45,682 bases of DNA from positions 1 through 45,682 of the forward strand of contig CAMBZJ010000025.1 of the NCBI GenBank assembly GCA_945872365.1, read 5' to 3'. Numbering within the stretch: position 1 is the stretch's first letter; every line of letters begins with the position of its first letter. This DNA comes from Klebsiella pneumoniae (GTDB lineage Bacteria > Desulfobacterota > Binatia > UBA12015). A program made the translations under genes and the position numbers. This document shows, in pieces, positions 1 to 45,682 of the stretch. The notes beneath the pieces are model-generated. The model was not told the DNA's origin and ran no database searches. It saw only the letters and a program-made list of their open reading frames with translations.

Positions 1-425
1 TCGTCGTTGCCGCCGCCGCGCGCGATCTTCGTCTTCACCGACCAATCGCCGCGCTGCTCCTCGCGGTCGCCGAGGATCACCACCTTCTCGTTGCTGTAGC
101 TGTCGAGGTTGCGACTGTAAGTGACCGAGAGGTGCTGGCGGAACTCCTCGATGAAGCGTGTCTGCTGCTCGGGCGAAAGGGTCGCCCAGTTGCGGGCGAG
201 TGCGAGGCGCGAGATCACGTCGAAGTCGAAGTGCTGGTTGGATACATCCTCGACCCGTCGCCGCCGCGCCGCCGTGTCGAGTGACTTGTCCTTCAGGATC
301 TCGATCACCTGGGTTGCGGTCTGGTCGATCGTCTCGCGCGGCGTGGCTGCAAATGCGGGACGGGTCGCCGAGAACGCGAGCAGGGCCGCCAAGGCGAGCA
401 ACGGAATTCGCAAGGGGCTCTTCAT
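1..425 (-). CDS. mlaC: MlaC-type phospholipid-binding periplasmic protein, partial (3' end outside window)
   Basis: The first 141 codons are present, read leftwards from an ATG at 425; the C-terminus lies beyond base 1. An N-terminal signal peptide of about 26 residues ends in A-F-A-A. The mature part begins with the family's helical pattern (ETIDQTATQVIEILKD, then FDFDVISRLALARNWATLSP, FIEEFRQHLSVTYSRNLDSY), which matches MlaC/Ttg2D. In the known Mla pathway MlaC shuttles phospholipid across the periplasm between the outer-membrane MlaA complex and the inner-membrane MlaFED transporter. The ATG overlaps the mlaA stop by 4 nt (ATGA), so it is the distal gene of the mlaFEDAC operon as far as visible. 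The family assignment is firm; length and C-terminus cannot be judged. Confidence 0.92.
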   Translation of the reverse strand, partial: MKSPLRIPLLALAALLAFSATRPAFAATPRETIDQTATQVIEILKDKSLDTAARRRRVEDVSNQHFDFDVISRLALARNWATLSPEQQTRFIEEFRQHLSVTYSRNLDSYSNEKVVILGDREEQRGDWSVKTKIARGGGND

Positions 426-1345
426 GGATTTGTTCCGTCTCGGCCGGCGTGGCCGGCCCCGTTCTTTGCGCCGGGCGGCGCGGCGGCGCCGCTCGCACCC
501 GCTGCGCCGTCCTCGGCGGGGTCGGGGAAGTACAGGTTCTCCTCTTCCTTGCCGGTCGGGCCGCGCCGATGCGCAATCGCGTCGGCACGGCGACGGTCGT
601 AGGCGGCTCGCACGGCGACGTAGAAGTCGAACGACGCCTCGCGCGCGCGGTCGATGTCGTCGAGGAGGAGGGCGCGACTGTTCACTGTCTGGAGTACTCG
701 CTGAGCCGCGAGGTAGGGCCAGTCGACGAAGAGGCCGGTCACGTTGATGTAGCCGTCGACGACCATTCCGACCGAGTCCCGCACGTTCGAGGAGCCGAGA
801 ATCGGCCAGACGATGTAAGGCCCCGGGGGCGCGCCCCAGACGCCGAGGGTCTGTCCGAAGTCGGCATTCTGTCGGGGCATGCCGAGCTTGGCGGCGACGT
901 CGAAGAAGCCGGCGATCCCGACCGTCGAGTTGATGAGGAAGCGGAGGAGCGTGGTCCCGGTCCCGTCGATCCGGCCCTGGAGCGCGTTGTTCACCAGGTG
1001 GATCGGGAAGCGGATGTTCTCGAAGGCGTTGTCCAGTCCATGCTCGACCGGCTCCGGTATCACCTTGTCCCAGGCGATCGCGACAGGCCGCAGCACCCAT
1101 CCGTCGACCTTGTCGTTGAAGACGAAGACGCCCCGGTTGAACTTCTGGAATGGGTCGCCCGCGTGCTCGGTGGGGGCCGCTTCCGCCGGCGTGGCTTCGC
1201 GGACCCCGGCGGGCACGGGGAGGGTCGCGTCCTCGGTCTGCATGGCGCGCGCTGTCGGTGCGGCCGCCAGGAGGGAGAGTCCGAGTCCAAGGACGAGCGC
1301 GAGCGTGCGCCGGCTAGCGCCGCCCAGATCGACGTGCGGGTTCAC
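422..1345 (-). CDS. mlaA: MlaA/VacJ outer-membrane lipid-asymmetry protein
   Basis: 307 residues from a GTG that overlaps the mlaD stop (GTGA). The hallmark DPFQKFNRGVFVFND sits near residue 64, and the family blocks RFLINSTVGIAGFFDVA and FGQTLGVWG...GPYIVWPILG follow. MlaA extracts mislocalised phospholipids from the outer leaflet and passes them to MlaC. The N-terminus is a signal peptide (hydrophobic ALVLGLGLSLLAAA, then A-R-A cleavage site), but there is no lipobox cysteine, whereas enterobacterial MlaA is a lipoprotein. The C-terminus carries a low-complexity Ala/Gly/Pro tail after residue 260. Position between mlaD and mlaC supports the call. Confidence 0.95.
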   Translation of the reverse strand: MNPHVDLGGASRRTLALVLGLGLSLLAAAPTARAMQTEDATLPVPAGVREATPAEAAPTEHAGDPFQKFNRGVFVFNDKVDGWVLRPVAIAWDKVIPEPVEHGLDNAFENIRFPIHLVNNALQGRIDGTGTTLLRFLINSTVGIAGFFDVAAKLGMPRQNADFGQTLGVWGAPPGPYIVWPILGSSNVRDSVGMVVDGYINVTGLFVDWPYLAAQRVLQTVNSRALLLDDIDRAREASFDFYVAVRAAYDRRRADAIAHRRGPTGKEEENLYFPDPAEDGAAGASGAAAPPGAKNGAGHAGRDGTNP

Positions 1346-1821
1346 TCTTTCTTTCCGTCCTTGCCCCCGTCGCCGACGTTGGCATTGTGCACCATCTTGC
1401 CGATCAGGCGCTCCATGATGACCGCCGACTCGGTGAAGCCGATCTCGTCGCCGGGCTTGAGCAGGTCCGATTCGCCCCCGAGTTGCAGCGAGATGTAGCG
1501 GTCGCCGAGCAGGCCGGCCGTGACGATCGACGCCGAGGTATCCACCGGGAGCGCGAGCGAGGGGTCGACGTCGAGTTCGACGCGCGCGCGAAAGTCCTTG
1601 CCGAGGGCGACGTCGGTCACCTGGCCGACGCGTACGCCGGAGATCTCGACCGGCGCGCGCTTCTTCAGCCCGCCGGTCTGGTCGAAGGAGGCGTAGAGCC
1701 TGAGCCCGCCGCGCGTGGAGAACGGGTGGCTCCCCACCCGGAACGACAGCCAGGCGATCGCGGCGAGTCCGAGCAGGACGAAGAGTCCGGCGACGAGATC
1801 GCGCATGGGCGAGCGGGTCAT
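1342..1821 (-). CDS. mlaD: MlaD: MCE-domain substrate-binding protein
   Basis: 159 residues. The ATG at 1821 shares one base with the mlaE stop (TGATG), which fixes the start. One N-terminal transmembrane helix (DLVAGLFVLLGLAAIAWLSF) is followed by an MCE domain: the typical YASFDQTGGLKKRAPVEISG and GVRVGQVTDV segments, then ASIVTAGLLGDRYISL. MlaD is anchored in the inner membrane and forms a hexameric ring receiving lipid from MlaC. It is close in size to the short proteobacterial MlaD proteins. It is translationally coupled both upstream and downstream. Confidence 0.95.
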   Translation of the reverse strand: MTRSPMRDLVAGLFVLLGLAAIAWLSFRVGSHPFSTRGGLRLYASFDQTGGLKKRAPVEISGVRVGQVTDVALGKDFRARVELDVDPSLALPVDTSASIVTAGLLGDRYISLQLGGESDLLKPGDEIGFTESAVIMERLIGKMVHNANVGDGGKDGKKE

Positions 1822-2603
1822 CAAATCTGGAACCCCCAGAGTGCGGTCACGAAGTAGTCCACGATCAGGATCGCCACCGAGGTCACCACAACCGTCGAGG
1901 TCGTCGCGGCGCTCACGCCGGCGGCGTTCGGCCGGGCGTGATAGCCCCGGAAGGTAGCTATCAGACCGATCAACGCGCCGAAGATCAAGCCCTTGAGCAG
2001 GCTTCCCAGGACGTCGTCCTCGAAGCGGACGGCGCTGTTCAGGCTGGAGAAGAAGACGCCCCCGTCGAGTCCCATCAGGCCGACGCCGACGAGCCAGGAC
2101 CCGGCGATCCCGAAGAGGATGAAGAGCGTCGAGAGTGCCGGCATCACCAGGGTGAGGGCGAGAGCCTTGGGGCCGACGACCATGTTCACCGGGTCGATCG
2201 ACATCATCCGGAGGCCGTCGATCTGCTCGCTCGCGACCATGCTCGCGATCTCGGCCGCGGTGGCCGACCCGGCCCGGCCGGTGACGAGCAGACCCGCGAG
2301 GACGGGGCCGAGTTCGCGGATCAGGCTCAGGCCGACCACCGCCCCCAGCGAGCCCTCGGCTCCGAAACGCACCAGCGTGTTGTAGCCCTGAAGCCCGAGC
2401 ACCATGCCGACGGCGAGGCCCGAGACGCAGATGATCACGAGGGAAAGGACGCCCTGTCCCCAGATCTCCTCCAGCCAGCGGCGCGGTCGCCACGGTGGGA
2501 GCAGGCTCGCGCGGAGGATCGAGAACAGGAAGAGCAGCAGTCGGCCCAGGTGGGCGACGACCTCGAGGACACGGAAACCGAGCTCGCGGATCGCGTCGAC
2601 CAC
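1821..2603 (-). CDS. mlaE: MlaE: ABC transporter permease
   Basis: 260 residues if translation begins at GTG 2603, the same length as E. coli MlaE. A TTG at 2612 would give a 4-nt overlap with mlaF, but the AGGGG just upstream is only 1 nt from that TTG and about 10 nt from the GTG, so I prefer the GTG. The protein has an amphipathic N-terminal helix, then several membrane segments. The conserved permease core GPVLAGLLVTGRAGSATAAEIASM with the following EQIDGL is intact. It is the membrane subunit of the MlaFEDB phospholipid transporter. A stand-alone MlaB (STAS) partner is not visible. Confidence 0.95.
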   Translation of the reverse strand: MVDAIRELGFRVLEVVAHLGRLLLFLFSILRASLLPPWRPRRWLEEIWGQGVLSLVIICVSGLAVGMVLGLQGYNTLVRFGAEGSLGAVVGLSLIRELGPVLAGLLVTGRAGSATAAEIASMVASEQIDGLRMMSIDPVNMVVGPKALALTLVMPALSTLFILFGIAGSWLVGVGLMGLDGGVFFSSLNSAVRFEDDVLGSLLKGLIFGALIGLIATFRGYHARPNAAGVSAATTSTVVVTSVAILIVDYFVTALWGFQI

Positions 2604-2608
2604 CGGCG

Positions 2609-3448
2609 TCAATCCCCTACCCGGTCGCGCCGGCCGTCGCCGCCGTCGGGTAGCCGCCCCATGTGCGCGCCGACTTCCCCGGGCTCGAGCGACTCGTCGA
2701 GGTCCTCGTCGAAGAAGCCCGCGATCTCGCGGTCGTCGCTCGCGCGCAGGTCTCCCGGGGCGCCCGCGACGGCGCGGCCCGGCAGGAGCAGGAGCACCCG
2801 GTCGGCGAGTCGGACGGTCGAGGCGATATGGTGCGAGACGATGATGATCGTGATCCCGTGGTGGCGGTTCAGGCGCGAGAGCAGGAGCTCGATGCGCTTC
2901 ACCGAGATCGGGTCGAGTCCGGAGAACGGTTCGTCGCACAGCAGGATCTGCGGGTCGAGCAGGATCGCTCGCGCGAGCGCCACGCGGCGCAGCATGCCTC
3001 CGGAGAGCTGCCCCGGCAGGAGATCGGCGACCCCGCGCTCGAGCCCGACCGCGTCGAGGCGGCCCGCCACCAGGTCGGCGATTCGCTCCTCGGGCAGTCG
3101 CGTGCGCTCCCGCAGGGGCAGGGCCATGTTGTCGCCGACCGTGAGCGAGTCGAGCAGGGCGCCGCCCTGGAAGAGCATGCCGATGCGCGCTCGGACCGGG
3201 ACCATCTCGGCCTCGGAGAGCCGGGTCACGTCGTGGCCGTCGATCTCGATCCTTCCGCTGGTCGGCCGGATCAGGCCCGCGACCAGGCGGAGCAGGGTGG
3301 TCTTGCCGGAGCCGCTGCCACCCAGGAGGACCGAGACCTTTCCCCGGGGGAACGAGCAGTCGATCGCGTCGAGCACGGGGCGCGACGCGAACGCCATACT
3401 CACCCGGTCGAGGACGACGTGGGGCCGATCGGAATCCGGCGCGGGCAT
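2609..3448 (-). CDS. mlaF: MlaF: ABC transporter ATPase
   Basis: 279 residues. Walker A GGSGSGKTT near residue 43, Q-loop in GMLFQGGALLDSLTV, signature LSGGM, Walker B ILLCDEPFSGLD and H-loop SHH are all present. The GGALLDSLTV segment is characteristic of the MlaF/Ttg2A branch. It energises lipid movement through MlaE. It is the first gene of the operon. The N-terminus starts 50 bp from the divergently transcribed lipoprotein gene, so that 50-bp gap must hold promoters for both. The acidic/arginine-rich C-terminal tail (about 30 residues) is extra compared with short homologues. Confidence 0.96.
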   Translation of the reverse strand: MPAPDSDRPHVVLDRVSMAFASRPVLDAIDCSFPRGKVSVLLGGSGSGKTTLLRLVAGLIRPTSGRIEIDGHDVTRLSEAEMVPVRARIGMLFQGGALLDSLTVGDNMALPLRERTRLPEERIADLVAGRLDAVGLERGVADLLPGQLSGGMLRRVALARAILLDPQILLCDEPFSGLDPISVKRIELLLSRLNRHHGITIIIVSHHIASTVRLADRVLLLLPGRAVAGAPGDLRASDDREIAGFFDEDLDESLEPGEVGAHMGRLPDGGDGRRDRVGD

Positions 3449-3498
3449 GACGAGCGCGAGCTAGCAGAGGGGACCGGAAAAGGCGATAAGTCACGGGC

Positions 3499-4401
3499 AT
3501 GACGACAGCGACGACCCTCGCGATGCGCGCTCTCGTCCTCGCGGCCTTCGCCTTCTCGACCGCCTGCAGCAGCGACGGCATCGACGATGCGCCCGGGGTG
3601 CCGCCGCCCGGCGGCTACGCGGCGGCCGGCGAAGTTGCGTTCTACGAGACGCTCAACGGCGTGGCGCCACGCGACCAGGAAGCGGTGGACTGGCTCACGG
3701 CCGCGACCGGGGAAGCGCCGCAGGTGGGTCGCCCCTGGTTCCTGCTCGGCATGATGCACCTCTGGCGCGTGGCGCAGGCCTGGACCGATCCGGCGCACCC
3801 GGGCCGCTTCGTACAGGAGGAGTCGGTGCTCGGCCGTGAGGCTCTCGAACGCGCGGTCGCGCTGGTGCCCGAGGATACGCGTATTCCCGGCTTCCTCGGG
3901 GCGGCACGCTACAACGAGGGCGTCGTGCTCGGCGATCCGGCGACCGCCGGCGACGGACTGCGCGTGCTGCGCGACTCGATGTCGATCAACTTCCTGTTCA
4001 ACAGCTTCGACTTCGTCGGGGCGGTGCCGCCGACGGTCCACGGAGATGACCCGCTCATGGCGGAGTCGCTCGACTACATCGAGCGCGGTCTCACGATGCT
4101 CGACGGCTGCACGCCACAGATCTGCGGCAACCAGGGGCGGGCGCCGCACAACGGGGAGGGGACGTTCCTGCTCTTCGGCGACACCTACGCGAAGGCCGGC
4201 GACCGCGCGAAGGCGCTCGAGTATTACGGCTTCAGCGACGCCGTGGCCTCGATCACGAGCTGGGAGATGCGTCCGCTCGTCCGCGAGCGCATCGCGACGA
4301 TCGACGCGCGGATCGCCGCCTACCGCGATGAAGATCCGTCAAACGACCCGACGATCATCGGGCAGGGTGGCGGCGGGTGCTCCTACTGCCACTTCAAGTG
4401 A
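3499..4401 (+). CDS. Lipoprotein with TPR-like helices and a C-terminal CXXCH motif
   Basis: 300 residues. The N-terminus is a lipoprotein signal: hydrophobic ALVLAAFAFSTAC followed by SSDG, with cysteine at a plausible lipobox (S-T-A-C). ATG 3499 or an in-frame ATG at 3523 could start it. The body is helical and repeat-like (W-FLLGMMHLWRVAQAW, REALERAVALVPED, GDTYAKAGDRAKALEYY), resembling tetratricopeptide helices that count along a protein scaffold. The last residues are GGGGCSYCHFK, a canonical CXXCH haem-c attachment sequence placed at the extreme C-terminus. I do not recognise the family. It could be a periplasmic mono-haem lipoprotein, or the CXXCH could be fortuitous. It is transcribed alone, divergent from mlaF. 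Confidence 0.8.
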   Translation: MTTATTLAMRALVLAAFAFSTACSSDGIDDAPGVPPPGGYAAAGEVAFYETLNGVAPRDQEAVDWLTAATGEAPQVGRPWFLLGMMHLWRVAQAWTDPAHPGRFVQEESVLGREALERAVALVPEDTRIPGFLGAARYNEGVVLGDPATAGDGLRVLRDSMSINFLFNSFDFVGAVPPTVHGDDPLMAESLDYIERGLTMLDGCTPQICGNQGRAPHNGEGTFLLFGDTYAKAGDRAKALEYYGFSDAVASITSWEMRPLVRERIATIDARIAAYRDEDPSNDPTIIGQGGGGCSYCHFK

Positions 4402-4476
4402 GGTGCCACGCGGACGGCCCCCGGCTCTCGCGGACAGACTGGCACGCGTGATCGAGTTCCCGGGACTCGCCCGGAT

Positions 4477-4893
4477 TCAGCGCCGTGGCAGGCGCGACAA
4501 CTCGAAGCCCGGGGGCGCCGGACTCTCCGGGTTGATCCACTGGATGACCGCCGACCAGCCGGCGCTCTCCCCGTCTTGCGGCAGGTAGCCGAAGATGGGG
4601 GCGACGGCCTCCCAGCCGTCGTGCAGGTGCGCGGTGAGCACCGGGTCGACGAGTTCGCCGCGTCGGACGCGGTCCACGTAGTCCTCCGGCGCGAGCTTGC
4701 CGACCCACTCGTGGTAGCCGGCCAGGCGGCTGCCGCCGACCATGCGCCAGATGCGGCGTCCGCGCACGAGGTCGCGTCCCGCGTTGGTGAGCGCCCGGGC
4801 GATGCCGTGATGCTGGTGTTCCGGATGGGTCATCATGTCGGCCGTGTAGAGGGTGTGCCCGCCGGGTTCGTGGTCGGCGAACGTGTCGTGCGC
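4477..4893 (-). pseudogene. C-terminal fragment of a GNAT acetyltransferase, fused in frame to a RhuM fragment
   Basis: About 138 codons ending at the TGA at 4477. The residues YTADMMTHPEHQHHGIARAL, GRDLVRGRRIWRMVGGSR and LAGYHEWVGKLAPEDYV match from memory the second half of GNAT-family acetyltransferases of the type found with carbon-nitrogen hydrolases, including the acetyl-CoA-binding loop (H-Q-H-H-G-I-A, usually R/QxxGxG/A). The following GELVDPVL...GYLPQD...IQW pattern completes that C-terminus. The N-terminal half of the GNAT domain is absent: upstream of about 4893 the same frame continues as RhuM-like sequence. I read it as a relic of a deletion that joined two genes. Expression of the chimera is possible but not demonstrable here. 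Confidence 0.6.
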
Positions 4894-5132
4894 GGTAACT
4901 GAATCCGCCGCGAGCTCGCCGGACTCGAAGATGCTCTTCAGGTGCTTATTGATGGCCGGCACACCAACCCCAAACAGCTCCGGCAGTGCCTTCTGGGTGA
5001 GCCATGCCGTCTCATCTTTGAAGAGGACGCGCACCTTCACCGCGCCATCGGGCGCGGCGTAGAGGAGGAACTCGGTCGCGGCAGGAACGAGACGCTTGGA
5101 GTCTGGGGTGATTGGTACCCCGGCGCCGTCAT
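4894..5132 (-). pseudogene. N-terminal fragment of a RhuM-family (virulence/Fic-associated) protein
   Basis: Residues ATEFLLYAAPDGAVKVRVLF, DETAWLTQKALPELFGV and INKHLKSIFESGELAADSV reproduce the N-terminus of RhuM-family proteins (pattern E-FLLY...V-V-L--ET-WLTQ--MAELF). Only about 60 recognisable codons remain before the frame passes into the GNAT fragment. An ATG at 5132 overlaps an upstream TGA (ATGA at 5129-5132), as for a coupled gene, but it lies in another frame, so a small frameshift within the first dozen codons is needed to reach the RhuM frame. The upstream reading frame ends with a plausible protein tail (TEEGKALEVRAWSECNLLD) that I cannot name. The whole stretch looks like a decayed accessory locus. 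Confidence 0.55.
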
Positions 5133-5543
5133 GTGGCGGCCTCTGGGTCGAGTAGGTTGCACTCCGACCACGCCCGCACCTCCAACGCCTTCCCCTCCTC
5201 CGTCGGGACGGCGTCCACCAGGCGAAGGCGGGTCCCAGCGGATCGGGCCCCGCTGGGGACACCGCGGGACTCGTGAGCGACGAGGGGCCACTGGCGACCA
5301 TGCGGGCGGCGGCGCCCTTTCGATGAGGAGAAGCACAATGCGCAAGTTTCTTGCGTCTTTTGACGATCACCATCAACGGCCCCCATGCGGCCCAGCGTTC
5401 CGCAACCGTTCGCGTTCCGCACCGTGCGGAACGCGGCGAATTGCCCAGCTCCCGCGCTCGCACCTGCGGATCGAAGCAGCCCGACGCACCTGCTTGATGG
5501 CCGAACGTTTGCGGAAGCCAGCGATCTACGCAAGGTTCTGCAT
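5133..5543. other. Gene-poor stretch of the accessory island
   Basis: No convincing intact gene is seen. Frames stay open on both strands only because stop codons are rare at this GC content. The translated products are Arg/Pro/Ser-rich and lack family motifs, apart from the short possible protein tail ending at 5129 on the minus strand. Probably eroded sequence between the RhuM remnant and the AbiE operon. Confidence 0.4.
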
Positions 5544-5566
5544 ACGGTTTCGTTCGCCGAAACCGT
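5544..5566. promoter_or_regulatory. 23-bp palindromic operator in front of abiE
   Basis: Perfect 9-bp arms ACGGTTTCG / CGAAACCGT separated by TTCGC, ending 16 bp before the abiEi ATG. A further half-site pair, ACCGT (5562-5566) and ACGGT (5576-5580), lies between it and the start. AbiEi antitoxins of characterised AbiE systems repress their own promoter by binding inverted repeats of about this length, so this is the expected autoregulatory site. The operator role is inference; the palindrome is read directly. Confidence 0.7.
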
Positions 5567-5582
5567 CTATGTGTGACGGTAT

Positions 5583-6398
5583 ATGAAAACGAAACGACCA
5601 CCAAACCGATACGCAGCTCTCGCTAAGTATGCGGACTCATTGCAAGGCAAGGGCCGCTACTCGTTCCGCCGTGAGGAGGCCCTCGATGCCCTCGGCGTCT
5701 CCGACGAGGCTCTGCAGACGGCCGCGCGGAGGTTGACTGCGAAGAAGCGACTCGTCAGTCCGCGCCGTGGGTTCTACGTCATCGTACCCCTCGAGTACCG
5801 CAGCGCGGGCGCGCCGCCGCCGGACTGGTTCATCGACGAGCTGATGAAATTCCAAGAGCGGCCCTACTACGTGGGCCTGCTCTCCGCCGCTGCGTTGCAC
5901 GGGGCGGCACATCAACAGCCACAGGAGTTTCAAGTTGTCAGCGACGCGCCGCTACGACCGACGAAGGCCGGGCGCGCACGGCTACGCTTCTTCACCAAAC
6001 GCCACTTCGAGCCGACTCCCACGCTTCAGATGAAAACGGAAACCGGATCGATGCGGGTCTCGACGCCGGAAGCAACGGCACTCGATCTCGTCCGGTATGC
6101 GTCGAGCGCCGGCCATCTCGCCAACGTGGCCACAGTCCTGGCCGAGCTCGCCGAGAAGATTGAACCCAAGAGGCTCGTCGAGACCGCGAAGCTAGATGTC
6201 GAGCTCTCTCATGTTCAGCGTCTCGGATACCTACTCGACTTGGTCGAAGCGGGTCGCCTCGCCGACCCACTCGCGCGTTGGGTCGCCTCCCAGCGGCCGC
6301 GAGCCGTGTTGCTCCGGCCGGGGCGTGCAACGCGAGGGGCAAGTCGCGAAGAGCGATGGCACCTCGTCATCAACGAGAACGTCGAGGTCGATCGATGA
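5583..6398 (+). CDS. abiEi: AbiEi-type antitoxin / transcriptional autorepressor (type IV TA)
   Basis: 271 residues. The N-terminal 80 residues have the winged-helix layout of AbiEi antitoxins (YSFRREEALDALGVSDEAL, then RRLTAKKRLVSPRRGFYVIV), followed by the C-terminal antitoxin domain with YYVGLLSAAALHGAAHQQPQ, the segment that typifies this family, and MRVSTPEATALDLVRY. AbiEi neutralises AbiEii without forming a stable complex and represses the operon. It precedes the toxin with a 4-nt ATGA overlap. No Shine-Dalgarno is seen before the ATG; the leader may be very short. Base composition is less GC-rich at its 5' end than in neighbouring housekeeping genes, consistent with acquisition. Confidence 0.88.
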   Translation: MKTKRPPNRYAALAKYADSLQGKGRYSFRREEALDALGVSDEALQTAARRLTAKKRLVSPRRGFYVIVPLEYRSAGAPPPDWFIDELMKFQERPYYVGLLSAAALHGAAHQQPQEFQVVSDAPLRPTKAGRARLRFFTKRHFEPTPTLQMKTETGSMRVSTPEATALDLVRYASSAGHLANVATVLAELAEKIEPKRLVETAKLDVELSHVQRLGYLLDLVEAGRLADPLARWVASQRPRAVLLRPGRATRGASREERWHLVINENVEVDR

Positions 6399-7273
6399 TC
6401 CCGAGAGCCGCGATCACCGCATGGCGTCCGTCTGCACCCTGGTCGACCGACGCCCAGGTCGAGCAAGATCTCGTGCTGTCGCGCGGGATCGTCGAGATCT
6501 TCTCCGATCCTACGCTCGCCTCGGCGCTGGTCTTCAGAGGAGGAACCGCGCTGCACAAACTCTTTCTGACCCCCGCCGCGCGCTACTCCGAGGACATCGA
6601 TCTCGTGCAGGCCGCGCCGGGACCGATCGGCGCCGTGATGGACGCTCTGCGCGCTCGCTTCGACGCCTGGCTCGGGAAGCCCAAGCGCGAGCAAAAGGAG
6701 GGCGCCGTCCGGTTCATCTACCGGTTCCAGTCGGAAATCCCGCCGATCACGCCCCTTCGGCTCAAGGTGGAGATCAACACGCGCGAGCAGTTCAGCGTGC
6801 TCGGGCTCGTACGGAGGGAGTTTGTCGTCGGGAGCCCTTGGTTCTCAGGCAAGACGGACGTGGTGACCTACGCGCCCGAGGAGCTGCTGGGGACCAAGCT
6901 GCGCGCGCTCTACCAACGCAAGAAGGGCCGCGACCTCTTCGACATGGCGACCGCGCTGCGACGGATCCCCGCGCTCGAGGCCGCCAAGGTCGTGGACTGC
7001 TTCGCGCGATACCTCGCGCACACAGGCAAGCGCGTCTCTCGCGCCGAGTACGAGGCCAACCTCGCCGCGAAGATCGACGATCCCGCGTTCACAAAGGACA
7101 TCCTCCCGCTGCTCGCGCGCGGCCTCGCGTACGACTCCGACGACGCCGCTTACGACGCCGGGTGTCTCGCCTACGACGCGCCCGAGGAGTTCGACGCTGT
7201 GCAGGCATGGGCGGACGTCCATCGTGCATTCATCACGATGCTACCTGGCGAAGCATGGAAGAGGCCGAAGTGA
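6395..7273 (+). CDS. abiEii: AbiEii/AbiGii nucleotidyltransferase toxin (type IV TA, phage abortive infection)
   Basis: 292 residues. The start is fixed by the ATGA overlap with abiEi. The nucleotidyltransferase signature is complete: GGTALHK (residues 49-55), the metal-binding YSEDIDLV (D67, D69), the third acidic strand LKVEIN, and the conserved PEELLGTKLRALYQRKKGRDLFD region, too long to be chance. AbiEii is a nucleotidyltransferase-fold toxin whose activation stops growth during phage infection. All predicted catalytic positions are kept, so the module looks functional. An acidic tyrosine/aspartate repeat (YDSDDAAYDAGCLAYD) occurs near the C-terminus. Confidence 0.92.
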   Translation: MIPRAAITAWRPSAPWSTDAQVEQDLVLSRGIVEIFSDPTLASALVFRGGTALHKLFLTPAARYSEDIDLVQAAPGPIGAVMDALRARFDAWLGKPKREQKEGAVRFIYRFQSEIPPITPLRLKVEINTREQFSVLGLVRREFVVGSPWFSGKTDVVTYAPEELLGTKLRALYQRKKGRDLFDMATALRRIPALEAAKVVDCFARYLAHTGKRVSRAEYEANLAAKIDDPAFTKDILPLLARGLAYDSDDAAYDAGCLAYDAPEEFDAVQAWADVHRAFITMLPGEAWKRPK

Positions 7274-7331
7274 TGGTCGGTCGAAGGACACGATTCGCTC
7301 AGGCGACGAGCTCCCCCAGGCAAGGAGCCTG

Positions 7332-7598
7332 ATGGGACACCTTCGGCTCGGAGAACTCCCGCGAACCCGAAAGTGGAACGATGTCGTCGAGCTCGTGAAG
7401 AGCGAGGCGAACATCGACCAGGTCGCCGCGGCTGCGCTCGACGCCGCGGAGAAAGGGTTGCACAAGGCGGCCGATGACGAGGGCCTGAACCGCGCGCTGT
7501 GGCTACTCACGCTGATTGAGCAAGTGGCCGACTGCTCCCCGGATCCCTACGTCTGGTCCTCCGCCTACACGCCGCCAACCGTGCCGACGATTCCCTGA
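7332..7598 (+). CDS. Small protein downstream of AbiE, probably a truncated gene
   Basis: 88 residues from ATG 7332, preceded by AAGGAG 4 nt upstream. It lies 58 bp after abiEii on the same strand. The first 65 residues (MGHLRLGELPRTRKWNDVVE... AALDAAEKGLHKA...LNRALWLLTLIEQV) look like the start of a helical protein. I have a faint, unverifiable memory of longer proteins of about 250 residues beginning this way. After that the sequence becomes low-complexity Pro/Thr (YTPPTVPTIP) and stops. It may be a third gene of the defence locus truncated by a deletion, or a genuine short accessory protein. Confidence 0.5.
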   Translation: MGHLRLGELPRTRKWNDVVELVKSEANIDQVAAAALDAAEKGLHKAADDEGLNRALWLLTLIEQVADCSPDPYVWSSAYTPPTVPTIP

Positions 7599-7753
7599 CA
7601 CGGGACGACCGCGTGACCTTCCGGCTCGCGGGGACGACTCGCGGCGCTGCGCGGTAAGGGAAACCGTCGCGGGCCGCGGCGCGCTCCGGAGTTGGCACCG
7701 ATTTGCCACCCGGAGGGCCTTCCGGCGGATATTCTGCAGTTAGATCAAGGAGA

Positions 7754-7825
7754 TGCGCCCGCCCAGAATCGAACTGGGACTTAGGGTTCCGGAGACCCTC
7801 GTGATATCCGTTTCACCACGGGCGC
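7754..7825 (-). tRNA. tRNA-Arg (anticodon CCG)
   Basis: 72-nt cloverleaf on the minus strand. Acceptor GCGCCCG (5' end 7825) pairs with CGGGCGC (7755-7761); the discriminator A is at 7754. The anticodon stem AGGGT/ACCCT encloses CTCCGGA, giving CCG. The T arm CCCAG-TTCGATT-CTGGG is perfect. CCA is not encoded. Its 3' end faces the accessory island, the usual side for integration, but no duplicated 3' end or integrase gene was found. Confidence 0.93.
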
Positions 7826-8008
7826 CATCGTTGGACGCACTTCGTTAATACACGGCACCGCTCCGCGCCATGTCATGAGGGCCTCGGCGGCGCTGGAGGT
7901 GCTCCCGGCGGGAAACGGGCCCGGGTGCCGCATGGCGCCGCGCTTTACGCGTCGCCATGCACCGGCGAACCGGGCCACCATGTCGGCTCTCGACCCCTGG
8001 TCCCCGCG

Positions 8009-8818
8009 TCATCCGAGGAGGAACGTCCCCCCGTCGAGGACGAGCGTCTGCCCGCTCATGTAGCTCGACGCATCCGAGGCGAGGAACACCGCGGCTCCCG
8101 CGATCTCGTGAGCTTCCCCGTGGCGCTGGAGCGCCGCGCGCGACACGGCCGCATCGTGGATCGCCGGGTTGCTCATGAGGGCTTCGGAGAGGCGCGTCGC
8201 GATGAGTCCGGGTGCGATCGCGTTCGCGCGCACGCCCGAGCGGCCGAGTTCGCGCGCAAGCACCTGCGTGAGCATGATCAGCCCCGCCTTGCTCACGCAG
8301 TAGGCGCCGAGTCCGGGCGACGAGTCGAGTCCGCCGACCGACGACACGTTCACGATCGAACCGGCGACGCCCGTCTCGCGAAAGATCCGCGCCGCCACCT
8401 GGCAGGCGACGAACGGACCCTTCAGGTTCACGTCGAAGATCTTGTCCCAGGCCGGCTCCTCCAGGTCGACGATCGGCACCATGATCGGATTCGTCCCGGC
8501 GTTGTTCACCAGCACGTCGAGCCCGCCGAGCAGGCGCGCGCACTCGGCGATCACCGCGCGGACCTCCGCGGTGCGCCCGACGTGGCAGGGGACCACGAAG
8601 GCGCGTCGGCCGATCGCCTCGACCTCGCGGGCGACCTCGTCGAGGCTCTCGCGGCGTCGCGAGACGAGTGCCAGGTCGGCGCCCGCCTCGGCCATCGCGA
8701 GCGCGATCTCGCGGCCGATGCCGCGCGAGGCACCGGTCACGATCGCGCGTTTCCCGTCGAGGCGGAATCGGCCCATCGGCGAGGCGGGCGCGCCCACGCT
8801 GGTGTTCTCCTTGCCCAT
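8009..8818 (-). CDS. Short-chain dehydrogenase/reductase (SDR family, FabG-like)
   Basis: 269 residues from ATG 8818, preceded by AAGGAG. Cofactor-binding TGASRGIG near residue 28 follows KRAIV. NNAG near residue 105, the catalytic serine in IVNVSS and YCVSK (Y-x-x-x-K) make it a classical SDR with all catalytic residues, and it ends with DGGTFLLG. The arginines in the SRRRES loop after the second strand suggest NADP(H) preference. Substrate cannot be told from sequence; such proteins are often annotated as 3-oxoacyl-ACP reductase or glucose/ribitol dehydrogenase. It follows the phosphatase gene by 11 nt, so the two are co-transcribed. Confidence 0.9.
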   Translation of the reverse strand: MGKENTSVGAPASPMGRFRLDGKRAIVTGASRGIGREIALAMAEAGADLALVSRRRESLDEVAREVEAIGRRAFVVPCHVGRTAEVRAVIAECARLLGGLDVLVNNAGTNPIMVPIVDLEEPAWDKIFDVNLKGPFVACQVAARIFRETGVAGSIVNVSSVGGLDSSPGLGAYCVSKAGLIMLTQVLARELGRSGVRANAIAPGLIATRLSEALMSNPAIHDAAVSRAALQRHGEAHEIAGAAVFLASDASSYMSGQTLVLDGGTFLLG

Positions 8819-8829
8819 CGCGGTCTCCT

Positions 8830-9699
8830 TCACCGTTGCTCGTCGTCGATGCGTCCGAGGATCCCCGCGAGCGCCGCGTGAACCGCGCCGTTGCTCGCGA
8901 GCGTCTGGCGGGCGTCGACGCCCGGGTCTTCGCCCGCGAAGTCGCTCGTGCGACCACCCGCCCGTCGCACGATCAGCGAACCCGCCGCGACGTCCCACGG
9001 GTGCAGGTTCCATTCCCAGAAGGCGTCCACCCGCCCGCAGGCGACCCAGGCGAGGTCGAGGGCGGCCGCGCCAACGCGGCGCACGTCGCGGCAGGCGAGC
9101 ATCATCTCGCGCCAGAAGCGCAGGTAGAAGTCGACGCGCTCGCGCCGGTCGTAGGGGAAGCCGGTCGCGATCAGGCAGCGATCGACGCGTGTCTCGGCGC
9201 TCGTCGTGATCGCCGTGCCGTTGCACGTCGCGGGTTCACTGGTGGTGGCGCGGAACATCTCGTCGCGCATCGGGTCGTAGACGATGCCGACCAGCGTGCG
9301 GCCGCGGCGCAGCGAGGCGCGGGCTAGCGGGTCTTCGAGATCGAGCCCGGCGACGCCCGCGATCGAGACGGCGAACTGCGGGAATCCGTGGGCGAAGTTG
9401 GTCGTCCCGTCGAGCGGGTCCACGATCCAGTGGAGGGCCGGGCCGGGTGGCCCACCGAGTCCGGCCCCCGCGTCGGCTCCGCCTTCCTCTGTCACCAGAC
9501 GATCGCCGGGGAACGCCTCGCGCAGCCGTCGCGAGATCAATTCGTCGGCCGCCCGGTCCGTATCGGTGACCAGGTCGACCGGGCCCGACTTGGTGTCGAT
9601 GCGCCGCGGGGCCTCGAAACGCTCGCGGATCACCGCGCCTGCCTCCCGGGCGATCGCAGCCGCGGCATCGGCGGCCCGTCTCAGCGCGCTCTCGTCCAC
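8830..9699 (-). CDS. Inositol monophosphatase family protein (SuhB-like)
   Basis: 289 residues from GTG 9699, preceded by AGGAAGG. The family's two signatures are intact: WIVDPLDGTTNFAHG, whose aspartates bind Mg2+, and WDVAAGSLIVRRAGG near the C-terminus. The metal ligand glutamate is in TEEGG. These enzymes hydrolyse inositol-1-phosphate and related sugar phosphates; bacterial SuhB members also act in rRNA maturation. There is an insertion of roughly ten residues (GADAGAGLGGPPGP) before the first signature. The gene is transcribed with the downstream SDR and away from tRNA-Gln. Confidence 0.92.
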   Translation of the reverse strand: MDESALRRAADAAAAIAREAGAVIRERFEAPRRIDTKSGPVDLVTDTDRAADELISRRLREAFPGDRLVTEEGGADAGAGLGGPPGPALHWIVDPLDGTTNFAHGFPQFAVSIAGVAGLDLEDPLARASLRRGRTLVGIVYDPMRDEMFRATTSEPATCNGTAITTSAETRVDRCLIATGFPYDRRERVDFYLRFWREMMLACRDVRRVGAAALDLAWVACGRVDAFWEWNLHPWDVAAGSLIVRRAGGRTSDFAGEDPGVDARQTLASNGAVHAALAGILGRIDDEQR

Positions 9700-9795
9700 G
9701 GGGTCCTTCCTAGCGGCGCCCCGGCGTGGAGTCGACCGGGCTCTGGCAGCGCTCCGCGGGGCGCGCTATGAGGCCGACCGGCGCCGGGCGAGGGG

Positions 9796-9868
9796 TGGGC
9801 GGTCGCCAAGTTGGTAAGGCACCGGACTTTGGATCCGGCATTCGAAGGTTCGAATCCGTCCCGCCCAG
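9796..9868 (+). tRNA. tRNA-Gln (anticodon TTG)
   Basis: 73 nt. Acceptor TGGGCGG (9796-9802) pairs with CCGCCCA (9861-9867); discriminator G. Anticodon loop CTTTGGA between CCGGA and TCCGG gives TTG. The T stem GAAGG/CCGTC has one A-G mismatch in its centre. CCA is not encoded. A weak promoter candidate CTGGCA-17-CTATGA lies at 9743-9771. The tRNA ends 52 nt before prs on the same strand. Confidence 0.92.
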
Positions 9869-9920
9869 GTTCGCCATCTTCGCCGTTCCGCAACGCATCC
9901 ACCGAGAGGTCACGGTCCGC

Positions 9921-10895
9921 ATGAGCGAGAGCGCACGCAGCGCCGACGGGGCGAAGGACACGATCAAGATCTTCGCCGGGAACTCCAACCCGGTGCTGAC
10001 CAAGGCCATCTGTGCCGACCTCGGCGTACCGGTGGCCCGGGCCGATCTGCGGCGGTTCAGCGACGGCGAGATCAACGTCGACATCCAGGAGAACGTGCGC
10101 GGTGGCGACGTCTTCGTCGTGCAGTCGACCTCGACGCCGGGCAACGACCACCTGATGGAACTGCTGCTCATGCTCGACGCGTTGAAGCGCGCATCGGCCG
10201 GGCGCATCACCGCGGTGATCCCTTACTACGGCTACGCCCGGCAGGACCGGAAGGTCGCGCCCCGCGTGCCGATCAGCGCGAAGCTCGTGGCCGACCTGAT
10301 CGAGACCGCCGGGGCCTCGCGCGTACTCACGATGGACCTGCACGCCGGGCAGATCCAGGGCTTCTTCAACATCCCGGTCGACAACCTCTACGCGACGCCG
10401 GTCCTGCTGCGCTACCTCCGTGATCGCATCCACGGGGAGCCGACAACCGTGATCTCGCCCGACGCGGGTGGCGTCGAGCGGGCGCGTGCCTTCGCCAAGC
10501 GTCTCGACGGTTCGCTCGCCGTCATCGACAAGCGCCGCTCGGGTCCCAACGAGGTCGCCGAGATGAATATCATCGGCGAGGTGCAGTCGCGCACCGCGAT
10601 TCTGGTCGACGACATGGTCGACACGGCCGGGACGATCTGCAGCGCCGCCCAGGCGGCGATCGAGGCCGGTGCCCAGGAGGTCCTCGCGGTGTGTTCCCAC
10701 GCCGTGCTCTCCGGGCCGGCGATCGACCGGCTCGAGAAGTCGCCGATCCGCGAGCTGGTCGCGACCGACACGATCGCCCAGGGCCCCCGGTCCTCGGCCT
10801 GCCAGAAGGTCAAGATCCTCTCGGTGGCCGGCCTGATCGCCGAGGCGATCCGTCGGACCCACCAGGAGGAGTCCATCAGCTCGCTGTTCGTCTGA
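9921..10895 (+). CDS. prs: Ribose-phosphate pyrophosphokinase (PRPP synthetase)
   Basis: 324 residues from ATG 9921, with GAGAGG upstream. It makes PRPP from ribose-5-phosphate and ATP for nucleotide, histidine and tryptophan synthesis. The class I features are present: [16 protein letters not shown], the flexible-loop [10 protein letters not shown] with catalytic Lys/Arg, the metal-binding [12 protein letters not shown], and the PRPP loop [12 protein letters not shown]. Length is typical. It sits upstream of rplY and pth, an order often seen in proteobacteria. Confidence 0.97.
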
Positions 10896-10946
10896 GGGCC
10901 CCCGGGCTCGCGTTCGGCGACGTCATCTGCTTTCGGAGGCAGGATC

Positions 10947-11621
10947 ATGGAGACGATCACCATCGAAGTCGAGGCAAGGGAAGCTGCAGGCAAGGGTCCG
11001 GCGCGCCGCACGCGCGCAAAGGGGCTGATGCCCGCCGTGTTCTACGGGCCGAAGTCGACGGGGCGGGCCCTCTCGGTCGACACCAGGGCTTTCGCCCAGA
11101 AAGTCGCCCATCTCGAGGGCTCGCACCTGATCGAATTGCGTTCGTCGGATCCCGCGCTCAACGCGAAGAAGGTCCTGATGCGCGACATCCAGTTCGACCC
11201 GGTCCGCGGCACCCCCCTGCACGCCGACTTCTACGAGGTCGATCTCACCAAGCGCATCGAGGTCCGCGTGCCCCTGCATTTCGAGGGCAAGGCGGTCGGC
11301 GTGACCCTCGGCGGAATCCTGCAGCCGATCCTGCGCGAAGTCCTGGTGAGTTGCCTCCCGACGCAGATTCCCGAGTTCCTTCCCCACGACGTATCCGCCC
11401 TGGGCCTGCACGAGTCGGTTCACCTCGACGAGTTGAAGCTGCCCGAGGGCGTCGCCCTCGTCTCGCGCGAGAACGAGGCCTTCGTGACGATCGTGTCGCC
11501 CGTGGCCGAGGAGAAGAAGGCGGAGGGCGCAGCCGAAGGCGCCGCGGTCGCAGCCGAGGGCGACAAGAAGGCGGCCGACGCGAAGAAGCCCGAGGCCAAG
11601 AAGGCCGACGCGAAGAAATAA
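10947..11621 (+). CDS. rplY: Ribosomal protein bL25, long (Ctc/TL5) form
   Basis: 224 residues from ATG 10947 behind GGAGG. The N-terminal 5S-rRNA-binding L25 domain (residues 1-95, with GPARRTRAKGLMPAVFYG) is followed by the C-terminal TL5 beta domain (RVPLHFEGKAVGV...GGILQPILREVLVSCLP). The last 40 residues are a Lys/Ala/Glu-rich low-complexity tail. It binds 5S rRNA in the large subunit. It ends 18 nt before the pth start and is probably co-transcribed with it. Confidence 0.96.
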   Translation: METITIEVEAREAAGKGPARRTRAKGLMPAVFYGPKSTGRALSVDTRAFAQKVAHLEGSHLIELRSSDPALNAKKVLMRDIQFDPVRGTPLHADFYEVDLTKRIEVRVPLHFEGKAVGVTLGGILQPILREVLVSCLPTQIPEFLPHDVSALGLHESVHLDELKLPEGVALVSRENEAFVTIVSPVAEEKKAEGAAEGAAVAAEGDKKAADAKKPEAKKADAKK

Positions 11622-11645
11622 CGGCACGGACGTCACGCCGTGCCG
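11622..11645 (+). promoter_or_regulatory. Hairpin covering the pth start codon
   Basis: CGGCACGG (11622-11629) is perfectly complementary to CCGTGCCG (11638-11645), with loop ACGTCACG. The GTG start of pth lies in the 3' arm, directly after the rplY stop. There is no T tract, so it is not a standard terminator. It could restrain pth translation unless ribosomes finishing rplY open it. Structure is seen; regulation is inferred. Confidence 0.45.
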
Positions 11646-12302
11646 GCGAGGGTGATCATCGGACTCGGCAACCCGGGGGCCCGCTACGCGGACACCCGTC
11701 ACAATGCCGGTTTCATGGTCGTCGAGCGACTCGCCGACCGCCACCGGCTTGCCTGGTCTCTGCCGGTCGGCGTTGTGGCGCGCGTCGCCGAGGGGCGGGT
11801 CGGCGGGGTCGAGGTGCGACTCGTCGAGCCGCTCGCCTTCATGAACCGCAGCGGCGAGGTTCTTCCAGGTCTCGTGATTGCCGCCGGTCTCGCCCCGGTC
11901 GACCTGCTCGTCGTGCACGACGAGGTCGACCTGCCGTTTGGCCGGATCAAGTTGAAACAGGGCGGGGGCCACGCCGGACATCGCGGCCTCCGCTCGATTC
12001 TCGAGCACGTGGGCGATCCCGGTTTCGCGCGCCTGCGCTTCGGCGTGGGCCGACCGCCCGAAGGCGTCGACACGGCCGACTGGGTACTAGACCCGTTCCC
12101 GGCCGGGGACGCGGCTGGGCTCGACACCCTCGTCGAGGCGGGGACGGAGGCCTGTCTGGATTGGCTCCAATTCGATTTCCCTGCCGCGATGAACCGGGCG
12201 AATGCCCTCCGACCTCTGGGCGGCACGGGGGAGGGCCGATCCCCGGCCGCTTCCGGGGGCCATGGCTCCGGTCCGACCAACCCTGTTTCGGGCACGTCTT
12301 GA
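11640..12302 (+). CDS. pth: Peptidyl-tRNA hydrolase
   Basis: 220 residues from GTG 11640; an in-frame GTG at 11652 is an alternative. It releases peptides from prematurely dropped peptidyl-tRNA. GLGNPG, the catalytic His in TRHNAGF, the FMNRSG loop and the Asp in VVHDEVDLPFG are intact. In the substrate-binding loop GGGHAGHRGLRS an Arg occupies the place of the Asn found in E. coli (GHNG). The C-terminal 30 residues are a Gly/Pro/Ser-rich extension. No Shine-Dalgarno is seen, and the start lies inside a hairpin (11622-11645). Confidence 0.94.
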   Translation: MPARVIIGLGNPGARYADTRHNAGFMVVERLADRHRLAWSLPVGVVARVAEGRVGGVEVRLVEPLAFMNRSGEVLPGLVIAAGLAPVDLLVVHDEVDLPFGRIKLKQGGGHAGHRGLRSILEHVGDPGFARLRFGVGRPPEGVDTADWVLDPFPAGDAAGLDTLVEAGTEACLDWLQFDFPAAMNRANALRPLGGTGEGRSPAASGGHGSGPTNPVSGTS

Positions 12303-12324
12303 GCCTGCGACCATGTGCTGTTAG

Positions 12325-12346
12325 AGCCTCTCTTTTTCCGGAGGCT
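12325..12346 (+). promoter_or_regulatory. Hairpin sequestering the rpsF Shine-Dalgarno
   Basis: AGCCTC (12325-12330) pairs with GAGGCT (12341-12346); the second arm overlaps the GGAGG ribosome-binding site of rpsF and the loop contains CCG. Many bacteria autoregulate rpsF-rpsR through an mRNA leader bound by the S6:S18 complex, which recognises a CCG-containing structure. Whether this hairpin is that element is uncertain. Confidence 0.4.
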
Positions 12347-12352
12347 TCCCAG

Positions 12353-12760
12353 ATGCGTTCCTACGAGGCGATGATTGCCTATCACCCCGACACCGGCGAG
12401 ACCGGCGTCAAGGACCAACTCGAGCGCGCCAAGCAGATCATCGCCGGCGCGGGCGGCGAGGTCTCGCAGATGGTGGACTGGGGTTCGCGGGATCTCGCGT
12501 ACCGCATCCGGAAGCAGCGCCGTGGCCAGTTCCACGTGGTCGCGTTCAGCGGCACGGGTGCGACGGTCGCGGAACTCGAGCGCAACCTGCGCATCTCCGA
12601 CCACGTGCTGCGCTACATCACGGTGAAGGTGGATCCGGATCGGCCGCCGCTCGAGCCGCCTCGTTCGCGCCGCGACATGATGGGCGAGGGCGAGTCGGGC
12701 CATGGTTCGGACGGTGACATCGGCGACGCGGGTGACATTGAGTCCCCGGAACTTTCCTGA
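12353..12760 (+). CDS. rpsF: Ribosomal protein bS6
   Basis: 135 residues from ATG 12353, with GGAGG 8 nt upstream. The S6 fold is evident: MRSYEAMIAYHPD, then WGSRDLAYRIRKQRRGQFHVV and LERNLRISDHVLRYITVKVD. It binds the central domain of 16S rRNA as a heterodimer with S18. An acidic Gly/Asp/Ser-rich tail of about 30 residues extends the C-terminus. First gene of rpsF-rpsR-rplI, 12 nt before rpsR. Confidence 0.97.
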   Translation: MRSYEAMIAYHPDTGETGVKDQLERAKQIIAGAGGEVSQMVDWGSRDLAYRIRKQRRGQFHVVAFSGTGATVAELERNLRISDHVLRYITVKVDPDRPPLEPPRSRRDMMGEGESGHGSDGDIGDAGDIESPELS

Positions 12761-12772
12761 AGAGCGTGAACC

Positions 12773-13102
12773 ATGGCTGATGAGAGAGAAAATTACGGCC
12801 GCTCCGGCGGCGCTTCAAGCGGTGACGATCGTCGCCGCTCGCCCCGCGGACGTTCCGAGGACGGCAACCCGTTCCGCCGCCGCGGTGGTCGTCGCAAGGT
12901 CTGCCGGTTCTGTGCGGAGAAGACCCTGCTGATCGACTACAAGGACGTGCGCGTGCTCGGTAACTTCATCACCGAGCGCGGCAAGATCATCCCGAGCCGC
13001 ATCACCGGCAACTGCGCGCGCCACCAGCGCCGTCTGACGACGGCGGTCAAGCGCGCCCGCACGACGGCGCTCCTGCCGTTCACGCTGCTGCTGCGTTCCT
13101 GA
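12773..13102 (+). CDS. rpsR: Ribosomal protein bS18
   Basis: 109 residues. The conserved core KVCRFC...[26 protein letters not shown]...[16 protein letters not shown] begins near residue 42. The cysteines of CRFC and the later C-A-R-H are retained, as in the metal-binding (C+) form of S18. The first 40 residues are an Arg/Gly/Ser-rich extension not present in short S18 proteins. It partners S6 on the small-subunit platform. Confidence 0.97.
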
Positions 13103-13127
13103 GCGAACGCGGCGAACGGATCAACCG

Positions 13128-13574
13128 ATGGAAGTCATCCTGCGCGAAAACGTCTCGAACCTCGGCGCGATCGGCGAGGTGGTGAAGGTCAAGCCGGGTT
13201 ACGCCCGCAACTACCTGCTGCCGCGCGGACTCGCTGTCGAGGCGAGCCGTCGCAACGTGGCTGAGCTCGAGCACCAGAAGCGGGTGATGGCGGCGCGCCG
13301 CGAGCGCGACTTGAAGTCGGCGCGCGAGTACGCCGATCGCCTCGACGGACTCGTCATCGAGATCCGTGCCCGTGCCGGCGACGAGGACCGCCTCTACGGC
13401 TCGGTCACGAACATCGACATCGAGAAGGTGCTCGCGGCGCGCGGCTTCGAGGTCGATCGCCGCCGCATCGATCTCGACGACCCGATCAAGCGCCTGGGCA
13501 CGTACCGCATCCCGATCGGCGTCGCCCAGGACGTCAAGGCCACGATCACCCTGAAGGTGGTCGCCGACGCCTGA
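13128..13574 (+). CDS. rplI: Ribosomal protein bL9
   Basis: 148 residues, the usual size. The N-terminal domain reads MEVILRENVSNLGAIGEVV then VKPGYARNYLLPRGLAVEAS, which are family hallmarks. The long connecting helix and the C-terminal rRNA-binding domain (LYGSVTNIDI...) follow. It binds 23S rRNA domain V near the L1 stalk. Last gene of the operon, followed after 34 nt by a strong terminator. Confidence 0.97.
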   Translation: MEVILRENVSNLGAIGEVVKVKPGYARNYLLPRGLAVEASRRNVAELEHQKRVMAARRERDLKSAREYADRLDGLVIEIRARAGDEDRLYGSVTNIDIEKVLAARGFEVDRRRIDLDDPIKRLGTYRIPIGVAQDVKATITLKVVADA

Positions 13575-13608
13575 CCCTTCCGATCCTTCGATCGACTGCG
13601 CACCACAA

Positions 13609-13646
13609 GGGGCGCCGGAGCACCCCTCCGGCGCCCCTCGCATTTT
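13609..13646 (+). terminator. Rho-independent terminator after rplI
   Basis: A perfect 12-bp stem GGGGCGCCGGAG / CTCCGGCGCCCC with loop CACCC, followed by TCGCATTTT. It closes the rpsF-rpsR-rplI transcript. The T tract is short but the stem is very stable. Confidence 0.88.
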
Positions 13647-13678
13647 CCAGCCCCCCCCCGTCCGTCCGCATCACCCCC

Positions 13679-13830
13679 CAGCGACGCAGCGGTCGTACGC
13701 CCCCCGCAGGGCGGCGCGACCTGCCCCATCGGTATCAACACGCAGTGACGTAGCGGTCGCGCCCCCCGCAAGGCGGAGCAGCCTTCCCCGTCCGCGTGAC
13801 CCCGCAGCGACGTAGCGGCGATGCGCCCCC
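13679..13830. repeat. Three imperfect tandem repeats of about 62-64 bp
   Basis: Each unit begins CAG(C/T)GACG(C/T)AGCGG and continues TCG-CGCCCCCCGCA-GGCGG. Unit starts are at 13679, 13743 and 13805, i.e. spacings of 64 and 62 bp; the third unit is partial. They fill the gap between the rplI terminator and the 3' end of the convergent oxidoreductase gene. The stretch 13575-13881 contains no other feature besides the terminator. Confidence 0.7.
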
Positions 13831-13881
13831 TCACGCCGACGCCGCGATCGATTTCCGGGCCGCGCCCGCCCCCGCGCCCGC

Positions 13882-14355
13882 CTAGTACGCCCCGCCCAAC
13901 TTCCCATGATCCCACGACCGCGTCTTCTCCGCCCGAAACAAGATCGTGACCCGCTTGCGCGCCTGCCCCCGCATCGCCTCGAGCGCCTCGACCGGCGGCA
14001 CGGTCGGCGCCCCCGCCATGCGCGCCCCCACCGCGCCGAGCGTGCGCAGCGTCCGCTCCTCGTCGTCGATGATCTCGCAGCGGCCGCGCAGGAAGACCCC
14101 CTTGAGCTTGTCGTAGGTGGCGCCTTCCTCGAGCAATAGCGAGCAGCGCGGGTCGCGCTGGAGGTTCTTCACCTTCTGCGACTTGCGGAAGGTGGTCATC
14201 GCGATCGCCCCGTCGGATTCGATCGCGTACCACATCGCGATCAGGTGCGGGAACCCGTCCTCGCCGTTGGAAGCGAGGTAGATGGTCTTGCCGTCGGCGA
14301 GGAAGTCCTCGCGCTCGCGCTCGTCGAGGCGGATCAGGTGACGCTTGAGAGCCAT
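13882..14355 (-). CDS. Pyridoxamine-phosphate-oxidase-like (PPOX class) F420-dependent oxidoreductase, putative
   Basis: 157 residues from ATG 14355, with GGAGGAA upstream. The split beta-barrel fold is suggested by TIYLASNGEDGFPHLIAMWY, the central MTTFRKSQKVKNLQRDPRCS (Lys-Asn-Leu-xx-Asp-Pro is the family's cofactor-phosphate motif), then GVFLRGRCEIIDDEE. Members with this pattern bind F420 or flavin and reduce varied substrates. The F420 biosynthetic operon elsewhere in the window favours F420, but the cofactor is inference. It is a single gene, divergent from the NUDIX gene and convergent with rplI. Confidence 0.82.
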   Translation of the reverse strand: MALKRHLIRLDEREREDFLADGKTIYLASNGEDGFPHLIAMWYAIESDGAIAMTTFRKSQKVKNLQRDPRCSLLLEEGATYDKLKGVFLRGRCEIIDDEERTLRTLGAVGARMAGAPTVPPVEALEAMRGQARKRVTILFRAEKTRSWDHGKLGGAY

Positions 14356-14490
14356 GGCGATTCCTCCGTGCCCGCGGGTCTACACGGCCTCCCGGGCGAA
14401 GCCAACCGCTGCGCGGTCTGCGGCAGAGGCGCATGTCGCGCGACGGCGGTGCGTTGTCTGCCGCGCCGGGGACCCGTATGCTTCACCGCC

Positions 14491-15057
14491 ATGTCGCCGG
14501 GCACGATCCTCGAGCGGAAGGTGATTCACCGCGGCCGCGTCTTCGAACTCGGGGCCGAGCGGGTCCTTCTGCCCGACGGTCGCGAAGTCGCCCTCGACGT
14601 GCTGCGCCACCCCGGGGCGTCGGCGATCCTGCCGCTCACCGACGACGGCTCGATCCTGATGATCCGCCAGTTCCGCCACGCCGTCGACGGCTTCTTGTGG
14701 GAGATCCCGGCGGGGACGCTCGACGCGGGCGAGGCGCCGCTCGCCTGCGCCCACCGCGAGCTCGCGGAAGAGGCGCGTGTGCGCGCCTCCGAGATGCTGC
14801 CGCTCGGCGAGATCGTCCCGGTTCCCGGCTACTCGACCGAGCGCATCCACCTCTTCCTCGCGCGCGGGCTGGTCGCGGCCGACGGCAGGCTCGACGAGGA
14901 CGAACTGATCACCGAGGTGCGTCCGGTTCCGGTCGCCGAGGTCGTCGGCTGGCTGCGCGACGGGTCGCTGATCGACGCAAAATCGGCCGTCGCTTTGGCG
15001 CGCGCGCGCGAGCGGGGACTGTTGCCGGGCTTCCCCGGCTCGGGGAGTTGGTCGTGA
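14491..15057 (+). CDS. NUDIX hydrolase, ADP-ribose pyrophosphatase-like
   Basis: 188 residues from ATG 14491; no clear Shine-Dalgarno. The Nudix box is GTLDAGE, seven residues, then RELAEEARV: the metal-binding RE and EE are intact, but the usual glycine of the box (REUxEExGU) is arginine. The upstream WEIPAGT and the downstream VPVPGYSTERIHLFLARGL match the ADP-sugar pyrophosphatase (NudF) group, which splits ADP-ribose to AMP and ribose-5-phosphate. The stop overlaps the ychF GTG by 4 nt minus one base (GTGA), so both are co-translated. Confidence 0.88.
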   Translation: MSPGTILERKVIHRGRVFELGAERVLLPDGREVALDVLRHPGASAILPLTDDGSILMIRQFRHAVDGFLWEIPAGTLDAGEAPLACAHRELAEEARVRASEMLPLGEIVPVPGYSTERIHLFLARGLVAADGRLDEDELITEVRPVPVAEVVGWLRDGSLIDAKSAVALARARERGLLPGFPGSGSWS

Positions 15058-16100
15058 AGATGGGCATCGCCGGGTTTCCCGGCTCCGGCAAGACGACGAT
15101 CTTCAACGCCCTCACCGGACTCCACGCCGACACCGGGCTCGGCAGCGGCGCCGGCGGCAAGCCCAACCTCGGCGTCATCAAGGTTCCCGACGAGCGTGTC
15201 GACGCGCTCTCCGGGATCTTCACGCCGAAGAAGAAGACCTACGCGGAGATGTCGTTCGTCGACTTCCCCGACCCGCCGACCGAAGGTGGGCGACTCGACG
15301 AGAAGGTCATCGTGCAGATGCGCGAGGTCGAGGCGCTCGCCCACGTCGTGCGCGCCTTCGACGACCCGGCCCAGCCCGCACCCGACGCGCTGCGCGCCCT
15401 CGAGAGCTTCCGCACCGAACTGGTCGTGGCCGACCTGTCGATCGTCGAGCGCCGCATCGACCGCCTCAAGCGCGAACGCGGCAAGGAGCGCGAGCGCGCG
15501 CTGCTCGAGAAGGTCGGGCAGGCGCTCGAGGCGGAGACCGAACTGCGCACGATGGGTTTTTCTGCCGAGGAGGAGACCGCGCTCGCCGGGTTCGGCTTCC
15601 TCACCCGGAAACCGCGCCTCGTCGTGCTCAACGTGAACGAATCCGACGTGGCGAAGCCAGAGCCGGCCGCCATCGCCGACGCCGTCGCGCAGGCGGGCCT
15701 CTCCTTGCTGGTCATCTCGGGCAAGGTCGAGATGGAACTCGCGGAACTCGACCCGGCCGATCGCAAGAGCTTCGAGGCGGAACTGGGCCTCGCCGAGCCC
15801 GCGCGCGACCGGTTCATCCAGGCCTCCTACCGGCTGCTCAACCTGATGAGCTTCCTCACCGCGGGCGAGGACGAGGTGCGCGCCTGGACGATCCGGCGCG
15901 GCGACCCGGCGGTGGTCGCGGCGGGCAAGATCCACAGCGACATCGCGCGCGGGTTCATCCGGGCCGAGGTCATCCCCTACGCTGCGCTGGTTTCCCTGCG
16001 CAGCGAGGCGAAGTGCCGCGAGGCCGGCAAGTTGCGACTCGAAGGCAAGGATTACGTGGTCCAAGAGGGCGACGTGGTGCACTTCCGGTTCAACGTCTGA
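15054..16100 (+). CDS. ychF: YchF/OLA1-family translation-associated GTPase/ATPase, divergent
   Basis: 348 residues from GTG 15054 (overlapping the NUDIX stop, GGGGAG upstream); ATG 15060 is an alternative. The C-terminal TGS domain (CREAGKLRLEGKDYVVQEGD, then HFRFNV) and ARGFIRAEVIPY are nearly identical to the YchF consensus. The nucleotide-binding domain is unusual: the P-loop reads GFPGSGKTTIFNALTG instead of G-PNVGKST-FNALT, and the specificity motif is NVNESD. YchF proteins bind ribosomes and prefer ATP over GTP. The deviations suggest a paralogous branch rather than a damaged gene, as the remaining domains are well kept. Confidence 0.9.
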   Translation: MKMGIAGFPGSGKTTIFNALTGLHADTGLGSGAGGKPNLGVIKVPDERVDALSGIFTPKKKTYAEMSFVDFPDPPTEGGRLDEKVIVQMREVEALAHVVRAFDDPAQPAPDALRALESFRTELVVADLSIVERRIDRLKRERGKERERALLEKVGQALEAETELRTMGFSAEEETALAGFGFLTRKPRLVVLNVNESDVAKPEPAAIADAVAQAGLSLLVISGKVEMELAELDPADRKSFEAELGLAEPARDRFIQASYRLLNLMSFLTAGEDEVRAWTIRRGDPAVVAAGKIHSDIARGFIRAEVIPYAALVSLRSEAKCREAGKLRLEGKDYVVQEGDVVHFRFNV

Positions 16101-16447
16101 TGCGCGGCCGCCTGCTCACCCTCGCTGCCTTCGCCGCGATGATCGCCGCGGTCTGGTACTCGTTGCGCAGCGAGGAGCGCTTTGTGGTCGAGCAGCCGCG
16201 ACTCGAGCGCGGGGCCGATGGTTCGCGGGTCGTCGGCTCGGTCCGCAATGCCGGCGCCGCGGCGCAACTCGTCAAGGTCGAGGTGACGACGGTCGCGGGG
16301 GCGGCCGGTCACACCGAGAAGGAGACCGTCGAACTCCGCGACGTCGCGCCGGGCGAGTCGCGTCCCTTCGCCTCCTCGCCGAAGACGGTCGAGGTGCGCA
16401 ACTTCAGCATCTACGTGAACGAGGGCCGCAATCCCTACGGCAACTGA
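16100..16447 (+). CDS. Small membrane-anchored protein with FxLYD-like domain
   Basis: 115 residues. The ATG shares one base with the ychF stop (TGATG). An uncleaved signal/anchor (LLTLAAFAAMIAAVWYSL) is followed by one beta-sandwich-like domain: VVGSVRNAGAAAQLVKVEVT, then LRDVAPGESRPF and FSIYVNEGRNP. This resembles FxLYD domains found in extracytoplasmic proteins of unknown role. Function unknown; coupling to ychF is probably historical. Confidence 0.75.
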   Translation: MRGRLLTLAAFAAMIAAVWYSLRSEERFVVEQPRLERGADGSRVVGSVRNAGAAAQLVKVEVTTVAGAAGHTEKETVELRDVAPGESRPFASSPKTVEVRNFSIYVNEGRNPYGN

Positions 16448-16501
16448 TGGGCCCGGGCCGGCGCGACGCGCGGGGCCGGGCAGCGCGCTCGGCCGGCACG
16501 G

Positions 16502-16530
16502 TTGACACCCCGGGGGTGCATTGGTAGCCG
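16502..16530 (+). promoter_or_regulatory. Candidate promoter for tRNA-Val (and thrS)
   Basis: A perfect -35 TTGACA (16502-16507), a 17-bp spacer and a weak -10 TAGCCG (16525-16530) place transcription start about 19 nt before the tRNA. The spacer holds a GC-rich palindrome, CACCCC-G-GGGGTG (16506-16518). The -10 match is poor, so confidence is moderate. Confidence 0.45.
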
Positions 16531-16555
16531 AAGGAGCTGTTTTTCCCGCAGATTC

Positions 16556-16627
16556 AGGCACGTAGCTCAGTGGGAGAGCGCTTCCTTGACACGGAAGAGG
16601 TCGGCGGTTCAATCCCGCCCGTGCCTA
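16556..16627 (+). tRNA. tRNA-Val (anticodon GAC)
   Basis: 72 nt. Acceptor AGGCACG (16556-16562) pairs with CGTGCCT (16620-16626); discriminator A. D stem GCTC/GAGC, anticodon stem CTTCC/GGAAG with loop TTGACAC (GAC), T arm GGCGG-TTCAATC-CCGCC. CCA is not encoded. It ends only 16 nt before the thrS start on the same strand, so thrS mRNA probably begins by processing at the tRNA 3' end. Confidence 0.95.
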
Positions 16628-16643
16628 TCCCCAAGGACCGCCG

Positions 16644-18596
16644 ATGCCTGAGATCCACCTTGAAATTCCCGGTCGGGGCGCCGTCGAAGCCGGTGCAGGG
16701 GAGACGGCACGCGAGATTCTTGCGCGCGCGGGCGTTCTCGGCGACGCCGTCGCCGCGCGGCTGAACGGTCGCCCGGTCGACCTCTCCTCCCGGGTCGAGG
16801 CCGACGGTCGCCTCGCGCCGGTTGCCCCGGCAAGCCCCGAGGGCCTCGAGGTGATCCGCCACTCCACCGCGCACCTGATGGCGCAGGCGGTGAAGCGACT
16901 CTTCCCCTCGGCCCAGATCACGATCGGCCCCGTGATCGAGGACGGCTTTTACTACGACTTCTCCTTCGAGCGGGCATTCACGCCGGAGGATCTCGAGCGC
17001 ATCGAGGCCGAGATGCAGCGCATCGCCACCGCGGACCTCGCGGTCGCCCGCACGGTCGAGGCGCGCGACGCCGCGGTCGCCCGCTTCTTAGGCATGGGCG
17101 AGAAGTACAAGGCCGAGATCATCGGCTCGATCCCGGCCGGCGACGATGTCTCGCTCTATGGGCAGGGCGACTTCGTCGACCTCTGCCGCGGGCCGCACGT
17201 GCCCTCGACCGGGCGACTCGGCGCCTTCAAGCTCACGCATGTGGCGGGTGCTTACTGGCGCGGTGACGAACGCAACGAGATGCTCCAGCGCATCTACGGC
17301 ACGGCCTGGGCGGATCGCGCGGCCCTCGACGAGCACCTGGCGCTGCTCGAGGAGGCCCGCAAGCGCGACCACCGCCGGCTTGGCCCGGCCCTCGACCTTT
17401 TCTCGCTGCACGCGGTCTCGCCGGGCATCCCGTTCTTCCACCCGCGCGGCACGATCGTCTACAACGAACTGGTCGCCTACGTTCGCGAGCTCTACCGGCG
17501 CTACGGCTACACCGAGGTCATCACCCCGCTCATCTACAAGACCGAGATCTTCAAGACCTCGGGTCACTACGACAGCTACCGCGACGACATGTTCCTCCTG
17601 CGCGCCGACGAGGAAGAATACGGTGTGAAGCCGATGAACTGCCCGGGCCACGTGCACCTCTTCGGCCAGGGCAAGAAGTCGTACCGCGACCTGCCGGTTC
17701 GCTACGCCGACTTCTCGCGCCTGCACCGCTTCGAGCGCTCCGGCGTGCTCTCCGGGCTTACCCGCGTGCGCGGCTTCTCGCAGGACGATGCGCACGTCTT
17801 CTGCACGCCGGAGCAGGCCGACGAGGAGTTCGGGCTCTTCCTGCGGATGACCCGCGAGGTCTATGACGACTTCGGCTTCGCCGACGTCGCGGTCGCGGTC
17901 GAGACCCGGCCGGAGAAGTTCCTCGGCGAGCCGGCTCTCTGGGACGAGGCCGAGCGCATGCTGCAGGAGGGTCTCACCCGGGCGGGCTTCGAGTACACGC
18001 TCTCGCCCGGGGACGGGGCCTTCTACGGCCCCAAGATCGCCTTCAACTTCCGCGACGCCCTCAAGCGCTCCTGGACCCTCTCGACGATTCAGGTCGACTG
18101 CGCCATGCCTGACCGGTTCGGGATCCGCTACGTGCGGCCCGACGGCAGCGAGGGGCGCCCGGTCATGCTCCACCGGGCCATCCTCGGGTCGATCGAGCGC
18201 TTCATCGCCATCCTGATCGAGCACACCGCCGGGGCCCTGCCGCTGTGGCTGGCGCCCGAGCAGGTCCGGGTGTTAAGCGTGACCGACCGGGCGGCGGAAT
18301 ACGGCGAAGAAGTGGTCCGCCGCCTGCGGGCCGCGGGGCTGCGCGCAGATCTCGATGCGCGCAACGAGAAGCTCGGGTTCAAGATCCGGGCCGCGGAAAT
18401 GATGAAGATCCAGGCCATCGCGGTGGTCGGGGACAAGGAAGCGAGTCAGGAAATGGTCGCGCCACGCTGGCGCGGAGAGGGAAACCGCCCGGTCCAGGCG
18501 CTGGGGGAATTCGTGGCCGAGGCGGTCACGCGGGCCGCGATGCCCGCGGGCAAAGCGGTCCCGCAGTCTCCCGTCGCACCGGCCGGAGTCGATTGA
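16644..18596 (+). CDS. thrS: Threonyl-tRNA synthetase
   Basis: 650 residues from ATG 16644. Domains in order: TGS (1-60); the editing domain with [16 protein letters not shown] and [15 protein letters not shown]; the class II catalytic core with [11 protein letters not shown] (the cysteine is a zinc ligand), motif 2 [19 protein letters not shown] and the downstream zinc-binding histidines; and the anticodon-binding domain starting near [13 protein letters not shown]. It charges tRNA-Thr and edits mis-acylated serine. Full length. It heads thrS-rpmI-rplT-pheS-pheT-ihfA; the usual infC between thrS and rpmI is absent. Confidence 0.97.
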
Positions 18597-18633
18597 GACG
18601 GACCCGCCGCTTGCGGGAAGGACGCGAGAGAAG

Positions 18634-18831
18634 ATGCCCAAGATCAAGACCAACCGCTCGGCGGCCAAGCGCTTCAAGGCGACCGGGAGCGGCGGCGTGA
18701 AACGTTCGCATGCGTTCGCCCGCCACCAAATGTCGTGCAAGTCCCGCAAACTCAAGCGCAAGCTGCGCCACTCGGCCATGGTCGCCGCGGCCGACGTCCC
18801 GGCCGTCAAGCGACTGCTGCCCTACCTCTGA
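18634..18831 (+). CDS. rpmI: Ribosomal protein bL35
   Basis: 65 residues, standard length, beginning [20 protein letters not shown], which is the family signature, and continuing with the basic [11 protein letters not shown]. Structural component of the large subunit. It lies 37 nt after thrS and 10 nt before rplT. Confidence 0.97.
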
Positions 18832-18841
18832 GGAGAGAACC

Positions 18842-19201
18842 ATGCCTCGCGTCAAACGCGGCACCAAGGCGCGCGCGCGCCGCAAGAAGGTGATGAAGCT
18901 CGCCAAGGGGAACGTCGGCGGGCGGCGCAAACTTTACAGGGCGGCACGGGAGACCGTAGAGAAAGGACTCGTCTTCGCGTACCGCGACCGCAAGGTTCGC
19001 AAGCGCGAATTCCGCTCGCTGTGGATCGTGCGCATCAACGCAGCGGTGCGTGAGGCCGGCCTGTCCTACGGCCGCTTCGTCCAGGGGCTGAGAAAGGCCG
19101 GCATCGAGGTCGACCGCAAGGTCCTCTCGGAGCTCGCGATCCACGACGCCCAGGCGTTCGGCGCGATCGCGGAGCAGGCCAAGGCGGCCCTCGCGGCCTG
19201 A
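18842..19201 (+). CDS. rplT: Ribosomal protein bL20
   Basis: 119 residues from ATG 18842 behind GAGGAGA. Starts [20 protein letters not shown] and contains [20 protein letters not shown], both typical. It binds 23S rRNA early in assembly and is the autoregulator of the infC-rpmI-rplT operon in other bacteria; with infC missing and a 37-nt leader before rpmI, the classical leader target has no room here. Confidence 0.97.
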
Positions 19202-19248
19202 GGAGTGCCTCGGGGCGGTCCGAGCCGGCGCCGCCCGGGCCGTTTCCC

Positions 19249-20277
19249 TTGTCTCTCGTCGTCGAGATAGAGGCCCTCGAGGCCAGAACCCTGGCCTCCA
19301 TCGAGTCCCTCTCGGGCGACGATGCGCTCGAGTTGGTGCGCGTCGAAGTGCTTGGCCGCAAGGGCGCGCTCACGTCCATCCTGCGCGGTCTGAAGGACGT
19401 TCCTGCCGACGAGCGTCCGGTGATCGGCGAGCGCGCGAACGCCGCCAAGCGGGTGATCGAGGAGCGCATCGAGGCCGTGCAGTCCGCGCTGCGCGCCCGC
19501 GAGGAGTCGAGCCGGCTCGCACGCGAGGTCGTCGACGTCACCCTGCCGGCGCGCGGCTGGCCCCGGGGCCGTCGCCACCCGCTCCTTCAGACGATGGAGG
19601 AGGCGATCGACATCTTCGAGCGCATGGGCTTCGAGGTCGTCGAGAGCCCGGAGATCGAGGACGACGAGCACAACTTCGAGGCGCTCAATTTCCCGGCTGA
19701 CCACCCGGCGCGCGACATGCAGGACACCTTTCTGCTCGAGGACGGTCGCCTGCTGCGCACGCACTGCACGCCGAGCCAGGTCCACGTGATGCGCAGCCGC
19801 AAGCCGCCTCTCGCGGTGATCACGCCGGGCGCCACCTATCGGCGCGACGATCTCGACCTCACGCACGCGCCGATGTTTCACCAGATCGACTGCTTCCTCG
19901 TCGACGAGCAGGTGAGCTTCGCCGACCTCAAGGGCTTGCTGACGGAGTTCCTGACCGCATTCTTCGGCGACGTGGCGGTGCGCTTCCGGGCCTCGTTCTT
20001 TCCGTTCGTCGAGCCGGGTGCTGAGGTCGATATCGGCTGCGCCGTCTGCCGTGGCCGGGATGCCGCCTGTCGCGTTTGCCGGGGCGAGGGCTGGCTCGAG
20101 ATCCTCGGCGCCGGGATGATCCACCCCAACGTGCTGCGGGCCGTCGGGCTCGACCCCGAGGTGGTCTCCGGCTTCGCCTTCGGACTCGGCGTCGAGCGTC
20201 TCGCCATGCTGCGCCACGCGATCGACGACATCCGGCTGTTCACGGAGAATGACCTCCGCTTTCTGCGGCAGTTCTAG
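19249..20277 (+). CDS. pheS: Phenylalanyl-tRNA synthetase alpha subunit
   Basis: 342 residues. No ATG or GTG exists in frame near the expected N-terminus; TTG 19249 fits the usual coiled-coil start and has no clear Shine-Dalgarno. The N-terminal coiled coil (ELVRVEVLGRKGALTSILRG) is followed by the class II core: HPLLQTMEEAIDIFERMGFE, HNFEALNFPADHPARDMQDT, and motif 3 GFAFGLGVERLAML. A cysteine pair cluster C-A-V-C...C-R-V-C precedes GWLEILGAGM; such zinc-ribbon-like cysteines occur in PheS of several bacterial groups. It forms an alpha2-beta2 enzyme with PheT, which starts 11 nt downstream. Confidence 0.96.
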   Translation: MSLVVEIEALEARTLASIESLSGDDALELVRVEVLGRKGALTSILRGLKDVPADERPVIGERANAAKRVIEERIEAVQSALRAREESSRLAREVVDVTLPARGWPRGRRHPLLQTMEEAIDIFERMGFEVVESPEIEDDEHNFEALNFPADHPARDMQDTFLLEDGRLLRTHCTPSQVHVMRSRKPPLAVITPGATYRRDDLDLTHAPMFHQIDCFLVDEQVSFADLKGLLTEFLTAFFGDVAVRFRASFFPFVEPGAEVDIGCAVCRGRDAACRVCRGEGWLEILGAGMIHPNVLRAVGLDPEVVSGFAFGLGVERLAMLRHAIDDIRLFTENDLRFLRQF

Positions 20278-20288
20278 GCGGAAGAGCG

Positions 20289-22718
20289 ATGCGCGTCCCG
20301 CTCGATTGGCTGGCTGAATTCGTCGAGATCCCGACCGACGTCGACGGTCTCGCGGCTCGCCTCACCTCCGCCGGGTTCGAGGTCGAGCACGTCGCCCGCC
20401 ACGCGGTCGCGGATGCGGTCGTGGCGGGTACGATCCTCTCGGCCGAGCCGATCGCGGGCCAGCCCGGCGTCCGCGCCTGCCGCGTGGACGTGGGCGGCGA
20501 ACGACCGCTGGAGGTCGTCTGCGGGGCGCCGGACGCGCCGACCGGTCGGCTCTTCGCGGTGGCGCTGCCGGGTGCGACCCTGCCCGAAGCCACGGTCGAG
20601 GTGCGGGAACTGCGCGGTCGGCGCTCCGAGGCGGTGCTCTGCTCGGAGCGCGACCTGGGACTCGGCGACGACCACTCGGGACTTTTCGCGCTCGACGCGG
20701 CCGACCTCGGGTTGTCTGCGGCCGAGGCGATCGCACCCGGAACGCCGCTCGGGCGCCTGCTGCCCGAGACGATCGTGCTCGACCTCGCGATCTCGCCCAA
20801 TCGCGGCGATTGCGCCTCGATTCTTGGCGTCGCCCGCGAGGTCGCTGCGCTCTGGGGCTCGAAGATCCACAAACGGCGCCAGGCGACCCCTGTGCCCGAG
20901 TCGACCGAAGAGGCCTTCGGAGCCGAGATCGAGGACCATGAACTCTGTCCCTGGTACTGCGCTCAGCGGGCCCAGGTAGCCCGCGGTCGCTCCCCGTTCT
21001 GGATGCGCCGCCGCCTGACGGCGTGCGGCGTGCGCCCACTTGGCGCGACCGTCGACGTGACGAACTACGTCATGCTCGAGCGCGGCCAACCGCTGCACGC
21101 CTTCGACCTCGACCGCGTTCGGGGAAAGCGCCTGGTCGCGCGCCGGGCGCGGCAGGGCGAACGGCTCCGACTGCTCGACGGGCGCGACGTCGAACTCGCG
21201 ACCGGCGACCTGGTCATCGCCGATGTCGAGGGACCGGTCGCCCTCGCGGGCGTCATGGGCGGGGAGGGCAGCGAGGTGGGCGACGCAACGACTCGCATCG
21301 CCCTCGAAAGTGCGATCTTCCAACCCCAGACCGTGCGGCGCACGGCACGCCGGCTCGGACTGCACACCGAGGCCTCATTTCGCTTCGAGCGCGGGGTCGA
21401 CCCCAGTGGCGCCGCCGAGGCGGTCGCGCGTGCGGTGGCGCTGCTGGGACAATTGGGTGCGCGCCCGATCGGCCGCCTGCTCGAAGCCGGTGGCCCACCG
21501 CCCGCGCCGGCCGCGATCGCCTTCCTGGCGCGCCGGGCCAACGCGCTCCTCGGGACGTCGATCGACTCCCAGGAGATGGTGCGGCGCCTGCGCCTGATCG
21601 GGGCGGAACCCGGCCGCGTACACGGCGAGACGATCGAGGTCCTGCCGCCGCCCTACCGCCTCGACTTGCGGCAGCCCGCCGACCTGGCCGAGGAAGTCGC
21701 CCGGGTCGGGGGTTACGAGACCGTGCCGATGTCCCGCCCGCGCATCCCGACCCGTGGGCGGGCCGGTGCCGCGAGCGGGATGCGACTGGTGCGCAGCGCC
21801 TTCGCCGCGGCCGGATTTGCCGAGGCGGTACTGCTCGCCTTTGCCGACCCCGGGGAGAACCGCCACTTCCCCGGCCTCTGGTCGGACGCGGAGCGACCGG
21901 TCGTGCTGCGCAACCCGCTCGCTTCGATCGCGAGCGAGATGCGCACGAGCCTGCTCCCCGGGCTGCTTGCCGCTTTGCGTGTGAACCAGTCGCGCGGCGA
22001 GTCGTTCGTGCCGCTCTTCTCGGTCGCGACGGTGTTCTCGCGCGACGCATCGGGTCGTCCGCTCGAACGCACCGATGCGACGGCGATCCTTTGGGGCACC
22101 CTGCCGGCCGCGATCGGCCACGCCGTCCGGGCGCTCGAGTTCGCCGACCTGCGCCGCGTCGTCGAGGACGTCTTTGGCGCGTCGGGTGTTCCGCTCCCCC
22201 TCTGGGAGGCCCGCACGGACCTTCCGTTCCTGCACCCGGGCCGCACCGCCGAGCTGCTCCTCGATGGGCGACGGCTCGGCTGGGCGGGCGAGTTGCATCC
22301 CGCGCTCATCCCGACGCTCGAATTGCGGCCGGGACCCGTCTGGGTCGTCGAGGTGGATGCCGGTGCGCTGGTCGGCGGGCGCAAGCCTCCGGTTCGTCAT
22401 ACCGGGGCGCCGCGGTTCCCGTCGGTCGAACGCGACGTCGCCTTGGTCGTCGAGGAGTCGGTCCGGGCGGGCACCATCCTCGACGCGATCGTCGCCCAGC
22501 GCCATCCGCTGGTTGAAAACGCCTCGCTCTTCGATGAGTATAGGGGCGCCGGCATTCCCCCGGGACGCAAGAGTCTGGCCTACTCGATCTCGTATCGGGC
22601 GCCCGACCGGACGCTGACCGACCTCGAGGTGAACGCGGCACACGAAGACATCCTTGCGAAGATCGCCGCCGTCGTTCCCTTCGAACGGCGCGGTGCAGCA
22701 GTCGAGGGCGGGACATGA
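20289..22718 (+). CDS. pheT: Phenylalanyl-tRNA synthetase beta subunit
   Basis: 809 residues, full length. It begins MRVPLDWLAEFVEIPTDVD, then the EMAP/OB tRNA-binding domain (VVCGAPD), the B3/4 editing domain (GVRPLGATVDVTNYVMLERG), B5 (RRLRLIGAEP), the inactive synthetase-like core and the C-terminal anticodon-binding ferredoxin fold (RFPSVERDVALVVEES). It edits Tyr-tRNA(Phe) and completes the heterotetramer. The stop overlaps ihfA (ATGA). Confidence 0.97.
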   Translation: MRVPLDWLAEFVEIPTDVDGLAARLTSAGFEVEHVARHAVADAVVAGTILSAEPIAGQPGVRACRVDVGGERPLEVVCGAPDAPTGRLFAVALPGATLPEATVEVRELRGRRSEAVLCSERDLGLGDDHSGLFALDAADLGLSAAEAIAPGTPLGRLLPETIVLDLAISPNRGDCASILGVAREVAALWGSKIHKRRQATPVPESTEEAFGAEIEDHELCPWYCAQRAQVARGRSPFWMRRRLTACGVRPLGATVDVTNYVMLERGQPLHAFDLDRVRGKRLVARRARQGERLRLLDGRDVELATGDLVIADVEGPVALAGVMGGEGSEVGDATTRIALESAIFQPQTVRRTARRLGLHTEASFRFERGVDPSGAAEAVARAVALLGQLGARPIGRLLEAGGPPPAPAAIAFLARRANALLGTSIDSQEMVRRLRLIGAEPGRVHGETIEVLPPPYRLDLRQPADLAEEVARVGGYETVPMSRPRIPTRGRAGAASGMRLVRSAFAAAGFAEAVLLAFADPGENRHFPGLWSDAERPVVLRNPLASIASEMRTSLLPGLLAALRVNQSRGESFVPLFSVATVFSRDASGRPLERTDATAILWGTLPAAIGHAVRALEFADLRRVVEDVFGASGVPLPLWEARTDLPFLHPGRTAELLLDGRRLGWAGELHPALIPTLELRPGPVWVVEVDAGALVGGRKPPVRHTGAPRFPSVERDVALVVEESVRAGTILDAIVAQRHPLVENASLFDEYRGAGIPPGRKSLAYSISYRAPDRTLTDLEVNAAHEDILAKIAAVVPFERRGAAVEGGT

Positions 22719-23038
22719 CGAAGGCGGACATCGTCGAGCGCATCCACGAAAAGGCGCGCGCCTCGAAGAAGGACGCGAGCGAGGTGGTGGATACCGTGTT
22801 CGAGATGATCAAGGGCCGTCTCGAGACCGGCGAGAAGGTGAAACTCTCGGGCTTCGGCAACTTCGTCGTGCACGAGAAGCGCCCGCGCAAGGGCCGCAAT
22901 CCGCAGACCGGCGAGGAGATCGTCATCTCAGGGCGCCGCGTGCTCTCCTTCAAGGCGAGCCAGGTCCTCAAGGGCACGATCAATTCCGGTCGACCGCTGC
23001 CGCAGCCCACGAACAGTCTCCTCGGCCCGAGGCGCTGA
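22715..23038 (+). CDS. ihfA: Integration host factor alpha-type DNA-bending protein
   Basis: 107 residues. HU/IHF fold: MTKADIVERIHEKARASKKD, then VKLSGFGNFVVHEKRPRKGR, NPQTGEEIVISGRRV and a C-terminal helix. The beta-arm proline tip (NPQTGE) is present. Location directly behind pheT, with a 4-nt overlap, is the conserved place of ihfA, which supports IHF-alpha rather than HU. IHF bends DNA at sigma-54 promoters, replication origins and recombination sites. Confidence 0.95.
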   Translation: MTKADIVERIHEKARASKKDASEVVDTVFEMIKGRLETGEKVKLSGFGNFVVHEKRPRKGRNPQTGEEIVISGRRVLSFKASQVLKGTINSGRPLPQPTNSLLGPRR

Positions 23039-23099
23039 CTCGCGACCGGCGCCGGCCGTGAGCGCGGGTGGATCGTTCGGCGCTCCTGCCCCCTCCCTC

Positions 23100-23555
23100 T
23101 CAACTCCGCCGGGGCTTGGCCGTTGCCACCGTATCTCTGGCGCGCGGGTTGAGGCGGTAAACGCGGTGCCTCGTGCGACGCCGAGGCGTGGCGTCGCCGT
23201 CTTCCGCTCGCGACCGCAGAACGGCCTGCCGGAGGTGGTCGGGGTCGAAGTCGAGGAACTCGCAGACGTTGTTGAACGCGAACGGCCAGTCCGCGCTCGT
23301 CGATTCGATCCAACGCTGGGCCTGGCGCCCGAGCATCTGCGGGCCCACCCGGTGATCGCGCGAGAACTCCTGGAAGCAGCGGATGCCGTCTTCGAGCACG
23401 GCGAGCATGAGCGAGCGCTCGCCGCTCGACTTGGCGGCCGCCGACTCGGGGCCGTGGAACTGCTCGGGCAGCAGGACGTCGGGTGCGAAGGGGTGGTTCC
23501 TGATGGTGCGCCCGGTCGGGCTGGCGTGATGCGTCGTGGTCATCGGGAGCGACAT
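23100..23555 (-). CDS. Conserved hypothetical protein
   Basis: 151 residues from ATG 23555, chosen because GAAGGAAG lies 7-8 nt upstream; an ATG at 23597 is less likely. The central part, ERSLMLAVLEDGIRCFQEF then WIESTSADWPFAFNNVCEFL and DFDPDHLRQAVL, is well structured and reads like a small helical conserved family common in deltaproteobacteria-like genomes, but I cannot name it. The N- and C-terminal 30 residues are basic and disordered. It is a single gene convergent with ihfA. Confidence 0.72.
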   Translation of the reverse strand: MSLPMTTTHHASPTGRTIRNHPFAPDVLLPEQFHGPESAAAKSSGERSLMLAVLEDGIRCFQEFSRDHRVGPQMLGRQAQRWIESTSADWPFAFNNVCEFLDFDPDHLRQAVLRSRAEDGDATPRRRTRHRVYRLNPRARDTVATAKPRRS

Positions 23556-23597
23556 CGTTCTTCCTTCGGTCTGGGGCACCGCTCGGCGCCGACTCAT

Positions 23598-23952
23598 TTT
23601 TTCTTCCCGGGAGATGCCATCGAGTTACCGACTCTGCGTGCGAGGGCCGGACGCAGGATCGAAGGTGGGACGGAGTCGACAAAGTGCATGCCGACGATTG
23701 GCTCCCCGACCCCTAGGGTCGTGTCCCTAGGAAGAACCAAGATCCGTGCCTGCCCCGTCGCCGGAAAAACCAGTAAACCCATGCCTTTCCGGCCCCTAGG
23801 GCGTCCCGGCTTCATGGTCTTTCCGCACGATCGTGCGATATTGCGCGATCGGAGCGATGCCTCTCGACGTATCTGCGCGCAGGCTCCAACGATGAATGCA
23901 TCGATCGACACACCTTGCCCCGTGCACGAAAAGCCAGTAAGACCCGGCACGT
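23598..23952. other. Intergenic region with CCCTAGG palindromes and duplicated promoter-like block
   Basis: No convincing gene. It contains three CCCTAGG(G) palindromes at 23711-23718, 23725-23731 and 23794-23801 (CTAG is a rare word in GC-rich proteobacteria) and two related blocks, at about 23750-23779 and 23915-23943, each of the form TGCCCCGT-N-AAAA-CCAGTAA. The second block is the promoter candidate for tRNA-Pro. The first has no stable RNA behind it. Confidence 0.5.
23915..23943 (+). promoter_or_regulatory. Promoter of tRNA-Pro
   Basis: -35 TTGCCC (23915-23920), 17-bp spacer, -10 TAAGAC (23938-23943). Predicted start near 23950, three bases before the mature tRNA 5' end. The same architecture (TTGCC-17-TA) recurs before ftsH. 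Confidence 0.5.
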
Positions 23953-24026
23953 CGGGGCGTGGCGCAGCCTGGTAGCGCACCTGCTTGGGGTGCAGGGGGT
24001 CGCCAGTTCAAATCTGGCCGCTCCGA
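23953..24026 (+). tRNA. tRNA-Pro (anticodon GGG)
   Basis: 74 nt. Acceptor CGGGGCG pairs with CGCTCCG (one G-U); discriminator A at 24026. Anticodon stem CCTGC/GCAGG with loop TTGGGGT gives GGG. T arm GCCAG-TTCAAAT-CTGGC is perfect. CCA is not encoded. Confidence 0.94.
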
Positions 24027-24045
24027 TTGAGGTTGCGGTGGACGA

Positions 24046-24092
24046 CTCGATGCCCGGCCGGGCGGCTCCCAGGAGCCGGGGCAGGCATCGAG
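24046..24092 (+). other. Long imperfect hairpin behind tRNA-Pro
   Basis: Outer 9-bp arms CTCGATGCC (24046-24054) and GGCATCGAG (24084-24092) enclose an inner 6-bp GGCTCC/GGAGCC stem (24064-24077) with a 2-nt loop. There is no T tract. It may stabilise or end the tRNA transcript, or shape the leader of pcm. Confidence 0.5.
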
Positions 24093-24149
24093 GCGCGCCA
24101 CGGTTGGTCGGCTGGTCCGGAGAGGGCCGGGACCCTGGGGGGTGGTGAG

Positions 24150-24806
24150 GTGGTGAGAGGCGATGCAGCCTTCGATCGCGCGCGATCCCGGCTCGTCCGG
24201 GGGCTGGCCGACGGGGGAATCGAGGACGAGCGCGTCCTCGGGGCGATGGCGCAGGCCCCACGGCATCTCTTTGTGGACGAAGCGTTGCGCGAGCGTGCCT
24301 ACGAGGATCGGCCGCTGCCGATCGGCCACGGGCAGACCATCTCCCATCCTTCGACGGTCGCGGTCATGACCGAGGCGCTGGAAGTCGATCGCCGTGCACG
24401 GGTGCTCGAGATCGGCACCGGCTCGGGCTACCAGACGGCGGTGCTCGCCGGGTTGTGTGGCAACGTCTACTCGATCGAACGCATCGCGCCGCTCGCGGCC
24501 CGGGCGCGCAGGATTCTCGACGAACTCGGGCATTTCAATGTCGCCCTCCAGGTCGGTGATGGGACGATCGGTTGGAACGCCGAAGCCCCGTTCGACGCGA
24601 TCATCGTGACCGCGGCGACGCCGCGCCTGCCGGCGCCGCTGTTTGCCCAATTGCGCGCCGGTGGACGTCTCGTGGTCCCGCTCGGCGACGAGCATACGCA
24701 GACGCTCGTGCGCTACCGCCTGACCGGGTACGGCGAGGCCGAGGAGGAGATCATCGGCGAGTGCCGGTTCGTGAAACTCGTGGGGCGCTATGGCTTCTCG
24801 CACTGA
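24150..24806 (+). CDS. pcm: Protein-L-isoaspartate O-methyltransferase
   Basis: 218 residues from GTG 24150 (GTG 24153 also possible; GGGGGG lies 7 nt upstream). It methylates isoaspartyl residues with S-adenosylmethionine to repair aged proteins. Family blocks are present: RHLFVDEALRERAYEDRPLP, IGHGQTISHPSTVAVMTEAL and the SAM-binding VLEIGTGSGYQTAVLA. Length is typical. The downstream lipoprotein gene starts inside its last codons, similar to the pcm-nlpD arrangement of many proteobacteria. Confidence 0.94.
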   Translation: MVRGDAAFDRARSRLVRGLADGGIEDERVLGAMAQAPRHLFVDEALRERAYEDRPLPIGHGQTISHPSTVAVMTEALEVDRRARVLEIGTGSGYQTAVLAGLCGNVYSIERIAPLAARARRILDELGHFNVALQVGDGTIGWNAEAPFDAIIVTAATPRLPAPLFAQLRAGGRLVVPLGDEHTQTLVRYRLTGYGEAEEEIIGECRFVKLVGRYGFSH

Positions 24807-25386
24807 ACGCAGGCCGACCCCAAAAGCAGCATCGCCGACGCTACGCCCGCCCGCGCGGCATGTCCTGCTGCTGGTCGCGCTTACCGGTTGCGTGACGCTC
24901 GCCGGCTGCGGAGTCGGCGTGAAGCCGCAGCCGATGTCGGGCGAGGGCGAGGTGTCCGGGTTCGCCTGGCCGATCGAGGGACCGGTGAGTTCGACGTTCG
25001 GCCCGCGCGGCCGGACGCATCACGACGGCATCGACATCGCCGTGCCCCGCGGGACGGAGGTGCACGCGGCGGGGAGCGGGGTGGTGATCTTCAGCGGCGC
25101 CTTGCGCGGCTACGGCAACACGGTGATCGTCGAGCATGCCTCGGGAATCACGACCGTCTACGCCCACCTCGAGGAGATCGGCGCGGCCACGGGGGCACGC
25201 GTGCGCCGGGGCGACAACATCGGCACGGTGGGGGAGACCGGTCGCACGACCGGCCCCAATCTGCATTTCGAGGTGCGCCGCAACCGCGTGGCGCGCGACC
25301 CGCTGGCTTTCCTGCCCGAACGCAAGGGCTCGGTCATGGCCCAGCGCGAGAAGCCGGCACCGAAACGAGCCGGCTCGGGAGGGTAG
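24790..25386 (+). CDS. LytM/M23-domain lipoprotein (NlpD-like)
   Basis: 198 residues; ATG 24790 overlaps pcm by 17 nt. A basic N-terminus and hydrophobic stretch lead to the lipobox L-A-G-C (an earlier L-T-G-C is possible). The M23 domain follows: WPIEGPVSSTFGPRG, THHDGIDIAVPRGT with the zinc-binding H-x-x-x-D, GYGNTVIVEH and GPNLHFEVRRN. The first histidine of the HxH motif is asparagine (NLH), so zinc ligands remain but the catalytic histidine is lost. NlpD-like proteins activate amidases during division rather than cutting peptidoglycan themselves, consistent with this. No LysM domain, unlike E. coli NlpD. Confidence 0.88.
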   Translation: MASRTERRPTPKAASPTLRPPARHVLLLVALTGCVTLAGCGVGVKPQPMSGEGEVSGFAWPIEGPVSSTFGPRGRTHHDGIDIAVPRGTEVHAAGSGVVIFSGALRGYGNTVIVEHASGITTVYAHLEEIGAATGARVRRGDNIGTVGETGRTTGPNLHFEVRRNRVARDPLAFLPERKGSVMAQREKPAPKRAGSGG

Positions 25387-25387
25387 G

Positions 25388-25906
25388 ATGGCAGTCGACC
25401 TGAAGAGCCTGGTGCGCGAGATTCCCGATTTTCCCAAGCCGGGCATCCTGTTCCGCGATATCACGCCGTTGCTCGGCAACGGCCCCGGCCTGCGTGAGGC
25501 GGTCCGGCAACTGGCCGAACCGTTCCGCGGGAAGGTGGACGTGGTCGTCGGGGTCGAGTCCCGTGGCTTCATCCTCGGCGCCCCGGTCGCGGTGCATCTC
25601 GGAACCGGGTTTGCGCTCATCCGCAAGCCGGGCAAGTTGCCCGCCGCGAAGATCGCCGCCTCCTACGAACTCGAGTACGGGACCGACACGGTCGAGATGC
25701 ACATCGATGCATTGTCGGTCGGCACGCGAGCGCTCGTCGTCGACGACCTGCTCGCGACCGGCGGCACCGCCTCGGCGGCCATCGACCTGGTGCGCCGCCT
25801 CGGGGCGGAAGTGGTCGCCTGCGCTTTCCTGATCGAGCTCGAGGGTCTCGGTGGCCGCGCCCGGCTCGGGGCGGTGCCGGTGCACGCGGTCCTCGGCTAC
25901 GCCTGA
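25388..25906 (+). CDS. apt: Adenine phosphoribosyltransferase
   Basis: 172 residues from ATG 25388, one base after the lipoprotein stop region. REIPDFPKPGILFRDITPLL is the family N-terminus; VVGVESRGFILGAPVA and the PRPP-binding ALVVDDLLATGGTASAA are complete. It salvages adenine with PRPP to AMP. It is probably in the same transcript as pcm and the LytM lipoprotein. Confidence 0.96.
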   Translation: MAVDLKSLVREIPDFPKPGILFRDITPLLGNGPGLREAVRQLAEPFRGKVDVVVGVESRGFILGAPVAVHLGTGFALIRKPGKLPAAKIAASYELEYGTDTVEMHIDALSVGTRALVVDDLLATGGTASAAIDLVRRLGAEVVACAFLIELEGLGGRARLGAVPVHAVLGYA

Positions 25907-25958
25907 GCGCGGGCGTCCGGCCGTTGCCCCGCGGGGCGGACCGCACTAGAGTCCCGCC

Positions 25959-27179
25959 ATGTCCTCATCGCCGATCCGCTCGACCTTCAAGCAGATGATG
26001 AACGAGGTCGTGGCCTACGGGAGTTGCTGCGAATGCGGCAGCTGCGTCCTCGTGTGCCCCCACAACGTCATCGAGTACGTGAACGGCAAGCCCAAGCAGA
26101 CCGCGAAGCAGGGTGGCGCGTTCGACTTCTGCGGGATCAGCGAGGGAATCGGCTGCGACGTCTGCGCGCAGGTCTGCCCGCGCCTCTACCCGCGCGAGTT
26201 CCAGCTCGCCGAGCAGGTCTTCCGCGACGACCCGGCACCGTACGACGGCGTCTTCGGACGCTACCGGCGCGTCGTCGCAGCCCGTTCCACCGACCCCGAC
26301 GTGCGCGCGGCCGCGCAGGACGGTGGGGTGGTGACGACCTTGCTCGCCTACGGTTTCGAGAAGGGACTGTTCGACGGGGCCGCGGTCTCGGTACGCGATC
26401 CGGAGCGGCCAGCCCATCCGATCCCGAAGCTCGTCACCTCGCGCGAGGAGGTCCTCTCCACCGCGGGTTCCTGGTACACGTATTGCCCCAACGACCTGGC
26501 ACTCGAGGAGGCAGCGGCGCGCGACTGCCGCAAGGTCGCCTTCGTCGGCGTGCCCTGCCAGGTGACGCCGGTGCGCAAGATGCAGCAGGCCGACCCCGCC
26601 GTGCTGCACAACGACAAGAAGAAGGAGCAGCACCTCGCCCGGCAGACCAAGTTCATGAAGGGCTTCGGCGATCGCGTCACGCTCACGATCGGGCTGCTCT
26701 GCACGGAGGTCTTCACTTACGAAGGCCTCATGGTGGACAAGATCCAGGGCGAGATGGGTATTCCGCTCGACGAGGTCCGCAAATTCAACGTGAAGGGCAA
26801 GGTCCTGATCTACAAGCACGACGGTGAGGTGGTGGACATGCCGCTCAAGCGGGCCCAGGAATATGCCCGACCCGAGTGCCACCACTGCGGCGACTTCAGC
26901 GCAGAGGTCGCCGACATCTCCTGCGGCGGCGTCGGCTCGATGGACTGGACGATCGTCATCCTGCGCACATCGAAGGGCGAGGAGATCTTCGACCGGCTCG
27001 TGAAGGACGGCCGGGTCGAGACGCGTTCGATGGACGAGTTCGAGAACTCGACCAAGATCATGTTGCGTCTCGCACAGCGCCAGCACGAGCGCGTGCCCGT
27101 GCCGCCGGCCCGCGACCCCGCCTGGGTGCGCCCACCGTTTGCGATGCCCGGCGCAAAGCCGCCTCCGACGGAAGGCTGA
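25959..27179 (+). CDS. Coenzyme F420 hydrogenase/dehydrogenase beta subunit (FrhB/FdhB family) protein
   Basis: 406 residues. Two ferredoxin-like cysteine groups at the N-terminus (CCECGSCVLVCP near residue 23 and CDVCAQVCP near 66) are followed by the FrhB N-domain (AAAQDGGVVTTLLAYGFEKG) and C-domain (KVAFVGVPCQVTPVRKMQQ, LTIGLLCTEVFTYEGL, ARPECHHCGDFSAEVADISC, GGVGSMDWT). The family transfers electrons between iron-sulfur clusters, FAD and F420 in hydrogenases, formate dehydrogenases and sulfite or glutamate reductases. No catalytic partner subunit is adjacent, so its substrate is unknown. The cof operon immediately downstream, convergent, fits an F420-linked role. Confidence 0.88.
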   Translation: MSSSPIRSTFKQMMNEVVAYGSCCECGSCVLVCPHNVIEYVNGKPKQTAKQGGAFDFCGISEGIGCDVCAQVCPRLYPREFQLAEQVFRDDPAPYDGVFGRYRRVVAARSTDPDVRAAAQDGGVVTTLLAYGFEKGLFDGAAVSVRDPERPAHPIPKLVTSREEVLSTAGSWYTYCPNDLALEEAAARDCRKVAFVGVPCQVTPVRKMQQADPAVLHNDKKKEQHLARQTKFMKGFGDRVTLTIGLLCTEVFTYEGLMVDKIQGEMGIPLDEVRKFNVKGKVLIYKHDGEVVDMPLKRAQEYARPECHHCGDFSAEVADISCGGVGSMDWTIVILRTSKGEEIFDRLVKDGRVETRSMDEFENSTKIMLRLAQRQHERVPVPPARDPAWVRPPFAMPGAKPPPTEG

Positions 27180-27228
27180 GCGTCGGGATCGGCCGCCGCG
27201 CGGCGCTGTGGCGTCGGCGGCGCGACCT

Positions 27229-28002
27229 TCAGCGGAAGAGGTCGGTCTCGCGGCGCCGGATGAGCGCACGCCCACCGCGCGGGCGCGCGGGATCGGCGTT
27301 CGCGGGCGGCGCCGGTGCCTGCCAGCCGCGGACGATCACCGCGGCCACCCCGTCGGACTTGCCCATGACCAGCCCGGCCGCCCCCGCGAGTTCGTCGGCG
27401 ACGCCGATCACGGTAACCCGCAGTTCGTGGCCGTTCAGGTCGCGGGTGCCACGCAGGTCGAGGAGCGGCTCGATGCCAGCCACGCCGAGCGCCACCTCGA
27501 CCTGACCCTCGCGCCACGGGCGCCCGAAGGTGTCGGTGACCACGACGCCGAGATCCACGCCGAGGTGCGACCGGAGCGCGGCCCGCAGTCGCTCGGCCGA
27601 GGCATCGGCGTCGACCGGCAGGAGCGTCACCTGCCCGTCGCTCACCGCGTTCGACTCGTCGATGCCGGCATTGGCGCAGACCCAGCCCGGACCGGTCTCG
27701 ACGATCAGATGGCCCCCATCCATGCGAACGATGCGGTTGCTCTCCCGCAGCACCAGTTCGACGACGCGCGCGTCCTTGCTGTGGCGCTCGGCATAGGCGC
27801 GTGCGAAGGGCGACGGCTCGACCCCGGCAAGATCGACGACGCGCCCCTCGGCCTTCGAGACGACCTTCTGGCAGACGAGGAGTACGTCGCCGGTCTTCGT
27901 GCCGACGCGGCTCTCGGCGATCGCGCTCGCGAGCAGGCGCGCCAAGTCGTCGCCGGGCCGGATCCGGGGAAGACCCGGGATGGGTAGGACCAGGATCGCC
28001 AT
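27229..28002 (-). CDS. cofE: Coenzyme F420-0:L-glutamate ligase
   Basis: 257 residues, the size of stand-alone archaeal-type CofE; the nitroreductase-like domain of actinobacterial FbiB is absent. Features: GDVLLVCQKVVSKAEGRVVD, AYAERHSKDARVVELVL, GWVCANAGIDESNA and VVVTDTFGRPWREGQVEVA. It adds glutamates by gamma linkage to F420-0 using GTP. It starts 3 nt after the cofD stop and is the last gene of the operon, 49 bp from the convergent FrhB-like gene. Confidence 0.95.
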   Translation of the reverse strand: MAILVLPIPGLPRIRPGDDLARLLASAIAESRVGTKTGDVLLVCQKVVSKAEGRVVDLAGVEPSPFARAYAERHSKDARVVELVLRESNRIVRMDGGHLIVETGPGWVCANAGIDESNAVSDGQVTLLPVDADASAERLRAALRSHLGVDLGVVVTDTFGRPWREGQVEVALGVAGIEPLLDLRGTRDLNGHELRVTVIGVADELAGAAGLVMGKSDGVAAVIVRGWQAPAPPANADPARPRGGRALIRRRETDLFR

Positions 28003-28005
28003 GGC

Positions 28006-28986
28006 TCAGCCGGCGAGGCGTCGGCGGGTGCGCTGGACCGAGGCAGCCAGCCGAAGCGCGGCCTCGCCGACCGCGGCCGCCCGCATCGGCGATCGCATGA
28101 GGATGTCGAGGTGCTCGACCGAGATGCCGCGCGCCTCCAGGCGAGGCGACCAGTGCCGGTCCGAGGAGTCGATGACCAGGCCGTCGAGGAAGTCCGCGTA
28201 GGCGTCGGCGATCGAGAGCGGATTCGGCGCCATGCCGAGCGCGCGCATCATCTTGTCGGCCGGCCCCTTTACCGGGCGCCCGCCGATCAGCGGGCAAACC
28301 GCGACGATCGGGGCGCCGCTGCGGCGGAGGGCCTGGCGTATGCCGGGGACGGCGAGGATCGGGCCGATGCTGACCAGCGGATTGCTCGGCGCGACGATCA
28401 CGGTCTCGGCTTCGTCGATCGCCGCGAGCACGCCCGGGGCCGGGCGGGCGGAGCGGGCCTTCGCGTAGGTGATCGCCCGAACCGTTTCGCGAGCACGGTC
28501 CCGGACCAGATACTCCTGGAAGGACCGGCGTCCGCCCGTCGTGTCGACCAGCGTCCGCACCGGTTGGTCCGTCATCGGCAGGACGCGGGCCCGCACGCCG
28601 AGGGCGCGGGCCTGCAGGGCCGTGATCTCGGACAGGGATTGCCCGGCGCGCCGGCGCTCGGTCCGGAACAGGTGGGTCGCGAGGTCGCGGTCGCCGAGTT
28701 GGAACCAGGTGTCCTCGCGGTAGCGACCGAGGGCCCCGAGTGCCGCGAAGGTGTCGCCTGCAATGCCCCAGCCGCGCAGTGGATCGGAGAGTCCGGACAA
28801 GGTGTAGAGAATTGTGTCGACGTCGGGCGACACGTCAAGGCCGTAGAAGACGTCGTCATCGGCGGTGTTGACGATCACGCAAAGCCGGTCGCGGGCGACC
28901 CGGGGCGCAAGCCCCCGCAGCAGTCGGGCGGCGCCGACGCCACCCGCGAGCACGACGACGCGCCCGCGATGGAGAGGGCGGCTCAC
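28006..28986 (-). CDS. cofD: 2-phospho-L-lactate transferase (or PEP-using equivalent)
   Basis: 326 residues from a GTG overlapping the cofH stop (GTGA). Family motifs: VVVLAGGVGAARLLRGLA at the N-terminus, VIVNTADDDVFYGLDVSPDVD, GRYREDTWFQLGDRDLATHL, VIVAPSNPLVSIGPIL and PLIGGRPVKGPADKMM. It attaches the phospholactyl, phosphoglyceryl or phosphoenolpyruvyl group to Fo, giving an F420-0 form. Which donor is used cannot be read from sequence, and the guanylyltransferase that supplies it (CofC/FbiD) is not in the window. Confidence 0.95.
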   Translation of the reverse strand: MSRPLHRGRVVVLAGGVGAARLLRGLAPRVARDRLCVIVNTADDDVFYGLDVSPDVDTILYTLSGLSDPLRGWGIAGDTFAALGALGRYREDTWFQLGDRDLATHLFRTERRRAGQSLSEITALQARALGVRARVLPMTDQPVRTLVDTTGGRRSFQEYLVRDRARETVRAITYAKARSARPAPGVLAAIDEAETVIVAPSNPLVSIGPILAVPGIRQALRRSGAPIVAVCPLIGGRPVKGPADKMMRALGMAPNPLSIADAYADFLDGLVIDSSDRHWSPRLEARGISVEHLDILMRSPMRAAAVGEAALRLAASVQRTRRRLAG

Positions 28987-30218
28987 GCGCCGGCGGGCCG
29001 TGCTGCGGCGAACCCGCCTTCGCCTGCGGAGCCAGAAACCTGTGGTGCGGCCGCGTGGACCTCGCCGTAGAGCGTCGAGCGCTGGCGGGGGATGCGGCCC
29101 ATCGAGCGGATGAGGTGTTCGATTTCCTCGACCGTCGTGTACTCGCCAGCGTCTGCGCCCGCCTCGCGCGAAATGCTCTCCTCCATGAGGGTTCCGCCGA
29201 AGTCGTCGACGCCGGCCGCGAGGCTGAGCGCCGCGAGTTCGTGGCCGAGTTTCACCCAGGAGGTCTGCAGGTGCGGGATCGATCCACGGAAGAACAGGCG
29301 GGAGGCTGCGTACATGCGGAAGTCCGGCTCGCCGGCTTCGATCGGCTGTACCAGTCCACGCTGGTAGAGGGCCGTCTTCTGGTGGATGAAGCGCAGCGGC
29401 ACGAACTCGGTGAAGCCGCCGGTCTCGTCCTGGATGCGCCGCAGAAGTGCGAGATGGGCCGCGACGTGGGTGTCGCTTTCGACGTGACCGTACATCACGG
29501 TCGAGGTGGTCGGCAGCCCGACGCGATGGGCGGTCGTGATGATCTCGATCCAGGTCGCCGTATCGACCTTCTTGTGGGAGAGGATCTCGCGGATCTCGTC
29601 GTCGAGGATCTCGGCGGCCGTGCCCGGGACGCTGCCGAGCCCGGCGTCGCGCAGCATCGCGAGGTAGTCCGAGTAGGTCATGCTCGTGCGCCGCGCGCCG
29701 TACATGATCTCCATCGGCGAGAACGCGTGGACGTGGATCTGCGGGAACGCTTCCTTGATCGCGACCAGCATGTCCCGGTAGGTGAAGGCGCCCATCTGCG
29801 GGTTGATGCCGCCCTGCATGCAGATCTCGGTCGCACCGCGCTCGACTGCTTCGACGACCTTGGCGAGCACCTCGTCGGTGCCGTGGTTGTAGGCGTCGCT
29901 CTCCCAGCGCTGGCGCTTGAAGGCGCAGAACTGGCAGTTCACGAAGCAGACGTTCGTGAAGTTCACGTTGCGGTTGACGACGTAGGTGACGACGTCGCCG
30001 AGATCCTCGGCGCGAACCCGGTCGGCAGCGGCGACGAGGGCGCGGAGGTCGTCGCCCGTCGCCCGCAGCAGGGCGAGCAGGCCCGCCTCGTCGATGCGTT
30101 CGCCCGAGAGCCCGCGCTCGATCTCGCGCGCGACCGAAGGGCTCGCGGCCGCGACCAGGCGTTCGACGGGGGTGCCGTCAGGCAGCAGGGAGCGGACTGC
30201 GTCGGTCACCGGCGTCAT
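28983..30218 (-). CDS. cofH: Fo synthase subunit 2 (radical SAM)
   Basis: 411 residues from ATG 30218, overlapping the cofG stop (ATGA). The radical-SAM cluster motif is CFVNCQFCAFKR (C-x3-C-x2-C). ICMQGGINPQMGAFTYRDML, HVHAFSPMEIMYGARR and GLGSVPGTAAEILDDEIR are hallmarks of the CofH/MqnE/MqnC branch. The coupling to cofG decides for CofH. Together with CofG it joins tyrosine and the ribityl-diaminouracil from riboflavin synthesis to make Fo. Confidence 0.95.
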   Translation of the reverse strand: MTPVTDAVRSLLPDGTPVERLVAAASPSVAREIERGLSGERIDEAGLLALLRATGDDLRALVAAADRVRAEDLGDVVTYVVNRNVNFTNVCFVNCQFCAFKRQRWESDAYNHGTDEVLAKVVEAVERGATEICMQGGINPQMGAFTYRDMLVAIKEAFPQIHVHAFSPMEIMYGARRTSMTYSDYLAMLRDAGLGSVPGTAAEILDDEIREILSHKKVDTATWIEIITTAHRVGLPTTSTVMYGHVESDTHVAAHLALLRRIQDETGGFTEFVPLRFIHQKTALYQRGLVQPIEAGEPDFRMYAASRLFFRGSIPHLQTSWVKLGHELAALSLAAGVDDFGGTLMEESISREAGADAGEYTTVEEIEHLIRSMGRIPRQRSTLYGEVHAAAPQVSGSAGEGGFAAARPAGA

Positions 30219-31414
30219 GCGCGTACCTCCGATGCGGCCGCCTCGCGGCGCGCGATCTCCAGGCGCCAGGCCTCGATGGGGGCGCGCATTTCCGCGGCGA
30301 CGAAGTCCTTGCGCTCGACGAACTCCGGATAGATCGGCAGGCGTTCGGCGAGTCGGAAGCCCGCGCGTTCGCAGCGCCGCGCGAGTGCTCCGAGGTGCGG
30401 CCAGGGCGCCTCGGGGTTCACGTAGTCGGGCGTGAGCGGCGAGATCCCGCCCAGGTCGTTGATGCCGCTTTCGAGAAGCCCGTCGAGGCCGTCGGCCGAG
30501 AGGTTCGGCGGGGCCTGGACGTTCATGTCGGGGCCGAGCATGAGGCGGGTCACGGCGATCGTCCGCTCGAGGTCGTGGGCGTCGGGCTCGGCCGCGGTCG
30601 CCATCGGGATCTCGGGCTTCGCGCGGAAGTTCTGCACGATCACTTCCTGCACATGGCCGAACCGGGCGTGCAAGTCGGCGATCGCCTCGATCGTGTCGAT
30701 GCGTTCTTCGAGCGTCTCGCCGATGCCGATGAGGAGCCCGGTCGTGAAGGGGATCCGCTGCTCTCCTGCGTCGCGGACGACCGCCAGGCGCAGTTCCGGA
30801 TCCTTGTCGGGTGCGTAGTAGTGGACCTCGCCTCGGGTGCGCAGCCGGGGGCTCGTCGACTCGATCATGAGGCCGAGGCTCGCGTTCAGCGGGCGCAGGA
30901 GAGCGAGGTCCTCTGGCGTCATGAGTCCGGGATTCGAGTGGGGCAGGAGGCCCGCCCCGAGGGCGACCCGGCAGCTCGCGGCAACGTAGTCGATGGTCGA
31001 TCGCCAGCCGCCGGCGGCGAGCCAGCGCCGGTAGCCGGCGTAGGCCGCCTCGGGCTTGTCGCCGAGGCACATGAGCGCCTCGCAGCAGCCGAGTCCGCGC
31101 GCCCGCTCCGACCAGCGTGCGATCTCGTCGAGAGACATCGTCCAGGCGCCGTCCTGCTCCTCGTCGCGCCGGAACGTGCAGTAGGAGCAGCGATCGCGAC
31201 ACAGGTTCGTCACCGGGAAGAACGCCTTGCGGGAGTAAGTGATCGTGCGCCCCTTGCCGGCGTCGCGCAGGGCCGAGGCTCGGGCGAGCAGTTCGGCGAG
31301 CTCGTCGCCCTCGGCGCGCAGGGCGCGCACGGCTTCGCCGCGGTCGAGCGGGGACCAAGCGACACCTCTTGCAAGGGCGGCGGAGTCGCTGGCGGCCAAC
31401 TCGGCGATGCTCAT
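30215..31414 (-). CDS. cofG: Fo synthase subunit 1 (radical SAM)
   Basis: 399 residues from ATG 31414. Cluster motif CRDRCSYCTF. Other CofG features: GKGRTITYSRKAFFPVTNLC, CCEALMCLGDKPEAAYAGYR, GLLPHSNPGLM, TTGLLIGIGETLEERID, QEVIVQNFRAKP and NDLGGISPLTPDYVNPEAPWP. It cyclises the deazaflavin ring with CofH. CofG and CofH are separate, unlike actinobacterial FbiC. First gene of the four-gene operon; a promoter candidate lies at 31498-31526. Confidence 0.96.
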   Translation of the reverse strand: MSIAELAASDSAALARGVAWSPLDRGEAVRALRAEGDELAELLARASALRDAGKGRTITYSRKAFFPVTNLCRDRCSYCTFRRDEEQDGAWTMSLDEIARWSERARGLGCCEALMCLGDKPEAAYAGYRRWLAAGGWRSTIDYVAASCRVALGAGLLPHSNPGLMTPEDLALLRPLNASLGLMIESTSPRLRTRGEVHYYAPDKDPELRLAVVRDAGEQRIPFTTGLLIGIGETLEERIDTIEAIADLHARFGHVQEVIVQNFRAKPEIPMATAAEPDAHDLERTIAVTRLMLGPDMNVQAPPNLSADGLDGLLESGINDLGGISPLTPDYVNPEAPWPHLGALARRCERAGFRLAERLPIYPEFVERKDFVAAEMRAPIEAWRLEIARREAAASEVRA

Positions 31415-31497
31415 GGAGATCCCGTCCGCCCCGACCCCCCCCCGTTGCTTCCGACGGCTGCGTCGGGAGCGCGAGGTGCGGCCCGGCGAACACCTCG

Positions 31498-31526
31498 GAA
31501 TTAGAGGAGCCCCGGGGGGGAGTCAA
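31498..31526 (-). promoter_or_regulatory. Candidate promoter of the cof operon
   Basis: On the minus strand -35 TTGACT (31526-31521) is followed by TCTAAT (31505-31500, spacer 15) or TAATTC (31503-31498, spacer 17). The -35 box overlaps the stop codon of the upstream gene. The predicted start leaves a leader of roughly 75-80 nt before cofG. Confidence 0.45.
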
Positions 31527-32137
31527 CCGCTGGTCGCGGCGGCGGGCGGTCCGGGCAGGGAAGGATCGAATGGCCGGTGCGCGGCTCCCCGCGCCATCGG
31601 GCGGCGACTCCCCGGTGCTTCGAGCAGGGGTGGCTCGAGCAGCGGCAGCCAGAGTTGCATTGCACTCGTCGCCGTCGGGGTCGGTGCCTCCAGGCTCGGC
31701 CGGCGGCGCAGGTACCCCTGGAGGTAGGACGTCCATTCGCCGAGCGAGCGCTCCTGGTCGTCGGCCCGCGCCAGCGCCTCGACCGCCAGACGGAGGAAGG
31801 CCTCGCGATCGAGATCGGCGCGGTGGGCTCCGGCGCCCGGGAGCAGCTCGATGCGCCAGACAAGGGGTCCGTCGGCCTCGGGGCGGGCCCCGACGGCGAT
31901 CGCGAATTCGCCCTCGCAGGCGACCTCCACCCGGCGCAGCGCGAACGGCTCGAGCCATGGCAGGTCGCTCGCGGCTCGCCCGGTCGGCGTCCAGCGGCGG
32001 ACCTCGCAGGCGGCGTGGTGGAAATCAAAGGCCGCGGCCTCCGCCGCGAGTTCGGCCGCGAAGTCGCTCGAGCGCGGCAGTTCCCGTTCGAGCATCCGCA
32101 TCGTCGCGGTGCAGCGTCTGCAGTGGAGAAACGTCAT
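31523..32137 (-). CDS. Hypothetical protein with N-terminal CxxC
   Basis: 204 residues, ATG 32137, 6 nt after the kinase-like gene upstream. It opens MTFLHCRRCTATMRM, a single C-x-x-C pair that could bind metal, followed by a mixed region (FDFHHAACEVRRWTP, RRVEVACEGEFAIAVG, WRIELLPGAG) and a helical part (REAFLRLAVEALARADDQ, WTSYLQGYLRR). The last 50 residues are Pro/Ala-rich. I do not recognise a family. Co-transcription with the response-regulator/kinase hybrid suggests a link to that signalling protein. Confidence 0.65.
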   Translation of the reverse strand: MTFLHCRRCTATMRMLERELPRSSDFAAELAAEAAAFDFHHAACEVRRWTPTGRAASDLPWLEPFALRRVEVACEGEFAIAVGARPEADGPLVWRIELLPGAGAHRADLDREAFLRLAVEALARADDQERSLGEWTSYLQGYLRRRPSLEAPTPTATSAMQLWLPLLEPPLLEAPGSRRPMARGAAHRPFDPSLPGPPAAATSG

Positions 32138-32143
32138 CGAGCG

Positions 32144-33247
32144 TCAGGCGCCGCGTCCGGCGGCGAGCCGTTGCGTGGCGCCGGGCGCGGGTGTCCCCTC
32201 GGCGAGCGATCGCCGGCTGCAGCGAATCCGAACCCGGACCGCGTCGTCCATCGCGTCCGCCCGCGCGGTTCGTTCGATCCGCACGTCGAGCGCCCGCGCG
32301 GCTCGCTCGAGCACGTCGCCACCACCCCAGGATCCCGTCTCGGTGCTCGCAGAGGCGTCCGTGCGGCCCGCCCCGGTTGCCCGCGCGAGGAGGTCGATCG
32401 CAAGTTCGTCGCGCCGGAGCAGGCTCACCCGGACCCGCAGAGCCGTTCCCGGCGCTCGTGCGAGCGCCTCGTAGGCGAGGACGCCCATCAGTCGGGCGAG
32501 TCCGCGCGGATCGGCGTGGACGGCGAGCCCGGGCGGACAGTCCACGTCGATCCGACCGCCAGCGAGCATCGCCTCGTTGCGGATCGGCGCGAGCAGCAGT
32601 TCGAGCCAGGGTAGCACCGTGAACTCGCTCGAAGTCCCGGCGATCCGCCCGCTCTCGCTCTCGGCGAGGAAGAGCAGTCCCTCCAGGTACGACAGCAGGC
32701 GCTCGGAACAACGCCGGATCCTGTCGAGCGCCTCGCGGTGCGCTTCGTCGAGGCGCTCGCCGGCTTCCTCGCGCAGGATCTCGCTGTAGCCGACGATGGC
32801 GTGGAGCGGCGTGCGGAACTCGTGCGACAGGTTGCCGAGCAGGTTGCCGCGCATCTCGATCGCGCGTTGCCGCAGTCTCCGGGCGACGAGCGCCGCGCGC
32901 ACCGCGGCCAGGACCGCAGGCCCGTGGAACGGCTTCACGATGTAGTCGCGGGCCCCGAGTCGCAGGCAGTCGATGGCGCTCTCGAGCGAGCCCTGTCCGG
33001 TCACGACCAGCGCCTCGACGTCGATCGAGGCTTCGCGGATCGCCCGCAGCGACTCGGTTCCCGAGAGGTCCTGCGGCATGGTGAGATCGAGCAGGACGAC
33101 GTCGTAGCCGACCTCGCGCAGCAGGCCTAGTGCCTCCGAGCCGCGCGCCGTCGTGTCGACCCGGTACTCGTCCTTGAGCAGCATCCGGAGCGACTCGCGC
33201 GGTCCCGGCTCGTCGTCGACGACGAGGATGCGGCTCGGCTCACCCAT
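32144..33247 (-). CDS. Receiver-HisKA hybrid signalling protein with degenerate ATPase domain
   Basis: 367 residues from ATG 33247, where the receiver domain begins naturally; no strong Shine-Dalgarno. Receiver domain 5-120: acidic pair D11-D12, phosphoacceptor D54 in VVLLDLTMP, K105 in VKPF. HisKA 135-200: LSHEFRTPLHAIVGYSEIL with H142. The remaining region keeps the position of a HATPase domain (ADPRGLARLMGVLAYEALAR) but has no N-box asparagine and no G1 (DxGxG) or G2 glycine motifs. It probably cannot bind ATP as a usual histidine kinase and may act as a phosphotransfer or scaffold protein. Co-transcribed with the CxxC protein. Confidence 0.8.
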   Translation of the reverse strand: MGEPSRILVVDDEPGPRESLRMLLKDEYRVDTTARGSEALGLLREVGYDVVLLDLTMPQDLSGTESLRAIREASIDVEALVVTGQGSLESAIDCLRLGARDYIVKPFHGPAVLAAVRAALVARRLRQRAIEMRGNLLGNLSHEFRTPLHAIVGYSEILREEAGERLDEAHREALDRIRRCSERLLSYLEGLLFLAESESGRIAGTSSEFTVLPWLELLLAPIRNEAMLAGGRIDVDCPPGLAVHADPRGLARLMGVLAYEALARAPGTALRVRVSLLRRDELAIDLLARATGAGRTDASASTETGSWGGGDVLERAARALDVRIERTARADAMDDAVRVRIRCSRRSLAEGTPAPGATQRLAAGRGA

Positions 33248-33491
33248 GGCGGTGGGCGCAGCAGCACCCGGCGTGCCATCCCCGACGACGGAGCGGCCCG
33301 CGCGCCCGGCCCCACGGCCCGCACCGCAAGAGTGCGTCCGGCGGGTTCGCGCGCGCCGGACCGCCCGCACAACCGCCCACCGTCGCGCCTGCGGAGCCGT
33401 CGCGGGAACGCACGACGTTCACGATTGAACGTTCGGATTCGTGCACGGTCGCGGACGCCATGGCGTTCGCGCGGCCCGGCGGCGACGCGGA

Positions 33492-34928
33492 TCAGAGCGG
33501 GCGATCGGGAATGCCGAGCTTGTCCATGCGGTACTTGAGGATGCGGCGGGTGGTGCCGAGTCGCTCGGCCGTGCGGGTCTGGTTGAAGTCGCAACGCACG
33601 AGTGCCTCGCGGATGATCCCGCGCTCGAAGTCGTCGACTGCGTCGGAGAGCGAACGCTCGCCGCGCAGGACCTCCTCGCTGCGCGCGGCCGCAGCGGGAG
33701 TCTCGGTCCTGCGCAGGGCCTCGGGAAGTTCCTCGACCCGGACCGGTCCGCCCTCGCCGAGGATGAAGAGCCGCTCGACCAGGTTTTCGAGTTCGCGCAC
33801 GTTGCCGGGCCAGCGGTAGCGCTCGAAGAGCGCGACCGCCTCGGGCGAGAACGGCCGCTCGGCGACCGAGAGTTCGGCGGCCTTGGCCCGGGCGAATTGG
33901 CGCAGGAGGAGCGGGATGTCCTCGCGCCGTTCGCGCAGCGGGGGCAGGGCGAGGGAGACGACGTTCAGGCGATAGTAGAGATCGCCCCGGAAGCTGCCGT
34001 CGGCAACCGCCTGCTCGAGGTTGCGATTGGTGGCGGCGACGATCCGCACGTCGATCGAGACCGGCTTCGCTCCCCCGACGCGCGTGATCTCGCCGGTTTC
34101 GAGGACGCGCAGCATCTTCGCCTGAAGGGCGGGGTGCATCTCGCCGATCTCGTCGAGGAAGATCGTCGACTCGTGGCTCAGCTCGAACTGGCCGATCTTG
34201 CGGGTGTCGGCGCCGGTGAAGGAACCGCGCTCGTGGCCGAAGAGTTCGCTCTCGAGCAGGTTCTCGGGGATCGCCGCACAGTTGATCGCCGTCATCGCGC
34301 GGCGCGAACGCGGGCTCTGGTGGTGCAGCGCGCGCGCGATCAGTTCCTTGCCCGTCCCGCTTTCGCCGGTCACGAGAACGGTCGTCCTCTGCGGCGCGAC
34401 CATTGCGATCGTACGGAAGATCGGCTGCATCGCGGCACTGCGGCCGACGATATTACCGAGCTGGTAGCGACGGCCCACCTCGGCTCGAAGCTCCTCGACC
34501 TCGCGCTGCAGGGCCGCGGTGCGCCCCGCGTTCAGGACCACGGCGCGTAACTCGTCGAGGTCGAACGGCTTCTGGACGTAATCGAAGGCGCCGAGCTTCA
34601 TCGCCGTGACCGCCGTCTTGAGCGTACGGGTCGCGGTGAGCATGATGACCGGCAGGTCGGGTCGGCTCCCCTTCATGCGTTCGAGGACGGCGAGGCCGTC
34701 GATGCCCGGCATCAGGATGTCGAGCAGGACGACGTCGGGCCGCTCGGTCGCGAGAAGCGCGAGCGCCTGCTCGCCCGACTCCGCCGGGATGACCTCGAAG
34801 CCGTCGCGTAGCACGAGCCGCAGCGACTCGCGGACGCCGAGTTCGTCATCGACGACGAGCACGCGCGTCCGCCGTGGCGTCGCCGGGGAGGCCGGGCCGG
34901 GAGCCTCAGGAGTCGCGCCGGAGTCCAT
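33492..34928 (-). CDS. NtrC-family sigma-54-dependent response regulator
   Basis: 478 residues from ATG 34928, overlapping the upstream pseudokinase gene by 23 nt. Receiver domain 20-135 with D70 (VVLLDILMPGIDG) and K in VQKPF; AAA+ domain with Walker A GESGTGKE, NCAAIPENLLESELFGHERG, the sigma-54-contacting loop GSFTGA (usual GAFTGA with one change), Walker B TIFLDEIGEM and FRGDLYYRLNVV; then [15 protein letters not shown] and a C-terminal Fis-type HTH (NQTRTAERLGTTRRILKYRM). It is expected to activate sigma-54 promoters after phosphorylation, with the overlapping gene as partner. Confidence 0.95.
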   Translation of the reverse strand: MDSGATPEAPGPASPATPRRTRVLVVDDELGVRESLRLVLRDGFEVIPAESGEQALALLATERPDVVLLDILMPGIDGLAVLERMKGSRPDLPVIMLTATRTLKTAVTAMKLGAFDYVQKPFDLDELRAVVLNAGRTAALQREVEELRAEVGRRYQLGNIVGRSAAMQPIFRTIAMVAPQRTTVLVTGESGTGKELIARALHHQSPRSRRAMTAINCAAIPENLLESELFGHERGSFTGADTRKIGQFELSHESTIFLDEIGEMHPALQAKMLRVLETGEITRVGGAKPVSIDVRIVAATNRNLEQAVADGSFRGDLYYRLNVVSLALPPLRERREDIPLLLRQFARAKAAELSVAERPFSPEAVALFERYRWPGNVRELENLVERLFILGEGGPVRVEELPEALRRTETPAAAARSEEVLRGERSLSDAVDDFERGIIREALVRCDFNQTRTAERLGTTRRILKYRMDKLGIPDRPL

Positions 34929-36369
34929 GGGCAGCGCCCTCTTGCGGCAGCGGTGCGTCGGCGACCGTCCTTCGTGTGGCCTCCGCACCCGGAAAGCGCA
35001 GCGCGATGCACCGCTGCGCGCCCTCGTGGTCGGATTCGAGCGTGACGTTGTCGGCGGCGAGCGCGCCGCGGGCGAGCAGGAGGGCGAGCGGGAGTTCGTC
35101 GTCGAGGCCGCTCACCCCGCGCAGGTGGGTTGTGGCACCGGCTTCGCGATGGCGCAGGAGGAGGGTGTCGCCCACGGCCTCGACCTCGAGGGTCCCGCCC
35201 GGCTCGATCGTCTCGAGTACGTGGCGGGAGATCGCCGTGAGTGCGGCGCGCAGCCGGGCCTCGTCGGCGAAGGCGATGAACCCGGCGTCCTCGGGAAGCT
35301 CGACCCCGCAGTCCTTCGCGGATCGCCCGGCGGTCGCCTCCCGCAACGACTCGCGGAGCAGGGCCGACACGTCGATTCTGCGCGGTCGCGGCGGTGCGAG
35401 CCGCGAGAAGGCGAGGATCTCCTCGAGCGCTCCGTCCATGCGCCCGATCGCCTCCTCGGTGAGGTCGCGAAAACGGGCGAGGTCCGCCGGGTCGCTCGCG
35501 AGTTGCGCGACGCTCTGCACGAAGGTCCGCACGGTCACCAGCGGGTTCTTGATCTGGTGGGCGAGTTCGACGGCAATGGCCTCGCTGCCGACCGCGCCGG
35601 TCGCAGCGGGTTCGGACACGCGGCTGCGGGCGGGAGGAAGCGGCGCCGCGTGCACCCCGGACGGCGCCGCGGCGATCCCGGCGGCCGCGGTCGGCTCGAG
35701 CGGATCCCAGCGTAGGTCGTCGGCGCGGATGGTGACGCCGTCGAGGGCGAGCAGCGAGCGCGCGAGGACGGCATCGAGTTCGGCGGCGTCGCCCGGCCAC
35801 GGGTGTGCGGCCAGGGCGCGCTCGGCGTCGGGCGAAATGGCGGGCACCTCGCAGCCGAGTTCGGCGGCGAGCACGACGAGTCGCTCGCGAGCGATGGCCG
35901 CGACGTCCTCGCCGGCCCGCGCGAGGGCCGGGGCGCGGACGGAGATCGTCGAGACGAGGGCGAAGAAGTCCGGGCGAAGCGTGGCTCGCAGCGTCGCGAG
36001 ATCGGCCGCGCTCGCGCTCACCAGTCGCGGTCCATCGCCGTCCATGAGCCGGAGGAGGGCGGCTTGCGCATCGTCCCCGAGCTTCTCGATCCCGTCGATC
36101 GCAAGCGTGCAGCGCGGCGAAGTCGCCGCCCGTATCAGGGCGGCGAGCAGGTCGTCGCGCGTCGCGTGCAGGTCGAGCGTGATCAGCCGGTCGCGCCGGC
36201 TCGCCGCGTGGATCGACGCGGCAATCCTCGAAAAGGCCGCGCCGAAGCAATCGAGGCACAGCACCGGCAGCCCGGAGCCCGCCACCCGGGCGAGCGTGCG
36301 CGCCGAGGCGGGCGGGATGAGACGCAGGGCCGGCGGGATCTCGCGGTGTGGGTCCACCATGCTCGCCAC
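34906..36369 (-). CDS. Fusion of a decayed sigma-54-activator-like AAA+ module with a HisKA domain; probable histidine pseudokinase
   Basis: 487 residues from GTG 36369 (ATG 36360 is possible). Residues about 30-222 align by eye with the AAA+ domain of NtrC-type activators: Walker-B-like CTLAIDGIEKLGDDAQAALL (87-106), then LRPDFFALVSTISVRAPAL and HPWPGDAAELDAVL in place of [12 protein letters not shown]. The Walker A lysine and the GAFTGA loop are missing. Residues 262-335 are a HisKA domain with H271 in ELAHQIKNPLVTV. Residues 345-460 occupy the place of the ATP-binding domain but lack the N-box asparagine and the DxGxG and GxG motifs. Role unknown: partner, sensor or inhibitor of the overlapping NtrC-type regulator. 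Confidence 0.78.
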   Translation of the reverse strand: MASMVDPHREIPPALRLIPPASARTLARVAGSGLPVLCLDCFGAAFSRIAASIHAASRRDRLITLDLHATRDDLLAALIRAATSPRCTLAIDGIEKLGDDAQAALLRLMDGDGPRLVSASAADLATLRATLRPDFFALVSTISVRAPALARAGEDVAAIARERLVVLAAELGCEVPAISPDAERALAAHPWPGDAAELDAVLARSLLALDGVTIRADDLRWDPLEPTAAAGIAAAPSGVHAAPLPPARSRVSEPAATGAVGSEAIAVELAHQIKNPLVTVRTFVQSVAQLASDPADLARFRDLTEEAIGRMDGALEEILAFSRLAPPRPRRIDVSALLRESLREATAGRSAKDCGVELPEDAGFIAFADEARLRAALTAISRHVLETIEPGGTLEVEAVGDTLLLRHREAGATTHLRGVSGLDDELPLALLLARGALAADNVTLESDHEGAQRCIALRFPGAEATRRTVADAPLPQEGAAHGLRRDS

Positions 36370-36371
36370 GC

Positions 36372-36725
36372 TCAGGCCCGCTGCCCGGACTCGGTCGTCG
36401 TCGCCGAGCGCGCGTCGTCGCGCCGGGCGCGCATCAGCCCGAGCGCGCTCAGCACGATACCGGTCGCCGTGAACAGGCGACCGCCGGTCGCGACGACGTG
36501 GTAGAACTCCTGGTGAGCCCGCACGAGTTCCACGTCCGCATTGGCGGCGGCCTCATGGCCGCGCACGCTCGGCTCGGAAGGACGACTCGCGGCGCTCGTA
36601 GCGATGTCGCGCAGACGCATCGTGCCGGTGATCCAGTTCCCCGCCCCGAGCGCGAGGAGTCCGAGTCCGCCCACCAGCAGGTGGTTGCGGTACCAGGGGC
36701 GGCGGTTCGATCGCGGCTCGGGCAC
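36372..36725 (-). CDS. Small membrane protein, two predicted helices
   Basis: 117 residues from GTG 36725. A basic N-terminus is followed by a helix ([19 protein letters not shown]), a middle segment of about 45 residues rich in Ala/Ser/Glu, a second helix ([15 protein letters not shown]) and a charged C-terminus, giving both termini probably in the cytoplasm. It stops 2 nt before the pseudokinase GTG, so it leads the operon that contains the pseudokinase and NtrC-type regulator. No known family; it might provide the membrane input for that system. Confidence 0.62.
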
Positions 36726-37170
36726 GCTAGCATCATCGGCGAATCGCGGGGCGCGTTGCAACCGGAGGTTTCGCCGCCGGGCGCCACGACCGAAGCGCCG
36801 TGGCGCGGACGTTGCGCCTGAAGGCCCGTGGGGCCGTGTCGGGAGGAGCCTCCGTCGCCCGCGATGCGCTGGCCCCGTGCTTGCGAGGACGGATTCGTCG
36901 AGGGGGGCGCGGGGCGGTGCATGGTGCGCCGTCCCGTGGCCCGGGGGGGAGCGGGCGGGCTGGTCGGCGCTAGCCGAACCGGTCCGCCCGTTCTCGCATC
37001 CGCTGACCTCGTTTCGGGCCTCTTCGGTCCTTGCCGCCGCCGCATCGCCGAAGGGGCGCTTTTGCATCGCGGGGCATCGTCGGACGCGGTGGATCGCTGG
37101 TAGGCGTTCCGCGGTCGGCATCGAGCGACGCGGCGGAGGGTCCGCCGCGCGGAACGACGGGGGGTGGCCT
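36726..37170. other. 445-bp intergenic control region between divergent regulatory genes
   Basis: No gene is supported; short open frames here have unusual composition. It contains the sigma-54-type promoter candidate at 36801-36815 reading right. No matching element was found for the leftward operon. Confidence 0.5.
36801..36815 (+). promoter_or_regulatory. Candidate sigma-54 (-24/-12) promoter
   Basis: TGGCGC-GGACG-TTGC, one mismatch to TGGCAC-N5-TTGC, with the GG and GC doublets at the required spacing. The predicted start near 36827 gives a leader of about 345 nt to the activator gene at 37171, which could thus be autoregulated. The base after TTGC is G rather than A/T. Confidence 0.45.
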
Positions 37171-38292
37171 GTGACAGAGCACACGGCGGCGGAACGCGGG
37201 GGCGGGTCGGGGGTGGCGGTCGCGGATGCGCCCGCGGGAGGTGTCCGGGTGGCGACGGGCGGCGGGACAGCGGGCCCACTTGGAGCGACCCCGGGCCGTC
37301 GCGCGCGCGGGGGTGACGCGCTCGTCGGCGCGAGCGAATCGATCCAACGGCTGCGAGCGGACATCCGCTGCTTCGCGCGCAGCGACGCGTGCGTGCTGGT
37401 CGAGGGCGAGACCGGCACGGGCAAGGAACTCGTCGCACGGGCTCTCCACGAGGAGAGCGCGCGTGCCGCGGGCCCCTTCGTCCCGGTGAACTGCGGTGCC
37501 CTTCCCGAGCAGCTCGTCGAGAGCGAACTCTTCGGCCACCTCCGCGGAGCCTTCACCGGCGCCCACCGCGATCACCCCGGGCTCGTCGAGGCGGCTGCGC
37601 GCGGCACGCTCTTCCTCGACGAGATCGAAGACCTGCCGCCGCCGCTGCAGGGAAAACTGCTGCGCCTGCTCCAGGAGGGCGAGTACCGACCACTCGGCGC
37701 CGTCCGCGCCAGGTCGGCGGACGTGCGGGTCGTCGCCGCTTCCAACGCGCAACTCGCCGGACTGGTCGCCGAGCGACGCTTCCGCTCCGACCTGTTCTAC
37801 CGGCTCGACGTTCTCCACCTCGAGGTCCCGCCGCTTCGCGCGCGGCCCGAGGACGTCGACCCCCTGGTCGCCCATTTCCTCGCTCGGACCGGTCGCCCGC
37901 GGGCGGTGGCAACCGGGGACCTCGAACCACCGCCGGAGTGTCTCGCCTGGATGCGCGGGCAGTCCTGGCCGGGCAACGTGCGCGAACTCGCGAACCTCGT
38001 CGAGCGCGCGGTCGTGCTCGTGGCCGAGCACGGGGCCGCCCGCGGCTGGGCGGTGGCGATCTCGGGCGCCGGCCGCGTCGCGGACGCCACGGCGGCGCCC
38101 CCGCCGCGACCGCCGGCGCGCTTCGAGCAGGCCGAGTCGCCGGAAGCGTCGGCGCTGCGCCGCCTCCTCGATCGGCATCGCTGGCGTCGCGATGCCGCAG
38201 CCCGCGAGATGGGAGTCTCGCGCGTCACGCTGTGGCGCCGGATGCGCCGGCTCGGCCTCGTGGGTGCCCCGGCGGATTCCGGGGCCGGCTGA
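37171..38292 (+). CDS. Sigma-54-dependent transcriptional activator without receiver domain
   Basis: 373 residues from GTG 37171 with GGGG about 7 nt upstream. After a 50-residue Gly/Ala-rich, apparently disordered N-terminus the AAA+ domain is complete: [15 protein letters not shown] (Walker A), [17 protein letters not shown], exact [41 protein letters not shown], and [17 protein letters not shown]-terminal Fis-type HTH ([19 protein letters not shown]) binds enhancer DNA. Lacking a receiver or any sensor domain, it should be controlled by another protein (as PspF is by PspA) or be constitutive. A pseudo-AAA+ protein encoded divergently is a possible partner. Confidence 0.92.
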
Positions 38293-38352
38293 ACCTCCGA
38301 AGTCCGCCCGAGTGCGCTTGCGAGCCCCGGGGAGGCCGGTTAACGCACGCGC

Positions 38353-39114
38353 GTGTCTCGCCTCGAGTGGTGCTTTCTCGGCCGTGTCGGGTACGACGAC
38401 GCCCGTCGTCTGCAGGAGCATCTGGCGGCCGAGCGGGTCGCGGGCACGATCGGCGACCGGCTGCTCCTCCTCGAGCATCCACCGGTCGTCACCCTCGGTC
38501 GCCATGCGCCCGATCCGTTCGCGGCCGTAGCGCGGGGCGACGCTCCGCTCCCCCCGGTGCCGGTGCGTGTCGGCCGTGGCGGTGGCGCGACCTACCACGG
38601 GCCGGGCCAGCTCGTCGCCTACCCGGTCGTGGCGCTGCGGTCGGGAGGGCGAGGCGTGCGCCGCTTCGTCGCGGCCCTCGAGGAGAGCCTGTGCGACGTC
38701 GCCCGCCTCTCGGGGGTGGCCGCCGTGCGGCGCGCCGGCCTGCCCGGTGCCTGGGCCCCCGGGGAATCGCCGCGCAAGCTCGGGTCGGTCGGGATCGGGG
38801 TCCGCCGCGGCGTGACGCTGCACGGTGCGGCCCTGAACCTTGCGCGTTCCAGCGTGGACGGCTTCCGCGGGTTCGATCCCTGCGGACTCGCGGGTGTGGT
38901 GGCGACCAGCGTCGAGGCGGAACTCGAAGCCCTGGGTCCCGGGGCCGGAGCGCTCCCCGGCCTGGAGACGGCGGCGGCACTCTGGGCGAGGAGCTTTGCG
39001 CGCCACGCCGGTTTCGCGCAGGAGTTCCGGATCGACCACGTTCGGACGCTCGGGTCTAGCGCCCGCGGGGAAGCGGCGTGTCGGTCGACGAACGAGGTGA
39101 CGACGTGGACGTGA
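38353..39114 (+). CDS. lipB: Octanoyl-[ACP]:protein N-octanoyltransferase
   Basis: 253 residues from GTG 38353. It moves octanoyl from ACP to lipoyl domains. Signature GRGGGATYHGPGQLVAYPVV near residue 74, the catalytic lysine in RKLGSVGIGVRRGVTLHG, and the catalytic cysteine in FDPCGLAG are present. Slightly longer than E. coli LipB owing to a C-terminal extension of about 25 residues (after FAQEF). Overlaps the start region of meaB. lipA is not in the window. Confidence 0.95.
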   Translation: MSRLEWCFLGRVGYDDARRLQEHLAAERVAGTIGDRLLLLEHPPVVTLGRHAPDPFAAVARGDAPLPPVPVRVGRGGGATYHGPGQLVAYPVVALRSGGRGVRRFVAALEESLCDVARLSGVAAVRRAGLPGAWAPGESPRKLGSVGIGVRRGVTLHGAALNLARSSVDGFRGFDPCGLAGVVATSVEAELEALGPGAGALPGLETAAALWARSFARHAGFAQEFRIDHVRTLGSSARGEAACRSTNEVTTWT

Positions 39115-40079
39115 AGCCGCTCCTGGATCGATTTGCCGCCCACGACCGCCGTGCGCTCGCGCGGCTGATCACGCTCGTCGAGAGCCGTTCGCCCGAGGTG
39201 CCGGCGATCATGCGCGAGATCTACCCGCGCGCCGGCAAGGCGGTCGTGATCGGCATCACCGGCCCCCCGGGCGCCGGCAAGTCGACACTCGTCGACGGGG
39301 TCGTCGCCCTCCTGCGGGCCTCGGGAAAGCGGGTCGGCGTCGTGGCGATCGATCCGTCGAGCCCGTTCTCCGGTGGGGCGGTCCTCGGCGACCGCGTCCG
39401 CATGCAGCAGCACTTCCTCGACGAGGGGGTCTTCATCCGCAGCCTCTCGACGCGCGGCCGCCACGGCGGGCTCGCGCGAGCCACGCGGGAGGTGGTGCAC
39501 CTCCTCGACGCCTTCGGCCACGACGTCGTGCTGGTCGAGACGGTGGGCGTCGGGCAGACCGAACTCGACATCATGAAGCTCGCGCACACCACCCTCGTGA
39601 TTCTCGTGCCCGAGGCGGGCGACACGATTCAGGTGATGAAGGCGGGCCTGCTCGAGATCGCCGACGTCTTCGTCGTCAACAAGGCCGACCGAGACGGCGC
39701 GCGCCGGCTCAAGAACGAGCTCGAGGTCATGCTCCACTTGCGGCCGTCGCAGGGCTGGAACGTCCCCGTCCTGCTCACCGAGGCCACGGCGGGCAAGGGG
39801 ATCGAGGAACTCTGGACGCGGATCACCGAGCACGGGGCGGCGCGGCATTCGTCGCGCGGCGAGCAGGATCGCGCCCGCGAGCGCTTCGAGGAGTGGGGCG
39901 AGATCCTTCGCGACGAGATCGCCGAGCGCATCGACCGGTCCCTCTCTCGCGCCGACCTCGCCGGGATCTCGGAGCGCGTGCGCGAGGGCGCGATCGACCC
40001 CTACAGCGCGGCGCTCGACGTCTTCGCCGACGCGGCGCTCATGTCGCGGATGCTCGGCGACCGGAGGGAGCGCGGCTGA
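39105..40079 (+). CDS. meaB: MeaB/ArgK-family G protein (methylmalonyl-CoA mutase chaperone)
   Basis: 324 residues from GTG 39105, preceded by a near-ideal GAGGTGA at 7 nt; GTG 39078 (GGGGA upstream) and GTG 39111 (GTGA overlap with lipB) are alternatives. P-loop GITGPPGAGKSTLVDG, then VVAIDPSSPFSGGAVLGDRV, TRGRHGGLARATREVVHLLD, DVVLVETVGVGQTE and base-specificity NKAD. It protects and reloads B12-dependent acyl-CoA mutases. No mutase gene is adjacent, so the client is elsewhere. Confidence 0.95.
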   Translation: MDVKPLLDRFAAHDRRALARLITLVESRSPEVPAIMREIYPRAGKAVVIGITGPPGAGKSTLVDGVVALLRASGKRVGVVAIDPSSPFSGGAVLGDRVRMQQHFLDEGVFIRSLSTRGRHGGLARATREVVHLLDAFGHDVVLVETVGVGQTELDIMKLAHTTLVILVPEAGDTIQVMKAGLLEIADVFVVNKADRDGARRLKNELEVMLHLRPSQGWNVPVLLTEATAGKGIEELWTRITEHGAARHSSRGEQDRARERFEEWGEILRDEIAERIDRSLSRADLAGISERVREGAIDPYSAALDVFADAALMSRMLGDRRERG

Positions 40080-40843
40080 TGCAGCCCTGGAGCGGGGCCC
40101 CGCCGGTGAGCGCGGGCGGCGGACGCCTACTCTGCATCGGCGACGTCCACGGCTGCGCCGCGGAACTCGAGCTGATGCTGCGTCACCTCGACGCCGACGT
40201 CTCCGACCGGCTGGTATTCCTCGGCGACTACGTCGACCGCGGACCCCAGTCTCGCGAATGCGTGCGCATCCTGCTCGAGATGAAGCGCCAACTCCCCGAC
40301 ACGATCCTCCTGCGCGGCAACCACGAGGAGATGTTCCTCGACCATCTCGACGGGGCGGGGGGCTACGGCGACGCCTTTCTGTCCAATGGCGGTGCCCAGA
40401 CGATGCGCAGCTTCGACCTGCGCGGCCCGCTCGGGCGCAAGGCCTCGGAGTCCGCGGCCGAGGAGGCGGTCGACGAGGAGATCGGGTTCCTGCGTCGCGA
40501 ACTCGTGCTGCACTTCAGCGAGGGCGGCGTCAGCTTCGTGCACGCGGGCGTCCGGCCGGGAACCGCGCTCGCGGAGCAATCGACCGACGACCTGCTGTGG
40601 ATCCGCGAGGAGTTCACCCGGGCCGACCCGGGGCTGCCGACGCTCGTACTCTTCGGGCATACGCCCTACCGCGAGCCGCTCTTCGATGTGCCGCGCAAGA
40701 TCGGGCTCGACACCGGCTGCGTTTTCGGCGGGTACCTGAGTTGCCTCGACCTCTCGGCGGGAAGTCTCCACCAGGTGCGGCGCGGCGAGCGACGGGTCCG
40801 AACCACCGACGTTTCGCGGCGCATGGCGGGGCTCGGGGCTTGA
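40079..40843 (+). CDS. Metallophosphoesterase, PPP-type serine/threonine phosphatase-like
   Basis: 254 residues; the ATG shares a base with the meaB stop (TGATG). The PPP metal-binding signature is complete: GDVHG, GDYVDRGP, LLRGNHE, VHAGVRPG and FGHTPY. It resembles bacteriophage-lambda-type and bacterial serine/threonine protein phosphatases or diadenosine tetraphosphatases; length fits both. Coupling to meaB is probably only transcriptional. Confidence 0.9.
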   Translation: MQPWSGAPPVSAGGGRLLCIGDVHGCAAELELMLRHLDADVSDRLVFLGDYVDRGPQSRECVRILLEMKRQLPDTILLRGNHEEMFLDHLDGAGGYGDAFLSNGGAQTMRSFDLRGPLGRKASESAAEEAVDEEIGFLRRELVLHFSEGGVSFVHAGVRPGTALAEQSTDDLLWIREEFTRADPGLPTLVLFGHTPYREPLFDVPRKIGLDTGCVFGGYLSCLDLSAGSLHQVRRGERRVRTTDVSRRMAGLGA

Positions 40844-40908
40844 ACGCCCGGGGCGTCGCGATCCAAGGCGACGCGGGTGTGTGCAACGCGGACGGCCGCG
40901 AGGCAGGA

Positions 40909-40937
40909 TCGACAACGCACGGGTCCGTTGCTACTTC
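40909..40937 (+). promoter_or_regulatory. Candidate promoter of tRNA-Met
   Basis: -35 TCGACA (40909-40914), 17-bp spacer, -10 TACTTC (40932-40937). Start would be near 40944, 12 nt before the tRNA. The -10 is weak. Confidence 0.35.
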
Positions 40938-40955
40938 ATTGGCCCGATCGGAATC

Positions 40956-41028
40956 GGCGGCGTAGCTCAGGTGGTAGAGCAGGGGTCTCATAATCCCCGC
41001 GTCGGAAGTTCGAGTCTTCCCGCCGCCA
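40956..41028 (+). tRNA. tRNA-Met (anticodon CAT)
   Basis: 73 nt. Acceptor GGCGGCG pairs perfectly with CGCCGCC (41021-41027), discriminator A. The paired 1-72 position marks an elongator-type or Ile2-type rather than initiator tRNA. Anticodon loop CTCATAA gives CAT. T arm GGAAG-TTCGAGT-CTTCC. Only CC of CCA follows (A-C-C-T). TilS, encoded next, modifies CAT-bearing tRNA-Ile2; whether this tRNA is Met or Ile2 cannot be settled by eye. Confidence 0.9.
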
Positions 41029-41084
41029 CCTCTTCCCCTTCCTCCCAGCGCGACTCGGCCTTCGCGGCGGCCTTCGAAGCCACG

Positions 41085-42515
41085 GTGCTGCGGGTCCTCC
41101 GCGGCGACGGTGGGGTCGCCGAGGCCGCGCCGACGGTCGTCGCGCTCTCGGGTGGCCCGGACTCGGCCGCGCTGTTCGAGGCCGTGCGAAGGATCCGTTC
41201 CGCCGCGGGCGTTGCCGCGGGGGACCTCGTCGCCGCGCACTTCAACCACCGACTGCGCGGCGTGGCGAGCGATCGCGACGCGCTGTTCGCATCGGCCCTC
41301 GCCCGCGCGGCGGGCGTGCCGTGCGTCGTCGGCGAGCCCGCAGCGCCGCTCGTCGACGACGCGAGCAACCTCGAGGCCGGCGCCCGCGCCGCCCGTTACG
41401 CGTTCTTGCACCAGGTGGCCGATGCGGCGGGCGCGTCCGCGATCTGCGTCGCCCATACCCGCGACGACCAGGCGGAAACCGTCCTCATGCGTCTCGCCCG
41501 CGGCGCGGGCGCCCGTTCGCTGGCCGCGATGGCGCCACGCCGTGCCGACGGCGTGGTCCGGCCGTTGCTCGATGTCCCGCGCTCGGAGGTCGCGCGCTAC
41601 AGGCGGGTCCGTGCGATCGCCGCGGTCCGGGATGGCTCGAACGACGACACGACCCGGACGCGCAGCCGGGTGCGTCACCTGTTGCTTCCCGAGATGGAGC
41701 GGCTCCTTGGGGTCGACGTCGGCGGTCGCCTCGCCCGACTCGCCTCGGAATTGCGCGTGGAGGCCGAACTCGCGGACCGGGCGCTCGCCGCGATCCTCGG
41801 CGGACCGCCCTGTCCGCAAAGCCTGACGATCGCAACGCTGCGCGAGGCGGGGCCCGCGGCGGGCCGACTCCTGCACGCCTGGCTCTCCGGGGGCGCGAGA
41901 GCGATCTCCGCCCGACAGGTCGCGGCGATTCTCGCCATCGCGGCGGCGGATCGCCCGAGCGCCCGGGTCGACCTCGGCGGCGGTCTCCGGGTCGAGCGGC
42001 GCTACGAGCAACTGCTGCTGGTCCAGGGCGGGGCGCAAGAGTGCGCGCCCTGGCAGCCGGTCGAACTCCCGGTGCCCGGAGCAGCGGAGGTGGCCGGCCG
42101 GTGGCGCATCGCGGCGGCCTGGACGAGGGCGGGGGGCGGGGCTTCGGAGGCCCCGGCCGTGGCCTTGCCCCGGGACCCCGGCGCGGTGCTTCGCACCGAC
42201 GGGTGGTTCGATGCCTCGCTTCTTCGACTCGACCTGTCGCCGGGTGGGATCGGCCTTCCCCTGCGGGTGCGCCGGGCGGGGCCGGGCGACCGGGTGAGCG
42301 CGCGGGCCGGGCATCGCAAACTCTCCGACGTCCTGATCGACGCCCGCGTGCCGCGCGCGGAACGCGGCGGACTCGCGGTGGTCGTCGCGGCAGACGATAT
42401 GGTCCTCTGGGTGCCGGGGGTCGCCTGGTCGCCCGCCCGACCTTCGGGGAGCGAGGTCCGGCTCTCGCTGTTCGCCCAGCTGATCCGAGCGCCCGGACGG
42501 GTCGTCCCGGGATAA
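41085..42515 (+). CDS. tilS: tRNA(Ile)-lysidine synthase
   Basis: 476 residues from GTG 41085, the only initiation codon in frame between the tRNA and the active-site loop; 20 residues then precede the PP-loop VALSGGPDS. It converts C34 of tRNA-Ile(CAT) to lysidine. FNHRLRG, LEAGARAARYAFL, AHTRDDQAETVLMRLARG and RPLLDVPRSEVARY are typical, and the C-terminal TilS domain ends with SVARAGHRKLSDVLIDARVP-like sequence (GDRVSARAGHRKLSDV). It lies 56 nt after tRNA-Met and may be read from the same promoter. Confidence 0.92.
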   Translation: MLRVLRGDGGVAEAAPTVVALSGGPDSAALFEAVRRIRSAAGVAAGDLVAAHFNHRLRGVASDRDALFASALARAAGVPCVVGEPAAPLVDDASNLEAGARAARYAFLHQVADAAGASAICVAHTRDDQAETVLMRLARGAGARSLAAMAPRRADGVVRPLLDVPRSEVARYRRVRAIAAVRDGSNDDTTRTRSRVRHLLLPEMERLLGVDVGGRLARLASELRVEAELADRALAAILGGPPCPQSLTIATLREAGPAAGRLLHAWLSGGARAISARQVAAILAIAAADRPSARVDLGGGLRVERRYEQLLLVQGGAQECAPWQPVELPVPGAAEVAGRWRIAAAWTRAGGGASEAPAVALPRDPGAVLRTDGWFDASLLRLDLSPGGIGLPLRVRRAGPGDRVSARAGHRKLSDVLIDARVPRAERGGLAVVVAADDMVLWVPGVAWSPARPSGSEVRLSLFAQLIRAPGRVVPG

Positions 42516-42644
42516 AGGCCACCTGCGCCCGCGTCTGACCGCACCGGGCGCTGGTGCCCCCGTCGGTATCGCGCCGGGTGGGTAGCCGGCTACGAGACTC
42601 GGCGACAGAGCCGGGCGTCGAATCCGCCCCTCCCGCCCCGGCGA

Positions 42645-42673
42645 TTGCCGGGTTCCAAGGGTCGTGGTAGTTA
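42645..42673 (+). promoter_or_regulatory. Promoter candidate for ftsH
   Basis: TTGCCG (42645-42650), 17-bp spacer, TAGTTA (42668-42673). Start near 42680. It resembles the tRNA-Pro promoter (TTGCCC-17-TAAGAC). Confidence 0.45.
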
Positions 42674-42702
42674 GGAAGGGCTTTCTTCCCACCAGGTGCA
42701 AA

Positions 42703-44529
<1,827 letters not shown>

Positions 44530-44607
44530 TCCCGGCGGCGAGACCGCCCAGGCACGGACGCTGACGGGCTTGCGCTTGCGCACGCCTTCCTGCACGAATC
44601 AGGGGCG

Positions 44608-45354
44608 GTGGGTGTCTTCGGTCAGGTGCGCATCGCCGACGTCGCGGACATCCTGATCGTCGCGATCCTAGTCTATGCGACGATCAACCTGATCCGTGGC
44701 ACGCGGGCGGTGCAGATGCTGGTCGGCCTCGCGGTCCTCGCCGGCGTGTACTTCCTCGCCCAGTACTTCGAGCTCTACACGCTTTCCTGGATCCTGCGGG
44801 CCTTCCTCGGCTCGTTCTTCCTGCTCGTGGTCGTGCTCTTTCAGGACGACATCCGTCGGGTACTGACACAGGTGGGCCGGGGCCGTCTTTTCGCTGGTGA
44901 CCGTCGGACGCAGGCCCTGGTCATCGACGAGGTGACGCGCGCGGCGACCGAACTCGCCGAGAAGCGCATCGGCGCCCTGATCGTCCTCGAACGCGACGTC
45001 GGGCTCACCCGCTTCCTCGAGAGCGGGACGCCTCTCGACGCCGAGGTGAGTTGGGAGATTCTCTGCGCGGTGTTCCATCCGCAGTCGCCGATGCACGACG
45101 GCGCCGTGATCGTCCGCAAGGGCCGGCTGGCGGCGGCGGGCTGCTTTCTGCCGCTCACGCACGAACCCACGGTGAGTCGCACGCTTGGCAGCCGGCACCG
45201 GGCGGCGATCGGCATCTCCGAGGAGAGCGATGCGGCGGTGGTCGTCGTCTCCGAGGAACTCGGCCGGATTTCGCTCGTCCACGAGGGCCAGATCCTAGGC
45301 AACTGCGATGCCGAGACACTGCGCACCGGACTCGAGAGGTTTGCGCTGTCGTGA
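44608..45354 (+). CDS. cdaA: Diadenylate cyclase CdaA
   Basis: 248 residues from GTG 44608 with AGGGG upstream. Three N-terminal membrane helices (ILIVAILVYATINLI, MLVGLAVLAGVYFLA, FLGSFFLLVVVLF) precede the DAC domain, with MHDGAVIV (DGA motif) and GSRHRAAIG (RHR motif) intact. It makes c-di-AMP from two ATP. The stop overlaps the next gene (GTGA), which encodes its usual regulator. Confidence 0.96.
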   Translation: MGVFGQVRIADVADILIVAILVYATINLIRGTRAVQMLVGLAVLAGVYFLAQYFELYTLSWILRAFLGSFFLLVVVLFQDDIRRVLTQVGRGRLFAGDRRTQALVIDEVTRAATELAEKRIGALIVLERDVGLTRFLESGTPLDAEVSWEILCAVFHPQSPMHDGAVIVRKGRLAAAGCFLPLTHEPTVSRTLGSRHRAAIGISEESDAAVVVVSEELGRISLVHEGQILGNCDAETLRTGLERFALS

Positions 45355-45682
45355 GGCGCATCGACGACAAGCAGGGGCGCGGCCTCGCCGGTCGCCCGAC
45401 GCCCTCCCCGTGGGGCGATCTCGGGCTGTGGGCGCTTTCCCTCGCGACGGCGGTCGGCCTCTGGTTCTTCGTCAATACCGGCGACGGCACCGAGGACCGG
45501 GTGATGCGGGTGCGGATCGAGCCGACGAACGTCCCTGCCGGCCTGGTGCTCTCGGGGACCGTCACGGAGTATGCCGAGCTTCGGGTGCGTGGTCCGTCGG
45601 TGATCGTCGCGGGCATCGATCAGCGTCGGATCCGCGGCGAGGTCGATCTCTCCGACGCCCAGCCGCCGCGTTTTCGCGAGGC
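45351..45682 (+). CDS. cdaR: YbbR-domain protein CdaR, partial (3' end outside window)
   Basis: 110 codons visible from GTG 45351. One transmembrane helix (LGLWALSLATAVGLWFFVN) then the first YbbR repeat (RVMRVRIEPTNVPAGLVLSG, then AELRVRGPSVIVAGI). CdaR sits beside CdaA in the membrane and tunes c-di-AMP production. The number of YbbR repeats is unknown because the window ends. Confidence 0.9.
   Translation, partial: MRRIDDKQGRGLAGRPTPSPWGDLGLWALSLATAVGLWFFVNTGDGTEDRVMRVRIEPTNVPAGLVLSGTVTEYAELRVRGPSVIVAGIDQRRIRGEVDLSDAQPPRFRE

Follow-up and report, generated by a model that had tools for sequence, protein, structure and literature searches.

We find that the protein encoded at positions 32,144 to 33,247 of the window (the whole 45,682-nucleotide stretch of DNA analysed here), which we call RECHK, is a receiver-HisKA protein whose ATP-binding (CA) domain is degenerate yet present, with a kinase CA fold kept in the predicted structure. 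The best overall explanation, which we favour with somewhat better than even confidence, is that RECHK is an ATP-independent, receiver-gated DHp protein that would close a feedback loop, by dephosphorylation or by relay, on the NtrC-type regulator encoded beside it (NTRC). We propose more tentatively, and a little short of even confidence, that this ATP-free receiver-DHp device arose in the window's own family by in-place conversion of a receiver-controlled kinase, and that it would be a sigma54-driven product of the very regulator that it controls. The names RECHK, NTRC, AAAHK and HK1 were coined in the present analysis, and the kinship groups used below (the window's own family, f1, of 14 genomes; another group, f2; and the class) were assigned by genome search. 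RECHK and its domains are as follows.

32144..33247, minus strand: RECHK, receiver-HisKA protein with a degenerate ATP-binding domain, 367 amino acids (open reading frame and Pfam)
32900..33229, minus strand: RECHK receiver domain, residues 7-116, with D54, T83 and K105 present (Pfam Response_reg, E 1.4e-23)
32648..32854, minus strand: RECHK HisKA/DHp domain, residues 132-200, with H142-E-F-R-T146-P (Pfam HisKA, E 2.2e-18)
32210..32638, minus strand: RECHK degenerate ATP-binding (CA) domain, about residues 204-346, with a shortened lid (alignment and predicted fold)

The open reading frame is real; it begins with an ATG at 33247 on the minus strand, and none of the 31 strong RECHK matches, the window's own copy included, carries an internal stop. 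The orthologue search covered 58 genomes, all of which gave some match, mostly to receiver domains, and the orthologue set was taken as the 31 matches at E 2.3e-39 or better (the next match stands at 1.4e-24), ten of which are in f1. A separate scan of the genome contigs, which may have missed close relatives of the window, kept 80 of 443 relatives, and these are receivers or kinases that are 22-43% identical. The sequence-only reading had described RECHK as a receiver-HisKA protein with intact D54 and H142 and no recognisable ATP-binding boxes, and had named an HATPase_c HMM search as the check. That description holds. Both residues lie at those positions within the domains found by Pfam, and in the alignment they are invariant in 10/10 f1 members and in 31/31 orthologues; K105, E143 and T146 are likewise identical in 10/10 f1 members, and residue 83 is T in seven and S in three. 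Searched against Pfam up to E 10, RECHK shows no HATPase_c and nothing beyond Response_reg and HisKA, and no family cut-off was exceeded among the best 25 of 127 NCBIfam matches. Its N and G boxes are altered: compared with intact orthologues, E260 stands in place of the N-box Asn, A288 of the G1 Asp, A290 of the first G1 Gly and W307 of the middle G2 Gly.

HATPase_c is detected in 0/10 RECHK proteins of f1, whereas it is present in 21/21 belonging to the class's other families. Outside f1, 20 of the 21 orthologues have N at the N-box position; within f1 none does (E in five, A in four, R in one); among box remnants in the aligned f1 proteins, the G1 Asp is kept in 4/10 and the first G1 Gly in 5/10. 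A CA profile made from the intact orthologues and the HK1 kinases (see below) matched three f1 RECHK proteins weakly (G012, G007 and G011; E 1e-6 to 1e-3) and, among f1-locus frames of at least 150 amino acids, nothing else up to E 10. A hidden ATP site in RECHK was rejected on the Pfam search to E 10, the class alignment and the box counts. One alignment was reduced from 18 rows (A1) to 15 (A2) by removal of one misaligned row (L084) and two divergent ones (L081 and L094). When a tree is computed from only the receiver and DHp domains, the ten f1 RECHK proteins form one group with support 100/99, and long branches lead to G015, G009 and G044. A single loss of the ATP boxes in the f1 ancestor is the simplest reading of these sequences and, since HATPase_c is kept in every orthologue outside f1, the ancestor was probably an active receiver-controlled kinase of the LvrB/NmpS type. 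One RECHK copy (L171 in G043, 1208-2317) lacks the G1-box stretch in-frame and is otherwise intact, through either a real deletion or an assembly fault.

AlphaFold models of RECHK built on distant homologues (pLDDT 79.2 for the whole protein and 78.0 for the CA part) show a kinase CA fold, and model confidence is low at the expected lid position. Because a VIA search with the whole model gave receivers among the best 50 matches listed, the CA domain (residues 203-367) was modelled alone; it aligns with GacS (Z 15.8, rmsd 2.4, 141 residues), DivL (Z 15.0, rmsd 2.5, 130 aligned) and the LvrB CA domain (Z 13.9, rmsd 2.7, 132 residues). The order receiver-DHp-CA is present in RECHK (receiver and HisKA by Pfam, CA by predicted fold), and the protein shows two features of degenerate-kinase phosphotransferases, a conserved phospho-acceptor His (H142, 31/31) and a CA remnant without ATP boxes. 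We estimated dN/dS in 12 chosen RECHK pairs, six within f1 and six outside it. In the f1 pairs it is below 1 for every RECHK domain and 0.10-0.62 for CA, so the CA domain is still constrained; the intact CA domains outside f1 also evolve fast (0.00-0.63, the zero reflecting saturated dS), so the rates give no sign of a changed role. A Glu of the E143 type serves autophosphorylation in HisKA kinases, and since E143 is retained, some kinase activity may persist in RECHK through an uncommon mechanism.

Three further regulatory genes lie upstream of RECHK.

33492..34988, minus strand: NTRC, NtrC-type sigma54 activator with receiver D70 (numbered from Met 34928), a GSFTGA loop and a Fis-type HTH (Pfam)
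34906..36369, minus strand: AAAHK, degenerate sigma54-AAA-like domain, HisKA (H271) and degenerate ATP-binding domain (Pfam and alignment)
36541..38292, plus strand: divergent sigma54 activator without a receiver, start codon uncertain (homologue in 11/11 f1 loci with AAAHK)

H271 and D70, the two partner residues singled out by the sequence-only reading, are both found at those positions. It had also argued that two such proteins side by side point to a phosphotransfer network supplied by another kinase, and this claim survives in part. RECHK and AAAHK are both HisKA proteins without HATPase_c in the window, where the Pfam matches of AAAHK are the sigma54-AAA-like domain, the AAA lid and HisKA, but the two are not equivalent, because RECHK invariably has HATPase_c outside f1, whereas in the 33 AAAHK class members it is matched weakly in 3 (best E 3.3e-5) and absent from 30, with HisKA in 33/33. 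(These 33 rows were collected with most frame starts untrimmed, and G052, truncated at a contig end, was excluded.) E197, H271, N275 and P276 of AAAHK are invariant in the class alignment. As to the phosphate donor, an HATPase_c search of the whole home genome gave 11 matches and none on the window's contig (C25); the matches at C11, C36 and C9:57042 look, on reading, like gyrase, topoisomerase and MutL proteins. Since the contig has no HATPase_c and D54 and H142 are invariant, we infer that the phosphoryl group must come from elsewhere, as the sequence-only reading had it; what we do not retain is the picture of RECHK as simply an upstream relay.

An intact kinase, HK1, adjoins AAAHK in 12 genomes of other families, with HATPase_c in 12/12. 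We rejected it as a replacement kinase in f1, where a search for its orthologue gave no clear one and the ten best matches (36-41% identity) resemble generic kinases. An intact receiver-HisKA-HATPase_c protein is encoded on another contig of the home genome (G000:C6; L212 7583-8722) and is a candidate phosphate donor, as a lead only; its DHp motif, HNLNNP, resembles that of HK1, and among the 14 loci collected in the HK1 search the motif recurs in seven, from seven other f1 genomes. Two other features of the neighbourhood are recorded here. The sigma54-contact loop of NTRC reads G[AS]FTGA in 10 of 11 f1 members and GAFTSA in G004, and outside f1 it reads G[AS]FTDA or GAFTNA in the 20 class members that were readable, the pattern search having missed some rows. 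Upstream of AAAHK (window 36372-36794) lies the gene of a small protein that probably has a membrane segment; it matched no Pfam family and has weak relatives in some other loci.

Two stretches of regulatory DNA precede RECHK; the sequence-only reading had mentioned neither.

33263..33278, minus strand: sigma54 (-24/-12) promoter TGGCACGCCGGGTGCT, with about 16 nt between its end and the RECHK start codon (motif scan)
33416..33431, no strand assigned: perfect dyad CGTTCA-N4-TGAACG, likely enhancer (activator-binding) site (motif search)

When up to 2 mismatches were allowed, the window scan found 16 sigma54 sites against 8.9 expected, one of them directly before the RECHK start. The strict pattern TGGCAY-N6-TGCW lies within 100 nt upstream of RECHK in 28/31 orthologues and in 10/10 of those in f1; the exceptions are near-matches in G044 and G020 and a strict site that faces away in G015. 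The 39 sequences scanned (the window and 38 loci) contain 31 strict sites in a total of 1,293,414 strand-bases, and 28 of these are the sites upstream of RECHK. Shuffled upstream stretches contained a strict site in 1 of 6,200 cases, a figure to be read with the facts that the shuffles preserve base content only and that both the sigma54 and the dyad motif were discovered and counted in the same data. The home genome has rpoN; the strict pattern occurs in it 13 times and the reversed pattern 44 times. A promoter scan over predicted genes (7 of 527) used crude start codons and is not relied on. Loci with AAAHK and NTRC and no RECHK (G006, G016, G022 and G042, the last with its NTRC frame split in two) have a strict site in 0/4, and in G057 and G045, where one contig carries RECHK with the cof genes and another carries NTRC, the promoter is still there. 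With near-matches included, the sigma54-like site begins 29-34 nt before the start codon in 24/31 orthologues, a spacing that predicts an mRNA leader of about 5 nt and thus near-leaderless sigma54 transcripts; in G014, G019, G031, G038, G051 and G057 it begins at -43 to -69.

The dyad lies 137 nt further upstream than the promoter in the window. A k-mer search that excluded G015 found the word CGTTCA in 21 of 30 RECHK upstream regions, against 2.3 in shuffles. The best dyad score is 11 or 12 of 12 in 11 of the 31 upstream regions and at least 9 in 22 of them, 66-169 nt upstream of the promoter; it is below 9 in the remaining nine, the f1 genomes G007 and G011 included. Scores of at least 9 are weak evidence by themselves, with a background of 201 places in 646,707 bases, or about 4 expected per 31 regions. 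Matches of 11-12 bases occur at 13 places across the loci, 11 of them upstream of RECHK and two in cof genes. The home genome has two perfect copies, the window's and one at C7:95578, and at up to 2 mismatches it has 44 places against 48 for the reversed control, which is no excess. The second perfect copy (G000:C7:95578-95593; L222 5579-5594) lies between a PhaR-like gene and a receiver-less sigma54 activator and is about 130 nt from a weaker sigma54-like site. In f1 and several other families the C-terminal segment of NTRC has the sequence NQTRAAE-x-LGTTRRILKYRMDKLGI or one much like it. In f2 the recognition segment is instead TSRR...EKL (G014, G041 and G054) and the dyad is missing upstream of RECHK; its absence where the recognition segment differs, noticed post hoc, fits NTRC as the reader of the dyad.

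Downstream of RECHK, the minus-strand order AAAHK, NTRC, RECHK, CxxC protein continues into genes of the F420 pathway.

31523..32137, minus strand: CxxC protein, 204 amino acids (starts 6 nt after the RECHK stop)
30215..31414, minus strand: CofG-like radical SAM protein, F420 pathway (gene order)
28983..30224, minus strand: CofH-like radical SAM protein (CofH_C domain)
28006..28986, minus strand: CofD, 2-phospho-L-lactate transferase (domain search)
27229..28002, minus strand: CofE, F420-0:gamma-glutamyl ligase (domain search)

The first of the radical SAM proteins we take to be CofG from general knowledge of the pathway and its place in the gene order; 108 nt separate it from the CxxC gene. 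The CxxC protein, of which two copies were run, matched no Pfam family, and it may be the real output of the unit; a frame with CxxC close to its start lies directly 3' of RECHK in 21/31 loci, the window included (9/10 in f1). NTRC is within 900 nt upstream of RECHK in 25/31 loci and beyond that distance or elsewhere in six (G003, G004, G015, G031, G045 and G057), AAAHK is within 3.5 kb in 24/31, and cof genes are found no more than 9 kb downstream in 21/31 (10/10 in f1), where some loci end at contig ends. RECHK is probably a target of the adjacent NTRC, in one unit with the F420 genes, as judged from this arrangement of motifs and genes, and the conserved sigma54 promoter with its upstream dyad makes it a likely feedback element on NTRC as well.

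The mechanism that we propose would run as follows. In the f1 ancestor a receiver-DHp-CA kinase lost its ATP boxes, but the CA fold and the two phospho-sites stayed. NTRC, bound at the dyad, would drive RECHK from its sigma54 promoter, and the predicted transcription unit would continue into the CxxC gene and, in f1, the F420 genes. The RECHK receiver would accept phosphate from a kinase encoded elsewhere and so gate the DHp domain, which in turn would act back on NTRC without ATP, either stripping phosphate from it (a brake) or passing phosphate on (a relay). AAAHK, a mostly ATP-less protein with an NtrB-like DHp domain, would probably act on the same receivers. Between the two outcomes we slightly prefer the feedback brake, in part because the role of feedback sink or phosphatase is the simpler one for a product of NTRC that seems unable to make phosphate, and in part because H142-E-x-x-T146 of RECHK matches H-E-x-x-T, the phosphatase motif of HisKA kinases.

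Other roles for RECHK can be imagined. One is a single-chain phosphorelay, a fused Spo0F-Spo0B in effect, in which another kinase would phosphorylate D54 and the phosphate would then travel via H142 to D70 of NTRC, making RECHK a positive step. The invariance of D54 and H142 throughout f1 suits this idea, as does PhyT, a protein with a degenerate ATPase domain that, in passages of PMC5898713, carries phosphate from the SdrG receiver to PhyR. The receivers of RECHK and NTRC have a G[PVI]RESL helix in common in 8 of the 9 f1 loci in which both were read, but this is weak support because a regulator on contig C10 of the home genome has the same helix. We regard the phosphorelay as rather unlikely, and an NTRC-driven sigma54 promoter would make RECHK a late product, which is odd for a sole activator. 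A role as structural pseudokinase, in which RECHK would dimerise with or gate another kinase or AAAHK and perform no phosphotransfer of its own, seems improbable to us: the CA fold is kept without ATP boxes, and portions of PMC9491836 describe both a ChrS with a frameshifted CA domain that alters signalling and ChrS-HrrS heterodimers, but H142, E143, T146 and D54 are invariant in 10/10 f1 members and a pure scaffold would need none of them.

That RECHK is simply a decaying gene on its way to loss in f1 strikes us as very improbable. The ATP site is gone from the f1 proteins, and one genome (G006, 98% complete) has AAAHK and NTRC with a RECHK match no better than receiver level. Against decay, all ten f1 matches are free of internal stops, dN/dS stays below 1 in every domain of all six f1 pairs, and the sigma54 promoter is kept in 10/10. 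The reading that we prefer is still the ATP-independent, receiver-gated protein that would close a feedback loop on NTRC.

The receiver-DHp-CA order and the idea of a degenerate kinase are both already known. The best Foldseek match of the whole RECHK model is LvrB of Leptospira (PDB 8vc9; E 7.3e-15), which has the same domain order; the TM of 0.31 indicates that domain placement differs in the whole model. The input of LvrB is phosphorylation of its receiver, according to parts of PMC13269768; the CA domain of LvrB is active and its partner is an anti-sigma factor, whereas RECHK has no ATP boxes and an NtrC-type activator alongside. The nearest tested wiring, likened here by description, appears to be that of NmpS-NmpR in Myxococcus xanthus, where a receiver-kinase and an NtrC-like regulator are likewise encoded in one locus. 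In the sections of PMC6211767 drawn on here, NmpR binds DNA upstream of the putative operon that encodes it, and NmpS phosphorylates NmpR, is phosphorylated by NmpU and does not transfer phosphate to its own receiver. NmpS differs from RECHK in that it autophosphorylates and is linked to type IV pili, in place of the F420 setting. PhyT, Spo0B and ChpT resemble RECHK in combining a phospho-His DHp domain with a degenerate ATPase domain, and passages of PMC5898713 describe Spo0B and ChpT as degenerated kinases; unlike them, RECHK carries its own N-terminal receiver, and its phosphotransfer is putative. DivL of Caulobacter (4q20) is among the best profile matches of the RECHK DHp and CA domains (E 8.4e-20). 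In DivL a Tyr replaces the phospho-acceptor His, but RECHK keeps H142 and so is not of the DivL type in this respect. Parts of PMC9430884 term DivL a pseudo-histidine kinase. Among the titles, opening lines of abstracts and parts of papers covered, we did not find an ATP-less receiver-controlled kinase combined with a sigma54 promoter of its own in an F420 setting; no title among the matches listed ties F420 biosynthesis to such a signalling system, and the terms "promoter" and "response regulator" do not occur in the part of the F420 review PMC8498797 that was covered by a term search.

The conversion of a kinase to an ATP-free protein can be seen here in its before and after states (21 intact and 10 degenerate proteins) at the same gene position, with the promoter and partners mostly kept across it. 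Since both states are preserved, RECHK offers a usable test case for the origin of degenerate kinases such as Spo0B and PhyT. The RECHK-NTRC locus is also a candidate regulatory input to the biosynthesis of F420, a redox cofactor. If our proposal is true, the family would have a two-component feedback loop around F420 biosynthesis, run from a locus that has two kinase-like proteins and no ATP-using kinase.
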